DNA from: Prochlorococcus sp. AG-363-P06
GTDB lineage: Bacteria > Cyanobacteriota > Cyanobacteriia > PCC-6307 > Cyanobiaceae
Direction: 5' to 3'
Length of the DNA stretch: 64,000 nucleotides
NCBI GenBank assembly: GCA_003280025.1
Contig: QCGD01000009.1
Span: forward strand, 19,644-83,643
A program made the position numbers and the translations under genes. Positions 1 through 64,000 of this stretch are shown here, piece after piece. The number at the start of each line of letters is the position of its first letter. Positions within the stretch are counted from its first letter, which is position 1. The notes under the pieces were generated by a model. That model searched no databases and had not been told where the DNA came from. It was given only the letters and a program-made list of their open reading frames with translations.

Positions 1-1956
1 AATCTTGATGAATTTTTTATGGTCAGGGTCGCCTCTTTAAAAGCTCAAGTTGAAGCAGGGATCAGCAAAGAAAGTATTGATGGACTTACTCCAAAAGAGC
101 AATTAAACAAAATAAATAAAGAGGTAAAAAGTTTAACTACTCTTCAAGAAAACTTTATTAATAATGAATTAGATAATGAACTCAAGAAAGAAGGGATTTG
201 TATAAAAAAATATAAGGAACTAAATGAAAATCAAAAAAATTGGTGTAATAACTTCTTTACTACATCTATATTTCCTTTATTAACTCCACTAGTAGTTGAT
301 CCTGCACATCCGTTCCCTTTTATAAGTAATTTAAGCCTCAACTTAGCAGCTGTAATAAAGGATGGGGAAAATTCTAGAAATCAGTTTGTCAGAATAAAAA
401 TACCAACAAAAAATATAGATCGATTTATACAAATTCCTAATGAAATAATTGAAAATAGTTCTGAAAAGCATCACTTTTTCATAACTGTTGAAGATTTAAT
501 CGGGAATAATATAAATGCTTTATTTAATGAAATGGAATGCATAAATTACTCTTTTTTTAGAGTTACAAGAGATGCAGATCTAGAATTAAAAGAACTTGAA
601 GCTGATGATCTTCTTCTAGCAGTTGAACAAAGTTTGCAGAAGAGAAGATTAGGTGGAGACGTAGTGAGATTAGAAGTCGAAGCGGACATTCCAGAGAAAA
701 TTTTAAAATTACTTATTGAGAGTATCTCAATACAAAAAGAATATATATACTTTTGCACAAGCTTATTAGGCCTTGACGATTTAAATCAGCTGACAAAAAT
801 TAATAGACATGATTTAAAAGAAAATCTCATAATAGGAAAAACTCACTCCCAATTGAAGCATTTAGATTCCGCTTCAAATAAAAACTTTAATTCTATTTTT
901 AAGATACTTAGGAAACAAAATATTCTTCTTCATCATCCATATGACTTATTTAAAACTTCAGTTGAGGAATTCATAAACAGAGCAGCAGATGATCCACTTG
1001 TTATGGCTATAAAAATTACTTTATATCGAGTATCAAAGGATTCACCTATTATTGCAGCTTTAATGAGAGCTGCCGAACATGGAAAAGAGGTCATGACTCT
1101 TGTTGAACTCAAAGCAAGATTTGATGAAGATAATAATATTCAATGGGCGAAACAACTTGAACAAGCAGGAATACATGTTGTATATGGAATTATAGGATTC
1201 AAAACTCATACAAAAATAGCTTTAATAGTTCGAAAAGAAAAAGGCAGTTTAAGAAATTATTTTCATATTGGAACAGGAAATTATAATTCAAATACTTCAA
1301 GATTTTATACAGATTTGGGATTGCTTTCAACCGACCCCGATATTGCTTCAGATTTAATTGAATTGTTTAATTACCTCTCAGGATTTTCAAAACAAAAATC
1401 GTATCAAAAATTATTAGTATCTCCATCATCATTAAGAGAAAAATTCATATTTCTCATAAAGCGAGAAATTCAACATGCTGAAGAAGGCAAACAATCTGAA
1501 ATAATTGCAAAAATGAATTCACTAGTAGACCCTGAAATTATTCAGTTACTTTATTTAGCTTCTCAAAAAGGGGTAAAAATTAGTCTCATTATTAGAGGCA
1601 TTTGTTGTTTATATCCTCAAAGAAAAAATATAAGTGAAAATATAACAGTCATAAGCATTATTGGACATTTCCTTGAACATTCGAGAATTTTTTGGTTCAG
1701 TAATAACGATAATCCTGAAGTTTTTATTGGCAGTGCAGATTGGATGAGAAGAAATTTAGATAGAAGAATAGAAGCTGTTACTCCTATAGAAGATTTAAAT
1801 TTGCAAGCAAAAATATACAATCTTCTCAAAACCTACATGAAGGATAATTACTTTGCATGGATAATGCACCAAGATGGTTCTTACGAAAAAAAATCATTAG
1901 GATCACACAAAAATCGCTCTCAAATTGAACTGATAGAAAAATGGCAAAATTATTGA
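1..1956 (+). CDS. ppk: Polyphosphate kinase 1, 5'-truncated by window edge
   Basis: Frame is open from base 1 (NLDEFFMVRVASLKAQV, typical PPK1 motif); later motifs KARFDEDNNIQWAKQLEQAG, HIGTGNYN, SADWMRRNLDRRIE. Confidence 0.95.
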   Translation, partial: NLDEFFMVRVASLKAQVEAGISKESIDGLTPKEQLNKINKEVKSLTTLQENFINNELDNELKKEGICIKKYKELNENQKNWCNNFFTTSIFPLLTPLVVDPAHPFPFISNLSLNLAAVIKDGENSRNQFVRIKIPTKNIDRFIQIPNEIIENSSEKHHFFITVEDLIGNNINALFNEMECINYSFFRVTRDADLELKELEADDLLLAVEQSLQKRRLGGDVVRLEVEADIPEKILKLLIESISIQKEYIYFCTSLLGLDDLNQLTKINRHDLKENLIIGKTHSQLKHLDSASNKNFNSIFKILRKQNILLHHPYDLFKTSVEEFINRAADDPLVMAIKITLYRVSKDSPIIAALMRAAEHGKEVMTLVELKARFDEDNNIQWAKQLEQAGIHVVYGIIGFKTHTKIALIVRKEKGSLRNYFHIGTGNYNSNTSRFYTDLGLLSTDPDIASDLIELFNYLSGFSKQKSYQKLLVSPSSLREKFIFLIKREIQHAEEGKQSEIIAKMNSLVDPEIIQLLYLASQKGVKISLIIRGICCLYPQRKNISENITVISIIGHFLEHSRIFWFSNNDNPEVFIGSADWMRRNLDRRIEAVTPIEDLNLQAKIYNLLKTYMKDNYFAWIMHQDGSYEKKSLGSHKNRSQIELIEKWQNY

Positions 1957-2010
1957 TTTTTATAACATTTTTAAAAAATACTTAATATTTTTAAAAATTT
2001 TATATTTACA

Positions 2011-2038
2011 TAAAACCTTTTGATATCAAGAGGTTTTA
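2011..2038. terminator. Imperfect 28-nt inverted repeat between ppk and sigma factor gene; terminator-like or regulatory palindrome
   Basis: TAAAACCTTTTGATATCAAGAGGTTTTA, arms complementary apart from one G-T position; no clean poly-T tract follows. Confidence 0.4.
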
Positions 2039-2147
2039 GGAATTTATCAATAAAAAACATTTTTTTGTCTTTAAAGTTTCAACGTAAAAGTAGTTTTTAT
2101 TTCGATTTCAGTGCTAGTTTTTTAAAAAATCCATTTAGGAGGCCAGG

Positions 2148-3170
2148 GTGATGGGGATCCCTCTGGAATCTGTAAAGAGTTCTTCAAATAATAATATTGA
2201 AGAACCTAGATTACCAAACACTGCGGGCAAGTCCCGTCAAACAAAATCCAGCTTATCTGCAAAACAGAATCAAAAGAGATCTGTAAGAGTCGCTTCAGAT
2301 TCTATTGGCTATTACTTGAGTAGTATTGGCAGAGTTCCTCTTCTAACTCCAGCAGAGGAAATAGAATTAGCTCATCATGTTCAGAACATGAAAAAATTAC
2401 TCAATACTCCAGAGGCTGAGAGGACAACAAAACATCGATCTCAAATCAGGATAGGGAAAAGATCTAGAGATAGGATGATGTCAGCAAACTTAAGACTGGT
2501 AGTATCTGTTGCCAAAAAATATCAAAATCAAGGATTAGAATTATTAGACCTAGTCCAAGAGGGAGCTATTGGATTGGAAAGAGCTGTAGACAAATTTGAT
2601 CCTGCAATGGGATATAAGTTTTCTACTTATGCTTATTGGTGGATTAGGCAAGGAATGACAAGAGCAATTGATAATAGTGCTAGAACAATACGTTTGCCAA
2701 TCCATATCAGTGAAAAACTATCTAAGATGAGACGAGTATCTAGAGAATTATCACATAAATATGGGAGACAGCCTAGTAGATTAGAATTAGCAACCGCAAT
2801 GGGAATAGAACAAAAAGATTTAGAAGATTTAATTTCTCAAAGTGCTCCTTGCGCTTCTCTTGATGCCCATGCAAGAGGAGAAGAAGACAGAAGCACACTT
2901 GGTGAACTTATTCCTGATCCAAATTGCGAAGAGCCAATGGAAGGGATGGATAGAACTATTCAAAAAGAACATTTAGGTACTTGGCTTTCTCAATTAAATG
3001 AAAGAGAACAAAAAATTATGAGACTTAGATTTGGCCTAGATGGAGAAGAACCATTAACACTTGCCGAAATAGGCAGGCAAATAAATGTTTCTCGAGAAAG
3101 AGTAAGACAATTAGAAGCTAAAGCTATATTGAAACTAAGAGTAATGACTACTCATCAAAAAGCTGCTTAA
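2148..3170 (+). CDS. RNA polymerase sigma factor, sigma-70 family (group 2 / cyanobacterial alternative)
   Basis: DSIGYYLSSIGRVPLLTPAEE, DLVQEGAIGLERAVDKFDP, YKFSTYAYWWIRQGMTRAI, C-terminal HTH VSRERVRQLEAKA. Confidence 0.93.
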   Translation: MMGIPLESVKSSSNNNIEEPRLPNTAGKSRQTKSSLSAKQNQKRSVRVASDSIGYYLSSIGRVPLLTPAEEIELAHHVQNMKKLLNTPEAERTTKHRSQIRIGKRSRDRMMSANLRLVVSVAKKYQNQGLELLDLVQEGAIGLERAVDKFDPAMGYKFSTYAYWWIRQGMTRAIDNSARTIRLPIHISEKLSKMRRVSRELSHKYGRQPSRLELATAMGIEQKDLEDLISQSAPCASLDAHARGEEDRSTLGELIPDPNCEEPMEGMDRTIQKEHLGTWLSQLNEREQKIMRLRFGLDGEEPLTLAEIGRQINVSRERVRQLEAKAILKLRVMTTHQKAA

Positions 3171-3176
3171 ACTACA

Positions 3177-3824
3177 TTGTTAAAATTTGCACTAATTTTA
3201 CTGTATATATTTTCAATATTTTTAATATCAATTATTTATAAAAAATTTACTGAAGATAACAAAGAAGCTCTCAGGAAAATAATACATATTGGAATGGGAC
3301 CTTTAATACCTATTGCACAATATTTACAAATTGATCAAAAGTCAGCTCTCACATTTACAGCTATTATTGCCATATTAATTTTCTTAAATTACTCATACAA
3401 ATTCTTTCCATCAATTGAAGACGTTGATAGAAAAAGTTTTGGAACTTTATTTTATTGTATTAGTTTATTTATTTTAATTTTCTTTTTCTGGGAAAAAGAT
3501 CCGTACGCATTGATGGCAGGATTTTTTATAATGACTTTTGGCGATGGATTAGCTGGTTTAATAGGAAAAAACTTCAAATCAAAAAATTGGATATTTTTTA
3601 AGCAAAAAAAATCTGTTTTTGGGACAGCTACAATGTTCTTAACAAGTTTATTAGTAGTTTGTTCCTTAGCTTACATCCAAAAATATAATTTTAATATAAA
3701 TATTTTGATGATTGCTTTTATTGCTACTACACTTGAACAATTTAGTGTAATAGGAATAGATAATTTGTTAGTTCCTATTGCATCAGCAATTTATTTCAAT
3801 ATTTCCGTAACTAATAATATATAA
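3177..3824 (+). CDS. Dolichol/phytol kinase-like or phosphatidate cytidylyltransferase family membrane protein (TTG start)
   Basis: Multi-TM protein with RKIIHIGMGP and FGDGLAGLIGK ... KSVFGTATMF motifs. Confidence 0.65.
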   Translation: MLKFALILLYIFSIFLISIIYKKFTEDNKEALRKIIHIGMGPLIPIAQYLQIDQKSALTFTAIIAILIFLNYSYKFFPSIEDVDRKSFGTLFYCISLFILIFFFWEKDPYALMAGFFIMTFGDGLAGLIGKNFKSKNWIFFKQKKSVFGTATMFLTSLLVVCSLAYIQKYNFNINILMIAFIATTLEQFSVIGIDNLLVPIASAIYFNISVTNNI

Positions 3825-3825
3825 G

Positions 3826-4893
3826 CTACACAATAGAATTGTATAAAATCGCAAGTAATTCTTTTGTTGTTTCTATATCAATACATGCATCTGTAATGCT
3901 TCTTCCAAATTCAAGATCTTCTTTTTTTAAAAGTTTCTGATTTCCCTCTTTTAGATGACTTTCAAGCATAACCCCTAAAATATTTTTCTCACCATTAGAT
4001 ATTTGAGTAGCAACATTTCTAAGTACATCAGATTGCTTTCGGAAATCTTTATTTGAATTTCCATGACTACAATCAATCATCACTTTGTGAGGAAGACTAA
4101 ATTGCGTTAATTCAGAGGAAATTCTTTTAACATGATGACTCTCAAAATTTGGACCTTTTGAACCACCTCTTAAAACTATATGACCATCTGGGTTACCTGT
4201 GGTATTAACAATTGAAGCCATACCATTCCCATTTACACCTAAGAAATGATGAGATTTTGAAGCTGACTGCATGGCATTAATTGCAGTATTAAAAGAACCA
4301 TCCGTTCCATTTTTAAATCCAATAGGCATTGATAACCCTGATGCCATTTCCCTATGAGTTTGACTTTCAGTTGTCCTTGCACCGATGGCTGTCCAACTAA
4401 TCAAATCAGCAATATATTGAGGAACAATTGGATCTAATAATTCTGTAGCAGAAGGTATTCCACGAGTTGCTAGATATGAAAGCAAACTTCTTGCTCTTCT
4501 TAAACCGGTATTAATATCGTATGAATCATCTAGATGAGGGTCATTTATAAGTCCTTTCCAGCCAACAGTTGTCCTTGGTTTTTCAAAATATACTCTCATG
4601 ACTATTTCTAATTTATCTTTATATATTTCTCGAAAATTTTGAATATATTTTGAATATTCCTTAGCTGCTTCTAGATCATGAATTGAACATGGACCAACGA
4701 TAACTAAAAGTTTCGGTCCATTATTATGCAAAATATTTTGTATCGATCTTCTTGTTTTAGATACTGTGGTAGCAGAGTTGTGATCTAAAGGTATATCATT
4801 ATGTAATCTGCTTGGAGGTATTAATGGACGTGTTTCAACAACATGTAAATCTGATGTCTTTTCTAAAGCTGGATTATTTGATGATGTCGTCAT
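3826..4893 (-). CDS. 3-deoxy-7-phosphoheptulonate synthase (DAHP synthase, class I)
   Basis: LLVIVGPCSIHD, MRVYFEKPRTTVGWKGLINDPHLD, GFKNGTDG, MIDCSHGNSNKD. Confidence 0.95.
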   Translation of the reverse strand: MTTSSNNPALEKTSDLHVVETRPLIPPSRLHNDIPLDHNSATTVSKTRRSIQNILHNNGPKLLVIVGPCSIHDLEAAKEYSKYIQNFREIYKDKLEIVMRVYFEKPRTTVGWKGLINDPHLDDSYDINTGLRRARSLLSYLATRGIPSATELLDPIVPQYIADLISWTAIGARTTESQTHREMASGLSMPIGFKNGTDGSFNTAINAMQSASKSHHFLGVNGNGMASIVNTTGNPDGHIVLRGGSKGPNFESHHVKRISSELTQFSLPHKVMIDCSHGNSNKDFRKQSDVLRNVATQISNGEKNILGVMLESHLKEGNQKLLKKEDLEFGRSITDACIDIETTKELLAILYNSIV

Positions 4894-4990
4894 TGATTAA
4901 TAAAGATGTTTTAGTATTTTAAAAAGCATTTATGAATACTCTCCTTATCAATATTAAAAATAACAATAGATTAGGCATTAAACCTTACTA

Positions 4991-7564
4991 ATGAAGAATT
5001 TGGAAACATTGCTCAAAGATTATGAAGATCACGTAGCTGAAAGAGCTGCTCAAGGGATACCTCCTTTACCACTAAATTCAGAACAAACAAATTGCGTTAC
5101 TGAATTATTGGAACAAGATAATAATTTCAATAACTCATATTTACTTGATTTGTTAATAAATAGAGTACCACCAGGTGTTGATGAAGCGGCATATGTAAAA
5201 GCAAGCTGGCTTACCGCAATTGCGAATTGCGAAAAACATTGCAGAGACATTAACCCTGAGAAAGCAATTGAAATACTTGGAACAATGATAGGAGGATATA
5301 ATGTTAATTCTCTGGTTGAAATACTTAAAGGAGAAAACAGTTTATTAGCTAAAAAAGCAGCAGAAGTATTAAAAAATATCATTCTTGTTTACGATTCTGC
5401 GAATGATATTTATGAATTATCTCAAAATAATATTTATGCAAAAGAGGTAGTAAATAGTTGGGCAAATGCAGAATGGTTCAAAAGTAAAAAAGTTCTCCAA
5501 AAAGAAATTACCTGTCTAGTATTTAAAATTGATGGGGAGACAAATACAGATGACTTATCTCCTGCAGTTCATGCGACAACACGTCCAGATATACCAATGC
5601 ACGCATTGGCTATGCTCGAATTTAAGAAGAAAGATGGATTAGACATTCTTAATAATCTTAAAAAACAAGAGATACAAATTGCTTATGTTGGAGATGTAGT
5701 AGGTACTGGGAGTTCAAGAAAATCTGCTATTAATTCACTTATTTGGCATATAGGCGAAGATATTCCTTTTGTCCCAAATAAAAAAACTGGAGGAATAATA
5801 ATTGGAGGCAAAATAGCTCCTATTTTCTTTAATACCGCTCAAGATTCAGGAGCACTACCAATTGAGACTGATGTATCCCAAATGAAAACAGGAGATTTAA
5901 TAAAAATATTTCCTTATGAAGGCATTATTAAAAAAATTGACAAAAATACCAACACTGAAGTCTTAATAAGTCAATTCGACTTGTTCCCATCAACTATTAC
6001 TGATGAAATTCAAGCTGGCGGAAGAATTAATCTCATGATTGGAAGGTCACTCACAGACAAAATTAGAAACAAATTAGGATATCAACCTAGTGAAATATTT
6101 ATCCGACCAGAAAATCCAAAAGAAATTAAGTCTGGCTTTACTCAAGCACAAAAAATCGTAGGTAAAGCATGCGGTTTAAAGGGTGTTCGACCTGGAATGA
6201 CCTGCGAACCAATTATGACGACAGTTGGCAGTCAAGATACTACTGGACCAATGACTAGGGATGAACTTAAAGAACTAGCCTGTTTAGGATTCACTGCAGA
6301 TTTAGTTATGCAAAGTTTTTGCCACACAGCTGCATATCCTAAACCAGTAGACCTAGTAACACATAAAGAATTACCTGACTTTATATCTCAACGAGGTGGG
6401 GTAGCTCTAAAGCCTGGGGATGGAATAATTCATAGCTGGCTTAATAGGATGCTCCTCCCTGATACTGTTGGGACAGGTGGAGATAGTCATACAAGATTCC
6501 CTCTTGGCATTTCATTCCCTGGAGGCTCGGGCATTGTTGCCTTTGCTGCTGCAATAGGATCAATGCCATTAAATATGCCAGAATCTGTACTAATAAAATT
6601 TACGGGAGAATTATTACCAGGCATTACATTAAGAGACTTAGTTAATGCAATCCCTCTTTTCGCTATTAAAAAAGGACTTTTAACAGTTGAAAAAGCAAAT
6701 AAAAAAAATATATTTAACGGGAAAATTATGGAAATTGAAGGATTACCTCAATTAAAACTTGAACAGGCTTTTGAACTAACTGATGCGACTGCTGAACGCT
6801 CATGCGCTGGAAGCACAATACTTTTATCCCAAGAAACTGTTCAAGAATACATAAGAAGCAATATCTCCCTTCTAGAAAAAATGATTGAGAGCAATTATGA
6901 AGATTCAAAGTCGATATCAAGACGAATTAAGGATATGAAACATTGGTTAAAGAAACCTGAATTAATTCAGCCAGATCAAAATGCCAGTTACGAAGAAATA
7001 ATTGAAATTGACTTATCACAAGTTACACAACCTATAGTTGCTTGCCCCAATGATCCAGATAATGTGAAGGAAATTACAGATGTTGCAAATACAAATATTG
7101 ATGAAGTATTTATAGGTTCTTGTATGACAAACATTGGTCATTACAGGGCTGCCGCAAAAGTTCTTGAAGGTGTGAAAAATTTAAACGCAAAACTATGGAT
7201 TTGTCCACCAACAAAAATGGATGAGGACACTCTAAAAAATGAAGGTTACTATGAAATATTTCAAAATTGTGGTGCAAGATTAGAGTTACCTGGATGTTCT
7301 TTATGCATGGGAAATCAAGCCAGAGTAGATGAAGGATCAGTCGTATTTTCTACGAGTACAAGAAATTTTGACAATAGGCTTGGCAAAAATGCTCAAGTCT
7401 TTTTAGGGAGTGCTGAATTAGCAGCAGTTTGTGCACTTCTTGGAAAAATTCCTGAAGTAGAAGAATATCAGGATATTACTAAAAATAAAATAAATCCATA
7501 TTCAGATGAACTTTATCGCTATCTTCAATTTGATGAAATTGACGATTTCAGCTTGTCAAAATGA
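4991..7564 (+). CDS. acnB: Aconitate hydratase B (bifunctional aconitase / 2-methylisocitrate dehydratase)
   Basis: 857 aa AcnB architecture; TNTDDLSPA, GDSHTRFPLGISFPGGSG, GSCMTNIGHYRAA, LPGCSLCMGNQARV. Confidence 0.96.
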   Translation: MKNLETLLKDYEDHVAERAAQGIPPLPLNSEQTNCVTELLEQDNNFNNSYLLDLLINRVPPGVDEAAYVKASWLTAIANCEKHCRDINPEKAIEILGTMIGGYNVNSLVEILKGENSLLAKKAAEVLKNIILVYDSANDIYELSQNNIYAKEVVNSWANAEWFKSKKVLQKEITCLVFKIDGETNTDDLSPAVHATTRPDIPMHALAMLEFKKKDGLDILNNLKKQEIQIAYVGDVVGTGSSRKSAINSLIWHIGEDIPFVPNKKTGGIIIGGKIAPIFFNTAQDSGALPIETDVSQMKTGDLIKIFPYEGIIKKIDKNTNTEVLISQFDLFPSTITDEIQAGGRINLMIGRSLTDKIRNKLGYQPSEIFIRPENPKEIKSGFTQAQKIVGKACGLKGVRPGMTCEPIMTTVGSQDTTGPMTRDELKELACLGFTADLVMQSFCHTAAYPKPVDLVTHKELPDFISQRGGVALKPGDGIIHSWLNRMLLPDTVGTGGDSHTRFPLGISFPGGSGIVAFAAAIGSMPLNMPESVLIKFTGELLPGITLRDLVNAIPLFAIKKGLLTVEKANKKNIFNGKIMEIEGLPQLKLEQAFELTDATAERSCAGSTILLSQETVQEYIRSNISLLEKMIESNYEDSKSISRRIKDMKHWLKKPELIQPDQNASYEEIIEIDLSQVTQPIVACPNDPDNVKEITDVANTNIDEVFIGSCMTNIGHYRAAAKVLEGVKNLNAKLWICPPTKMDEDTLKNEGYYEIFQNCGARLELPGCSLCMGNQARVDEGSVVFSTSTRNFDNRLGKNAQVFLGSAELAAVCALLGKIPEVEEYQDITKNKINPYSDELYRYLQFDEIDDFSLSK

Positions 7565-7573
7565 TCATGGACT

Positions 7574-8932
7574 ATGCAAAACCTTATAAAAGAAAATATT
7601 AAAAAAACAGGTAATAACTCTTCTCGTAGCATTAAAAAATTACTTAAACAAAGATCTTTTGTTGTCGCCATATCACTTTTATTAACAGGATTAGGAGCAT
7701 CCATAACAAGCATATCTTTTAAAACTGGAATTTATTTTATTAACAATTGGAGATTAGCTTTATTAGACCAATTGCCATCTATTGCAGTTCTACCAATTTT
7801 TGGTGCGATTGGAGGTGCCTTGGCAGGATTTTTAATTAAAAATATTGCTCCAGCTGCAAAAGGTTCGGGAGTCAGTCAAATAATGGGTTTCTTGAGGCAT
7901 AAAAAAGTTCCAATGAATCTGAAAGTAGGATTAGTAAAGCTCATATCTGGCATTATTGCCATTGGGAGTGGCTTCCCATTAGGTCCAGAAGGCCCTTCAG
8001 TTCAAATGGGCGGATCTGTTGCTTGGCAAATGGCAAAATGGCTTAAGGCTCCATTAGCCTTTAGAAGGGTTATAGTCGCTGCCGGAGGTGGAGCAGGAAT
8101 AGCTGCCGTTTTTAGCGCCCCACTAGGAGGCTTTGTGTATGCAATAGAAGAATTATTAAACTCTGCTAGACCGGTAGTTTTATTATTAGTTGTGATTACA
8201 ACCTTCATAGCCGATTCTTCTGCTGATATTATTCAAGCCTTAGGTTTAGATCCTAAAGCAGGGGGATTTGATTTCAACTTAGGATTTTTAATCCAAAAAG
8301 AATATGACCCATCCGTATTTTTCTTACCCATTGATTTTCTGTATCTGGTTTTACTTGGTGTCATTGTTGGGATTTTTGCAGAGCTTTATAGCAGGTATGT
8401 TCTTCTAATGCAGAATCTTGGAAAACGGTGGTATAAAAATAAATTTGTTTTAAAAATGAGTATTTGTGGACTTATTTTAGGAACTATTTATTCTTTCTTA
8501 CCAAGCACTTTTCACAATTTAGATGAGTTGCAAAAGATAATAGCTGAACAGAATACAAGTATTGATATTGCGCTCTTAGCTGTATTAGTACTATTTATTA
8601 CGACAGGTTTAGCTGCTTCATCAGGTGCACCTGGAGGGCTATTCTATCCAATGCTCACTTTAGGTGGTGCTATTGGGCTAATAATGGGGAGCTGGGTAGA
8701 AATCGCAACAGGTCATGCACCAAGTACTTATATATTTGCTGGAATGGGTGCTTTTGTAGCTGGCTGCTCTAGAACACCAATCACAGCAATGTTTTTAGCT
8801 TTTGCATTAACCAAAAATTTATTAATTATGAAGCCCGTTCTCATTAGCTGCATTGCAAGTTTCCTAATAGCAAGAGCATTTAATGAAGAATCAATTTATG
8901 AAAGACAAATTCAGATTGAATTAGAGGATTAA
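7574..8932 (+). CDS. ClC-family chloride channel/transporter
   Basis: GSGFPLGPEGPSVQMGG selectivity-filter motif, GSGVSQ, GAPGGLFYPMLTLGG. Confidence 0.92.
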   Translation: MQNLIKENIKKTGNNSSRSIKKLLKQRSFVVAISLLLTGLGASITSISFKTGIYFINNWRLALLDQLPSIAVLPIFGAIGGALAGFLIKNIAPAAKGSGVSQIMGFLRHKKVPMNLKVGLVKLISGIIAIGSGFPLGPEGPSVQMGGSVAWQMAKWLKAPLAFRRVIVAAGGGAGIAAVFSAPLGGFVYAIEELLNSARPVVLLLVVITTFIADSSADIIQALGLDPKAGGFDFNLGFLIQKEYDPSVFFLPIDFLYLVLLGVIVGIFAELYSRYVLLMQNLGKRWYKNKFVLKMSICGLILGTIYSFLPSTFHNLDELQKIIAEQNTSIDIALLAVLVLFITTGLAASSGAPGGLFYPMLTLGGAIGLIMGSWVEIATGHAPSTYIFAGMGAFVAGCSRTPITAMFLAFALTKNLLIMKPVLISCIASFLIARAFNEESIYERQIQIELED

Positions 8933-8942
8933 GAATTATTTG

Positions 8943-9797
8943 TCAATCAAAAACAGCAGTTTTGCTGTTATAAACGAAAACTTGGTGATTTAAATGTAAT
9001 CTAACAGCCCTTGCCAAAGCAACTCTTTCAATGTCACGCCCTTTTCTAATTAAATCATCCACTTCATCTCTATGACTTACATTAACAGTACATTGTTCTA
9101 TAATTGGGCCTTCATCGAGATCTTGAGTGACATAATGTGCTGTAGCACCAATCAATTTGACACCCCTCTTCCATGCACGATGATATGGTTGAGCTCCCTT
9201 GAAAGCAGGTAAAAAAGAATGATGAATATTTATTATTGAAGAGAACTTTTTTAAAAAAGAGTCACTCAAAATTTGCATATATTTAGCTAGTACAACAAGA
9301 TCTACATCAAATTGTTCTAACAATTTTAAGATCTGATCTTCAACTTCTGATTTTGGCGAATTAACAGTATCAAAATAAACAAATTGTGAATTAAAGTCTT
9401 TCGCAATACTTTCAAGATCAGGATGATTAGAAATTATTAGTGGAACATTTATGTTGAGTTCGCCATTTCTTACTCTCCAAAGTAAATCAATTAAACAATG
9501 ATTTTGTTTACTCACAAAAATAGCAACATTTGGAACCTCATCTGAATAATTAATATTAAATTTTCCATTGATATCAACTGCAATTTTTTGAAATTTATCA
9601 TAAATCTCCTTTCTATTAATTATTGAATGGATACTATTCCATTCAATCCTGCTAAGAAATAGTCCTGCATCTTGATCTGTATGATGATCTGAGTGCTTGA
9701 TATTGCCACCATAATTTGATATCCAACTTGTAAGTTTACTGACAAGACCTGGACGATCAGGACAAACAATTTTGAATATAATTGAGGGGTGTTCCAA
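8943..9797 (-). CDS. purU: Formyltetrahydrofolate deformylase
   Basis: N-terminal ACT domain (CPDRPGLVSKLTSWI) plus formyltransferase fold (INIHHSFLPAFKGAQPYHRAWKRGVKLIGATAHYV). Confidence 0.93.
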   Translation of the reverse strand: MEHPSIIFKIVCPDRPGLVSKLTSWISNYGGNIKHSDHHTDQDAGLFLSRIEWNSIHSIINRKEIYDKFQKIAVDINGKFNINYSDEVPNVAIFVSKQNHCLIDLLWRVRNGELNINVPLIISNHPDLESIAKDFNSQFVYFDTVNSPKSEVEDQILKLLEQFDVDLVVLAKYMQILSDSFLKKFSSIINIHHSFLPAFKGAQPYHRAWKRGVKLIGATAHYVTQDLDEGPIIEQCTVNVSHRDEVDDLIRKGRDIERVALARAVRLHLNHQVFVYNSKTAVFD

Positions 9798-9845
9798 AGA
9801 AAATTTAATTATTTAATCAAATAAGTAAGTACATCTAATATATCA

Positions 9846-10928
9846 ATGAAAAGACTAAAAGAAAATTTTCAAAAACCACACGTACTTATTGTAGGTGCTG
9901 GAATCATAGGAAAATTTAACGCAATAGAACTAGCAGAATTAGGGTATGAAATAACAATTGCAGATCCAGCTTTAAATAAAAATAGTAGTAGTGCTGCCTT
10001 AGGTCTTCTAATGGGAAATATGTATCAAAAAAGAAATGGTAGAAGTTGGATACTTAGAAAACAAAGTCTTGAATTATGGCCAAAATGGATCAAATTATTG
10101 CAAGAATTTAATAGAGAATTACATATAGAAAAACCATTAATACAGTTGACAACAAATGATGCAAAATTTGAAAAGCTAAAGAAATTTGTTAATGACAATA
10201 AAAATCAAGGGCTTGAAATTATAGAAAAAGACTCCATTTTAATTAAGAATATACATAAAACTTTCAAAACAAAACATATAAAAGGAATCATTTCAAACAA
10301 GGATGGAAGAATAGATCCCATATCATTATTAGATACATTAAATGTTTACCTAAAAAATAAAAAAATAAATTTTTTAAAAGATGAAATAATAAAAATTAAA
10401 AAATTAAATAGACAGTGGATTGCGACTTCAAGAAACAATAATGAAATCAAAACTGACGCAATTATCTTATGCAATTCACTCAATGCCCTGAATTTAATAG
10501 GAGACAAACCTCATAAAGTTCAATTACAACCAGTTTTAGGTCAAGCTATAGAAATTTACATAGAGGAAAAAGAAGTAGATTTTTTGTCCCTACCAAAGCA
10601 TTTCAACATTAATGGTAAAAACATTATTCCATTAAGTAAAAATAAAATTATTATTGGTTCTACAGACGAATTTAATAATAAACCAGAAGATAATGTCTTC
10701 GAAAAACTTACTGATTTTCTAGAACACAAACCTATATGGCTTAGTGAAGATAAAATTACTAGAAAATGGTTTGGTATAAGATCTCGTCCAGTAGGAGAAC
10801 CATCACCAATTCAGAAAAATTTAGAAGATGGATTGATTTTATGTACAGGATTTTATAAAAATGGATTTTTACTCGCCCCTACATGCTCTAATTGGGTTGC
10901 TAGTGAACTGAAAAAATACTTTCTTTAA
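9846..10928 (+). CDS. FAD-dependent oxidoreductase, D-amino-acid oxidase/glycine oxidase-like
   Basis: N-terminal [28 protein letters not shown] Rossmann motif; C-terminal [17 protein letters not shown]. Confidence 0.75.
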
Positions 10929-12826
10929 TCTTCCTTTGTCTCTGTGAAATCTGCGTCAATAACGTCGTCTCCACCTTTGTCATTAGATTCATTCTGGTCA
11001 GGAGAACCTGCAGCAGGAGGCTGATTGCCAGGTTGCTGATATACAGAAGAACCAACTGCATAAAGTTCTTGCTGAAGTTCTTCTAACAACTTTTTCATAG
11101 ATTCATAATCTTCTTTTGATGTTGCTTCTTTTAAAGCCTTACTCTTCTCCTCTACTTTAGACTTTGCATCAGCATCAATCTTGTCACCTAGTTCACCAAG
11201 TTGCTTTTCTGTCTGATAAACAAGAGTTTCAGCTTGGTTTTTAAGATCTATCTTTTCCCTCTTTTCTTTATCTGCAGATGCATTGGATTCTGCATCTTTG
11301 ACCATTTTGTCAACTTCATTGTCAGATAGAGTAGAAGCGCCAGTTATAGAGATACTTTGTTCTTTCCCACTTCCTTTATCTTTTGCAGTAACACTTAAAA
11401 TACCATTTGCATCAATATCAAATGTAACTTCAATTTGAGGGACGCCTCTTGGAGCTGAAGGTATACCATCCAATCTAAAAGTTCCTAAGCTTTTGTTATC
11501 AGATGCCATCTCTCTTTCACCCTGTAAAACGTGAATTTCTACATTTGTTTGGCCATCAACAGCTGTTGAATAAGTTTCAGATTTTTTGGTAGGGACTGTT
11601 GTATTTCTATTAATCATTTTCGTCATTACTCCTCCCAAAGTTTCTACTCCAAGAGAAAGTGGTGTAACATCAAGCAATAATATATCTTTAACTTCCCCAG
11701 CTAGAACTCCTCCTTGGATAGCAGCTCCCACCGCTACAACTTCATCTGGATTTACAGTTTGATTAGGTTCTTTACCAATTATTGTTTTAACTAAATCTAA
11801 TACTGCTGGAATTCTTGATGAACCTCCAACCATTACAACCTCATCAATTTCGCTTGTAGAAATTTTTGCATCTTTAATAGCTTGTTCTACAGGAGTCCTA
11901 CATCTATCAATTAAAGAAGTAGCCAATTCTTCGAATTTCGCACGAGTTAAATTCAAGTCTAGGTGTTTTGGCCCCTCAGGAGTCGCAGTTATAAAAGGTA
12001 GATTTATTTCACTTTGTGTGGCATTAGAAAGCTCAATTTTAGCCTTTTCAGCGGCTTCAGTTAAACGTTGTAAAGCTTGCTTATCTTGTCTAAGATCAAT
12101 GCCCTCATTTGATTTAAATGAACTGGCTAAATGATCAACAATACACTTATCGAAATCATCTCCACCCAAATGAGTATCTCCAGATGTTGAGAGAACCTCA
12201 GTTACTCCATCTCCTGCTTCAATCACAGAAACATCAAATGTTCCGCCACCAAGATCAAAAACAAGTATTTTTTCATTTTCTTTATCTAAACCATAAGCCA
12301 ACGCAGCCGCAGTAGGCTCATTAACTATTCTGAGCACTTCTAAACCCGCAATTTTTCCTGCATCTTTTGTAGCCTGTCTTTGAGAATCATTAAAATAAGC
12401 AGGCACAGTTATTACAGCCTGAGTTACTTTTTCACCAAGATATTTTCCTGCATCTTCTGCTAATTTTCTTAAAACTTGAGAACTTACCTCTTCAGGAGAA
12501 AACTGTTTATCTAAAATAGGACATTTTAATTTTACACTAGAGCCAGTTTTTTCAACTGAATAACTTACTTCTTTCGATTCTTCATTTACTTCATCAACCC
12601 TTCTACCGACGAAACGCTTTGCAGAATAAAAAGTATTTTCTGGATTCATAACAGCTTGTCTTTTTGCAATCTGGCCAACAAGCTGGTCTTTATTTTTTGT
12701 ATATGCAACAACTGAGGGTGTTGTGCGGAAACCCTCTGCATTTGCTATTACAGTAGGTTTGCCACCTTCCATAACTGCGACACAACTATTAGTTGTTCCT
12801 AAATCGATTCCAACAACCTTACCCAT
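10925..12826 (-). CDS. dnaK: Chaperone protein DnaK (Hsp70); start taken at [14 protein letters not shown], 10 codons inside the ORF-track start
   Basis: [44 protein letters not shown]. Confidence 0.97.
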
Positions 12827-12940
12827 GGGTAAATTCTCATATTTAATATTCTCCATAATCGTTCATAGACGTCATTATTGTTACTCAAAGACGGGGTGTG
12901 GTTCCCGAACAGATTTCAAGTTTTTTCAAAAATTTTAAAA

Positions 12941-13804
12941 ATGATTACAAGTAAAACATCATTTATTGCATTGATTGGCAATCCTGTAACTCACTCTTTA
13001 TCTCCAATAATGCAAAATGCAGCCTTTCAGTATTTAGGTTTAGATTTAATTTATATAGCAATCCCTTGTAAAGATGAAGATCTAAGATTAGTCATCAATT
13101 CTTTGAAAAAAATTAATTGCAAAGGCTTAAATATTACAATCCCATACAAAGAAAAAGTATTTGATCTTTGTGCAGAAGTCACTCCTGTCGCAAAAACAAT
13201 TAAAGCAATTAATACTCTTAAATTAAATTCTAATCAAGAATGGAGCGGAACAAACACTGATGTTGGAGGATTTATTTATCCTTTAAAAGATCTAAATTTA
13301 CCAAACAAGGAAGGCATAATACTGGGATCTGGAGGTGCAGCAAGATCAGTAATCCAAGGGCTTATAAATCTAAACTTCTCAAAAGTTACAATAATTTCAC
13401 GCAATGAAAAATCTTTAAATGAATTAATGAAAAATTTTAAAAATCAAAGCCAAGTGAAAGGTTTACTTAATAGTGATGACCAAATTAATAATTTGATTGA
13501 AGAAGCAGATTTGATTGTCAATACAACACCAGTAGGAATGAAAAAAGAGTCAAATAACGCAAATAATGTATTACCTTATGGAGAAAATTTTTGGAAATCC
13601 CTAAATTCTAAAACAATAGTTTACGATCTTATTTACAACCCAGCTCCAACTGCATTATTAAAATACTGCGATAAAAAAGGATGCAGAACAATAGATGGGA
13701 CACAAATGCTTATTGCTCAGGGATTAAAATCACTATCATTTTGGACAAATGGGTTAGAAGTCCCTTTTGAGATTATGTCTAATGCATTAAAAAAATATCT
13801 TTAG
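12941..13804 (+). CDS. aroE: Shikimate dehydrogenase; start MITSKTSFIALIGNPVTHSLSP, inside the longer ORF
   Basis: GNPVTHSLSPIMQNAAF, NITIPYKE, GSGGAARSVI, GTQMLIAQG. Confidence 0.94.
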   Translation: MITSKTSFIALIGNPVTHSLSPIMQNAAFQYLGLDLIYIAIPCKDEDLRLVINSLKKINCKGLNITIPYKEKVFDLCAEVTPVAKTIKAINTLKLNSNQEWSGTNTDVGGFIYPLKDLNLPNKEGIILGSGGAARSVIQGLINLNFSKVTIISRNEKSLNELMKNFKNQSQVKGLLNSDDQINNLIEEADLIVNTTPVGMKKESNNANNVLPYGENFWKSLNSKTIVYDLIYNPAPTALLKYCDKKGCRTIDGTQMLIAQGLKSLSFWTNGLEVPFEIMSNALKKYL

Positions 13805-13911
13805 CAAAAAACTAATATTAATTTTTTAATAAATTGACCATAGTAATGTATGGTAAATAATGACCAGACGCTCATTTGATTTCTTATGAGCCAAAGACCT
13901 TGTCTGAAAAA

Positions 13912-14397
13912 ATGACCGATCAACAAACTTATTACGAAACTATGTACATCCTCCGCCCAGATATTGCGGAAGATGAAGTTACTAATCACATTGATAAATA
14001 CAATAAACTTCTAGAAGAATTTGGAGGAAAAATACTCGATAGTCAAATGAGAGGTAAAAGAAGACTGGCATATCAAATCGCAAAACATAGAGAAGGAATC
14101 TATGTCCAATTAAGCCATCAAGGTGATGGGCAACACATTTTCAAAATTGAAAAGGCCATGAGGTTAGGCGAAGATGTCATAAGGTATTTGACTGTTAAAC
14201 AAGAAGGTCCTTTGCCAACTCCTAGATCTTCTAATAAAGATGTAGGAAAAACAGAAAAATCAGAAACTGAAAAGCATGATCCCAAAAATGACACAAAACC
14301 TAAAGATGAATCTATACAAAAAGAGACAAAACCAAGTGATCAAGTAGCTGCTGCTGCAAAAGAAACTTCTGAAATTAAAGAAACCGGTAACAATTAA
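13912..14397 (+). CDS. rpsF: 30S ribosomal protein S6 with charged C-terminal extension
   Basis: [44 protein letters not shown]; Lys/Glu/Thr-rich tail. Confidence 0.94.
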
Positions 14398-14404
14398 ATA
14401 TTAA

Positions 14405-15616
14405 TTATTTGTTTTTTGAATTTAATTCTGCCCATATTTTATTAGACATACCCCACATATAAATAAATCCTTCAGCTTGCTTATGGTTAAAGATATCATC
14501 TTGACTGTAAGTCGCTAAATCTTCCCTATAAAGGGAATTATTTTCAGAAAGTCTTCCAATAACAATCGCATTACCCTTATGTAATCTAATCTTTACTCTG
14601 CCATTAACCGACGTTTGGGTAGATGAAATAAAAGCCTCTAAAGCTTCCTTTAAAGGACCAAACCAAAAACCTTGATAAACTAATTGAGCCCATTTTTTTT
14701 GAACTATACCTTTGAAATCGATAACATCTGGGTTTAAGGTTATTGTCTCTAATTCTTGATGAGCTTTGATTAAAAGTAAAAGACCAGGTGATTCATAAAT
14801 CTCTCTACTCTTAATACCAACAACTCTATCTTCGATCATATCTATTCTTCCAAAGCCATGGGCACCTGCAAGATCATTAGCTTTATTTATAATCTCTACA
14901 GGATTTAATAATTCATTTCCAATTCCAATTGGCAAGCCATTTTTAAAAACAATTTCTATATCTTGTGGCGAGTTAGGTGCATCAGCAATCGATGAAGTCA
15001 TTGCAAAAATATCTTCAGGGGGTTCCTGCATTGGGTCTTCTAATAAACCAGCCTCAATGCTTCGCCCAAGAAGGTTTACATCAATTGAGTATGGAGATTT
15101 TTTCGATACCGGAGCAGGAATACCAAATTTTTCTCCATACAATATTGCTTCTTCTCTACTCATATTCCATTCTCTTGCAGGAGTAATTATTTTTAAATCA
15201 GGACCTAAAGCATTAATAGCTAAATCAAATCTAATTTGATCATTCCCTTTGCCAGTGCAGCCATGTGCGACGGCATCTGCATTTATTTCTCTTGCAATAT
15301 TTACAAGCTTTTCAGCAATTAAAGGCCTAGCAAGAGCTGTAGATAAAGGGTATTTTTCTGCATATAATGCATTTGCTCTAATCGCTGGAAAAGCATAGCT
15401 CTCTACAAAATTATCTACCAAATTACCAATAATTGATTCAGATGCTCCGGATTTCAAAGCTTTTTGTTTAATCACTTCCAAATCTTCCCCTTGCCCAAGA
15501 TCGGCAACAAAAGTAACAACTTCGGAAATTCCATATTCATTCTTTAAGTATGGAATGCAGACACTTGTATCAACTCCTCCAGAATATGCTAGAACCACCT
15601 TTTTTAACTGCTGCAT
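14405..15616 (-). CDS. argG: Argininosuccinate synthase
   Basis: [53 protein letters not shown]. Confidence 0.97.
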
Positions 15617-15657
15617 TTAAATTCCCTCCTTACTAAAATTTAAAATCTTGATATAAT

Positions 15658-15852
15658 TCAAGAATTACGAATCTTATTTAACACTAATATTATTGTAACT
15701 AAAAGAGCAGGTCCAAAAACTAGTAATAAAACAAGATAGTTATTAATTAATAAAACATCAGGATAAAAATGACCAAAAAGTTTAAAGAAAAGAGTCATTA
15801 AAAATGAAATCGGCCAAATTAAATAGTATTTTAAATTTCCTTTATCAAACAA
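15658..15852 (-). CDS. Small hypothetical membrane protein (64 aa, two predicted TM segments)
   Basis: Complete ORF between argG and DUF3134 gene; hydrophobic segments WPISFLMTLFFKLF and YLVLLLVFGPALLVTIILVL. Confidence 0.55.
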   Translation of the reverse strand: MFDKGNLKYYLIWPISFLMTLFFKLFGHFYPDVLLINNYLVLLLVFGPALLVTIILVLNKIRNS

Positions 15853-15905
15853 AATTTTTAAAGTGCATAATTATGTATTATCTTATATAAAGAAGATTAT
15901 TTTCA

Positions 15906-16184
15906 ATGGACTCAGACAAACTAAAACTTACATTGAATGATATAGCTAAAGTTAATCCTGCCTTAACTTATTACCACAGAGATGATCCAGCTCCTGTCTT
16001 GCCATTGAGAGAGGAACCTGACCTCTTGTCTTGGTTAGAGAGTACAGGAAGACTTGTCGCAGAACAAGAAGGAGATTCACAAGAAATTAGCACAATAGAA
16101 GAAGAGGAACTATCAGCTTTAATGGGTGAAAAAGAAGATTATAAAACTGAAGAAGACTCATCAGATGATGATTGGGAAGATTAA
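15906..16184 (+). CDS. Small acidic conserved cyanobacterial protein (DUF3134-like)
   Basis: NPALTYYHRDDPAPVLPLREEPDLLSWLESTGRLV; acidic tail. Confidence 0.7.
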   Translation: MDSDKLKLTLNDIAKVNPALTYYHRDDPAPVLPLREEPDLLSWLESTGRLVAEQEGDSQEISTIEEEELSALMGEKEDYKTEEDSSDDDWED

Positions 16185-17244
16185 TTCATTTAACTTTAAA
16201 TCGTTATTCATCCTTAATACTTTTGCATTAATAGTAACTTCTTATATTTTCAGTAATTATATTTTTATAGCAATTTTTATATTATTTTTTTTAATTTCAT
16301 CATTAACTACAAAACACGGTTTAAAAATAATTTCAAAATTAGGCTTTTTCCAAAACATAAGGAATGCTGGACCTTCTAGCCACTTTAATAAAAAAAATAC
16401 TCCAACTACTGGTGGGGTATTTATAATAATTCCTTTTTTAATTTTACTTTTACTCCTAAGTAGTAATTTTTATACAATAAAAATATTGCTTATATTTTTT
16501 TGTATTTTTGGTTTTTTCATTATTGGATTGTTAGATGATTTTTTAAGTATTAAAAATAAAAAAAATACTGGTTTAAAATCAAACTCAAAATTGATTTTAC
16601 AATCTTTAATATCTATAATTTTTATTTTGTTAGCTTTTGCACAAGGCTATATAAACCCATTAATAATGATATCTAATAGCTGGGGAATAGATACAAATAT
16701 ACTAATTCTACCTATATCTTTTTTTACTTTAGTTGGCTTAAGTAATTCCGTTAATTTAACTGATGGGCTTGATGGACTAGCTTCTGGATGTAGTGCAATA
16801 GTATTTTATGGACTAGGTACAGAAATATTACTAAAAGGGCAGCAAGAGTTAATTATTTTTAGTGTTTTATGTTATTCAATGACAGGCTTATGTTTGGGAT
16901 TTCTCAATTTTAATAGATACCCTGCAAAAATTTTTATGGGAGACACAGGTTCTTTGAGCATAGGTGCAATTTTAGGCTCGATCTCGATCTTAACTAATAG
17001 TTTTTTCACTTTATTTATTTTCTCAGGAATATTCATTATGGAATCTTTATCTGTCATCATTCAAGTAGGATTTTTTAAAATTACAAAAAAATTATTTAAT
17101 ACCGGAAAACGAATATTTTTAATGGCACCATTACATCATCATTTTGAACTTCAAGGTATTAGAGAAGCAAAAATAGTTGAAAATTTCTGGAAAATCAACA
17201 TATGTCTGGTAATTTTCGGTATAGTTTTAAAAATAAACCTCTAA
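16168..17244 (+). CDS. mraY: Phospho-N-acetylmuramoyl-pentapeptide-transferase; start overlaps preceding gene
   Basis: HFNKKNTPTTGGVF, GLLDDFLSIKNKKNTGL, NLTDGLDGLA, FMGDTGSLSIGA, APLHHHFELQG. Confidence 0.95.
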   Translation: MIGKINSFNFKSLFILNTFALIVTSYIFSNYIFIAIFILFFLISSLTTKHGLKIISKLGFFQNIRNAGPSSHFNKKNTPTTGGVFIIIPFLILLLLLSSNFYTIKILLIFFCIFGFFIIGLLDDFLSIKNKKNTGLKSNSKLILQSLISIIFILLAFAQGYINPLIMISNSWGIDTNILILPISFFTLVGLSNSVNLTDGLDGLASGCSAIVFYGLGTEILLKGQQELIIFSVLCYSMTGLCLGFLNFNRYPAKIFMGDTGSLSIGAILGSISILTNSFFTLFIFSGIFIMESLSVIIQVGFFKITKKLFNTGKRIFLMAPLHHHFELQGIREAKIVENFWKINICLVIFGIVLKINL

Positions 17245-17255
17245 AAAAATTTATT

Positions 17256-17516
17256 ATGAGTTTTTTTACATGGAAAGATCATGGATTAACAAGTGACTGT
17301 TCAACTCTTGATGCAATGGCTTCTAGATTTGAAGAGACTGCAAAATTAATGAAAAAATTATCACAAAAAGGGTTCAAACTTAAAAAAACACAAAAGGATC
17401 AATTAATAATTCACTCTGATCCAAAAGTATTTGATCAATGGGGTTTTATAAGTGAGGAACTTCCTTTTAAACAACTTTGTTTGATGGCAGATGATGAACT
17501 AATACTAGATGTTTGA
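17256..17516 (+). CDS. Small conserved hypothetical protein (~86 aa)
   Basis: MSFFTWKDHGLTSDCSTLDAMASRFEETAKLMKKLSQKGF, internal start in longer ORF, 11 nt after mraY stop. Confidence 0.6.
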   Translation: MSFFTWKDHGLTSDCSTLDAMASRFEETAKLMKKLSQKGFKLKKTQKDQLIIHSDPKVFDQWGFISEELPFKQLCLMADDELILDV

Positions 17517-18847
17517 TATTTATCTGTCAGTGTTGCTAAATAACTACGTACATGAGTATTCCAACTGAAATGTCTATGGACACCTTCAATACCATTTCTG
17601 CTCCATACTTTCCATTCAGAAGTATTAGCCATACCTTTTTCAAGCATACCTTTGAATTTATTAATATCAGTCACGTCAACCAGTAACCCATTTTTACATT
17701 TTGATTGAATTTCTTGTGGACCACCATCGTCTGTGGAAATAATTGGCAACCCACAGGAAGAGGCTTCTAATAATGTTAAGCCAAATGGTTCTGCTAAAGC
17801 TGAATTAACAAATAATCCTCCTCTACTAGCTGCCCACCTATATAAAGAGGGTATTTGAGCTGGAGTATGTTTTTTTGGATAAGCTACTTTTCCATACAAA
17901 TTATACTTATCAATTATTTCAAAAATCTTTTGAAAAACATCTCTTTGTTGGGAATCAAGTTTTGAAGTACTATCACGACAACCCAATACCAAAATCAAAT
18001 TAGTCTTTCTTTTTAATTTTTCAGATCTTCCGTATGCCTCGACTAAAGCTGGAATATTTTTTCTTCTTACAGCTCTAGCAATTGTCAAAAGAGGAGGCTT
18101 TCTTAAATCCTTTAAAAAAGGAAGCATCATGTCATCTATTTCAGAAGTCTCAGTTGTTGAATGAATATGATGAAATTCTTTATGGTCAACTCCTGGAGAT
18201 ATTACCTTAGCTTTTAGCGAAGAAAAGGAAAGATATTGTGAATATTGATGGACAGATTCCTGTTTAGTACTTGTAACAACAACATCTGCAAATTTTAAAG
18301 CTTCTTCTTCTGCATCTATTCTCTTACTTATAAAGTACAGCTTTTCTATTTGATTCATTTTTAAACCTGCATCAAGCAATTTCCTTTGTTTTTCTCGTCC
18401 TAAGGAATGACCTGTAAAAATCAATGGGACTTTAAGATATTTACTTAATTTAACTCCTACATATCCAGCATCTGCATAATGTGCATGAATCCAATTTGGT
18501 TTATTATTCGTTTTTTTATAATAAGCAAATAGAGTTTCAGTTAATTCATCTAAGTAAGGCCAAAGTAATTCCTTTCTTAAATATTTGTTAGGCCCAAATT
18601 TAAATCTTAAAATTTTTAGCCCAGGTTCAACAAATTCTTTTTCTTTAGAATAGTCATTATCAACCTTACTATCTTTAATAAAACGAGTAACTAAATCTAC
18701 TTGGTCGACTTCAGAAGTATTAGCTAAACTTTTAACTAATTCTAATACGTATTTTGTTTGTCCTCCAGTATCTGAATCTCTACCTAACTCAAGATTTTTA
18801 GAACGAATTAAACCATGCAAATGTAAATGTAAAAACTTTAAACTCAT
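17435..18847 (-). CDS. spsA: Sucrose-phosphate synthase-type glycosyltransferase (GT4)
   Basis: LHLHGLIRSKNLELGRDSDTGGQTKYVLELVKSLA, HAHYADAG, ALAEPFGLTLLEASSCGLPIISTDDGGPQEI; 3' end overlaps 17256..17516. Confidence 0.88.
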   Translation of the reverse strand: MSLKFLHLHLHGLIRSKNLELGRDSDTGGQTKYVLELVKSLANTSEVDQVDLVTRFIKDSKVDNDYSKEKEFVEPGLKILRFKFGPNKYLRKELLWPYLDELTETLFAYYKKTNNKPNWIHAHYADAGYVGVKLSKYLKVPLIFTGHSLGREKQRKLLDAGLKMNQIEKLYFISKRIDAEEEALKFADVVVTSTKQESVHQYSQYLSFSSLKAKVISPGVDHKEFHHIHSTTETSEIDDMMLPFLKDLRKPPLLTIARAVRRKNIPALVEAYGRSEKLKRKTNLILVLGCRDSTSKLDSQQRDVFQKIFEIIDKYNLYGKVAYPKKHTPAQIPSLYRWAASRGGLFVNSALAEPFGLTLLEASSCGLPIISTDDGGPQEIQSKCKNGLLVDVTDINKFKGMLEKGMANTSEWKVWSRNGIEGVHRHFSWNTHVRSYLATLTDKYQTSSISSSSAIKQSCLKGSSSLIKPH

Positions 18848-19049
18848 TTTTTAACCTTCTATTCGATCTCTTTAATAGAAATAATATGGATTTCTAGAGT
18901 AAATATTAAGAAAGCATAATGATTTAGAATGGATTTTATGGAATAAATGTCAAGAAAGTTAGGCTTAGAAAGAACTCTGAGAAATTTTAAATAACTTTCA
19001 TTAACAATCAATAAATATACAATACGAAGAAATACAACTAAAAATTTAA

Positions 19050-21950
19050 CTATTTGAGGACTTTTTTAAGATATTTTGCAGTATGACTACTCGGATGCAT
19101 TGCAACATCTTCAGGAGTACCCTCAACAATAATTTCGCCACCTTTATCTCCTCCATCAGGCCCTAAATCAATTATCCAATCTGAACATCTAATAACATCT
19201 AAATTATGTTCAATAACAACTACTGAATTTCCTTTATCAACCAAACGTTGTATAACATCCATTAATTTATGGACATCGTAAAAACTTAAACCAGTAGTTG
19301 GCTCATCAATTAAATATAAAGTTTTACCTGTTGCTCTTTTGGATAACTCAGTCGCTAATTTTACTCTTTGAGCCTCTCCTCCAGATAATGTTGGTGCTGG
19401 CTGGCCTAATTTAACATAACCAAGACCTACATCGACTAATGTAGATAATCTATCAGCAGCATAAGGTATAGCTGAAAAAGTTTCGGCAGCCTGTTCAACT
19501 GTCATTTCTAAAACATCAGAGATATTGAAGCCTTTATATTTGACTTGAAGAGTTTCTCTATTAAAACGTGCTCCTTTGCAAACCTCACATTGCACATATA
19601 CATCAGGTAGAAAATTCATTTCAATAACATTAACTCCCTGCCCTTTACATGCTTCGCATCTCCCTCCTTTTACATTAAAACTAAACTGACCAGCCTGATA
19701 TCCTCTTGCTTTAGCTTCTACTGTCGCAGTAAATATCTGTCTAATTGGATCAAAAGCTCCTGTATAAGTTGCAGGGTTTGATCTTGGGGTTCTTCCTATT
19801 GGTGATTGATCAATAACAATCACTTTATCAATTGCTTTAATACCTTTTAATTCTTTAACACCGTTAGGAAAAGGAACTTTTAATCCTAAAGAATGACACA
19901 AAGCCGGATGAAGTAATTCATTAACTAAAGTACTTTTGCCACTTCCACTTACTCCTGTTACAGAAACAAGTCTACCTAAAGGAAATTCTACCGAAATATT
20001 CTTTAAATTATTTTTAGAGCAGTTATTTAAAATTAAGCTTTTTTTAACCGATGATCTTCGTTCTTTTGGAGTGGGAATTGACTTCTTTCCACTAAGGTAA
20101 GCTCCAGTTAAAGATTTATCTGATTTCAATACATCATCAAATGTTCCTTCTGCAATAATTTCACCACCATAAAGGCCTGCTCCTGGTCCAATATCGACCA
20201 AGTAATCTGCACTTTTCATGGTGTCTTCGTCATGTTCAACAACAACTAAAGTGTTTCCTAAATCCCTTAGGCTTTTTAGTGTTTGCAATAATCTGTCATT
20301 ATCTCTCTGATGTAAACCAATACTCGGTTCATCTAAGACATATAAAACACCAGTAAGGCCTGCTCCTATTTGCGTAGCCAATCTTATACGCTGAGCCTCT
20401 CCTCCAGACAGAGTCATTGCTGGCCTGTCTAATGTTAAATAATCCAACCCTACATTAATAAGAAACTTTAAACGTAAACGAATCTCCTTTAATACCAATT
20501 CGCCTATTTGTTTTTGCTTCTCTGATAAAGAAATATTTTCCTTAGCGACATTACTTAATCCCATTATTCTCTCTACATGTAATAAGGTTTCTGAAACACT
20601 AATAGAAGTTAAGTCAGTAATGTTGTAAGGCCCAAGTTTAACAGCAAGAGCCTCTGGTCTTAATCTTTTGCCAGAACAGGTTTTACAAGGAACTAATTCA
20701 AGATACTTATCTAACTTTTGTTTGACTGATTCTCCATTTGCTTCGGTTAATTGCCTCTCTAATATTGGCAAAATTCCTTCAAAAGGTCTTTCAAAACCAC
20801 TGGGAGTTTTAAAACGGCTATCAGCTTGGATTAAGATTGGCTTATCAGATCCAAAAAGTAACACATTTTTTTGCAGATCAGTTAATTCCTTCCAAGGAGT
20901 TTTCAGTTCAAATCCATAAGCTTGACCAACTGAATATAGTAATGAGAAGTAATAAGTATTATCTTTTTCACTCCAAGGTGCTATCGCAGCGTAGACAGGT
21001 AAAGATTTATCTGGAATAACTCTATCTGCAGTAAATTTTTTTAAAAAACCTATACCATGACAATCTGGACATGCCCCATAAGGACTGTTAAAAGAAAATA
21101 ATCGAGGAGAAAGTTCTTCTACTATAGACCCATGAATTGGGCAAGCATAATTCTCTGAATATAATGTTTCTCTTTCTAAATTAGGAGGTAATTTTTCTCC
21201 TTTTTTTGGAACAACTTCTACAATTGCTAAGCCATCTCCCCTTTTGAGACAAGTTTGCAAAGAATCATTCAATCGTTCTTGTATGCCTTCTCTTGAAATT
21301 AATCTATCTACTACAACTTCAATATTATGTGTTTGATTTTTATCTAGTTCAATACTATCTGCTAGCTCTCTTACCTCGCTATTGATTCTTACTCTAGCAA
21401 AACCTTCAGCAGCTAATCCCCTAAGTAATTTGGAATGTGTTCCTTTTTTTCCTCTTACAACAGGAGCTAGCAATTGATATCTTGTACCTTCAGGTAATAA
21501 AACTATTTGATCAACCATTTCGTCAATTGTTTGAGGAGCAATTGGATTGCCACAATGATGACAATGAGGCTCACCTGCTCGCCCAAACAATAATCTTAAA
21601 TAATCTTGTATCTCTGTTACTGTTCCAACAGTTGAGCGAGGATTATGACTTGTAGATTTTTGATCTATTGATATAGCAGGAGATAAACCTTCAATATTAT
21701 CAACATCTGGTTTATCAACTTGACCTAAAAATTGTCTAGCATAAGCAGAAAGACTCTCAACATATCTTCGTTGACCTTCAGCAAAAATAGTATCAAATGC
21801 TAAAGAACTTTTCCCACTACCACTAACCCCTGTAAAAACTATAAATTTATTTCTTGGAAGAGAAAGATCAATATTTTTAAGATTATGTTGACGAGCTCCT
21901 CTTATATTTATTGCGTTATCATCTTGAAAACTCTTATTATTTTGAACCAT
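19050..21950 (-). CDS. uvrA: UvrABC system protein A
   Basis: IRGARQHNLKNIDLSLPRNKFIVFTGVSGSGKSSLAFDTIFAEGQRRYVESLSAYARQFLGQ; two ABC signatures LSGGEAQR; zinc-finger CxxC motifs. Confidence 0.97.
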   Translation of the reverse strand: MVQNNKSFQDDNAINIRGARQHNLKNIDLSLPRNKFIVFTGVSGSGKSSLAFDTIFAEGQRRYVESLSAYARQFLGQVDKPDVDNIEGLSPAISIDQKSTSHNPRSTVGTVTEIQDYLRLLFGRAGEPHCHHCGNPIAPQTIDEMVDQIVLLPEGTRYQLLAPVVRGKKGTHSKLLRGLAAEGFARVRINSEVRELADSIELDKNQTHNIEVVVDRLISREGIQERLNDSLQTCLKRGDGLAIVEVVPKKGEKLPPNLERETLYSENYACPIHGSIVEELSPRLFSFNSPYGACPDCHGIGFLKKFTADRVIPDKSLPVYAAIAPWSEKDNTYYFSLLYSVGQAYGFELKTPWKELTDLQKNVLLFGSDKPILIQADSRFKTPSGFERPFEGILPILERQLTEANGESVKQKLDKYLELVPCKTCSGKRLRPEALAVKLGPYNITDLTSISVSETLLHVERIMGLSNVAKENISLSEKQKQIGELVLKEIRLRLKFLINVGLDYLTLDRPAMTLSGGEAQRIRLATQIGAGLTGVLYVLDEPSIGLHQRDNDRLLQTLKSLRDLGNTLVVVEHDEDTMKSADYLVDIGPGAGLYGGEIIAEGTFDDVLKSDKSLTGAYLSGKKSIPTPKERRSSVKKSLILNNCSKNNLKNISVEFPLGRLVSVTGVSGSGKSTLVNELLHPALCHSLGLKVPFPNGVKELKGIKAIDKVIVIDQSPIGRTPRSNPATYTGAFDPIRQIFTATVEAKARGYQAGQFSFNVKGGRCEACKGQGVNVIEMNFLPDVYVQCEVCKGARFNRETLQVKYKGFNISDVLEMTVEQAAETFSAIPYAADRLSTLVDVGLGYVKLGQPAPTLSGGEAQRVKLATELSKRATGKTLYLIDEPTTGLSFYDVHKLMDVIQRLVDKGNSVVVIEHNLDVIRCSDWIIDLGPDGGDKGGEIIVEGTPEDVAMHPSSHTAKYLKKVLK

Positions 21951-22003
21951 GTTTAAATCTATTTTGATTTAAAAAAACTTATTATAGTAGAATTTTTTTT
22001 ATT

Positions 22004-23683
22004 TTACGCAGCAGCCCTATCTAGAAGTATCGAAGCGTAATCATTTGCCTCTCCAAAGCCTCCTCCAATCAATTCTATTAATTCACCCTGCCTGTCTTTC
22101 TTTGTCATTAGTTTTGAAATAGAAGTATAAGTTAATCCATTGATTACCTTTTTCTTTACTTTGAAATGGGCTTTGGCAGCAGCAGCTAAAAAAGGCTGGT
22201 GAGTAATACATAAAATCTGTTGTTCTTTTGAAATTGATTTTATTAGTTCTACTAATGAAAATAATGACTTACCACTTAAACCACTATCAATCTCATCTAA
22301 GAAAAAAGAATTAGCTTTTTTAGAGATACTTGATTTAATAGCTAATAAAAATCTAGACATTTCTCCACCAGAAATGACTTTAGAAAGGGGGGCTAGTTTT
22401 TGATCAGGATTTGCAGAAAACAAAAAGTTTATATTTTCAGTGCCATCACTTGAAGGATTGATCTTTTCAAATTCAATAGAAAACTTTGCATTTCCCAAAC
22501 CTAAACTATTCAATATACACATAACTGAATCCTGCAATCTACTAGCAATTTGTCTTCTTTCTTCAGACTGGAAAACAAAAAGAGAATTTAAATTAATCTC
22601 TAAGTTATTTATTTGATTTTCCAATTTATCAATTTCCTCTTCATAAACATTACTCGATAAATAAGTCTTTAAATGATCTCGCTTTTCAATTAATTGAGGC
22701 AATTCTAGAGAAAACGTTCTTTCTAAGTTTTTTAAAAAAAATAATCTTTTTTGAATATCTTCAAGACTAACTTCACTACTTTCCTCTTGTTGGATATATG
22801 AATTAAGTTCAAAAATTAAATTTTCTACATAATCCTGAATAATAAATAATTTTTCTTTAAATTCATTTATTTTCAAATCAAATTCTGCAGATTTATTAAT
22901 ATCTTTTATTGACTGATCAATCAAAACTGCTACTGATGGTTCATCATCCCTAAAGTTATTTAAATACTTTAAAGTTCGTTGAATTGAATTATTGATTGAA
23001 AGACTATTGGCAAGCTTTTTTTCTTGTGATTCTAATTCTAAAATTTCATCAACAGCTGATAAATTTGCTTCTTCTAAAAGATTAAACATCTCTTTAATTG
23101 CTAAATTATTTTCTTGTTGCTTCTTGCTTAATTCTATTTTCTCTAGCATTAACCGTTTTAAGGTCGTACATTTTTTCCATTCATCTTTAATATTAGCGTT
23201 CGTTTCTTTTAAGTCTTTTGAACCTAAGTCATCAATAATTAATCTTCTATATTCTTGTGAATCAAATAAAAAGCTGTCAGATTGGCCAGCAAAATCTATT
23301 AAAAAGCGTCCCAGCTCTTGTAAAAGTTTTTTATTTATTGAGAAATCATTAAGAGTATATTTAGATAGAACTTTATTATTTTTTTTTAAAGATTTTCTTT
23401 GAATAATTAATTCTGATAAATTGTCTTGAAAACCATTTTTAATTAACCAATTATTAATTTGCACAGAAGAAGAAAATTTGCACTCAATTAAACAATGATC
23501 TTTTCCTGGACGAATTAAGTGATTTAAAGGTATATTAGTTCCACCAAATAAAGCATTTAAAGAATCTAAAATCAGTGATTTTCCTGAACCTGAATCACCA
23601 GTAAGAACATTCAAACCTTTTTCGAAATTAATTTCTATAATTTCAATTAAGGCAACATTCTTTAATTTTAATTGTATTAACAT
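22004..23683 (-). CDS. recN: DNA repair protein RecN
   Basis: N-terminal ALIEIIEINFEKGLNVLTGDSGSGKSLILDSL; C-terminal VISGGEMSRFLLAIKS and FLDEIDSGLSG. Confidence 0.92.
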   Translation of the reverse strand: MLIQLKLKNVALIEIIEINFEKGLNVLTGDSGSGKSLILDSLNALFGGTNIPLNHLIRPGKDHCLIECKFSSSVQINNWLIKNGFQDNLSELIIQRKSLKKNNKVLSKYTLNDFSINKKLLQELGRFLIDFAGQSDSFLFDSQEYRRLIIDDLGSKDLKETNANIKDEWKKCTTLKRLMLEKIELSKKQQENNLAIKEMFNLLEEANLSAVDEILELESQEKKLANSLSINNSIQRTLKYLNNFRDDEPSVAVLIDQSIKDINKSAEFDLKINEFKEKLFIIQDYVENLIFELNSYIQQEESSEVSLEDIQKRLFFLKNLERTFSLELPQLIEKRDHLKTYLSSNVYEEEIDKLENQINNLEINLNSLFVFQSEERRQIASRLQDSVMCILNSLGLGNAKFSIEFEKINPSSDGTENINFLFSANPDQKLAPLSKVISGGEMSRFLLAIKSSISKKANSFFLDEIDSGLSGKSLFSLVELIKSISKEQQILCITHQPFLAAAAKAHFKVKKKVINGLTYTSISKLMTKKDRQGELIELIGGGFGEANDYASILLDRAAA

Positions 23684-23751
23684 GATAAATCTTCCATATA
23701 AAGAAATTAACTCCTTTTTTAAAAAAATAAAGGGTTTAAATAAATAAAGTT

Positions 23752-25608
23752 ATGAATGGAGATTTTACAGATTTTATTGAGGTTTCAGGACTACTAAAAT
23801 ATGATCCAGAAACAATTTCTAAAATTTACCAAAAGAATCCAAAAAGATTATTAAAAAGATTGTGGGAAACACTTATTCCTATATTTGCATATATTTTTTC
23901 TGTTGGATGGGATAAATTAACTGGACAATTAAAACAAGAAAGAAACGCAAGATTAAGAGCCAAACAGTTAACTGATTTATTAGTAGAATTAGGACCTGCA
24001 TTTGTTAAAGCGGGTCAAGCTTTATCTACTAGACCAGATATTATACCAGTAATTCTCTTAGAAGAATTATCCGAATTACAAGATCAATTACCAGGCTTTG
24101 ATGGAAACAAAGCAATGGAGCTAATTGAAGAGGATCTAAACTCAAAAATTGATGACATTTTTTTATCTATTGAAAAAGAACCAATTTCTGCTGCATCTTT
24201 GGGACAAGTTCACAAAGCTATTCTAAAAAACCAAGAAATTGTTGCTGTTAAAGTACAGAGACCTGGGTTAAGAGAACAAATAACTCTGGATCTATATATT
24301 GTTAGAAATATTGCGTATTGGTTAAAAAATAATATTGGATTGATAAGAAGTGATCTTGTGGCATTGATTGATGAACTAGGTAAAAGAGTTTTTGAAGAGA
24401 TGGATTACTTAAACGAGGCTGCAAATGCTGAAAAATTTAGAAATCTGCATAAGAATAATCAAATGATTGCCGTTCCAAAAATATACAAAGAAATAACATC
24501 AAGAAGAGTTTTAACAATGGAATGGATCGATGGAACAAAACTTACAAATTTAGAAGATGTTAAAAAATCAGGTATAGATCCAGACAAAATGATTGATATA
24601 GGAGTTCAGTGTAGTTTAGAGCAACTTTTAGAACATGGTTTTTTTCATGCTGACCCCCATCCAGGGAATTTATTAGCTTTGAAAGATGGCAGATTGTGCT
24701 ACTTAGATTTTGGAATGATGAGTGAAGTTTCTAGAGAGTCTAGATCTGGTTTAATCCAAGCAGTTGTTCATTTAGTAAATAAAAACTTTGATAAATTATC
24801 ACAAGACTTTGTAAAGCTTGGATTCTTATCGGAAGAAGTTAATCTTGAGCCAATCGTTCCTGCTTTTCAAGATGTATTTATAAATGCCGTAGAAGAAGGT
24901 GTTTCAAAAATGGATTTTAAAAGCGTAACTGATGATATGTCAGGAGTTATGTACAAATTCCCATTTAAATTACCACCATACTATGCACTGATAATTAGGT
25001 CATTACTAACTTTAGAAGGGATTGCTCTTAGTGTTGATCCAAACTTTAAAATATTAGGAGCAGCTTACCCATATTTTGCAAGAAGATTAATGGAGGATCC
25101 TGATCCGGAACTTAGAGAAAGTTTAAAAGAAATGCTGTTTGATAACAAAAAATTTAAATGGGACCGGCTAGAAGATCTTCTTTCAAATGCTGCAAAACAA
25201 ACAGATTTAGACTTAGAAAAACTTTTAGATGAAATAATAAATCTTCTATTTTCTCCTAAGGGAGGATTTCTCAGAAACGAAATAATTGAAAGTTTAACAA
25301 ATCAAATCGACTCAATTGCTTTCACTTTTTTAAAAAATTTCAACAACTTACTTCCAAAATCTATTAAATTAAATATTAATAGTGATAATAATAATTTAAA
25401 TGACTTAATAATATACATAGAACCATTTAAAAATTTCTTAGAAATTTTACAAAAAGTACCAGGATACTCTATGGATATTTTTCTGAAGAGAATTCCTAGA
25501 CTTATAAACGAACCTTACACAAAAGAAATGAGTTTTAAAATAGCGAAAAAAGTAACAGAAAAAGGAGTAGTAAGACTTGTAAAAATTGCTGCAGGTACAA
25601 ATATTTAA
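23752..25608 (+). CDS. ABC1/UbiB-family atypical kinase
   Basis: LGPAFVKAGQALSTRPDI, AAASLGQVHKA-type motif (SAASLGQVHKAIL), HGFFHADPHPGNLLALKDGRLCYLDFGMM. Confidence 0.93.
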   Translation: MNGDFTDFIEVSGLLKYDPETISKIYQKNPKRLLKRLWETLIPIFAYIFSVGWDKLTGQLKQERNARLRAKQLTDLLVELGPAFVKAGQALSTRPDIIPVILLEELSELQDQLPGFDGNKAMELIEEDLNSKIDDIFLSIEKEPISAASLGQVHKAILKNQEIVAVKVQRPGLREQITLDLYIVRNIAYWLKNNIGLIRSDLVALIDELGKRVFEEMDYLNEAANAEKFRNLHKNNQMIAVPKIYKEITSRRVLTMEWIDGTKLTNLEDVKKSGIDPDKMIDIGVQCSLEQLLEHGFFHADPHPGNLLALKDGRLCYLDFGMMSEVSRESRSGLIQAVVHLVNKNFDKLSQDFVKLGFLSEEVNLEPIVPAFQDVFINAVEEGVSKMDFKSVTDDMSGVMYKFPFKLPPYYALIIRSLLTLEGIALSVDPNFKILGAAYPYFARRLMEDPDPELRESLKEMLFDNKKFKWDRLEDLLSNAAKQTDLDLEKLLDEIINLLFSPKGGFLRNEIIESLTNQIDSIAFTFLKNFNNLLPKSIKLNINSDNNNLNDLIIYIEPFKNFLEILQKVPGYSMDIFLKRIPRLINEPYTKEMSFKIAKKVTEKGVVRLVKIAAGTNI

Positions 25609-25609
25609 A

Positions 25610-26182
25610 ATGAAATTTTATAAAAATTTAATTCCTAAAATCAGCTTAATTTTAATTAGTAATATATTTTTATTTAATACTCCAAAAGTTCAATCTGCTG
25701 AAAATATTAAAATAATTTATAGCATCTTTTCTAGAACAATTGAAGTAGATTCTTTAAAAAAATTTGCTAAAGAAGGTTATGCATCTGACAATTTAAGAAG
25801 AATTTTAAGAGCAACTGGATCTTCAGATGAAAAAATTAAATATACATTAAACAAACAATTTGAAGTTCCAATTACTATTGCAAGCAAGTTAGTTAATTCC
25901 GAGATAGGTAATGTCTTTTTAACAAGACTTTCATCAATAATTCATCCAACCAGAGCAAAAGATGAAAGAACTGGTAAGCTTGCTCTAAAAGCAAGCGTAA
26001 TACAAGGTTTAAACTTAGGCGATGAAAAGATAAATCTTCTTAATTTTTTTGATGCATATCCAACTAAAACTGTTATTTTAAATGTCAACGCTTTGAGCAA
26101 AGTTTTAAATAAAGTAGAATCAATTTCAGAATTATTAGACTTTTTCACAAATTCTCCTCTAGAAAAAATTAAAACAAATTAA
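25610..26182 (+). CDS. Secreted protein resembling the cyanobacterial DUF1400 domain, without attached hydrolase
   Basis: Signal-like N-terminus MKFYKNLIPKISLILISNIFLFNTPKVQS then ENIKIIYSIFSRTIEVDSLKKFAKEG. Confidence 0.55.
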   Translation: MKFYKNLIPKISLILISNIFLFNTPKVQSAENIKIIYSIFSRTIEVDSLKKFAKEGYASDNLRRILRATGSSDEKIKYTLNKQFEVPITIASKLVNSEIGNVFLTRLSSIIHPTRAKDERTGKLALKASVIQGLNLGDEKINLLNFFDAYPTKTVILNVNALSKVLNKVESISELLDFFTNSPLEKIKTN

Positions 26183-26188
26183 ACAATT

Positions 26189-27292
26189 ATGTTGTTAATA
26201 AATAAAATCAAAAACAAACTGCGTCTCTCATACAGAAAAAAAAGATGGCCTGGCTTAATTAATGCTTATAAAAATTATCTACCAGTTACATCGAATACTC
26301 CTATTATATCGCTAAATGAAGGCAATACTCCCTTAATACTGAGTAATTCAATTAGTCAATTAATTGGAAACGGAACAAAAGTTTATTTAAAATATGATGG
26401 CCTTAATCCTACGGGATCTTTCAAAGATCGAGGAATGACAATGGCAATTAGTAAAGCAAAAGAAGAAGGTAAACAAGCAGTTATTTGTGCTAGTACTGGA
26501 AACACTTCTGCTGCTGCTGCTGCTTATGCTTCTAGAGGTGGATTAAAGTCATATGTTTTAATCCCTGAAGGTTATGTTGCTCAAGGAAAGCTTGCTCAAG
26601 CTTTGATGTATGGAGCGGAAATAATATCTATAAAAGGTAATTTCGATAAAGCTTTAGAAATAGTAAGAGAATTATCTACAAAATATCCAATAGAACTTGT
26701 AAATTCTGTAAATCCATACCGAATACAAGGTCAAAAAACTGCAGCTTTTGAAATAATAGATGATCTAGGTCATGCACCTGATTGGATTTGTATTCCAATG
26801 GGAAATGCAGGTAATATAACTGCATATTGGTTAGGGTTTCAAGAATATTTAAAAATAAAAAGAAATTTAAAATTACCAATAATGATGGGTTTCCAATCTG
26901 AAGGTTCTGCACCATTAGTAAATAATATAATTGTTAAAAACCCAGAGACAATAGCAACCGCTATTAGAATTGGAAATCCCGTTAATAGAGAAAAAGCAAA
27001 AAAAGTTAAAAAAGAAAGTAAAGGTGACTTTCAATCTGTAACCGACGAAGAAATAATAAATGCTTATAAAATACTTGCTAAAGAAGGTGTTTTTTGTGAA
27101 CCTGCAAGTGCAGCATCAGTTGCAGGATTAATAAAAAATAAAAATAGAATAAAAAAAGAATCAACTATTGTTTGTGTTTTAACTGGAAATGGTTTAAAAG
27201 ATCCTGATTGTGCAATCAAAAATAATGATGCGATTTTTAGAAAAAATGTTGAGCCTTTGTTACAAGATATAAGCAAAATATTAGGATATTAG
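26189..27292 (+). CDS. thrC: Threonine synthase
   Basis: [65 protein letters not shown]. Confidence 0.96.
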
Positions 27293-27630
27293 TAAAACAA
27301 AAAAATTAGTGTCTGTGGAAAGAGAGAAAAACTAAAATATAATTGTTGATAAACAGTTAAATAAAAATTAAAAATGTTAAATTATCTTTCTTAAATTTTA
27401 TAAATTAAAAAAAAATCCACATAAATAAATATCTTTCCACAGATAAAAATTTACTAAACTGATTTTCAGAAAGGGTTTTGATCCAAATTCCACAATTTCC
27501 ACAAAAACTACTACTACTATATTTTCTTAATTTTATAAATTTTATTAATAGAAACAAAGAAGAAAATAACTTATTGAATTTCATTTATTAAAAAAGTATA
27601 TTGTAGATATCAAAATAATAATCAAGCCTG
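27293..27630. other. oriC: Putative chromosomal replication origin (oriC)
   Basis: Intergenic AT-rich region directly upstream of dnaN with DnaA-box-like sequences at 27314-27321 (TGTGGAAA, reverse), 27414-27421 (AATCCACA), 27434-27441 (TTTCCACA), 27487-27494 (ATTCCACA), 27496-27503 (TTTCCACA). Confidence 0.8.
27386..27543. repeat. Pair of ~20-bp AT-rich direct repeats within putative oriC
   Basis: CTTTCTTAAATTTTATAAATT at 27386-27406 and TTTTCTTAATTTTATAAATTTT at 27522-27543. Confidence 0.6.
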
Positions 27631-28788
27631 ATGGAGATTGTTTGCAATCAAAATGAATTAAATAATGCTATTCAACTAGTAAGTAAAGCAGTTGCTTCAA
27701 GACCAACGCATCCTATTCTTGCAAATATACTTCTAACAGCTGATCAAGGAACTAATAAAATTAGTTTGACAGGATTCGATTTAAATTTAGGAATACAAAC
27801 TTCTTTTGATGCAAAAGTTAAAAATAGTGGAGCTATTACAATTCCTTCAAAACTGTTATCAGAAATTGTAAATAAATTACCAAGTGAAACTCCAGTTAAT
27901 TTGGAGGTTGATGAGAATTCAGATAATATTTTAATAAAAAGTGATACAGGTACATTTAATTTAAAAGGTATTCCATCTGATGATTATCCAAACTTACCAT
28001 TTGTTGAAAGTGGGACATCTTTAAATATTGATCCGAGTTCCTTTTTACAAGCTTTAAAATTGACAGTCTTTGCTAGTAGTAATGATGACTCAAAGCAACT
28101 ACTTACAGGTGTTAATTTCACATTTAAGCAAAAATATTTAGAATCTGCTTCAACAGATGGTCATAGATTAGCTGTAGTACTTATAGGTAATGAAGAAAAT
28201 ATTGAAGACAAAGATAATTCTTCTCTTAATGAAGATAACTTTTCTGTTACTATTCCAACTCGATCATTGAGGGAAATTGAAAAACTTTTAACTTTAAGAA
28301 GTAGTGAAAATTCAATCAAACTATTTTACGATAAAGGACAAGTAGTATTTATTTCTTCTAATCAAATAATTACAACTAGAACTCTAGAAGGAGATTATCC
28401 TAATTATTCTCAATTAATACCAGATGATTTTTCAAAACTATTTATTTTTAATACAAAAAAATTAACTGATGCTTTAGAAAGAATTGCTGTTTTAGCTGAT
28501 CAACAGAGTAGTGTTGTAAAGATTAAGTTGGATGAAAATAATTTGGCTCTTATAAGTGCTGATGCACAAGATATAGGAAGTGCTAATGAATCTATACCTG
28601 TTTCTTATTCTGGAGAAAAATTCGATATTGCATTTAATGTTAGATATCTGCTTGAAGGCTTAAAAGTTATTTCATCTCAAAATGTAGTATTAAAGTGTAA
28701 TCTCTCAACTACTCCAGCTGTTTTTGTTCCAGAAGATAATATTAATTCTTTTACTTATCTAGTTATGCCTGTTCAGGTACGTTCTTAA
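27631..28788 (+). CDS. dnaN: DNA polymerase III beta subunit (sliding clamp)
   Basis: MEIVCNQNELNNAIQLVSKAVASRPTHPILANILL ... STDGHRLAVV ... C-terminal TYLVMPVQVRS. Confidence 0.97.
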   Translation: MEIVCNQNELNNAIQLVSKAVASRPTHPILANILLTADQGTNKISLTGFDLNLGIQTSFDAKVKNSGAITIPSKLLSEIVNKLPSETPVNLEVDENSDNILIKSDTGTFNLKGIPSDDYPNLPFVESGTSLNIDPSSFLQALKLTVFASSNDDSKQLLTGVNFTFKQKYLESASTDGHRLAVVLIGNEENIEDKDNSSLNEDNFSVTIPTRSLREIEKLLTLRSSENSIKLFYDKGQVVFISSNQIITTRTLEGDYPNYSQLIPDDFSKLFIFNTKKLTDALERIAVLADQQSSVVKIKLDENNLALISADAQDIGSANESIPVSYSGEKFDIAFNVRYLLEGLKVISSQNVVLKCNLSTTPAVFVPEDNINSFTYLVMPVQVRS

Positions 28789-28789
28789 A

Positions 28790-29497
28790 TTGAAATTACC
28801 AAAAGAATTTTTATTAAGTGAATTATTAAATCGTAATGTTAAGGGAAATATGACCCTTAATTATGGAAATGGAGAAAATGTTTGGATGCATCCTCCAGTT
28901 CATAGAATTTTAGGATGGTACTCTCGTCCTTCTAATTTTGATTTAAAACGAAATGTTTGGAGATTAAACCAAATTAGTCAAATTATAGATAATGAAATTT
29001 ATGTAAAAGGTGAACCCGCTATTTCTGATTTGGCAACTTTGAATAGGTTTCCTACATTGATACAAGCTGGTTTGATAAATTCTAAGGGCTCAAAGATAGG
29101 ATTTATTGCAGATTTTTTATTTGATATGAAAACAGGAAATATTAAATATTATTTAGTTTCTAGATCTAATCCTAAAATTCCTGGTTCCAGTAGGTGGAAA
29201 TTAAATATTGATGATATTAATGATCAACAACCGGGATTAGTATTTTGTTCAAGTTCTGACTTAGATGATTTATTTTTAATAAAATCTAGTATTAAAAATG
29301 AATTTTTTAAAAAAGGGCAAAAAGTTATTGATAGGGTTAACGATATGAAAAATATTGCTTCAAATAAATTGGAGGATTGGCTTGAAGAAGATGAAGATAT
29401 TAACCAAAATTTAGATTTTAAAGAAAAAAGTTTTTATAATGATAAAAACAAAACAAGATCTTTTAGCGAGAAAAGAGAAGATGACCCCTGGATTTGA
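28790..29497 (+). CDS. PRC-barrel-like conserved cyanobacterial protein (TTG start)
   Basis: LINSKGSKIGFIADFLFDMKTGNIKYYLVSRSNP resembles a PRC-barrel; lies between dnaN and purL. Confidence 0.65.
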   Translation: MKLPKEFLLSELLNRNVKGNMTLNYGNGENVWMHPPVHRILGWYSRPSNFDLKRNVWRLNQISQIIDNEIYVKGEPAISDLATLNRFPTLIQAGLINSKGSKIGFIADFLFDMKTGNIKYYLVSRSNPKIPGSSRWKLNIDDINDQQPGLVFCSSSDLDDLFLIKSSIKNEFFKKGQKVIDRVNDMKNIASNKLEDWLEEDEDINQNLDFKEKSFYNDKNKTRSFSEKREDDPWI

Positions 29498-29500
29498 ATA

Positions 29501-31840
29501 ATGATAAATCATTTTAATCCTGATTCTTTTGATATAAGTGAAGCACTTAAATTTGAAAACTTAACAAAGGATGATTTTAAAGAAATTTGTAAAAGATTAG
29601 GAAGAGAGCCAAATAGAACTGAATTGGGAATGTTTGGAGTTATGTGGTCTGAACATTGTTGTTATAGAAACTCAAAACCTCTTCTAGCAAATTTTCCAAC
29701 TAAAGGGAAGAATGTTTTAGTTGGCCCTGGAGAAAATGCTGGTGTTATTGATGTTGGTAATAATCAAAAACTTGTGTTTAAAATTGAAAGTCATAATCAC
29801 CCATCTGCTATTGAGCCCTTTCAGGGAGCAGCAACTGGAGTTGGAGGTATATTAAGAGATATTTTTACAATGGGTGCAAGGCCAATAGCAGTTTTGAATT
29901 CATTGAGATTTGGTAATCTTGAAAAATCATCTAATGTTTCTTTACTTCGCGGTGTAGTATCAGGGATTTCTCACTATGGCAATTGCGTTGGTGTGCCAAC
30001 TGTTGGTGGAGAAATTGATTTTGATGATAGTTATTCTGGAAATCCTTTAGTAAATGTTATGGCTTTAGGACTTTTGGAGACTGAAGAAATTGTTTGCTCA
30101 GGAGCTAAAAAAGTTGGTTCGCCTGTGTTATATGTAGGAAATACAACAGGAAGAGATGGTGTTGGAGGTGCTAGTTTTGCTAGCTCAGAATTAACTACTA
30201 GTTCATTAGATAATAGACCTGCTGTTCAGGTGGGTGACCCATTTATTGAAAAAAGTCTTATTGAAGCATGTTTAGAAGCCTTTAAGACTGGAGATGTTAT
30301 AGCAGCCCAAGATATGGGGGCAGCGGGATTGACATGTAGTAGTGCAGAAATGGCTGCAAACGGTAGTTTAGGTATATCAATTGATTTGGATTTAGTTCCT
30401 GCTAGAGAGAATGATATGTCTGCTTACCAATATTTGTTATCTGAATCTCAAGAGAGAATGTTGCTTGTTGTCAAAAAAGATAAATTAAATCATCTTATTA
30501 AGCAATTTAAAAAGTGGGGCCTGTTTGCAAATGTGATTGGTGAAGTAATAAAAAATAAAGAGGTTGTCATTTCTCATAAGAGTAAGGTAGTTGCTCAAAT
30601 CCCTACTTCTGCTTTATCTGATGATACTCCTATTAATATTCATAAGGTAATGAATAATCCACCTAATTACTTGCTTAAGAAATGGGAATGGACAGAAAAT
30701 AATTTACCAAAAATATATGATAATAAAATTTTATCTATGAAGGAAAATAAGTATTTTTATTTTTCTCAAATTATTCTAAAACTTCTTTCTAATCCTTCAA
30801 TAGCATCAAAAAAATGGATATATAAACAATATGATTCTCAAGTCCAAGCAAATACAGTTTTTAAACCTGGAGAATCAGATGCAGCTGTAATAAGATTAAG
30901 ATCGCAAAGTGAAAAAAATAAAAATCAGATATTTTCTGGTGTTGCAGCCTCTGTAGATTGTAATAGTAGATGGGTTTCTCTTGATCCTTTTAGAGGAAGT
31001 ATTGCTGCAGTAGCTGAATCTGCTAGAAACGTGAGCTGTGTTGGGGCTGAACCAATTGCAATTACAAATAATTTAAATTTTCCATCTCCTGAAAACCAGA
31101 TAGGATACTGGCAGCTTGCATCTTCCTGTGAGGGTATTTCTCAGGCTTGTATTGCCCTAGGAACGCCTGTTACAGGTGGTAATGTTTCTCTATATAATGA
31201 ATCAAAAAATGAAAAAAATGAAATAACTCCTATTAATCCTACTCCAGTGATAGGTATGGTTGGAAAGATAGATAATATCGATCAAGCGATTAGTAGTGGA
31301 TGGAAAAATATTAATGATTCAATTTGGTTATTAGGTTCATATTCTTCTGAGTTGACATTATCAGCTAGTTCTTATTTGGAATATTTCCACGGAAAGATTT
31401 TAGGTAGGCCTCCAAAGATTGATTTGCAAGACGAAAAATACTGCCAGAGTTTTATGAGAAGATCAATTTTAGAAAATTTTGTTGTTTCTTCTCATGATAT
31501 AAGTGATGGAGGTTTAGCTGTTTCTTTATCAGAATGTTGTATTTTGTCTTCAAAAGGTGCAACAATAAACTTAGAAAGTGTTTCTGATCGTCTAGATAAT
31601 GTATTATTTTCTGAGGGTGGTTCAAGGATAGTTTTCTCAGTAAATAAAAATAAAGAATTAAATTGGTTAAATTATTTAAAGGAAATACAAATAGATTTTC
31701 CAAAAAGTGTTTATGTAAAAAAAATAGGTTTTGTCTCTAAAGAAAATCTAAAAATAAATTTTCAAAGTAAAGAAATTTGCAATATTAAGGTTGAGGAATT
31801 AACCGAAAAATTTAATAATAGTATTTCAAGTTACTTTTAA
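29501..31840 (+). CDS. purL: Phosphoribosylformylglycinamidine synthase subunit PurL
   Basis: MWSEHCCYRNSKPLL, FKIESHNHPSAIEPFQGAATGVGGI, SVDCNSRWVSLDPFRGS. Confidence 0.97.
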   Translation: MINHFNPDSFDISEALKFENLTKDDFKEICKRLGREPNRTELGMFGVMWSEHCCYRNSKPLLANFPTKGKNVLVGPGENAGVIDVGNNQKLVFKIESHNHPSAIEPFQGAATGVGGILRDIFTMGARPIAVLNSLRFGNLEKSSNVSLLRGVVSGISHYGNCVGVPTVGGEIDFDDSYSGNPLVNVMALGLLETEEIVCSGAKKVGSPVLYVGNTTGRDGVGGASFASSELTTSSLDNRPAVQVGDPFIEKSLIEACLEAFKTGDVIAAQDMGAAGLTCSSAEMAANGSLGISIDLDLVPARENDMSAYQYLLSESQERMLLVVKKDKLNHLIKQFKKWGLFANVIGEVIKNKEVVISHKSKVVAQIPTSALSDDTPINIHKVMNNPPNYLLKKWEWTENNLPKIYDNKILSMKENKYFYFSQIILKLLSNPSIASKKWIYKQYDSQVQANTVFKPGESDAAVIRLRSQSEKNKNQIFSGVAASVDCNSRWVSLDPFRGSIAAVAESARNVSCVGAEPIAITNNLNFPSPENQIGYWQLASSCEGISQACIALGTPVTGGNVSLYNESKNEKNEITPINPTPVIGMVGKIDNIDQAISSGWKNINDSIWLLGSYSSELTLSASSYLEYFHGKILGRPPKIDLQDEKYCQSFMRRSILENFVVSSHDISDGGLAVSLSECCILSSKGATINLESVSDRLDNVLFSEGGSRIVFSVNKNKELNWLNYLKEIQIDFPKSVYVKKIGFVSKENLKINFQSKEICNIKVEELTEKFNNSISSYF

Positions 31841-31891
31841 ATATTAATGAATAAATATTTTCCATTATCAGAACTATTGAGCAATTAAATT

Positions 31892-33352
31892 ATGTGTGGA
31901 ATAGTTGGAATTGTCTCTTCTGAGGATGTAAATCAACAAATTTATGATAGCCTTTTGCTTCTTCAGCATAGAGGTCAAGATTCAACAGGAATAGCTACAA
32001 TGGAAAATACTGTTTTCCATCTACATAAGGCTAAAGGTCAGGTAAATAATGCTTATAGAACTAGAGATATGAGAAATTTAATTGGAAAAATTGGATTAGG
32101 TCATGTAAGATACGCAACAAAAGGATCAGCTGAAAGTGTAGAAGAAGCACAACCTTTTTATGTTAATGCCCCTTATGGGATTGTTTTAATACATAATGGA
32201 AATTTAACTAATACCAGAGACTTAGAAAAACAATTATTTAATATTGATAAACGTCATACTAATTCTTCCAGTGATACAGAAATGTTATTAAATGTCTTTG
32301 CTACAGAATTACAAGAACAAATTCATAATCAAGAATTAGAGCCAGATATTCTTTTTAATGCTGTGAAAAAATTACATAAAAGAATTCAAGGATCATATAC
32401 TTCAATAGCATTAATTTCGGGTCATGGTTTATTAGCTTTTAGAGATCCATTTGGTATTAGACCTTTAGTTATTGGTCGAAGAATTTCGCTTAAAACCCAA
32501 CATGAAGAGTGGATGGTTGCAAGCGAATCCTTGGTATTGGAAAATAATGATTATCAAGTAGTCAGAGATGTAGAACCTGGAGAGGCAATTTTTATTAATC
32601 ATAATGGTGAATTTTTTGCTAAGCAATGTTCAGATAATCCAAAATTAGTTCCCTGTGCTTTTGAATATGTTTATTTAGCTCGACCAGATTCAATTATGAA
32701 TGGTATATCTGTTTATAAAGCCCGTTTAAAGATGGGTGATTATTTAGCGGAAACTATTAAACAAAAAATTACATCAGGGGATGTGGATGTTGTTATGCCT
32801 ATTCCTGATTCTTCTCGTCCAGCTGCAATGCAAGTAGCAAGGCAATTGGGTATAGAGTATAGAGAGGGTTTCTTTAAAAATAGATATGTTGGTAGAACAT
32901 TTATAATGCCTGGTCAACAAAAACGTAAGAAATCAGTGAGACAAAAATTAAATGCAATGAGTACAGAATTTAAGAATAAAAATGTATTAATAGTTGATGA
33001 TTCTATAGTCAGAGGTACTACTTCAAAAGAAATTGTTCAAATGGCAAGAGATGCGGGAGCAAATAAAGTGTTCTTTACTTCTGCTGCACCACCAGTTCGT
33101 TTTCCACATGTTTATGGTATTAATATGCCTAATAGAGATGAATTGATAGCTCATGACAGAACAATAAATGAAATAGCAGAAAAACTAGAAATTGATAATC
33201 TTGTTTATCAAAGCATAGAAAATTTACGTAAAGCGATTATTAGCGATTCTCCAATTTTGGATCTTGAAATGAGTTGTTTTACAGGTTCTTATGTCACAGG
33301 AACAGTTACTGAAGAGTACTTAAATTGGGTAGAAAATGAATATAAATCCTAA
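31892..33352 (+). CDS. purF: Amidophosphoribosyltransferase
   Basis: MCGIVGI N-terminal nucleophile domain; [36 protein letters not shown]. Confidence 0.97.
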
Positions 33353-35790
33353 TTTATAAAATTTTGATGACTAAAACAATTTTCAAGATATTCGTCTTTT
33401 TCTAAATTTAAAAAATCTACTGTTAAAAATTTTTTATTAGATTCAAAACTCAATTTATCAAAGTTTATCCTAGCAGATTTGTTTTTATTGGTTTCAATAT
33501 CAAGGTATTTATTACTTGGTAATAATTTTATGAACTGATCATTTTTAAGTTGAATTTTTTCATTTATATATCCTAATTTATAATCATTTGCATAATATAT
33601 TTCATCATTTTTAAAACTAAAAAATTTTCCTTTTTGAGACACTAAATAAAGTTTTTCGCCAACTTTGCTTTTACAGCAAGAAACTATTTTTTCAGTCGGT
33701 AAAAGCTTTGTTAGTAATAAACCTTGAGATTGTTTAGTAGTTGGTGTTAAATATTGATTAGATAAATTAAATTTAAAAATTCTTCCTATTGAAGTTAATA
33801 TTATTAAGTTCTCTTCTCCTTTATAAATAAATGAATCAATTATTTTTATATTATTTTTTAATTTTGTAATTGCAAATGCTCTATTACTTTTAAGCATCTC
33901 ATAATCAAATAAAACTTTTTTAAATCTTCCATCTGAATTTAAAGTACATAAATAATTTTTTATTTCTTTATCAATATGATGAAAATTTATGATTTCTTTA
34001 GGGTCAATATTTGCTAATACTTTATTATCTAATTTATAATCATTATTAATATTTTCCTTCCAATTAATTTGAAAAACACGACCTGTATAAGTAATTCCAA
34101 TAATTTTTAAATTTTTTTCAATATTGCATATAAACTTTTGGACATTTTTATTTTCTATAATTTTATTTTCAGCTTCTAATGATTTTCTGTAACTATTAAA
34201 ATTCATTTTTTTTAAATATAGTCTATTGTTTATATATAATTTAGTTTTTTTGTTTATAAGCTCTTCTAATATCTGATTATTAATAGTTTCTATTTCGTTA
34301 TCTTGATTTATATTTTTTAGTATTTTTGTTTTTCTTTTTATATTATATTTATGCTTTAATATAAGTAATTCTTTTATTAATAATTCAAATAATAATTTTC
34401 TTTCATTCAATAGCTTGTTTAAATAGTTCTTTTTTTCTTCTAACTTTTTTATATTGATATCTATTTGGTTTCTTTCTAGATTTGTTAATTTTTTTAGTGG
34501 CATATCTAACACTGCGTTTGCTTGTCTTTCACTTAATTGAAGATTTTTAATTAATATTGATTTAGCTTCAGAAGAATTTTCTGACTTTTGAATAATTTCA
34601 ATAATATTTTTTATTTTTTTCGTTGCTATAGATAACCCCTTTAGGATTTCAAGCTTTTCTGATGTGTTTTTTAGAAAATACCTAGTTCTTTTTCTTATTG
34701 TTTCTTCTCTAAATTCTAAGAAATATTCCAGATATTTCTTTAAGGTTAGTTGAATTGGTTTGCCATTTATTAGAGCTAAAAATATTGAGCCAAAGTTTGT
34801 TTGTAAACTAGTTTTTTTGTATAAACTGGAAATTACAATATCACTATTAGAATCTTTTTTTAATTCTATTACAATTCTCATTCCATCTCTATCGCTTTCA
34901 TCTCGAATATCTGAGATACCATCAATTTTTCCTGTATTAACAAGTTCTGCAAGTTTTTCAATCCATCCTGCTTTACTTATTTGATACGGAAGTTCTGATA
35001 TTACTAAGGCATTTCTTTTGTGTTTGCCCTTACCTATATTTATTTCTTCTGATTTTATTACACCTCTGATTGTTATGGATCCTTTTCCTGTTTTATAAAC
35101 TTCTTTAATCCCATCATTGTAAATTAATTCACCTCCTGTTGGAAAGTCAGGTCCATGAATAATATTCAGTAGTTTCGTATCACTTATTTCTTTGTTCTTT
35201 ATTATGGCAATTAATCCATCTACTATTTCTCCTAAATTATGAGGTGGAATGTTTGTTGCCATGCCCACAGCAATTCCTGATGAACCGTTTAATAATAAAA
35301 AAGGGAGCTGTGCAGGCAAAATGTCAGGTTCTTGTTGTGAACCATCAAAATTATTTGAGTAACTTACAGTTTCTAAATCAATTTCTTCAAGAAATCCTTC
35401 ATTCGCTATTGGAGCAAGACGGGTTTCTGTATATCGCATGGCTGCTGGGGGATCGTTATCTACTGATCCAAAATTCCCGTGACCATCTAGTGTTGGATAT
35501 TTCGTTGAGAAATTTTGGACTAATCTAACTAATGCATCATATACTGCTTGATCCCCGTGAGGATGATATTTCCCCAGAACATCTCCTACAACTCTAGCGC
35601 ACTTTCTAAAGGGCCGATCAGGTGTTAAACCTAATTCATGCATTGCAAAAAGAATTCTCCTTTGCACAGGTTTAAGCCCATCCCTAGCGTCAGGTAAAGC
35701 TCTTCCAACTATTACGCTCATTGCATATTCCAGATAGGAACGCTGCATTTCTTCTTGGAGCGATATAGAAGTGAATTTTTCTTTATCCAT
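33349..35790 (-). CDS. Type IIA topoisomerase subunit A (GyrA/ParC-like)
   Basis: [72 protein letters not shown]. Confidence 0.93.
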
Positions 35791-35868
35791 TAAAGCGCAA
35801 AATTAAACATGCTTTAGTTAACCTTAATTAAGACTAATAGGTAAAAATTTTTTTACCAGTCTTAAATA

Positions 35869-36732
35869 TTAGGAAGATTGATTTATTTTTAATTTTGCCT
35901 TTCTTATGTCTTTTTGAAGTTGGTCATTTTTTAAAAGCTTTTCTGTTGAAATTTGTAGTTTTTCTCCCCATAATTGTTCTTTCCTATAATCATATTCAAC
36001 ATAATTCGGATTTCTAATTAAAGCTTTTTTTGCTAGTAATATTGCTGAATTAATATCTTTTATTCTTAAACATGAAGCTAGTCCTAGTAATGGTTCTGCA
36101 TTTTCTTCAAGAGCAATAGCTTTTTTGAACACTTTAATAGATAGATTTATTTTGTCTTGTTCAAAGTACGCTAAACCTTGATTATTGATTGCTTGCCAAA
36201 ATTCAGGTTTGATTTGTACTGCTCTTTCATAAATATTTATTGCTGCCGAGTAGTTCTTTTCCATTAAAAAAATATTTCCTAATTGAAATATTGCGTTATG
36301 ATTCTTAGGTGTTATTTTTAAACCTGATTTTAATGCAATCTTTGCATCTTTTAGTTTTAATTGTTTAAAAAAAATATTACTTTTTGAAAAATATATTTCA
36401 CTTAAATTAGGGTTTAATTTTTCTGCTTTTTTTAGAGAAATTAATGCTTCTTCATATAATTTATTAGCTACTTGTGATTCAGATAAAATTAACCATAACT
36501 TTTCATCTAATTTATTAATTTTAACAGCTAATTTGGCTAGATTAAGACTCTCTTTAATTTGTCCAAAATATAAAAGTTGATATGCATTTCTACCAATAGA
36601 TAAACTTTCTTTTTCTAAATTTTTTATTGTTGGTAAGTAATAATAAGGAACTAATGCTTTTAATTGATCTTCTACTAATAAGAAATTAAGTAATAAGGAA
36701 ATACACAATATTTTTGTGAAATGTTTATTCAT
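35869..36732 (-). CDS. TPR-repeat protein, probably exported
   Basis: Signal-like N-terminus; repeated A..........P...AI..... 34-residue pattern (GLKITPKNHNAIFQLGNIFLMEKNYSAAINIYERAVQIKPEFWQAINNQGLAYFEQ). Confidence 0.85.
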   Translation of the reverse strand: MNKHFTKILCISLLLNFLLVEDQLKALVPYYYLPTIKNLEKESLSIGRNAYQLLYFGQIKESLNLAKLAVKINKLDEKLWLILSESQVANKLYEEALISLKKAEKLNPNLSEIYFSKSNIFFKQLKLKDAKIALKSGLKITPKNHNAIFQLGNIFLMEKNYSAAINIYERAVQIKPEFWQAINNQGLAYFEQDKINLSIKVFKKAIALEENAEPLLGLASCLRIKDINSAILLAKKALIRNPNYVEYDYRKEQLWGEKLQISTEKLLKNDQLQKDIRKAKLKINQSS

Positions 36733-36736
36733 AATC

Positions 36737-37678
36737 TTAATAATTTTTTAGCATTGCTTTTATGTTTCTTTTCCACATCCAAGGTTTTATTCTTTTTAAT
36801 GTTGACCCTCTTAGATTTTCTTCCCATTTCTTATCATCCCAACTTAATGCATTAATATCAAGATTCTTAATCCATTTTTTTGGAGTAGTTTCAAAAGTAT
36901 TGTTGTAGGGAACAGTTTTATTCCAAGGGCATACATCTTGGCAAATATCACATCCTGCAATCCATCCATTTAAATTTTTTTCAATTGTTTTTGGTATTAT
37001 TTTGCTCCTACTTTCTATAGTGTGATAGGAAATACATAAGTCGGATTGTATAACAAAAGGTTCTACGATTGCTTTTGTAGGGCATTGTTCTATACATTTT
37101 TCACATTTACCACAAAGCGACTGATAAGGTTTATCTGGTATTAAATCTTTTGTGAGAAGCATAAAACCTAAGGTAAACCATGACCCATAATTTTTGTTTA
37201 TTAGATTACTGTGTTTACCGATCCAACCTAATCCAGATTCTTCGGCCCATGCTTTTTCAAGGAGAGGGGAGCTGTCAACACATATTTTCCATTTGCAATC
37301 AGGTATTTCTTCTTTTATCCATTTACTAATATTTTTTAATTTCTTGTAAATAACTTTATGATAATCTTCTGCCTGACCAAATTTCCCAATTTTATATTTT
37401 ATATTTTTTTGATTTTCTTCACTTTGATAATTAAATCCAACACTTAAAACACTTTTTGCTCCTTCTAAGAGCGATTCTATGTTTTTTCTTCTTTCTGCTT
37501 CCATCCATTTCATTTCACTATGATAGTTATTTGATAACCATCTCTCTAATGCATTAGTTCTTAATTTTATTCGAGAACTTCCTGGTATTGTTGCAATTCC
37601 ACAGATCGCAAAACCTTCATAAATTGCTCTTTCTTTTAGTTTTTTACTTAATTCTATTTTGTTTTGATTTGTTTTCAT
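36737..37678 (-). CDS. queG: Epoxyqueuosine reductase
   Basis: Two 4Fe-4S clusters CGKCEKCIEQCPTKAI and CDICQDVCPWNK; AWAEESGLGWIGKHSNLI. Confidence 0.93.
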   Translation of the reverse strand: MKTNQNKIELSKKLKERAIYEGFAICGIATIPGSSRIKLRTNALERWLSNNYHSEMKWMEAERRKNIESLLEGAKSVLSVGFNYQSEENQKNIKYKIGKFGQAEDYHKVIYKKLKNISKWIKEEIPDCKWKICVDSSPLLEKAWAEESGLGWIGKHSNLINKNYGSWFTLGFMLLTKDLIPDKPYQSLCGKCEKCIEQCPTKAIVEPFVIQSDLCISYHTIESRSKIIPKTIEKNLNGWIAGCDICQDVCPWNKTVPYNNTFETTPKKWIKNLDINALSWDDKKWEENLRGSTLKRIKPWMWKRNIKAMLKNY

Positions 37679-37814
37679 AATTACTTCATTATGAATAGGA
37701 TTTCTTCTAAAAGGTAATATTTGACTAAAAAACTAATAAATAATTTAAATATATCCCTATTAAGTAAAAACAGTTAAATCTTTAGTAAAATTAATGTAGC
37801 GAGAAAAATTAATT

Positions 37815-38552
37815 TTGGTTGAATCGAATCAAAATCAAGATTTGAACCTAGGATCTAGGCTCCAACAGGATTTAAAAAATGACCTTATAGCTGGCTTGTT
37901 AGTTGTAATACCTTTGGCAACTACTATTTGGCTATCATCTGTAGTAAGTAAATTTGTTTTATCTTTAGTCACTTCTGTTCCTAAACAATTAAATCCATTT
38001 ATTACACTCAATCCCTTATTACAAGATTTAATTAATTTAACTTTAGGTTTAACAGTTCCTTTATTAGCAATTTTGCTTATAGGGTTAATGGCTAGAAATT
38101 TTGTGGGAAGATGGCTTTTGGAATTTGGAGAGGGTACATTATCTAAAATACCTGTAGCGGGAGCAGTTTATAAAACTCTTAAGCAATTGCTTGAAACTTT
38201 TTTAAGTAATAAATCTAATAGATTCAGAAGGGTTGTTTTAGTTGAATATCCTCGTGAAGGATTATTTAGTGTGGGCTTTGTGACTGGTGCTGTTGGTCCT
38301 TCTCTTCAGCCAGAACTAGAAGAAAAATTATTAAGTGTTTTTATTCCTACAGCACCTAATCCAACAACTGGTTGGTACACATTAGTTCCTGAATCTTCAG
38401 TTAAAGATCTTAATATTTCTGTAGAGGATGCTTTTAAAACAATCATTTCTGCTGGGATTGTTAATCCAGATGACAAAAATAATACAACTAATCCTACATT
38501 TTCAAAATTATTTTCTCAATTAAGAGCTTCTACTAATACTCCTTCAACTTAA
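37815..38552 (+). CDS. DUF502-family membrane protein
   Basis: DLIAGLLVVIPLATTIWLSSVV, IPVAGAVYKTLKQL, PTAPNPTTGWYTLVP. Confidence 0.85.
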   Translation: MVESNQNQDLNLGSRLQQDLKNDLIAGLLVVIPLATTIWLSSVVSKFVLSLVTSVPKQLNPFITLNPLLQDLINLTLGLTVPLLAILLIGLMARNFVGRWLLEFGEGTLSKIPVAGAVYKTLKQLLETFLSNKSNRFRRVVLVEYPREGLFSVGFVTGAVGPSLQPELEEKLLSVFIPTAPNPTTGWYTLVPESSVKDLNISVEDAFKTIISAGIVNPDDKNNTTNPTFSKLFSQLRASTNTPST

Positions 38553-38555
38553 TAG

Positions 38556-39185
38556 ATGCGTATTAATAGATCACTTTCTAGAGAATTATCTTTAATTTCA
38601 TTAGGTATTATTAAAGATAAAGGAGATTTTAAATTCAATCAGCTTCAAATAGAAGAGCTTTTTGAAGCTGCTTTAGATTCACTAATAAACCACTGTAGAG
38701 ACGAGTTAGATAAATGTGAAGCAGATTTAGAAAATGCCTCACAATACATATTAGATAGTGAATTGAAAGAAGATGCTAATTCTTCTTTTTCAAGTGAAAG
38801 AGATGAGTTAAAAAAAGCACTTCATAAAATTGAATTGGTAATGAATACTCTTGCAGTTACTTTAGATTTTCCAAAATTAGTAGTTTCTAGCAACCAAATT
38901 GATATTAGAGAAGATGTTAATCAACGGATTTTACACATAATAAATAACATTAAAATTATTGATTCTGAAATTGACGAAGTAATGGATGGTTGGCGATTAA
39001 AAAGGTTGCCAAGGATTGATCGTGACATTTTGCGTTTAGCTTATGTAGATATTAATTTTTTAAAAACTCCTGTAGCAGTAGCTTGTGATGAGGCAGTAAA
39101 TTTAGCTAATAAATACAGTGATATACAAGGAAGAAAGATGATAAATGGAGTTTTAAGGAGATTGCAAAAAGTTAACTTGCAATGA
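38556..39185 (+). CDS. nusB: Transcription antitermination protein NusB
   Basis: Position before ftsY; C-terminal DGWRLKRLPRIDRDILRLAYVDINF...VACDEAVNLANKYSDIQGRKMINGVLRRL. Confidence 0.92.
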   Translation: MRINRSLSRELSLISLGIIKDKGDFKFNQLQIEELFEAALDSLINHCRDELDKCEADLENASQYILDSELKEDANSSFSSERDELKKALHKIELVMNTLAVTLDFPKLVVSSNQIDIREDVNQRILHIINNIKIIDSEIDEVMDGWRLKRLPRIDRDILRLAYVDINFLKTPVAVACDEAVNLANKYSDIQGRKMINGVLRRLQKVNLQ

Positions 39186-39245
39186 TTATTTGATATAAAT
39201 AAATAGTATTTTAGAATTTAATTAATATACGATCTGAAAATATTT

Positions 39246-40484
39246 ATGACTGATTCTGATAATTCTAGAAAATGGGCTTCAGAAGCTTATGCGATTCTAA
39301 AAAAACAACAAGCGGAGCAAAAAGAAGCGGAGCAAAAAGAAGCGCAGCAAAAAGAAGCGCAGCAAAAAGAAGCGCAGCAAAAAGAAGCGGAGCAAAAAGA
39401 AGCGTTTTCTGATACTTCAAACTTAAAAAATACTCCTCTAAGCTTTGAGAATGATAATGAAGTTGAACTAGGAGAATTTGATGATGATTTTACTTGGTCA
39501 GCCATGGTCTTGGCTGCTCAAGGGAAAAAAATAAATCAAATATCAATTGATGAAATTGATTGGTTAACTAAATTAAGAAGGGGTTTAGAAGCAACTAGAA
39601 AAGGTTTTGTTACAGAATTATTGGACAAACTAGGAGATGATCCTCTTACTCCAGAATCTCTTGATGATTTAGAAACCCTATTAATAAGAGCTGATGTAGG
39701 AATTGATTCAACTGATAAGGTAATTTCATCTCTTAGAAAAAAATTAAACGAAGAAGTTGTTGGGGGAGAAGAGGGAATTAAATTTCTAAAGGAAGAATTA
39801 AGGGTAATTATTGATAAACCAATAAAAAATTCTGGTAGAAGTCTTTTAGTTCCTGAAAAAGGCAAGTTTAATGTTTGGTTATTAGTTGGAGTTAATGGGG
39901 TTGGTAAAACTACAACTTTAGGAAAATTAGCTTATTTATCATCAAGAAGTAATTATAAAACTTTGATAGCCGCTGCTGATACTTTTAGGGCAGCAGCAGT
40001 AGAGCAATTAAAGGTATGGGGCGAAAGGAGTAATGTTGATGTAATTTCTAATCAATCAACAAATGCTGATCCAGCAGCTGTGGTTTTTGATGCTATTAAT
40101 TCAGCAAAAAAAAGGAATTGCGATTTATTACTTGTTGATACTGCAGGTAGATTGCAAACAAAAACTAATCTTATGGATGAATTATCAAAAATAAAAAGAA
40201 TTATTGATAAAAAGGTTCCTGATGCAATAGTTGAATCATTATTAGTTTTGGATGCAAGTCAAGGTCAAAATGGTTTAAAGCAAGCAAAAAGTTTTGCAAA
40301 ATCAGCAAATTTAAGTGGTGCAATTATTACGAAACTAGATGGGTCTTCAAGAGGGGGGGTTTCTTTAGCTGTTTCTGCAGAAGTTAATCTACCTATAAGA
40401 TTTATAGGTGCTGGAGAGGGAATAAAAGATTTAAGACCTTTTAACAGTTTTGAATTTGTGGAAGCTTTGCTTGCAGATAGATAA
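39246..40484 (+). CDS. ftsY: Signal recognition particle receptor FtsY
   Basis: GVNGVGKTTTLGKLAYL, AADTFRAAAVEQL, DTAGRLQTKTNLMDEL, TKLDGSSRGG. Confidence 0.97.
   Translation: MTDSDNSRKWASEAYAILKKQQAEQKEAEQKEAQQKEAQQKEAQQKEAEQKEAFSDTSNLKNTPLSFENDNEVELGEFDDDFTWSAMVLAAQGKKINQISIDEIDWLTKLRRGLEATRKGFVTELLDKLGDDPLTPESLDDLETLLIRADVGIDSTDKVISSLRKKLNEEVVGGEEGIKFLKEELRVIIDKPIKNSGRSLLVPEKGKFNVWLLVGVNGVGKTTTLGKLAYLSSRSNYKTLIAAADTFRAAAVEQLKVWGERSNVDVISNQSTNADPAAVVFDAINSAKKRNCDLLLVDTAGRLQTKTNLMDELSKIKRIIDKKVPDAIVESLLVLDASQGQNGLKQAKSFAKSANLSGAIITKLDGSSRGGVSLAVSAEVNLPIRFIGAGEGIKDLRPFNSFEFVEALLADR
39312..39401 (+). repeat. Six tandem in-frame 15-bp repeats (gcgSagcaaaaagaa) encoding A(E/Q)QKE
   Basis: Read directly: units start at 39312, 39327, 39342, 39357, 39372, 39387; S pattern g,g,c,c,c,g. 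Confidence 0.97.
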
Positions 40485-40551
40485 ATATTTAATTAATTTT
40501 TTTTAAAATTATAATTTTAATGTTAAAACATAGCTATATATTTCATTTGTT

Positions 40552-41895
40552 TTGCTTAATAATCAAAAAGACAAATTATTTTCTAAGAAAGTTATAGAAA
40601 CATTTTTAGAAAATGACTATAAATCATCAATTAAAAAGAACGATAAATTTTCCGAACTTGCATTTTCAATTGCATATTACTTAAAATCTTTTTCTAATAT
40701 AAAAAAATTATTAGATTATATATGTTTAATTTTTAAGCATATTTTTGATCAAACATTAATTATAATTATCCCATTAAATGAAGATGGAGAAATATGGAAT
40801 GAAAATATCAGAATTTCAGCAAATATAAAATTTTTGCAAGTGGAAATAGCAATTAATAATTTTCTTAAAAAGTTTAATTTCTCTAAAAAGTTTAAACTAA
40901 AGGAAATCGAAACTTTTGAACAAGCTTTAAAAAATAATTTTAAGGAATATAATATTGAATCTGAAAAAATTCTATCTAGAGGTAAATGTAGAGGATTTAT
41001 TTATATATTTAACAACTTAATTTCAAGCAAGACTATTTTGGATGATCAAATTTTTAATTTTATTAAAAATTGTCTTGCTATTGGGTTAGAAAATTATTGG
41101 TTAATAAAAACTAAAAAAAGGCATGAGAATGTAGATAGAGAAATTTCTACTGGAGCTGAAATACAGTCTCAATTATTACCTGATTTTTGCCCAGCAATTT
41201 TTGGCGTAGACTTAGCTGCTCATTGCAGGCCTGCTCTTCAATTAGGTGGAGATTATTTTGACTTCATGTCTTTGAAGCCTAATTTCTCAGAAAAGAGAAA
41301 AGAAAAATCTAAATGGGCTTTAGTAATAGGTGATGTTATGGGAAAAGGTATTCCTGCTGGTCTTCTAATGACCATGTTAAGAGGAATGTTGCGTGCAGAG
41401 GTTTTGACAGGTTTGCCTCCAGATAGAATTTTGCATGATTTAAACCACTTGGCAATTAATGATTTAGATCAATCGCATCGATTTGTAACTTTGTTTTATT
41501 CAGATTATGATCCTAGAACAAAGAAATTGAGGTATTCTAATGCTGCTCATAATCCGCCGTTGCTTTGGAAAAATTCTGAGCAGAAAGTTATAAAGTTAGA
41601 TACTGAAGGATTTGTTCTAGGATTACAAAAAGATGCTGACTATAAGTGTGGTGAAATTAAGCTTAATGCCAATGATTTAATTCTTTACTATACAGATGGA
41701 GTAACTGATACTTCAAATGCTTTAGGAGAAAGGTTTGATGAGGAAAGGTTAATAAAAACATTTTCAAAACTATGTAAACAAACTTATTCATCTCAAGAAA
41801 TTCTCAATAAGATTTTTAAAAAATTAGATGACTTTACAGGTCAAAATAGACATTTAGAAGATGATGCTTCTATTGTAGTTTTTCAATTGAGGTAG
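40552..41895 (+). CDS. PP2C-type (SpoIIE/RsbU-like) serine phosphatase with N-terminal sensor-like region
   Basis: GAEIQSQLLPDFCP, LGGDYFDFM, VIGDVMGKGIPAGLLMTMLRG, YYTDGVTDTSN, DDASIVVFQLR. Confidence 0.88.
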   Translation: MLNNQKDKLFSKKVIETFLENDYKSSIKKNDKFSELAFSIAYYLKSFSNIKKLLDYICLIFKHIFDQTLIIIIPLNEDGEIWNENIRISANIKFLQVEIAINNFLKKFNFSKKFKLKEIETFEQALKNNFKEYNIESEKILSRGKCRGFIYIFNNLISSKTILDDQIFNFIKNCLAIGLENYWLIKTKKRHENVDREISTGAEIQSQLLPDFCPAIFGVDLAAHCRPALQLGGDYFDFMSLKPNFSEKRKEKSKWALVIGDVMGKGIPAGLLMTMLRGMLRAEVLTGLPPDRILHDLNHLAINDLDQSHRFVTLFYSDYDPRTKKLRYSNAAHNPPLLWKNSEQKVIKLDTEGFVLGLQKDADYKCGEIKLNANDLILYYTDGVTDTSNALGERFDEERLIKTFSKLCKQTYSSQEILNKIFKKLDDFTGQNRHLEDDASIVVFQLR

Positions 41896-41956
41896 ATATT
41901 TTTGTCACATATATGAAAAAATGCTTTATTAGTAGTAACTAAATTTTTAGATTGAT

Positions 41957-43336
41957 ATGTCAAAAGTTTGGAGTAAAAGATTTGATAGTAGTCTTAATCC
42001 TTTTATTGAAAAGTTTAATGCTTCAATTTGTTTTGATAAGAAACTAATTTTAGAAGATATAGAGTGTTCGATTGCTCATGCAAAAATGCTTGGGCATACT
42101 CAGGTTTTATCTTCCCAAGAAGCATTAAAGATAATTAGTGGCTTAGAGAATATTAAAAATGAATTTATGGAAGGGAAATTTTCCCCTGGTGCTCCTTCTG
42201 AAGATATTCACTATTGTATTGAGGAAAAACTTATTAAATTAATTGGTGAGACTGGAAAGAAATTACATACTGGAAGAAGTAGAAATGATCAAGTAGGTAC
42301 AGATTTAAGATTATGGTTAAGAAAAGAGATTGATAATCTTGATCTATTAATTATTGAGTTGCAAAAAGCATTGTTTAATATCGCAAAAGCAAATATTTAT
42401 ACTTTAATTCCAGGTTATACACATATGCAAAGAGCACAACCCTTATCTCTAGCGCATCATATGTTGGCATATTTAGAAATGTTCCAACGAGATCGAGAGA
42501 GGCTAAAACAAGTTAGATCTAGAGTGAATACCTCTCCATTAGGGGCTGCAGCATTAGCCGGTACAAAAATTAAAATAGATAGAGAATTCACGGCTGAGGA
42601 ATTGGGTTTTGAAAAAATTTATAAAAACAGTATTGATGCCGTTAGTGATAGAGATTTTTGTGTTGAATTTGTTTCAGCGTCAGCTTTAGTAATGTCTCAT
42701 TTAAGTAAGATTTCCGAGGAAATTATTTTATGGGTTACTGATGAATTTTCTTTTGCAAAATTAACTGATAAATGTGCCACAGGTAGCAGCTTAATGCCTC
42801 AGAAAAAAAATCCAGATGTTCCAGAATTAATCAGAGGTAAGACAGGAAGAGTTTATGGACATTTACAAGCATTATTAACTATGATAAAGGGTGTTCCACT
42901 TTCATATAATAAGGATTTTCAAGAAGATAAAGAACCTATCTTTGATACCGTGGAGACCACCTCTTCTTGTATTCAGGCAATGACTATATTAATAAGTGAG
43001 GGGATTGAATTTAATGTTGATAATTTAGCTGATTCGGTGGACAATGATTACTCAAATGCAACTGATTTAGCAGATTATTTAGTAGGCAAAAATGTTCCCT
43101 TTAGGAGTGCTTACCAAGTTGTTGGTGAACTAGTAAAGTATTGCTTAAAAAGAAAAATTTTATTTAAAAACCTTAGAATAGATGAACTTAAAAAATTTCA
43201 TAATCAATTTGAAGAAGATATTTTTGAACATATTCATCCTCTTAATGTCGTTAAATCCAGAATTAGTAAAGGTGGAACAGGTTTCGTTCAAGTGGAGATT
43301 GAGATAAAGAATTGGCAAAAAAAATTGTTACTTTGA
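41957..43336 (+). CDS. argH: Argininosuccinate lyase
   Basis: [30 protein letters not shown]-like, [20 protein letters not shown]. Confidence 0.96.
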
Positions 43337-43400
43337 TCAATCGAGATTAATTTTCTACAACAATGGTATTTATTGCAGTAGAATAATAAGGTAATGTTAT

Positions 43401-43428
43401 GAAACTACGGTTTTGTAGTTTTTTTAAT
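43401..43428 (+). terminator. Rho-independent terminator/attenuator-like hairpin between argH and RRM gene
   Basis: AAACTAC-GGTTTT-GTAGTTT stem-loop (43402-43421) followed directly by TTTTaattt. Confidence 0.7.
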
Positions 43429-43455
43429 TTTGGTCAATTTAAATTTGAGTTTCAA

Positions 43456-43962
43456 GTGAGTATTTTTGTCGGCAATTTGCCTTTTCGCGCAGAGCGAGAA
43501 GATGTTTTACAGTTATTTTCCCCTTTTGGTGAAGTTATAAATTGTTCTCTTCCTTTGGAAAGAGATACAGGGCGAAAAAGAGGGTTCGCGTTTGTTGAGA
43601 TGGCAGATGAGGCAATTGAGTCAACAGCTATTGAAGGTTTGCAAGGAACTGAACTTATGGGCAGGCCATTAAGAATTAACAAAGCAGAACCCCGAGGCAG
43701 TGGCGGTGGAGGACCTCGCAGGGGAGGTCGTGGCGGCGGTTACGGCGGTGGTAATAATGGCGGCGGCTACGGCGGTGGCGGCGGTTACGGCGGTGGTAAT
43801 TCTGAACCTGGCTCAAATTATACTAATAAATCTTCTGGTGCAGAAGGCTGGGAAGATAGAAGTTATGGCAACTCCACGGAAAACTCAGAATATGAAAGTG
43901 GTAGAAGTAGAAGACGAAGAGGGGTTTCTAATGATGAGGGTATATCTAACGAGGATAGTTAG
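43456..43962 (+). CDS. RRM RNA-binding protein with glycine-rich tail; proposed GTG start at 43456
   Basis: (M)SIFVGNLPFRAEREDVLQLFSPFGEV, RGFAFVEM RNP motifs; GGGGPRRGGRGGGYGGG tail. Confidence 0.88.
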   Translation: MSIFVGNLPFRAEREDVLQLFSPFGEVINCSLPLERDTGRKRGFAFVEMADEAIESTAIEGLQGTELMGRPLRINKAEPRGSGGGGPRRGGRGGGYGGGNNGGGYGGGGGYGGGNSEPGSNYTNKSSGAEGWEDRSYGNSTENSEYESGRSRRRRGVSNDEGISNEDS

Positions 43963-44963
43963 TACCCTATTTGTTCAAGTTTCGATGTTAATTCTATGAG
44001 ATAAGCAATATTTAATTCTTTTTTGATTGATTTAGTTGAAATTTGATTCCTCCAGATTTTTGCTTTTGGGATTCCTTCAACTAAATTTATTAGATGTTTA
44101 CAAATATCCCAAGTTTTACCGCCATTTTTTAAATGATTTTCTATGTAAGGTATTAAGGAAAATATTATTTTTGATGCAGTTTTAGCTTTTGTGTTTAAGC
44201 CATATATTTTTTGGTCGATTTCAGACCACCTTAATGGGTGTTTATAAATAGATCTACCAATCATCACTCCATCAAAATCATTTAATGCATTTATACATTG
44301 TTCTATATTTGTAATACCACCATTAATTTCAATAATTAAATTAGGATTTGACTTCTTTAATTTTCTAACCATTTCATAATTAAGTGGGGGTATAGTCCTG
44401 TTTTGTTTTGGATTTAAACCCTTTAATATTGCTTTTCTTGCATGAATTGTAAATCTATCCGCACCAGCATTAGCTATTTGTTTTACGAAATTGTCTAGAC
44501 TAGAGAAACTATCTACTTCATCAACTCCGATTCTGTGTTTTATTGTTACTGGCAAATTGCAACTATTTTTTAGGGATTCTATGCATTGTGCAACTGTTTC
44601 AGGTTCTTTCATGAGAGATGCCCCAAAGTTTCCTGAGCAGACTCTTGGACTTGGACACCCTACATTAAAGTTGATTTCGTCATACCCCCAATCTTCTGCC
44701 ATTTGCGCTGCTTCTTTTAGTATCTGAGGATTGTCTCCACCAAATTGAATGGCAATCGGGTGTTCTTCCTCATTGAAATTTAAGAATTTTTCTTTTTTAT
44801 CAGTGTAAATTAAACTCTGAGCGACAATCATTTCTGTATATAAAAGGGCTTTTGAACTGATTTTTCGCATTATCATTCTAAAGTGCTTATCAGTGCAATC
44901 CATCATTGGAGCAATACTTAATTTATGAAATTTAGTTATAGAATAATGTTGATCGATTTTCAT
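43959..44963 (-). CDS. dusA: tRNA-dihydrouridine synthase (DusA type)
   Basis: LSIAPMMDCTDKHFR, NFNVGCPSPRVCSGNFGASLM, TIKHRIGVD, IEINGGI. Confidence 0.92.
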   Translation of the reverse strand: MKIDQHYSITKFHKLSIAPMMDCTDKHFRMIMRKISSKALLYTEMIVAQSLIYTDKKEKFLNFNEEEHPIAIQFGGDNPQILKEAAQMAEDWGYDEINFNVGCPSPRVCSGNFGASLMKEPETVAQCIESLKNSCNLPVTIKHRIGVDEVDSFSSLDNFVKQIANAGADRFTIHARKAILKGLNPKQNRTIPPLNYEMVRKLKKSNPNLIIEINGGITNIEQCINALNDFDGVMIGRSIYKHPLRWSEIDQKIYGLNTKAKTASKIIFSLIPYIENHLKNGGKTWDICKHLINLVEGIPKAKIWRNQISTKSIKKELNIAYLIELTSKLEQIGY

Positions 44964-44989
44964 TACACTTTATAAGGATATTTTGATAT

Positions 44990-45484
44990 ATGAATCAATT
45001 TTTATCTAGAAGAACTTTCATTTTAATTCCAATAATGTCAATTTTAAAATTTATTTTTAAGCCTATGCAAGTATTAGCTTCTTCTGTATCTTCTCGGGAT
45101 AGCTGGAATTTATCAAAAGAAGAATGGAAAAACAGGCTTAGTCCAGAATCTTATTATATTTTGCGAGAGGAGGGAACTGAAAGAGCTTTCAGTAGCCAAT
45201 TAAATAATGAAAAAAGAAAAGGGATTTTTCATTGTGTAGGTTGTGATTCACCTCTGTTTTTGTCTGATACTAAATATGATAGTGGTACAGGCTGGCCAAG
45301 TTTTTGGGATTCAATTAAAGGCTCTATAGAAACAAAGGTTGATTTTAAATTAATTGTACCAAGAACTGAGTATCATTGTTCTAGGTGTGGAGGGCACCAA
45401 GGACATGTGTTTAATGATGGTCCACTGCCTACAGGTAAGCGATATTGTAATAATGGTTTAGCATTGAGATTTGTACCTGATTAA
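44990..45484 (+). CDS. msrB: Peptide-methionine (R)-S-oxide reductase with N-terminal export signal
   Basis: CVGCDSPLF, GTGWPSFWDSI, RTEYHCSRCGGHQGHVFNDGP, RYCNNGLALRF; N-terminus MNQFLSRRTFILIPIM. Confidence 0.93.
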   Translation: MNQFLSRRTFILIPIMSILKFIFKPMQVLASSVSSRDSWNLSKEEWKNRLSPESYYILREEGTERAFSSQLNNEKRKGIFHCVGCDSPLFLSDTKYDSGTGWPSFWDSIKGSIETKVDFKLIVPRTEYHCSRCGGHQGHVFNDGPLPTGKRYCNNGLALRFVPD

Positions 45485-45559
45485 TAATTTGTGCGGCCTT
45501 CCGCAACTTGTTTTGTGCGTCAATTTAATAGAGAATAGTTTTAACAAATTTTTTAAAAA

Positions 45560-46261
45560 ATGATTGAAAATCAATCAGATAATATCGAAAATAAAGATGC
45601 GGACGTTTCTGATCAGGATAATACCCTTGTAGATCAAATTAATGAAGATAATGAATCATCTGTTAAAGATAACAAGGATATTAACACCGAGGATTTAAAA
45701 AATACTATTTCTAATAATGATGCAAGATTAGAGCAATTAGAAAAAGAGCATGAAACTTTAAAAAGTCAATATGTAAGAATTGCTGCAGATTTTGAGAATT
45801 TTAGAAAAAGACAATCTAGAGATCAAGATGATTTAAAAATTCAACTTGTGTCTAAAGCATTAACATCAATATTACCTATTGTTGATAATTTTGAGAGAGC
45901 AAGACAACAAATTAAACCTGAAAGTGAAGAAGCACAAGCTCTGCATCGTAGTTATCAAGGTTTATATAAACAATTAGTTGAAGTTTTAAAACAACAAGGT
46001 GTTGCACCGATGAAAGTTGTTGGCCAGAAATTTGATCCAACCTTACATGAGGCAGTTTTAAAGGAGCCTAGTGAAGATTTTAATGAGGATTTTATTATAG
46101 AAGAATTGCAGCGCGGATATCATTTAGAAGGTAAGGTGTTGAGACATGCATTGGTTAAAGTTTCTATGGGACCAGGAAAACAAAATTCACAAGAGGAAGT
46201 AGAAAAGGATAAAGTTGAAGAGATTATTGATTCAGAGGATATTACCTCTGAAGATAATTAA
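45560..46261 (+). CDS. grpE: Nucleotide exchange factor GrpE
   Basis: [47 protein letters not shown]; followed by dnaJ. Confidence 0.96.
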
Positions 46262-46291
46262 ATTCCTAAATGTATAGTTGAGAATTAATTA

Positions 46292-47410
46292 ATGGCAGAT
46301 TTTTATCAAATACTTGGAGTTTCCAGAGATGCTGATGCTGATACCTTAAAAAGGGCTTATAGAAAGTTAGCAAGACAATATCATCCAGATATCAATAAAG
46401 AACCAGGTGCTGAAGATAGATTTAAAGAGATTGGTAAAGCCTATGAAGCATTAGCTGATCCTGAAACGAGAGCAAGATATGACCAGTTTGGAGAGGCTGG
46501 ACTAGGTGGGGCTGCTGGTATGCCAGACATGGGAGATATGGGTGGCTTTGCAGATTTATTTGATACTTTCTTTAATGGGTTTGGAGGACAAACTGGTGGT
46601 AGAACCCAAAGAAGAGGCCCTCAACAAGGAGATGATTTAAGGTATGACTTAAATGTTGATTTTAAGGATGCTATTTTTGGTCAACAAAGAGAAATAAAGA
46701 TACCACATCTTGAAAAATGTGAAGTATGCAGAGGTACGGGTGCTAAAGCAGGGACTGGACCAAAAACTTGTTCAACTTGTGGAGGAAGTGGACAAGTAAG
46801 AAGAGCGACAAGAACACCATTTGGTAACTTTACTCAAGTTGCAGAATGTCCTACTTGTAATGGTTCTGGCCAAATAATTGCAGATCCATGTTCAGCTTGC
46901 GGAGGGAATGGAGTTAAACAAGTTAGAAAAAAATTACGTATTAATATTCCTGCAGGAGTTGATACTGGAACTAAATTAAGAGTCTCTGGAGAGGGTAATG
47001 TTGGCTTAAAAGGAGGACCCCCTGGCGATCTTTATGTGTTCATAAAGGTTAAAAACGATCCTAAATTAAAAAGAGAAGGTGTAACTATTTATTCTGAGAT
47101 AACTGTTAGTTATCTTCAGGCTATTCTTGGTGATACTGTTGAAATTATTACTGTTGATGGCAACGTGAATTTAAAAATCCCTAGTGGAACTCAGCCAAAT
47201 ACAACTTTATCTTTAGAGGGGAAAGGTGTACCTAGACTCGGTAATCCAGTTGCTAGAGGGAATCATCAGGTTTTAGTAAAGGTTAAATTGCCAACGAGAA
47301 TAAACGATGAAGAAAGAAGACTTTTAGAAAGTTTAGCTTCTCAATATTCAGATAAAAATATAAATCCAAGTAGTGGATTATTTAGTAAATTATTTGGTAA
47401 AGAATCTTAA
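46292..47410 (+). CDS. dnaJ: Chaperone protein DnaJ
   Basis: [31 protein letters not shown], four CxxCxGxG zinc-binding repeats. Confidence 0.97.
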
Positions 47411-47640
47411 TGGCACTTTTAAAGTTATTGGATCTTAAATGTATTCCATGTCCTTTAAACGTAGTCAAAGTGAAATTAGCTTTGGAAAAGTTGTCTCCCA
47501 ATCAGGAGTTAATAATTGAATTAGATAAAGGCGAGCCAGAGGAAATGGTTCAGAAAACTTTAAAAGAAATGGGATATTTATTTAAACCAATTGATGAAGA
47601 TAAGAACTCAATAAAAATTCAAATTTTAAATGAAGATTGA
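47410..47640 (+). CDS. TusA/SirA-like sulfurtransferase family protein
   Basis: LLDLKCIPCPLNVVKVKLALEKLSPNQELIIELDKGE; ~76 aa. Confidence 0.8.
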   Translation: MALLKLLDLKCIPCPLNVVKVKLALEKLSPNQELIIELDKGEPEEMVQKTLKEMGYLFKPIDEDKNSIKIQILNED

Positions 47641-48547
47641 TAGCAAGAATTTAGGCTTAGTTACTAAAAAATTTAATGAATATTTTTTGGTTGATTTAAA
47701 ACATAATAAGAATTATAAAAATAACAGAAAATTTTTATGTAAGGTTCGGAAATCTATAAATTTTAAAAATAAAATTATTTATGTTGGAGATGAAGTAGTA
47801 ATTGGTCAAATCGATATAAAACGGAAAAGGGCAGTAATAGAAAATTTAGTAACAAGAAAAAACTTATTAGCGAGACCATCAGTCGCAAATATTTCAAATA
47901 TATATATTATTTGTTCTGTAGAAGAGCCACAATTAAATTTATCTCAAGTCAACAAATTTTTAATATCTGCTGAATTATTGGGAGTTGGAGTTTCATTGGT
48001 TTTAACTAAGTGTGATTTGATTTCAGAAAAAAGAAAGCTTTTTTTAATTGATAAATTTGCTAATTGGGGTTACCAAGCCACTACATTAAATTTATACAAA
48101 CCTAATAATTTTAAAGATTTGTTGGCCGAACTTAAAACAAAACCATGCTCAATATTTATGGGCCCTTCAGGTGTAGGAAAGACTACTGTACTAAATATGA
48201 TAATTCCAGGTCTTCAGAATAGTACTGCTAAAGTTTCTAGGAAAATTAAACGCGGTAAAAACACTACTAGAAATGTAGAGTTATTTTCATTGTCAAGTAA
48301 TAGTTATATTGTTGATACTCCTGGTTTTAATATGCAAAAACTAGAAATAGATGTTCGATTTTTGCCAAACTTATATTCAGAGATACGTAGACAAGTAATT
48401 GATGAAGGTATTAAATGTAAATTTCGTAATTGCTTACATTTAAATGATAAAGGTTGTAATTTAAATAAATCTTTTGAAAGATATGTATTTTATAAGCAAA
48501 TGATTGAATCTTCTAAGAGTCACTATTATCTAAACCAGGAAGATTAA
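47630..48547 (+). CDS. rsgA: Small ribosomal subunit biogenesis GTPase RsgA
   Basis: Circularly permuted GTPase: TKCDLI before [19 protein letters not shown]-terminal zinc motif [16 protein letters not shown]. Confidence 0.93.
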
Positions 48548-48863
48548 GATTGAGCCCACCTGTTAAATCATTCATTCTTTCTTTCATAGTTGTCGTAGAA
48601 GTTTCATGAGCTTTTTGAATAGCTTGTAAAATATTTTGCTCTATCTTGTCTTTATTTGAATTTAAGATTGTTTCGTTCACTTTAACCCTTAAAGGAACTT
48701 GGTTTCCACTAATCCAGACTTTTATCATTTCATCATCACTTTTTCCTTCAATTTCCATACTTTCAAGTTCATCTTGTAATTTTTGAGCATCTTGTTGAAT
48801 TTGTTTAGCTTTTTTAAAAGCTTCTGTTAGTTGTCCAAAGTTAGGAAGTCCAAAACCCGCCAT
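48513..48863 (-). CDS. YbaB/EbfC-family nucleoid-associated protein
   Basis: [46 protein letters not shown]; ~116 aa. Confidence 0.88.
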
Positions 48864-48880
48864 TTGATAAAAAAGTTTCT

Positions 48881-49774
48881 TTAATTAGGATAGTCAAAAC
48901 CAATCATTCTTACTTCTGTTTGAAGATGAATCCCTTTGTTTTGTAGTACTTTTTGTTGAATTAAAGTTATTAAATCAAAAATATCTTTTGAACTAGCTGA
49001 GGAAGTATTCACTATAAAATTTGCATGCATCCTTGAAATTTCTGCACCACCAATTTTAAAGCCCTTTAATCCTATATCATCAATTAATTTTGCTGCGAAA
49101 TTATTTTCTGGATTTTTAAAAACGCTACCAAAACTTGGTAAATGATAGGGTTGGGTTTCTGTTTTTAATTTAAGGTTATTTTTTGTTGTTTGAATCAATT
49201 GTTCAATATTTCCTTGTGGCTTGAAATGTAGTTTTGCACTAATTATGACTAGATCATTATGTTGAAAAGGACTAAATCTATACTTAAACTCTATATCTTT
49301 TTTTTCTATTTCAAGCTTTTTCAGAGTTTTAGTATTTATAACTTTTAAGGATATAAGATTATCTGCTAATGAAAAATTTCCTGACCCTGCATTCATAAAT
49401 ATTGCCCCACCCAACGTTCCTGGAATTCCTACAGCCCATTCTCCCCCTTGCAATCCATTTTTGGCGAGTAAATTTGATAAAGTTGGGAGCATCAAACCAG
49501 ATTCTGCCTCAACAATCCCTGAATCCAGGTCAATTGTGACTGAGCGCATTTTTTTTGTACATATAATTAAACCTTTTAAGAAAATATTATTGATTAATAT
49601 ATTTGAACCTGCTCCAATTATTCGACATGTTTGATTATTTAAATGTGACCATTTTATTAAATTGGTAAATTCTTTTAGATTACTTGGTTCGGCAAAATAT
49701 TCAGTAACTCCACCAACTTTGATAGTTGTATAATTACTGAGATTAAAGTTTTTAGTAAAAATATTTTTTTTCAT
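48881..49774 (-). CDS. murB: UDP-N-acetylenolpyruvoylglucosamine reductase
   Basis: [49 protein letters not shown]. Confidence 0.96.
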
Positions 49775-49790
49775 AATTAATATAAACTTT

Positions 49791-51200
49791 TTAAGTATTT
49801 TTATTATTTAAAATTGTCCAGAAATTATGACAATCTCCAGCTCCCATATTTAAAATAAAATCTCCTTTTTCAGTAAATTGATAAAAGTTATTTATAATTT
49901 CATGAAAATCCTTTAAATATTTAACATTTTTGTTTTTTTTATAAATGATATTACTAATAATTTCTGAATTAATTTTATCTTTGTTTATTTCTCCAGCTCC
50001 ATAAATATTTGTTAAATAAATAACATCTGCTTTTGATAATTCTTCAGCAAACTCATTAACAAATTGTTTTACTCTAGAATATCTGTGAGGTTGAAATATC
50101 ACTACTAATCTATTTTTTTTGCCTTTTTTATTATTGTTTTGATTAATAAATAGTCTTGCTAAATTAATTGTAGCTTTGATCTCATTTGGGTGGTGTGCAT
50201 AATCATCATATATACTTCTTTCATCAAGTTCACCTCTTAATTCAAATCTTTTCTTAGGTAGTTTTAAGTGTTTAATATTTTTTTTAATGTCATTAAACTT
50301 AACCCCGACCATTCTTGAAGCTGCTATTGAGGCAGTAATATTAGATAAATTGTGTAATCCAGGAATAGGAATTTTTAATATATCAATAAAATTACCGTTC
50401 TCATAATATCTCCCAATCGTGTGGTTTTGATTAACTACAGTTGGGATGATTGAATATGTTACGTTTCTTGTTTCTTTAATAGACCAACTGATTTTAGAAT
50501 TAAAGTTTGCTTTAGTTATTTCGCAATCATAATTAAGTAGTAATTTTTTAGAGTTAAAGGCGAAATCTTTAAAAGATGACAAAATTTCATTTATGTTTGA
50601 GAAATGATCGCAATGATCAAAATCAATATTATTAATTATTCCAATATCAGATTTATATTTGTTTATTGTCCCATCAGATTCATCAATCTCAGCTACTAAG
50701 AATTTTGTTTGTTCGATATGTGAATTAGAGTTGTAGATAGGAATTATTCCACCAGTAATTGAAGAAGAATTATGTGTGCATAGCTCTAATAGTGTAGATA
50801 GAAATGTACTTGTTGATGTTTTTCCATGACTTCCTGCTATGGCTATTGAACTGTAAGAATCCATTAACATAGCTAAGATTTCTGAACGATGTTTTATTGG
50901 TAGATTATTTTCCTTGCAGTAAGATAATTCTTCATTGTTTGGCTTAATGGCAGAACTTATTACAAAATTAATTAATTTATTATTTAATTCTGAATTTAAA
51001 TATTCAATATTTTTTTTAATTTGAGAGTCAAATATTAGTGCACCGTGTTTTTCTAATTGCTTGGTTTCATTGTTTTTAACTAAATCAGACCCAGAAACTG
51101 AATAGCCTTTTTTTAGCAAAGCCATTGCAATTGCTGACATTCCAATACCTCCAATTCCAATAAAGTGAAAATGCTCTTTGCGTAAAAATTCTTTATTCAA
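49791..51200 (-). CDS. murC: UDP-N-acetylmuramate--L-alanine ligase
   Basis: HFIGIGGIGMSAIAMALLKKGYSVSGSDL, IAGSHGKTSTSTFLS, YDDYAHHPNEI. Confidence 0.96.
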   Translation of the reverse strand: MNKEFLRKEHFHFIGIGGIGMSAIAMALLKKGYSVSGSDLVKNNETKQLEKHGALIFDSQIKKNIEYLNSELNNKLINFVISSAIKPNNEELSYCKENNLPIKHRSEILAMLMDSYSSIAIAGSHGKTSTSTFLSTLLELCTHNSSSITGGIIPIYNSNSHIEQTKFLVAEIDESDGTINKYKSDIGIINNIDFDHCDHFSNINEILSSFKDFAFNSKKLLLNYDCEITKANFNSKISWSIKETRNVTYSIIPTVVNQNHTIGRYYENGNFIDILKIPIPGLHNLSNITASIAASRMVGVKFNDIKKNIKHLKLPKKRFELRGELDERSIYDDYAHHPNEIKATINLARLFINQNNNKKGKKNRLVVIFQPHRYSRVKQFVNEFAEELSKADVIYLTNIYGAGEINKDKINSEIISNIIYKKNKNVKYLKDFHEIINNFYQFTEKGDFILNMGAGDCHNFWTILNNKNT

Positions 51201-51293
51201 TTGTCATATTTTCCTTCAATCAAAATAACTTCTTTGAAAAATTTTGGTGTTTTTTCTTAAAAAAAAGATAATTATTTTTGATTTGAATTAATA

Positions 51294-51359
51294 CAAAAAA
51301 TACTTATTTGCTTAATAAATCAAAAAATACTTACTTTATTGCCAAAAATTCAGTATGAT
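51294..51359 (+). promoter_or_regulatory. Candidate gap promoter with 13-bp direct repeats
   Basis: CAAAAAATACTTA at 51294-51306 and 51321-51333; possible -35 TTACTT (51331-51336), 17-nt spacer, -10 TATGAT (51354-51359). Confidence 0.4.
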
Positions 51360-51396
51360 CAGCAACTTAGGTTAATCATTAGAAAATTTTTCAGTT

Positions 51397-52419
51397 ATGA
51401 CTTTGCGTGTTGCTATTAATGGGTTTGGCAGAATTGGTCGAAACTTTATGCGTTGTTGGCTTAGTAGGGGTGCTTACACCAATATTGAAGTAGTTGGTAT
51501 TAACGTAACTTCTGATCCTAGAACCAATGCTCATCTGCTTAAATACGATTCAGTACTAGGCAAGCTTGAAGGTGTTGATATTCAATATACTGATGACACT
51601 TTTGTAATTAATAACAAAACAATTAAGTGTTTTTCTGATAGAAATATAATGAACTTACCATGGAAAGATTGGGGTGTTGATTTAGTTATTGAATCAACTG
51701 GTGTTTTCAATACTGACGTTGCTGCAAGTAAACATTTAGAAGTAGGAGCAAAAAAAGTAATTCTTACTGCTCCTGGAAAAGGTGATGGTGTTGGTACTTA
51801 TGTAGTAGGAGTTAATGCTGATACTTACAAGCATAAGGACTTTGATATTTTAAGTAACGCAAGTTGTACTACAAACTGTTTGGCGCCAGTAGTTAAAGTA
51901 CTGGATCAAACTTTTGGTATTAATAAAGGTTTGATGACCACAATCCACAGCTATACAGGCGATCAAAGGATTTTGGATAATAGTCATAGAGACTTAAGGA
52001 GAGCTAGAGCAGCAGCAGCTAATATTGTTCCTACTTCAACTGGTGCTGCTAAAGCAGTTGCTTTGGTTTACCCAGAAATGAAGGGAAAACTAACTGGTAT
52101 TGCGATGAGAGTCCCTACACCAAATGTTTCAGCAGTTGACTTGGTCTTTGAATCTTCTAAATCTGTAACCAGTGAAGAAGTAAATAATGCCCTCAAGGAA
52201 TCTTCCTTGGGTTCTATGAAGGGAATTATTAAGTATGGCGACGAACCTTTAGTTTCAAGTGATTATGCAGGAACTAATGAGTCATCTATCGTAGATAGTG
52301 ATCTTACAATGAGTATTGGGGATAATCTTGTTAAAGTCCTTGCTTGGTATGACAATGAGTGGGGTTATAGTCAGAGAGTTGTCGATTTAGCTGAGATTGT
52401 TGCAAAAAACTGGGAATAA
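51397..52419 (+). CDS. gap2: Glyceraldehyde-3-phosphate dehydrogenase (cyanobacterial photosynthetic Gap2-like)
   Basis: [54 protein letters not shown]. Confidence 0.95.
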
Positions 52420-53424
52420 TTAAAAGTGCGAGAAAGGCTTAGAGTTCAATATGGTATTTTTCGTAGGGTTTGTAAATTCCACTGTTGCTTCCCCTTGAGA
52501 GAAATACCCTATTTCTCTAATGTTTTTATCTATTTTTAAAAAATTCTTTGCCCATTTTTTTGGTAGTGAAAAGACTAATTTGTAATCTTCCCCTCCATAA
52601 AAATAATATTTGTCCCATTCATCTCCTTTAGGCCAATCTTTATGCTTGGGTATTTTTTCGTAATCAATAATTGCTTTACAGTTACTTTCAATTGATAAAT
52701 CTTTTAAGGCTTGAATTAAACCATCGCTACTATCAGTACATCCAATTTTTGTTATTTTTTTATCAGTACGCGTTTTAAGAAGTTTTTTGTGGAAATTAGG
52801 TTTAAGTCTTGGTCTCCAAAATTGTTGAAGTGATTCACTGATCAGTTTCTCTGTGAGAAAAACATCATTATCAAAATTACTGTCACTTTTTATCATCAAT
52901 CCTAGTTTGCTAAGACCATGAACCCCAGTTGTCAAGATGATCTCTCCAGGTTTACATGCATTCCTTCGCAATTTCAATTCCCCTTGCACGCCTAAAGCTG
53001 CAATTGAGATCACTTTTTCTTTGCCTAATGAGCAGTCTCCTCCAATAATTACACCACCATAGTGATTTAATGCTTGATTTACCCCTTTATATAATTCTTC
53101 AATCCAACTCAATTTTGTTTTGGCTGGAATTATAAGACTAATAGTAATCCCAATAGTTTTTTTGCTGCCACTTGATAATAAGTCTGATATATTACTTGCT
53201 ACTGCTTTCCATCCTAGATCTAGAGGGGATATTGTGTCTTCACTAAAATGTACATTTTCTACCAATGCATCGGCATTGACAATTATATTATTATTTTTAC
53301 TTTTTACGAAGCCGCAGTCGTCTGAAACTTGATTCTTAGGCATATATTTCGCAAGCCTTTTGATTAATTCTTTTTCTCCAATATCTTTTAATAATTTTTT
53401 ATGCATTTGATTTGAGGTTGTCAA
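52420..53424 (-). CDS. thiL: Thiamine-monophosphate kinase
   Basis: DDCGFVKSKNNNIIVNADALVENVHFSEDTISPLDLGWKAVASNISDLLSSG, GGDCSLGKE, DSSDGLIQAL. Confidence 0.92.
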   Translation of the reverse strand: MTTSNQMHKKLLKDIGEKELIKRLAKYMPKNQVSDDCGFVKSKNNNIIVNADALVENVHFSEDTISPLDLGWKAVASNISDLLSSGSKKTIGITISLIIPAKTKLSWIEELYKGVNQALNHYGGVIIGGDCSLGKEKVISIAALGVQGELKLRRNACKPGEIILTTGVHGLSKLGLMIKSDSNFDNDVFLTEKLISESLQQFWRPRLKPNFHKKLLKTRTDKKITKIGCTDSSDGLIQALKDLSIESNCKAIIDYEKIPKHKDWPKGDEWDKYYFYGGEDYKLVFSLPKKWAKNFLKIDKNIREIGYFSQGEATVEFTNPTKNTILNSKPFSHF

Positions 53425-54490
53425 TTCCCTCTAAAACATCAATGGATATTATCGTATCGTCTTTTGTTAATTCTTCTAATATTTCAAATCCTTCCACAAC
53501 GTAACCAAATGCAGCATTCCTTCCATCAATTAAATTGCGGCCAGCTGGATTAAGTTCTGCCTCATATAAAAAAAAGAAAAATTGAGATGAACCATCATCT
53601 ACTGCTGTATTTGAATGTGACCAGCCTAGTGTTCCCAGTGTTGCGAATGGTAAAGTTGGTGTTTCTGTGTATAAACCTAATTCTTCAAAAGTCTGATTGT
53701 AAAACGTCTCTTCTTGATTAGGTATTCTTATTTCAAGTGGAACGTGTCGTTCTTCATTTGTATCAGGATCTACGTATCCAATTTCTTCGCCAATTGGATC
53801 CCCTGTTTGAAGAACAAAAAATTCTTCTGCCCTATTGATTGGTAAATTATTATAAAAGTTTTTGGATGATAAGTCGATAAATGCCCCTGCAGTTAGTGGA
53901 GCATTAAAACCATCTATGATTGCTTCCATATCTCCTTTGGAAGTCTGTATTTTAACTTTTGCTCTTCCTAGTAATCTAGGAAGATTATCAAATTCGCTGG
54001 GAATCGAATATGGAAATTTACTCGGTAAAAAATATTCTTCTAGGCCGCCTATCTTATCTAAAGCTTCTTTTCTAGTTGCTATAAAAGCATATTTGTCTTT
54101 TAATTTGGCATTGTTTTGAAGATTATCAAAATTTTCTTTTAGTTCTAAAAATGTTTTTTCAGCAGTTTTTTGTTTTTCAGAAGGTAATTGTTCTTTAATT
54201 CTACTTTGGTGTTTTTTTAGTAAAGATTGACATTTTGTAACAGTTTTTGCAAGGGCTGGCCACCTCCCACCTCGTATAAGGTTGCTTGTTTCTTCTAATT
54301 TATGTTGAATTTCTTGAAGCTCAACTTGCTTTACAGGGAGAGCGTTTCTAAGGATTGTATTAGGGTCTTTGACAGCGTTTCCATTAGGTAAATCAGCGAA
54401 AACTTGAATTGGATTGAAGAAAAAAACTTGTATAAATATGATTAATAGAATAAAACAATGTTTGTTCTGATTTGATAAGAATTTTTGCAT
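53399..54490 (-). CDS. Exported cyclophilin-type peptidyl-prolyl isomerase (CYP38-like, with helical N-terminal domain)
   Basis: Signal peptide-like N-terminus, helical region, then [38 protein letters not shown]...SQFFFFLYE. Confidence 0.85.
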
Positions 54491-54533
54491 AGCACTCTTG
54501 CAGGTTTATGATCCTTGGGGATGTAATACAGGA

Positions 54534-55094
54534 ATGATTTCCAGTAACGATTTTCGCACAGGTACAACCATCGAACTAGATGGACAAGTTTGGCGAGTTG
54601 TAGAATTTCTACATGTCAAGCCTGGTAAGGGTTCTGCTTTCGTGCGAACAAAATTAAAATCAGTTCAAAGCGGCAATGTAGTTGAAAAAACTTTTAGAGC
54701 CGGAGAATCAGTACAGCAGGCTATCCTTGAAAAGTCTAACCTGCAACATACTTATGTGGAGTCTGGAGATTATGTTTTTATGGATATGATCAGTTTTGAA
54801 GAAACCAGACTGTCTATCGAGCAAATTGGAAAGGGTGCAAAGTATTTGAAAGAGGGAATGGAGGTTAATGTAATTTACTATAATGGTAAGGTTTTAGAAG
54901 TAGAACTTCCAATATCTATTACTCTAAAAGTGACAGAAACAGATCCAGGGATTAAGGGAGATACAGCAAGTGGGGGCACAAAACCAGCTATTCTAGAAAC
55001 AGGTGCTCAAGTTATGGTCCCTTTATTTATTTCAGTTGGAGAAATGATTAAGGTTGATACTCGTAACGATAGCTATCTTGGACGCGAAAACTAA
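54534..55094 (+). CDS. efp: Elongation factor P; start taken at [17 protein letters not shown]
   Basis: [41 protein letters not shown]. Confidence 0.96.
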
Positions 55095-55606
55095 TGGTTA
55101 TGAAATTAGATCATGATGACTTAAATCGCTTAATAGAAAAAATTTCTTCAAGCGATATTCAAGAATTCTCTTTAGAGGGAGAAGATTTTAAACTTGAAAT
55201 AAAAAGGAATTTGTTTAACAACAATCAATCCTCTAATAATTATTTAGCTACTCAAAATTCTTTAGAAAAGCAGCAAATTATTGCCACGCAAAATCCTTCC
55301 AGTGATAATATTGCACTTGCAAACACGGCTGAAGCGGCTCAAGTCCCTCCTCCTGGACGCTCAGATCTTGTTGAAATAACCTCACCTATGGTTGGCACCT
55401 TTTATAGGGCTTCAGCCCCTGGCGAGGAGCCATTCGTTGAATTAGGTACTAAGGTTAAGGTTGGTCAAACTATTTGTATCTTAGAAGCTATGAAATTAAT
55501 GAATGAAATTGAATCGGAATTTAATGCTGAAATAGTAGAGATACTTGTCGAAAACGGAACTCCAGTAGAATTTGGACAAGTTTTAATGCGTGTTAAGCAG
55601 TCTTGA
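55094..55606 (+). CDS. accB: Acetyl-CoA carboxylase biotin carboxyl carrier protein
   Basis: Biotinylation motif CILEAMKLMNEIE; VEITSPMVGTFYRA. Confidence 0.97.
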   Translation: MVMKLDHDDLNRLIEKISSSDIQEFSLEGEDFKLEIKRNLFNNNQSSNNYLATQNSLEKQQIIATQNPSSDNIALANTAEAAQVPPPGRSDLVEITSPMVGTFYRASAPGEEPFVELGTKVKVGQTICILEAMKLMNEIESEFNAEIVEILVENGTPVEFGQVLMRVKQS

Positions 55607-56623
55607 CCTTTTAGTTAACTCAATAGCAGTTTTTATGGCCTCAATCATGCTTTGAGATTGAGCGATACCTTTCCCTGCAATATCAAAACCAGTTCCATGA
55701 TCTGGAGATGTTCTTATAAACGGTAATCCTAAAGTTGTATTTACTGAGTAATTAAGAGCTATAACTTTCATAGGTATTAATCCTTGATCATGGTACATAG
55801 CAAGAATCCCATCATGTCTTTCTGCTTCTTTTTCTCTCCAAGCTTTTGCAGATGAATTCCAACAAGTGTCAGGAGAAATTGGTCCAGATAATTTAATTTC
55901 TTTATTTTTTGCGCTCCAAGTCATTATTGCATCATTTATCCAATTTTTTTCTTCACTTCCCAATATCCCCTCTTCTCCCGCATGAGGATTTAAACCCGCT
56001 ACTTTTAGTGTGGGATTTTTCAAATAATTACTACAAAACTCAGACAGCATATCTAGTTTTGAATGAATTAATTTTAAGGTTAGTTTTTTGGGCACTTCAC
56101 AAAGAGCTATATGTGTTGTTGCTAATAACGTATTGAATCTCCAACCAGTAATAGGCGACTTTGCTGTAAATAGCATACCGACATTTTTTATTCCACAAGA
56201 TTCTGCTAATACTTCTGTTTGTCCAGAGAAGATATGTCCTGCTAATGACCATGACTTTTTGCATATAGGACCGGTAACTAGTGCTGAACCAGGGTGTTTT
56301 TTGACAATTTCAATTGCTTTTTTCAAGTAATGAAAACTTGCATTCCCAAAACTTATTTTAGGATTACTAATTTCAAAAGGAATATTAATATCGTGTATTT
56401 CATAATTATCTGGATCTACGATGTGTTCCACGCCTACAGATTTAAGATTTATATATGTGTCTTGTAAGATTTTTTTTGATCCAACTATTAAAACATCAAT
56501 ATCTTTAGGAATCTCGTTAGAATTTAAGGCTTTTAAAATTATTTCAGGGCCTATACCAGACTCATCCCCAACACTGAGAATAATTTTACATTTATCATGT
56601 ATTTTATTTTTTGTAGAATTCAT
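55583..56623 (-). CDS. pdxA: 4-hydroxythreonine-4-phosphate dehydrogenase
   Basis: VGDESGIGPEIILKAL, VAGLNPHAGEEGILGSEE, ILAMYHDQGLIPMK, TLGLPFIRTSPDHGTGFDIAGKG. Confidence 0.95.
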   Translation of the reverse strand: MNSTKNKIHDKCKIILSVGDESGIGPEIILKALNSNEIPKDIDVLIVGSKKILQDTYINLKSVGVEHIVDPDNYEIHDINIPFEISNPKISFGNASFHYLKKAIEIVKKHPGSALVTGPICKKSWSLAGHIFSGQTEVLAESCGIKNVGMLFTAKSPITGWRFNTLLATTHIALCEVPKKLTLKLIHSKLDMLSEFCSNYLKNPTLKVAGLNPHAGEEGILGSEEKNWINDAIMTWSAKNKEIKLSGPISPDTCWNSSAKAWREKEAERHDGILAMYHDQGLIPMKVIALNYSVNTTLGLPFIRTSPDHGTGFDIAGKGIAQSQSMIEAIKTAIELTKRSRLLNTH

Positions 56624-56688
56624 AAATATAATTACGACTTTTTAAAAAATACTTTAAAACTAGCCAAATAAACATTTAATTATTAGTT

Positions 56689-57567
56689 TTAAATATCAAT
56701 AAGACAATTTTTTAGTCCTACTTTATAATTTTTATAAAGAAGCTTATAACCTAGTGTCTCACATAATAGTTTATTAGAAACTCTTCTATTTTCTATCCAG
56801 AATGATTGAGCGATTGGAGATAAATCTTTTTTTGCTTCTTCAAATAAAATTGGTTTTGGCATTTGTAGGCCAAGTAAGTCGTAACAATATTGAATAACCT
56901 CTAGCTGAGAACAAGGTTCATCATCAGCAATGTTAATAATGCGATAGAAATTTAAACTATTTCTATTTTGTAGTAAATATATAATCGCATTTGTAATATC
57001 ATCAACATGTATTCTTGAAAATACCTGATTCTTTTTAGAGATAATTCTAATTTTTTTATTTTTAATTGCTTCAAATGTAGATCTTCCTGGACCATATATT
57101 CCAGGCAATCTAAAAATCTGTATTGGTAACTTTGATTCGATCCATTCTTTTTCACAATTTAATCGCTTTTGACTTCGTGCTTGAAAAGGATTAGGGTGAT
57201 TTTTTTCTGAAACCCATTTTCCATATGTATTGCCGTAGACTCCAGTAGTTGATAAATAGCCAACCCAATCAAGGGGTAAATTTTCTAGTTTGCTTTTCAT
57301 GGTTTTCAAGACGGGATCATTCCCATCTTTCCCTGGAGGTATACAACTTAAAATATGTGTTACGCCATCAAAAATTTCTTCATCAGGAATAATATTTTTC
57401 TCACTATCGAATACAAAACTATTTGGATCATTTTTTCTAGACCTAGAACTTGTTAAAGCAGTGCATCCAAGTTTTCTGATTTTTTGAGCAAAAACATTGC
57501 CGCTAAAACCGCATCCAAATATTAAGAATTTTTTTTTAGAACTTATTGAACTTGCCAGACTCTTCAT
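56689..57567 (-). CDS. NAD(P)-dependent epimerase/dehydratase-like protein (SDR extended)
   Basis: KKFLIFGCGFSGNVFAQKIRKLGCTALTSSRS, YLSTTGVYGNTYGKWV, RLPGIYGPGRSTF. Confidence 0.82.
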   Translation of the reverse strand: MKSLASSISSKKKFLIFGCGFSGNVFAQKIRKLGCTALTSSRSRKNDPNSFVFDSEKNIIPDEEIFDGVTHILSCIPPGKDGNDPVLKTMKSKLENLPLDWVGYLSTTGVYGNTYGKWVSEKNHPNPFQARSQKRLNCEKEWIESKLPIQIFRLPGIYGPGRSTFEAIKNKKIRIISKKNQVFSRIHVDDITNAIIYLLQNRNSLNFYRIINIADDEPCSQLEVIQYCYDLLGLQMPKPILFEEAKKDLSPIAQSFWIENRRVSNKLLCETLGYKLLYKNYKVGLKNCLIDI

Positions 57568-57601
57568 GCTGTATTAAAGTAGTACATATGTATTATCCAA
57601 A

Positions 57602-57838
57602 ATGAAGACATTAATTAATTCTCCAACCAAACTAGATACTTTTAGATTAAGAAATCAAACTTCTCATTTAAGGCAAAAGGTTAAAAGTTCATCAACTTTA
57701 GTTGACTTTAAATTCTACCAAAAATTCTTTATGATTCTTACAGGATTGTCTATATTTTTAATATTCCCAGAACAACCAAAAGACTTAGAAAGTGTATGTA
57801 ATACTTATTATTCCAAGCAAATATGTAATGTCTGGTAA
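57602..57838 (+). CDS. Small hypothetical protein (78 aa, one TM segment)
   Basis: Complete ORF with hydrophobic MILTGLSIFLIF; no family recognised. Confidence 0.5.
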   Translation: MKTLINSPTKLDTFRLRNQTSHLRQKVKSSSTLVDFKFYQKFFMILTGLSIFLIFPEQPKDLESVCNTYYSKQICNVW

Positions 57839-58234
57839 TTAAGCGGCTTTAAAATTCGTTTTGTTTTCTTTAGGTTTATTATTTTTAAAATTAGGATTAG
57901 CCCATTCCAATAATCTTATTGCTAATTTTAAATCTCCTTCTATCCATGCTCTAATAGCCATTGCTCTTCTGGGATCATAGAATCTTTGTTTCCTATACCA
58001 ATACATCGCATTCTCATCTGATTTGTCCCCATTGCAAGATAGACATGCTGGAACACAATTTTCAGTTGTACTTAAACCACCTTGACTTCGTGGTAAAACA
58101 TGATCAATAGATTCTGAAGGTTTTCCGCAATATATACAACTTTTTCCTGTAAATCGATGAATTGACTGTCGCCATTGTCTGAATCTAAACTTAGGACAGA
58201 AATCCTCTAAAAACACAGCATCATCAATATGCAT
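57839..58234 (-). CDS. HNH endonuclease domain protein
   Basis: CIYCGKPSESIDHVLPRSQGGLSTTENCVPACLSCNGDKSD: HNH with two CxxC zinc-binding pairs. Confidence 0.88.
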   Translation of the reverse strand: MHIDDAVFLEDFCPKFRFRQWRQSIHRFTGKSCIYCGKPSESIDHVLPRSQGGLSTTENCVPACLSCNGDKSDENAMYWYRKQRFYDPRRAMAIRAWIEGDLKLAIRLLEWANPNFKNNKPKENKTNFKAA

Positions 58235-58394
58235 TCAGTCAATTTGTTTAAATAAATAATGACTTAAATGTTTTTAAAGTCAATATCGATTTATTACTTT
58301 ATAGGTATTTTTTAGGCATAAAAATATCATTTAGGTGTTGATATATACAAAATCTTACGATCTTTACTTACTAAAAATACTAATTTTATGAAAT

Positions 58395-58847
58395 TTAGTA
58401 ACTATATCTATCGATGATTTCTTCAGAATAATCTTGACTAGTTTCTTCTAATTCTCTTTCTAATCTTTTTCTTTTTTCTTGTTTTTCTATAGCTTCCTTT
58501 TCAATTCTTTCTTCTTCTTTTTGTAAATCTCTTATAAGTTTCCTATTTGGATGAAGGTTATCTAAGTATTGAACGCAATATTTAAATTTTTCTCTTTCTC
58601 TTATAACTGTTTCAGTAATTTGCGCTGCTGCATTTTTAGGTGAAACTTTAAAAAATCCTCCTTTTTGTCTTTTTATATATGAGTATGCTGCATCCCAGCT
58701 ACTTTCATGGTCATTCCCTCCATCTCTCATCGTACAAAAAATTTCTGCTGCAAATGAACTAGCATTTACTTCTGATGTAGTAAAGGCTAAAGGAGTAAAT
58801 ATTCCTAAAGTTAATATTATTAGTTTTTTATGATTAGATTTTTTCAT
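58395..58847 (-). CDS. Probable secreted conserved hypothetical protein (150 aa)
   Basis: Signal peptide-like MKKSNHKKLIILTLGIFTPLAFTTSEVNASS; mature region with charged coiled-coil-like C-terminus. Confidence 0.6.
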   Translation of the reverse strand: MKKSNHKKLIILTLGIFTPLAFTTSEVNASSFAAEIFCTMRDGGNDHESSWDAAYSYIKRQKGGFFKVSPKNAAAQITETVIREREKFKYCVQYLDNLHPNRKLIRDLQKEEERIEKEAIEKQEKRKRLERELEETSQDYSEEIIDRYSY

Positions 58848-58902
58848 TACACATTTTCTTCTATTTAAAAATATCTTGTATTGATAATATGTCTATAGAA
58901 AT

Positions 58903-59415
58903 TTAAGATTTTATTAATCCAAATAAATTCAAGCATTTTACCACTAAAGGAAGAATGAGAAGTACAGTAATTAACCTTACTGCGTGTAAAGTTGCGACGG
59001 CGGCTCCTACTCCATATTCTGATCCTACAAGACTCATCCCGCTAATACCCCCTGGCGCAGCTCCTAGAATTGTTGTTATCACATCTATATTAAGTAATCT
59101 GCTTGTCCATAATCCAATTGCTAATCCTGTAATAACTAAAGTAAAAGTTATTAAAATAGCTGGCCTCCATAAACTTTGAAGATCAATTAATGAGTCTTTA
59201 GTTAACGATGTACCAATAACTGTTCCAATTCCAATTTCTAATATTGTTCTTGTACCAATTGGCCACTCTGCTAAATCCACTTTGCCACTAATGCTAAGTA
59301 TGCTTGCCCCAATTAAAGCCCCGGCCAGTGGGGCTGCAGGAATCCCAGTTTTTAATGCTAACGCCCCAAAAAAACCACCAGCTATTAGATAATAAATTAG
59401 ATTTATATTTGGCAT
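58903..59415 (-). CDS. AbrB-family (membrane, PF05145-type) protein, single-repeat length
   Basis: GIPAAPLAGALIGASI, LGAAPGGISGMSLVGSEYGVGAAVATLHAVRL. Confidence 0.7.
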   Translation of the reverse strand: MPNINLIYYLIAGGFFGALALKTGIPAAPLAGALIGASILSISGKVDLAEWPIGTRTILEIGIGTVIGTSLTKDSLIDLQSLWRPAILITFTLVITGLAIGLWTSRLLNIDVITTILGAAPGGISGMSLVGSEYGVGAAVATLHAVRLITVLLILPLVVKCLNLFGLIKS

Positions 59416-59545
59416 GAAATTTTTTATATGTTTGAAAATAATATTAGAAAAGAAAATTTGGTCTGGGGTTTTTACTCACAATATTTTTTAAATCCATATA
59501 ATCTTTACACTAGTCGGGATAAAATTATATAGACCATTATTTGTT

Positions 59546-59745
59546 ATGGATTTAAAAATTTCTTCTAAAAGTAAGAAAAATACGATTAAGAAAAAATTAT
59601 CTTTTCTTATGGGAATTTACCAACTTTAAAAGATAGTATTTGTTCTCGCGATTGCTTGAACTAATGGCGATGAAAAATCCCTAATTTTGAGACAAAATAT
59701 AGTTGAACTTTGTGAAAATATTAGAAACAAAGAACATAAATCAAT
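59546..59745 (+). pseudogene. Possible decayed small ORF (or 27-aa microprotein plus debris)
   Basis: ATG at 59546 reads MDLKISSKSKKNTIKKKLSFLMGIYQL*; same frame continues KIVFVLAIA*TNGDEKSLILRQNIVELCENIRNKEHKSIYFK with stops at 59627 and 59657. Confidence 0.25.
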
Positions 59746-60903
59746 TTATTTTAAATGTTTCGAAGCGACCGCTAAAGCCTCTCCTGCTTGTTGAGCTGTA
59801 ATTTTCTTTTGATCTAGTAGGGTATTGCTAATAGCTGAAATTACTGAAATAATATCTCTATCATTAACATAACCTAAGTGTCCGACTCTAAATATTTCTC
59901 CTTTCAAATGGTCTTGACCACCAGCTAATAATATATCAAATTTATTTTTTATTTTTTTTCTAAACTCTTCAGCATCAATTCCATCTGTAGCTATAGCGGT
60001 GACGGCAGGACTTAAATGTTCTTCATCAGCAAATAAATTCATATTAAGAGCTTTTGCAGCGTTACTAACTGCTAATTTATGTCTATTGTGTCTGGCAAAA
60101 ATATTTCCTAATCCTTCTTCTCGCATCATTTTTAAAGCTTCATCTAAAGCAAAAACCAAATTTACTGCTGGAGTATATGGATTACTATTGCTTAAAAGAC
60201 TTTTTCTGTAAGATTTTAAATTTAAATAAAATTTAGGTAAATTAGAATCTTCTGATGCTTGCCATGCTTTTGTACTCATTGATATAAAGCTTAGTCCTGG
60301 CGGTATCATGTAACCTTTTTGTGATCCAGAAGCTACAATATCTAGTTCCCATTCATCTACTGGTACGTTGCAAGCTCCAATACTTGTGACACAGTCGATA
60401 ATTGATAATGCTTGTTTGTGATTACGAATATGAGAACTTATCATTTGTAGATCATTTATTACTCCGGTTGAGGTTTCTGAATGGGTTAAGATGACAGCTT
60501 TAATTTCCTTTTGCTTATCTTCTTCTAGTATCTTTTTAAAATCCTCTGGATTTAATGGTTTCCCCCATTCAGCATCAATTTTAATTACTTCCAAACCAAA
60601 TTCTTTGGCAACCTTGACCCATCTTTGACCAAATTTGCCATTTTCTCCGCAAATAACTTTGTCTCCTTTGCTAAGAGTATTAATTATGCCAGCTTCCATG
60701 GCAGCAGTCCCACTTCCAGTAATTGTTAATACATCATTTTCGGTTTGATGAAGCCACTTTAGATTTTCAGTAGTAATCTTAACAAGATCTTGAAAGTCTT
60801 TACTTCTATGACCAATTGGGTGTTTCCCTAAGGCTTGTAAAACTTTTTCTGGAACTGGTGTAGGACCAGGAATCATCAGAGATAATTTTTCTTGTATGGC
60901 CAC
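59746..60903 (-). CDS. Class-V aminotransferase (serine/alanine-glyoxylate aminotransferase family)
   Basis: MIPGPTPVPEKVLQALGKHPIGHRSKDF, TITGSGTAAMEAGIINTLSKGDKVICGENGKFGQRW, SGSQKGYMIPPGLSFISMS. Confidence 0.93.
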   Translation of the reverse strand: MAIQEKLSLMIPGPTPVPEKVLQALGKHPIGHRSKDFQDLVKITTENLKWLHQTENDVLTITGSGTAAMEAGIINTLSKGDKVICGENGKFGQRWVKVAKEFGLEVIKIDAEWGKPLNPEDFKKILEEDKQKEIKAVILTHSETSTGVINDLQMISSHIRNHKQALSIIDCVTSIGACNVPVDEWELDIVASGSQKGYMIPPGLSFISMSTKAWQASEDSNLPKFYLNLKSYRKSLLSNSNPYTPAVNLVFALDEALKMMREEGLGNIFARHNRHKLAVSNAAKALNMNLFADEEHLSPAVTAIATDGIDAEEFRKKIKNKFDILLAGGQDHLKGEIFRVGHLGYVNDRDIISVISAISNTLLDQKKITAQQAGEALAVASKHLK

Positions 60904-60963
60904 TTTTTAATTAATAGGTCATTCTTAGATTAGTTGTCATTAACTATTTTTCAATTACTTGAT

Positions 60964-62082
60964 TTGAAAAAAGGATTTTCTTTACCTTTATGGGTTGCGG
61001 GTGCTGCTAAATCAGCCTTAAAACATTTATTAGGATCTTCATTTCAAAATTATGAATTAATTAAAATTCCTAATGAGAAAAGACTGATAAAAATTGAAGT
61101 ATATTCTGCTGCTTTAATTCAAGGTAATTCGCATGCAATGGGAATTACTTATGCGAAGTCTGGTTTAGCACTTGATTTAACTCAAAATTTGGAAATATGG
61201 ACAATAGTTTCTTTAGAAAGAAGTTTAGTCAAAAATATTACAAAAAAAAATCAGATAAATATTATTGCAGGTGATGGAGTTGGTATTGATCAAAATACAT
61301 CCGAGATATGTATTTCTTTTTTTGCGAAAGAAGTATTATATGTAAATTTATTAGATATTATTCCAGAGGGCTTTAAATTAAATCTTGAAATTATTTTTCC
61401 AAATGGAAAATGTTTGGCGGAGAGAACTAGTAATAAATCATTTGGGATTGTCGAAGGATTATCAATTATTGGAACTAGTGCTGATACTTTTTCAAGTGCA
61501 TCTCCTGATCAATTAAAACATGCAAAGGGAGAGCTTGAGCATGTAATTAAAAATAATTTTAAGGGACAACTAATTTTTGTTATTGGTGAAAACGGATTAA
61601 ATTTGGCAAAAAGTTGCAATATAAAATTTCCTATTATTAAAGTCGGCAATTGGATAGGACCATTATTAGTTGATGCTGCAATTAAAAATGTAAAAACTGT
61701 TATTCTGTTCGGTTATCATGGCAAATTAATTAAATTAGCTGGCGGTATTTTTCATACTCATAATCATATAGCTGATGGGAGAATTGAAATTCTTGTTTAT
61801 TTAGCTGTAAAAGAAAAAATTCCAATTGAAGTAATTATGAAATTATCTAATTTAAATAGCATTGAGGAATCTTTCTTATTGCTTGAAGAATTTAGTAAAT
61901 CTAAAGCTGATAAATTGTGGAATAAATTATCAAATTATGTTGAGGAGCGCTCTTTTGAATATGTTAATAAATATTTAAAGACAGATATGCAAATTGCTGC
62001 AGTTATTTTTGATAGGCAAAGAAAAATAAGGTGGTCTGGCTGTAATGGCAAAGGCTATATTTCTTCTTTTGCATGTGATTAA
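60964..62082 (+). CDS. cbiD: Cobalt-precorrin-5B C1-methyltransferase; start likely TTG at 60964 (MKKGFSLPLWVAGAAKSAL), ORF open from 60934
   Basis: GFSLPLWVAGAAKSALKHLL, GIVEGLSIIGTSADTFSSASPDQL, GYHGKLIKLAGGIFHTHNHIADGR. Confidence 0.9.
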   Translation: MKKGFSLPLWVAGAAKSALKHLLGSSFQNYELIKIPNEKRLIKIEVYSAALIQGNSHAMGITYAKSGLALDLTQNLEIWTIVSLERSLVKNITKKNQINIIAGDGVGIDQNTSEICISFFAKEVLYVNLLDIIPEGFKLNLEIIFPNGKCLAERTSNKSFGIVEGLSIIGTSADTFSSASPDQLKHAKGELEHVIKNNFKGQLIFVIGENGLNLAKSCNIKFPIIKVGNWIGPLLVDAAIKNVKTVILFGYHGKLIKLAGGIFHTHNHIADGRIEILVYLAVKEKIPIEVIMKLSNLNSIEESFLLLEEFSKSKADKLWNKLSNYVEERSFEYVNKYLKTDMQIAAVIFDRQRKIRWSGCNGKGYISSFACD

Positions 62083-62125
62083 TATTTGATTATGCTTTTG
62101 CAATATTTTGAGCTAACTTTTATAC

Positions 62126-63712
62126 ATGAGTCAAAAATTATTAAAAAAGGAAAGGGATCCCTCAATATTAATATTGGATTTTGGATCTCAATATTCTGAA
62201 CTAATTGCTAGGAGAGTTAGAGAAATCAACGTTTTTTCTCTTGTAGTAAGTAATTACATTGCAATTGAGGATATTCAAAATATTAATCCAAAAGGGATAA
62301 TTTTAAGCGGCGGGCCAAACTCAGTCTATGAAGAAAATGCTCCTACCTGTGATCAGGCAATTTTTAGTTTAGGGATTCCTGTTCTTGGTATTTGCTATGG
62401 GATGCAATTAATGGTTAAAGAACTTGGAGGAACAGTCACTCCAGCAATCAAGAAAGCTGAATATGGTAGAGCCCCTATAAATATTGATTCAAATATAGAT
62501 TTGCTTTCTAATGTTGAGGAAAAATCGATAATGTGGATGAGTCATGGAGATTCAATTAATAACTTACCTAATGGATTTATTAAAATTGCGCATACTGAGA
62601 ATACAATTCATGCGGCAATTGCAAATAATCAAAACAAATTATTTGGTGTTCAATTTCATCCAGAAGTCATTCATTCAGAGTTTGGAATGACTGTAATTAA
62701 AAATTTTGTTTATTCAATTTCTAAATGTGCGCCTAATTGGAATACTCAAACCTTTTTAGAAGAGACAATTCCTAGAATTAAGGACCAAGTTGGTAACAAG
62801 AAAGTATTACTTGCTCTATCAGGCGGTGTTGATTCATCAACTTTAGCTTTTCTTCTTCATAAAGCAATCGGTAATCAACTTACATGTATGTTTATTGATC
62901 AAGGTTTCATGAGAAAAGGTGAACCTGAATTTTTAATGGATTTTTTTGATAAGAAATTTCATATTAAGGTTGAATATATTAATGCAAGAGAAAGATTTAT
63001 TAAGAAATTAAAGGGAGTTTCTGATCCAGAAAAAAAACGAAAAATTATAGGTGGAGAATTTATAAGTGTTTTTGAAGAGGAAAGTAACCGATTAGGTCCG
63101 TTTGAGTACTTAGCACAAGGAACCCTGTATCCTGATGTTATTGAAAGTGCCGGTACAAATGTTGATCCTAAAACAGGTGAGAGGATAGCTGTTAAAATAA
63201 AAAGTCATCACAATGTAGGGGGATTACCTAAAGATTTACAATTTAAATTAGTTGAACCATTAAGAAAACTTTTTAAAGACGAAGTTAGAAGACTAGGAGG
63301 GGCTTTAGGATTGCCGGATGAAATCATAAAAAGGCATCCATTCCCAGGCCCAGGATTAGCTATAAGAATTTTGGGTGAAGTAACTGATGAAAAATTAAAT
63401 TGTTTAAGAGATGCCGATTGGATAGTTAGAGATGAAATAAAAAAAGCTGGTCTTTATAATGATATATGGCAAGCCTTTGCAGTATTGTTACCTGTCAGAA
63501 CTGTAGGAGTTATGGGTGATAAAAGAACGTATGCTTGGCCAGTAGTCTTAAGATGCGTGTCAAGTGAAGATGGTATGACAGCGGATTGGTCAAAAATTCC
63601 TTTTGAAATTTTAGAAAGAATATCTAATAGAATCGTCAATGAAGTGGTTCAAGTAAATAGAGTTGTTTATGATGTTACTAGTAAGCCTCCTGGAACAATT
63701 GAGTGGGAATGA
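62126..63712 (+). CDS. guaA: GMP synthase (glutamine-hydrolysing)
   Basis: [62 protein letters not shown] terminus. Confidence 0.98.
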
Positions 63713-63883
63713 GTTATACACCCAAATGTAAGTAATAGATTGAAAAAGTCGGGGTAGAAAAAATATGCTGCAGAATCCATTTATAGATTCAATAATTTTT
63801 AACGGTGTTATAGAGTGGTAATAAACTTCCTTTTAGCCCCTTTGTATAGGCGTGTTAATATTAAATATAGATTTTTTTATTGA

Positions 63884-64000
63884 GTGAATTTTAAAAATAT
63901 TCTTTCGAATAAATTTCAACTGTCTAGAGATATAGGCATTGATTTAGGTACTGCCAATACTCTTATTCATGTATCTGGTAAAGGTGTAGTTCTGGAACAA
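63884..64000 (+). CDS. mreB: Rod shape-determining protein MreB, 3'-truncated by window edge (GTG start); not in the supplied ORF track
   Basis: Translated by hand: (V)[38 protein letters not shown], open to the last base; in-frame TGA immediately upstream of the GTG. Confidence 0.85.

Follow-up and report, generated by a model that had tools for sequence, protein, structure and literature searches.

According to a 2010 study, the chromosomal origins of Prochlorococcus are flanked by dnaN and the gene for threonine synthase and have DnaA boxes nearby (PMC2836286). The oriC pattern of cyanobacteria in general is dnaN together with TTTTCCACA (PMC4674748). In Prochlorococcus HLII populations, read coverage is bi-linear, consistent with a single origin and a single terminus (PMC9589681), and induction of dnaA immediately precedes S phase in PCC9511 (PMC2921402). 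DnaA-trios, repeats of three bases, assist the initiator DnaA in opening the duplex in other bacteria. In B. subtilis, the basal unwinding system (BUS) consists of tandem DnaA boxes and DnaA-trios; it is predicted widely in bacteria, with the distance from box to trios peaking at 10–13 bp (PMC8287927). The residues Asn187, Ile190, Ile193, Arg202, and Glu228 of B. subtilis DnaA contact the DnaA-trios, and alanine changes at these positions result in severe growth defects (PMC10721633).

Here we analyzed the gap between thrC and dnaN in a 64-kb stretch of Prochlorococcus DNA (hereafter the window). Judged from its sequence and from that of its relatives, the gap is very probably a DnaA-dependent chromosomal origin (oriC). 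It is ordinary in kind; its position had been described before for the genus and is now resolved to a BUS module. This prediction rests on observed features: the elements themselves, their conservation and uniqueness, the skew minimum of the related genome G062, the contact residues of DnaA, and the joint loss of the module and dnaA in another relative, G013. The invariance of the trio register across the family and the joint loss in G013 are the strongest new points.

Locus and base composition

The thrC–dnaN intergenic gap (27293–27630) is 338 bp long and has a GC content of 18.9%, compared to 31.0% for the window, in agreement with the AT-richness described in the initial annotation. It is bounded by the open reading frames of thrC (26189–27292, + strand; threonine synthase, 367 aa), the same flank as given in PMC2836286, and dnaN (27631–28788, + strand; DNA polymerase III sliding clamp, 385 aa). 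Both gene names come from the initial annotation and are consistent with the sequences and with the literature cited. The gap adjoins dnaN, as does a cyanobacterial-type oriC. Easily melted, AT-rich DNA is found beside the DnaA boxes and trios described below, where the stretch at 27520–27580, a candidate unwinding region, has a 60-bp mean stacking energy within the weakest 0.6% of the window.

Immediately 5′ of dnaN, a strongly kept block, TTATTGAATTT...AAAAAAGTATATTGTA (27574–27605, + strand), shows 20-bp conservation of 0.80–0.89 among relatives. This block is probably the dnaN promoter, which must account for part of the conservation near dnaN. Many other family members (L146–L149, L171–L188), probably of Synechococcus/Cyanobium type, carry a TGTGGAAGCGTGG-like motif ~30–60 bp upstream of dnaN. 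This motif is absent from the window and may represent a DnaA site that overlaps with the promoter of dnaN.

DnaA boxes

The motif WWTCCACA occurs at 14 sites in the 64 kb, 5 of which are inside the thrC–dnaN gap. These five octamers, four forward and one inverted, are located to the base where they had initially been annotated. The densest 338-bp stretch contained 2 WWTCCACA in 40 Markov-simulated windows, and the maximum per 338 bp was likewise 2 when a complete relative was sampled in 40 pieces of 20 kb (0.8 Mb). When the gap's own composition was simulated, none of 2000 sequences gave five boxes (mean 0.04, maximum 2). The clustering of boxes in the gap is hence beyond chance.

Conservation was assessed with 78 Prochlorococcus thrC–dnaN sequences, the window included, all of which differ from each other. 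The inverted box TGTGGAAA (27314–27321, − strand) lies within a conserved TCTGTGGAAA, which is found in 73 of the 78 sequences, the remaining five being one-base variants. The weaker site that had been noticed near 27345 corresponds to an inverted box-like TGTTGATAA (27344–27352, − strand), which in relatives mostly reads TTGTTGAAAA. The next box, AAATCCACA (27413–27421, + strand; octamer AATCCACA, 27414–27421), occurs in this form in only 2/78 sequences and as TATTCAACA in 52/78. At 27433–27441 (+ strand), the window has CTTTCCACA (octamer TTTCCACA, 27434–27441), while relatives are usually one mismatch from TTTTCCACA, with TTTTACACA in 35/78, TTTTCCACT in 14/78, and TTTTTCACA in 13/78; the TTTCCACA core is kept in 7/78. 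The 27414 and 27434 boxes are thus consensus-like in a few strains only, and their mismatched versions in other relatives may be low-affinity sites, as far as their sequences suggest. Relatives do keep the boxes at 27314 and 27487 and, to a lesser degree, the one at 27496. Conservation across strains, proposed as a check in the initial annotation, therefore holds for the inverted box and the tandem pair (27486–27503, see below) but not for the 27414 and 27434 boxes, which are usually degenerate.

None of the five boxes is an exact TTTTCCACA, which is the typical, though not strictly required, cyanobacterial box; the closest are CTTTCCACA and ATTTCCACA. We also tried exact TTTTCCACA as a genome-wide marker of the origin, which was uninformative, with 23 scattered sites compared to 25 in the backwards control and none in the gap.

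Tandem boxes and DnaA-trios

The last two boxes form a tandem pair on the + strand, in which box 2, ATTTCCACA (27495–27503; octamer TTTCCACA, 27496–27503), directly abuts box 1, AATTCCACA (27486–27494; octamer ATTCCACA, 27487–27494). Box 1 reads AATTCCACA in 66/78 sequences, and box 2 reads GTTCCCACA in 41/78, ATTTCCACA in 19/78, and GTTTCCACA in 9/78. Straight after box 2 is a run, ACTACTACTACTA (27507–27519), that had been overlooked in the initial annotation. Following a 4-bp AAAA spacer (27504–27507), the CTA repeats CTACTACTACTA (27508–27519) make up four CTA on the + strand, or four 3′-GAT-5′ DnaA-trios on the − strand. The tandem boxes are consequently next to repeated trios, as in a BUS, at a spacing of 13 bp from box 1, the better conserved of the two, and 4 bp from box 2, the former within the 10–13 bp reported. 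At least two CTA repeats are found in all 78 Prochlorococcus loci (range 2–5), four of them in 66/78. Within the gap, conservation is concentrated in three islands: the inverted box, the BUS, and the block just 5′ of dnaN. By alignment, the most conserved element of the predicted origin is the tandem boxes plus trios, which had been missed; its core is this combination and not the count of five boxes.

The BUS module is not confined to close relatives. It was identified upstream of dnaN in 50 of 51 genomes of the picocyanobacterial family, the exception being G013. A single gapless register accommodates the module in 49/51 genomes, and C is the first base of each of the four trios in all 49; the 50th member, L133, has a partial module whose contig begins inside it. 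Scores of the family modules against the seed ranged from 19 to 32, with a shuffled maximum of 19 and the two weakest members at 19 and 20. When a model derived from other genera was applied, the window scored 32.5 at 27486 and 5.8 at the next site, and the 0.8 Mb sampled from G062 scored 35.0 at the dnaN-side site and 10.9 at the next. In a scan of 151 genomes, the box-trio pattern was present in all 13 of the same genus, and beside dnaN in all four in which dnaN was also located. Outside the family, three distant cyanobacteria of other families (G251, G188, and G153) have CTACTACTACT(A/G) at a similar spacing from TTTCCACA boxes.

Some sequence variation within the family should be noted. 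The second base of the trios is mostly T or G and the third mostly A or G (+ strand). An exact ACT-only trio pattern was rejected for the family, as it overlooks many real modules in which the trios read, for example, CTACGACTACGG. The tandem boxes are degenerate in many members (TTTTCCCC, TTTCCTCA, TTTCCCCA), with the trios retained.

GC skew and the DnaA protein

Because the genome from which the window comes is split over 19 contigs, GC skew was read in G062, a single-contig genome of the same genus (1,641,879 bp), from 40 stretches of 20 kb. As sampled, the cumulative skew traces a V, reaching its minimum at coordinate 1 next to dnaN, where an origin would be expected, and its maximum near 0.92 Mb; the check by cumulative skew that had been proposed for the locus thus points to dnaN. 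The contrast was equalled in 1 of 500 permutations, a rough figure given that neighbouring stretches are not independent. Within the window, the skew is noisy and tracks gene direction. Together with the conserved core and the published assignment (PMC2836286), the skew supports the original proposal of an oriC between thrC and dnaN.

As had also been noted, dnaA is not adjacent. It is a single-copy gene located away from dnaN, on another contig of the same genome; in G062 it is at 516.6 kb, 0.52 Mb from dnaN and far from the skew switch. The encoded DnaA (466 aa) aligns with B. subtilis DnaA (chain 8btg_A) over nearly its full length. All five equivalents of the trio-contacting residues listed above are identical, so that the residues for capturing trios are in place, and the GGKDHTTV motif for box recognition is present in domain IV.

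Loss of dnaA in a relative

Across the family, 150 of 151 genomes contain dnaA or, at the edge of a contig, a part of the gene; G119, negative in the first dnaA scan, has the C-terminal domain. Both DnaA domains are absent from G013 alone among the 151, a genome that is 95% complete (loci G013:C1, L185, L217, L220 [164001–184000], and L218–L237). At the locus that once held dnaA in G013, the surrounding genes keep their order, and ~0.3 kb, in which no remnant of dnaA was found, replaces dnaA and the next gene. These sequences indicate that dnaA and its neighbour were lost by clean deletion between conserved flanks. The thrC–dnaN gap of G013 is short, with neither boxes nor trios, and the sampled GC skew is almost flat, ranging from −0.04 to +0.02 compared to −0.13 to +0.12 in G062. 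G013 is a natural knock-out; as a single event it provides a correlation, yet one that is expected if the module serves DnaA only. Cases of dnaA loss are known from symbiotic cyanobacteria (PMC7198777). G013 may itself be a symbiont of dinoflagellates, as OmCyn is.

Outside the family, the DnaA C-terminal domain had no match in 11 near-complete cyanobacterial genomes (G258, G264, G270, G351, G360, G368, G372, G373, G374, G375, and G377), of which G258 also has no dnaN match. In the 10 dnaA-less genomes with dnaN, the 900 bp preceding dnaN (868 bp for G377) contain no strong DnaA box. At least three strong boxes are present in that interval in 0/10 of these genomes compared to 8/19 dnaA-bearing cyanobacterial genomes class-wide, a contrast that is only suggestive, as the origin may lie elsewhere in several cyanobacteria that carry dnaA.

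A further proposal is tentative and, in our estimate, somewhat more likely to be wrong than right: that the picocyanobacterial origin is set mainly by the BUS, with canonical boxes few or absent in many members (TTTTCCCC, TTTCCCCA) and recognition shifted to the trios, and that the loss of dnaA in G013 erased both the module and the skew.

Proposed initiation mechanism and alternative explanations

If the gap works as an oriC, domain IV of DnaA would bind the tandem boxes at 27486–27503. Further assembly sites, some of them of low affinity, would be provided by the inverted box (27314) and by the box-like sequences at 27344, 27414, and 27434. A DnaA-ATP filament would then grow from the tandem pair onto the − strand, where the AAA+ domain would capture the 3′-GAT-5′ trios at 27508–27519 and the AT-rich stretch would open towards dnaN. 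Helicase loading would presumably follow, and forks would depart both ways. Since some cyanobacteria carry dnaA but replicate without DnaA-oriC (PMC7198777), the presence of the parts is not proof of their use.

Three other explanations were considered. The boxes might belong to a DnaA-regulated dnaN promoter region, with replication beginning elsewhere, as DnaA can act as a regulator on boxes outside oriC (PMC7198777) and the conserved block at 27574–27605 resembles a dnaN promoter. This explanation, which we regard as improbable, does not account for the trios, the family-wide geometry of boxes and trios, or the skew minimum of G062, and no comparable site was found in the other sampled 0.8 Mb of that genome; a promoter function may nevertheless exist alongside the origin. 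Rather less probable still is that the gap is a relic origin and that replication no longer depends on DnaA, as is the case in Synechocystis PCC 6803 or Synechococcus PCC 7002. Although such losses are documented in cyanobacteria (PMC7198777), the module is strongly constrained in the 78 relatives, dnaA persists in all but one of the family genomes, the GC skew is regular in G062, and the module vanished where the family lost dnaA. A chance cluster of five octamers, for which the AT-richness of the gap is the sole argument, is refuted by the simulations, which never reached five, and by the conserved positions in relatives.

Significance and comparison with known origins

The DnaA-dependent oriC predicted here fixes the likely origin, and the likely site of opening to ~30 bp, in a highly abundant photosynthetic organism. 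This location is useful for estimating growth rates from read coverage and in the construction of replicating plasmids. Comparison of genomes across the family further indicates that, of all parts of the origin, the DnaA-trio module is the best conserved, and the dnaA-less relative G013 is a natural control. In a limited search, we found no paper that pairs "DnaA-trio" with "Prochlorococcus"; database-wide trio predictions may already include such genomes.

The locus is orthologous, in another strain, to the Prochlorococcus oriC annotated earlier, and has the same neighbours, boxes, and skew position (PMC2836286). That assignment, as given in the available text, used GC skew, neighbouring genes, and DnaA boxes, and the DnaA-trio part is new here. 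Like the oriC of Synechococcus elongatus PCC 7942, Anabaena PCC 7120, and Cyanothece ATCC 51142, which lie beside dnaN and are AT-rich with TTTTCCACA-type boxes (PMC4674748), the gap is AT-rich, adjoins dnaN, and contains boxes of this type; unlike them, it has no exact TTTTCCACA. Consensus boxes are also fewer here than in several distant cyanobacteria, where the 900 bp preceding dnaN contain 3–8 strong 9-mers. In architecture, the module resembles the B. subtilis BUS, where DnaA boxes 6/7 and DnaA-trios are arranged in the same manner, with tandem boxes followed by 3′-GAT-5′ repeats. The module differs from that of B. subtilis in that its two 9-mers adjoin directly, and in that the middle base of the trios varies across the family (T or G, + strand), their first base always being C.
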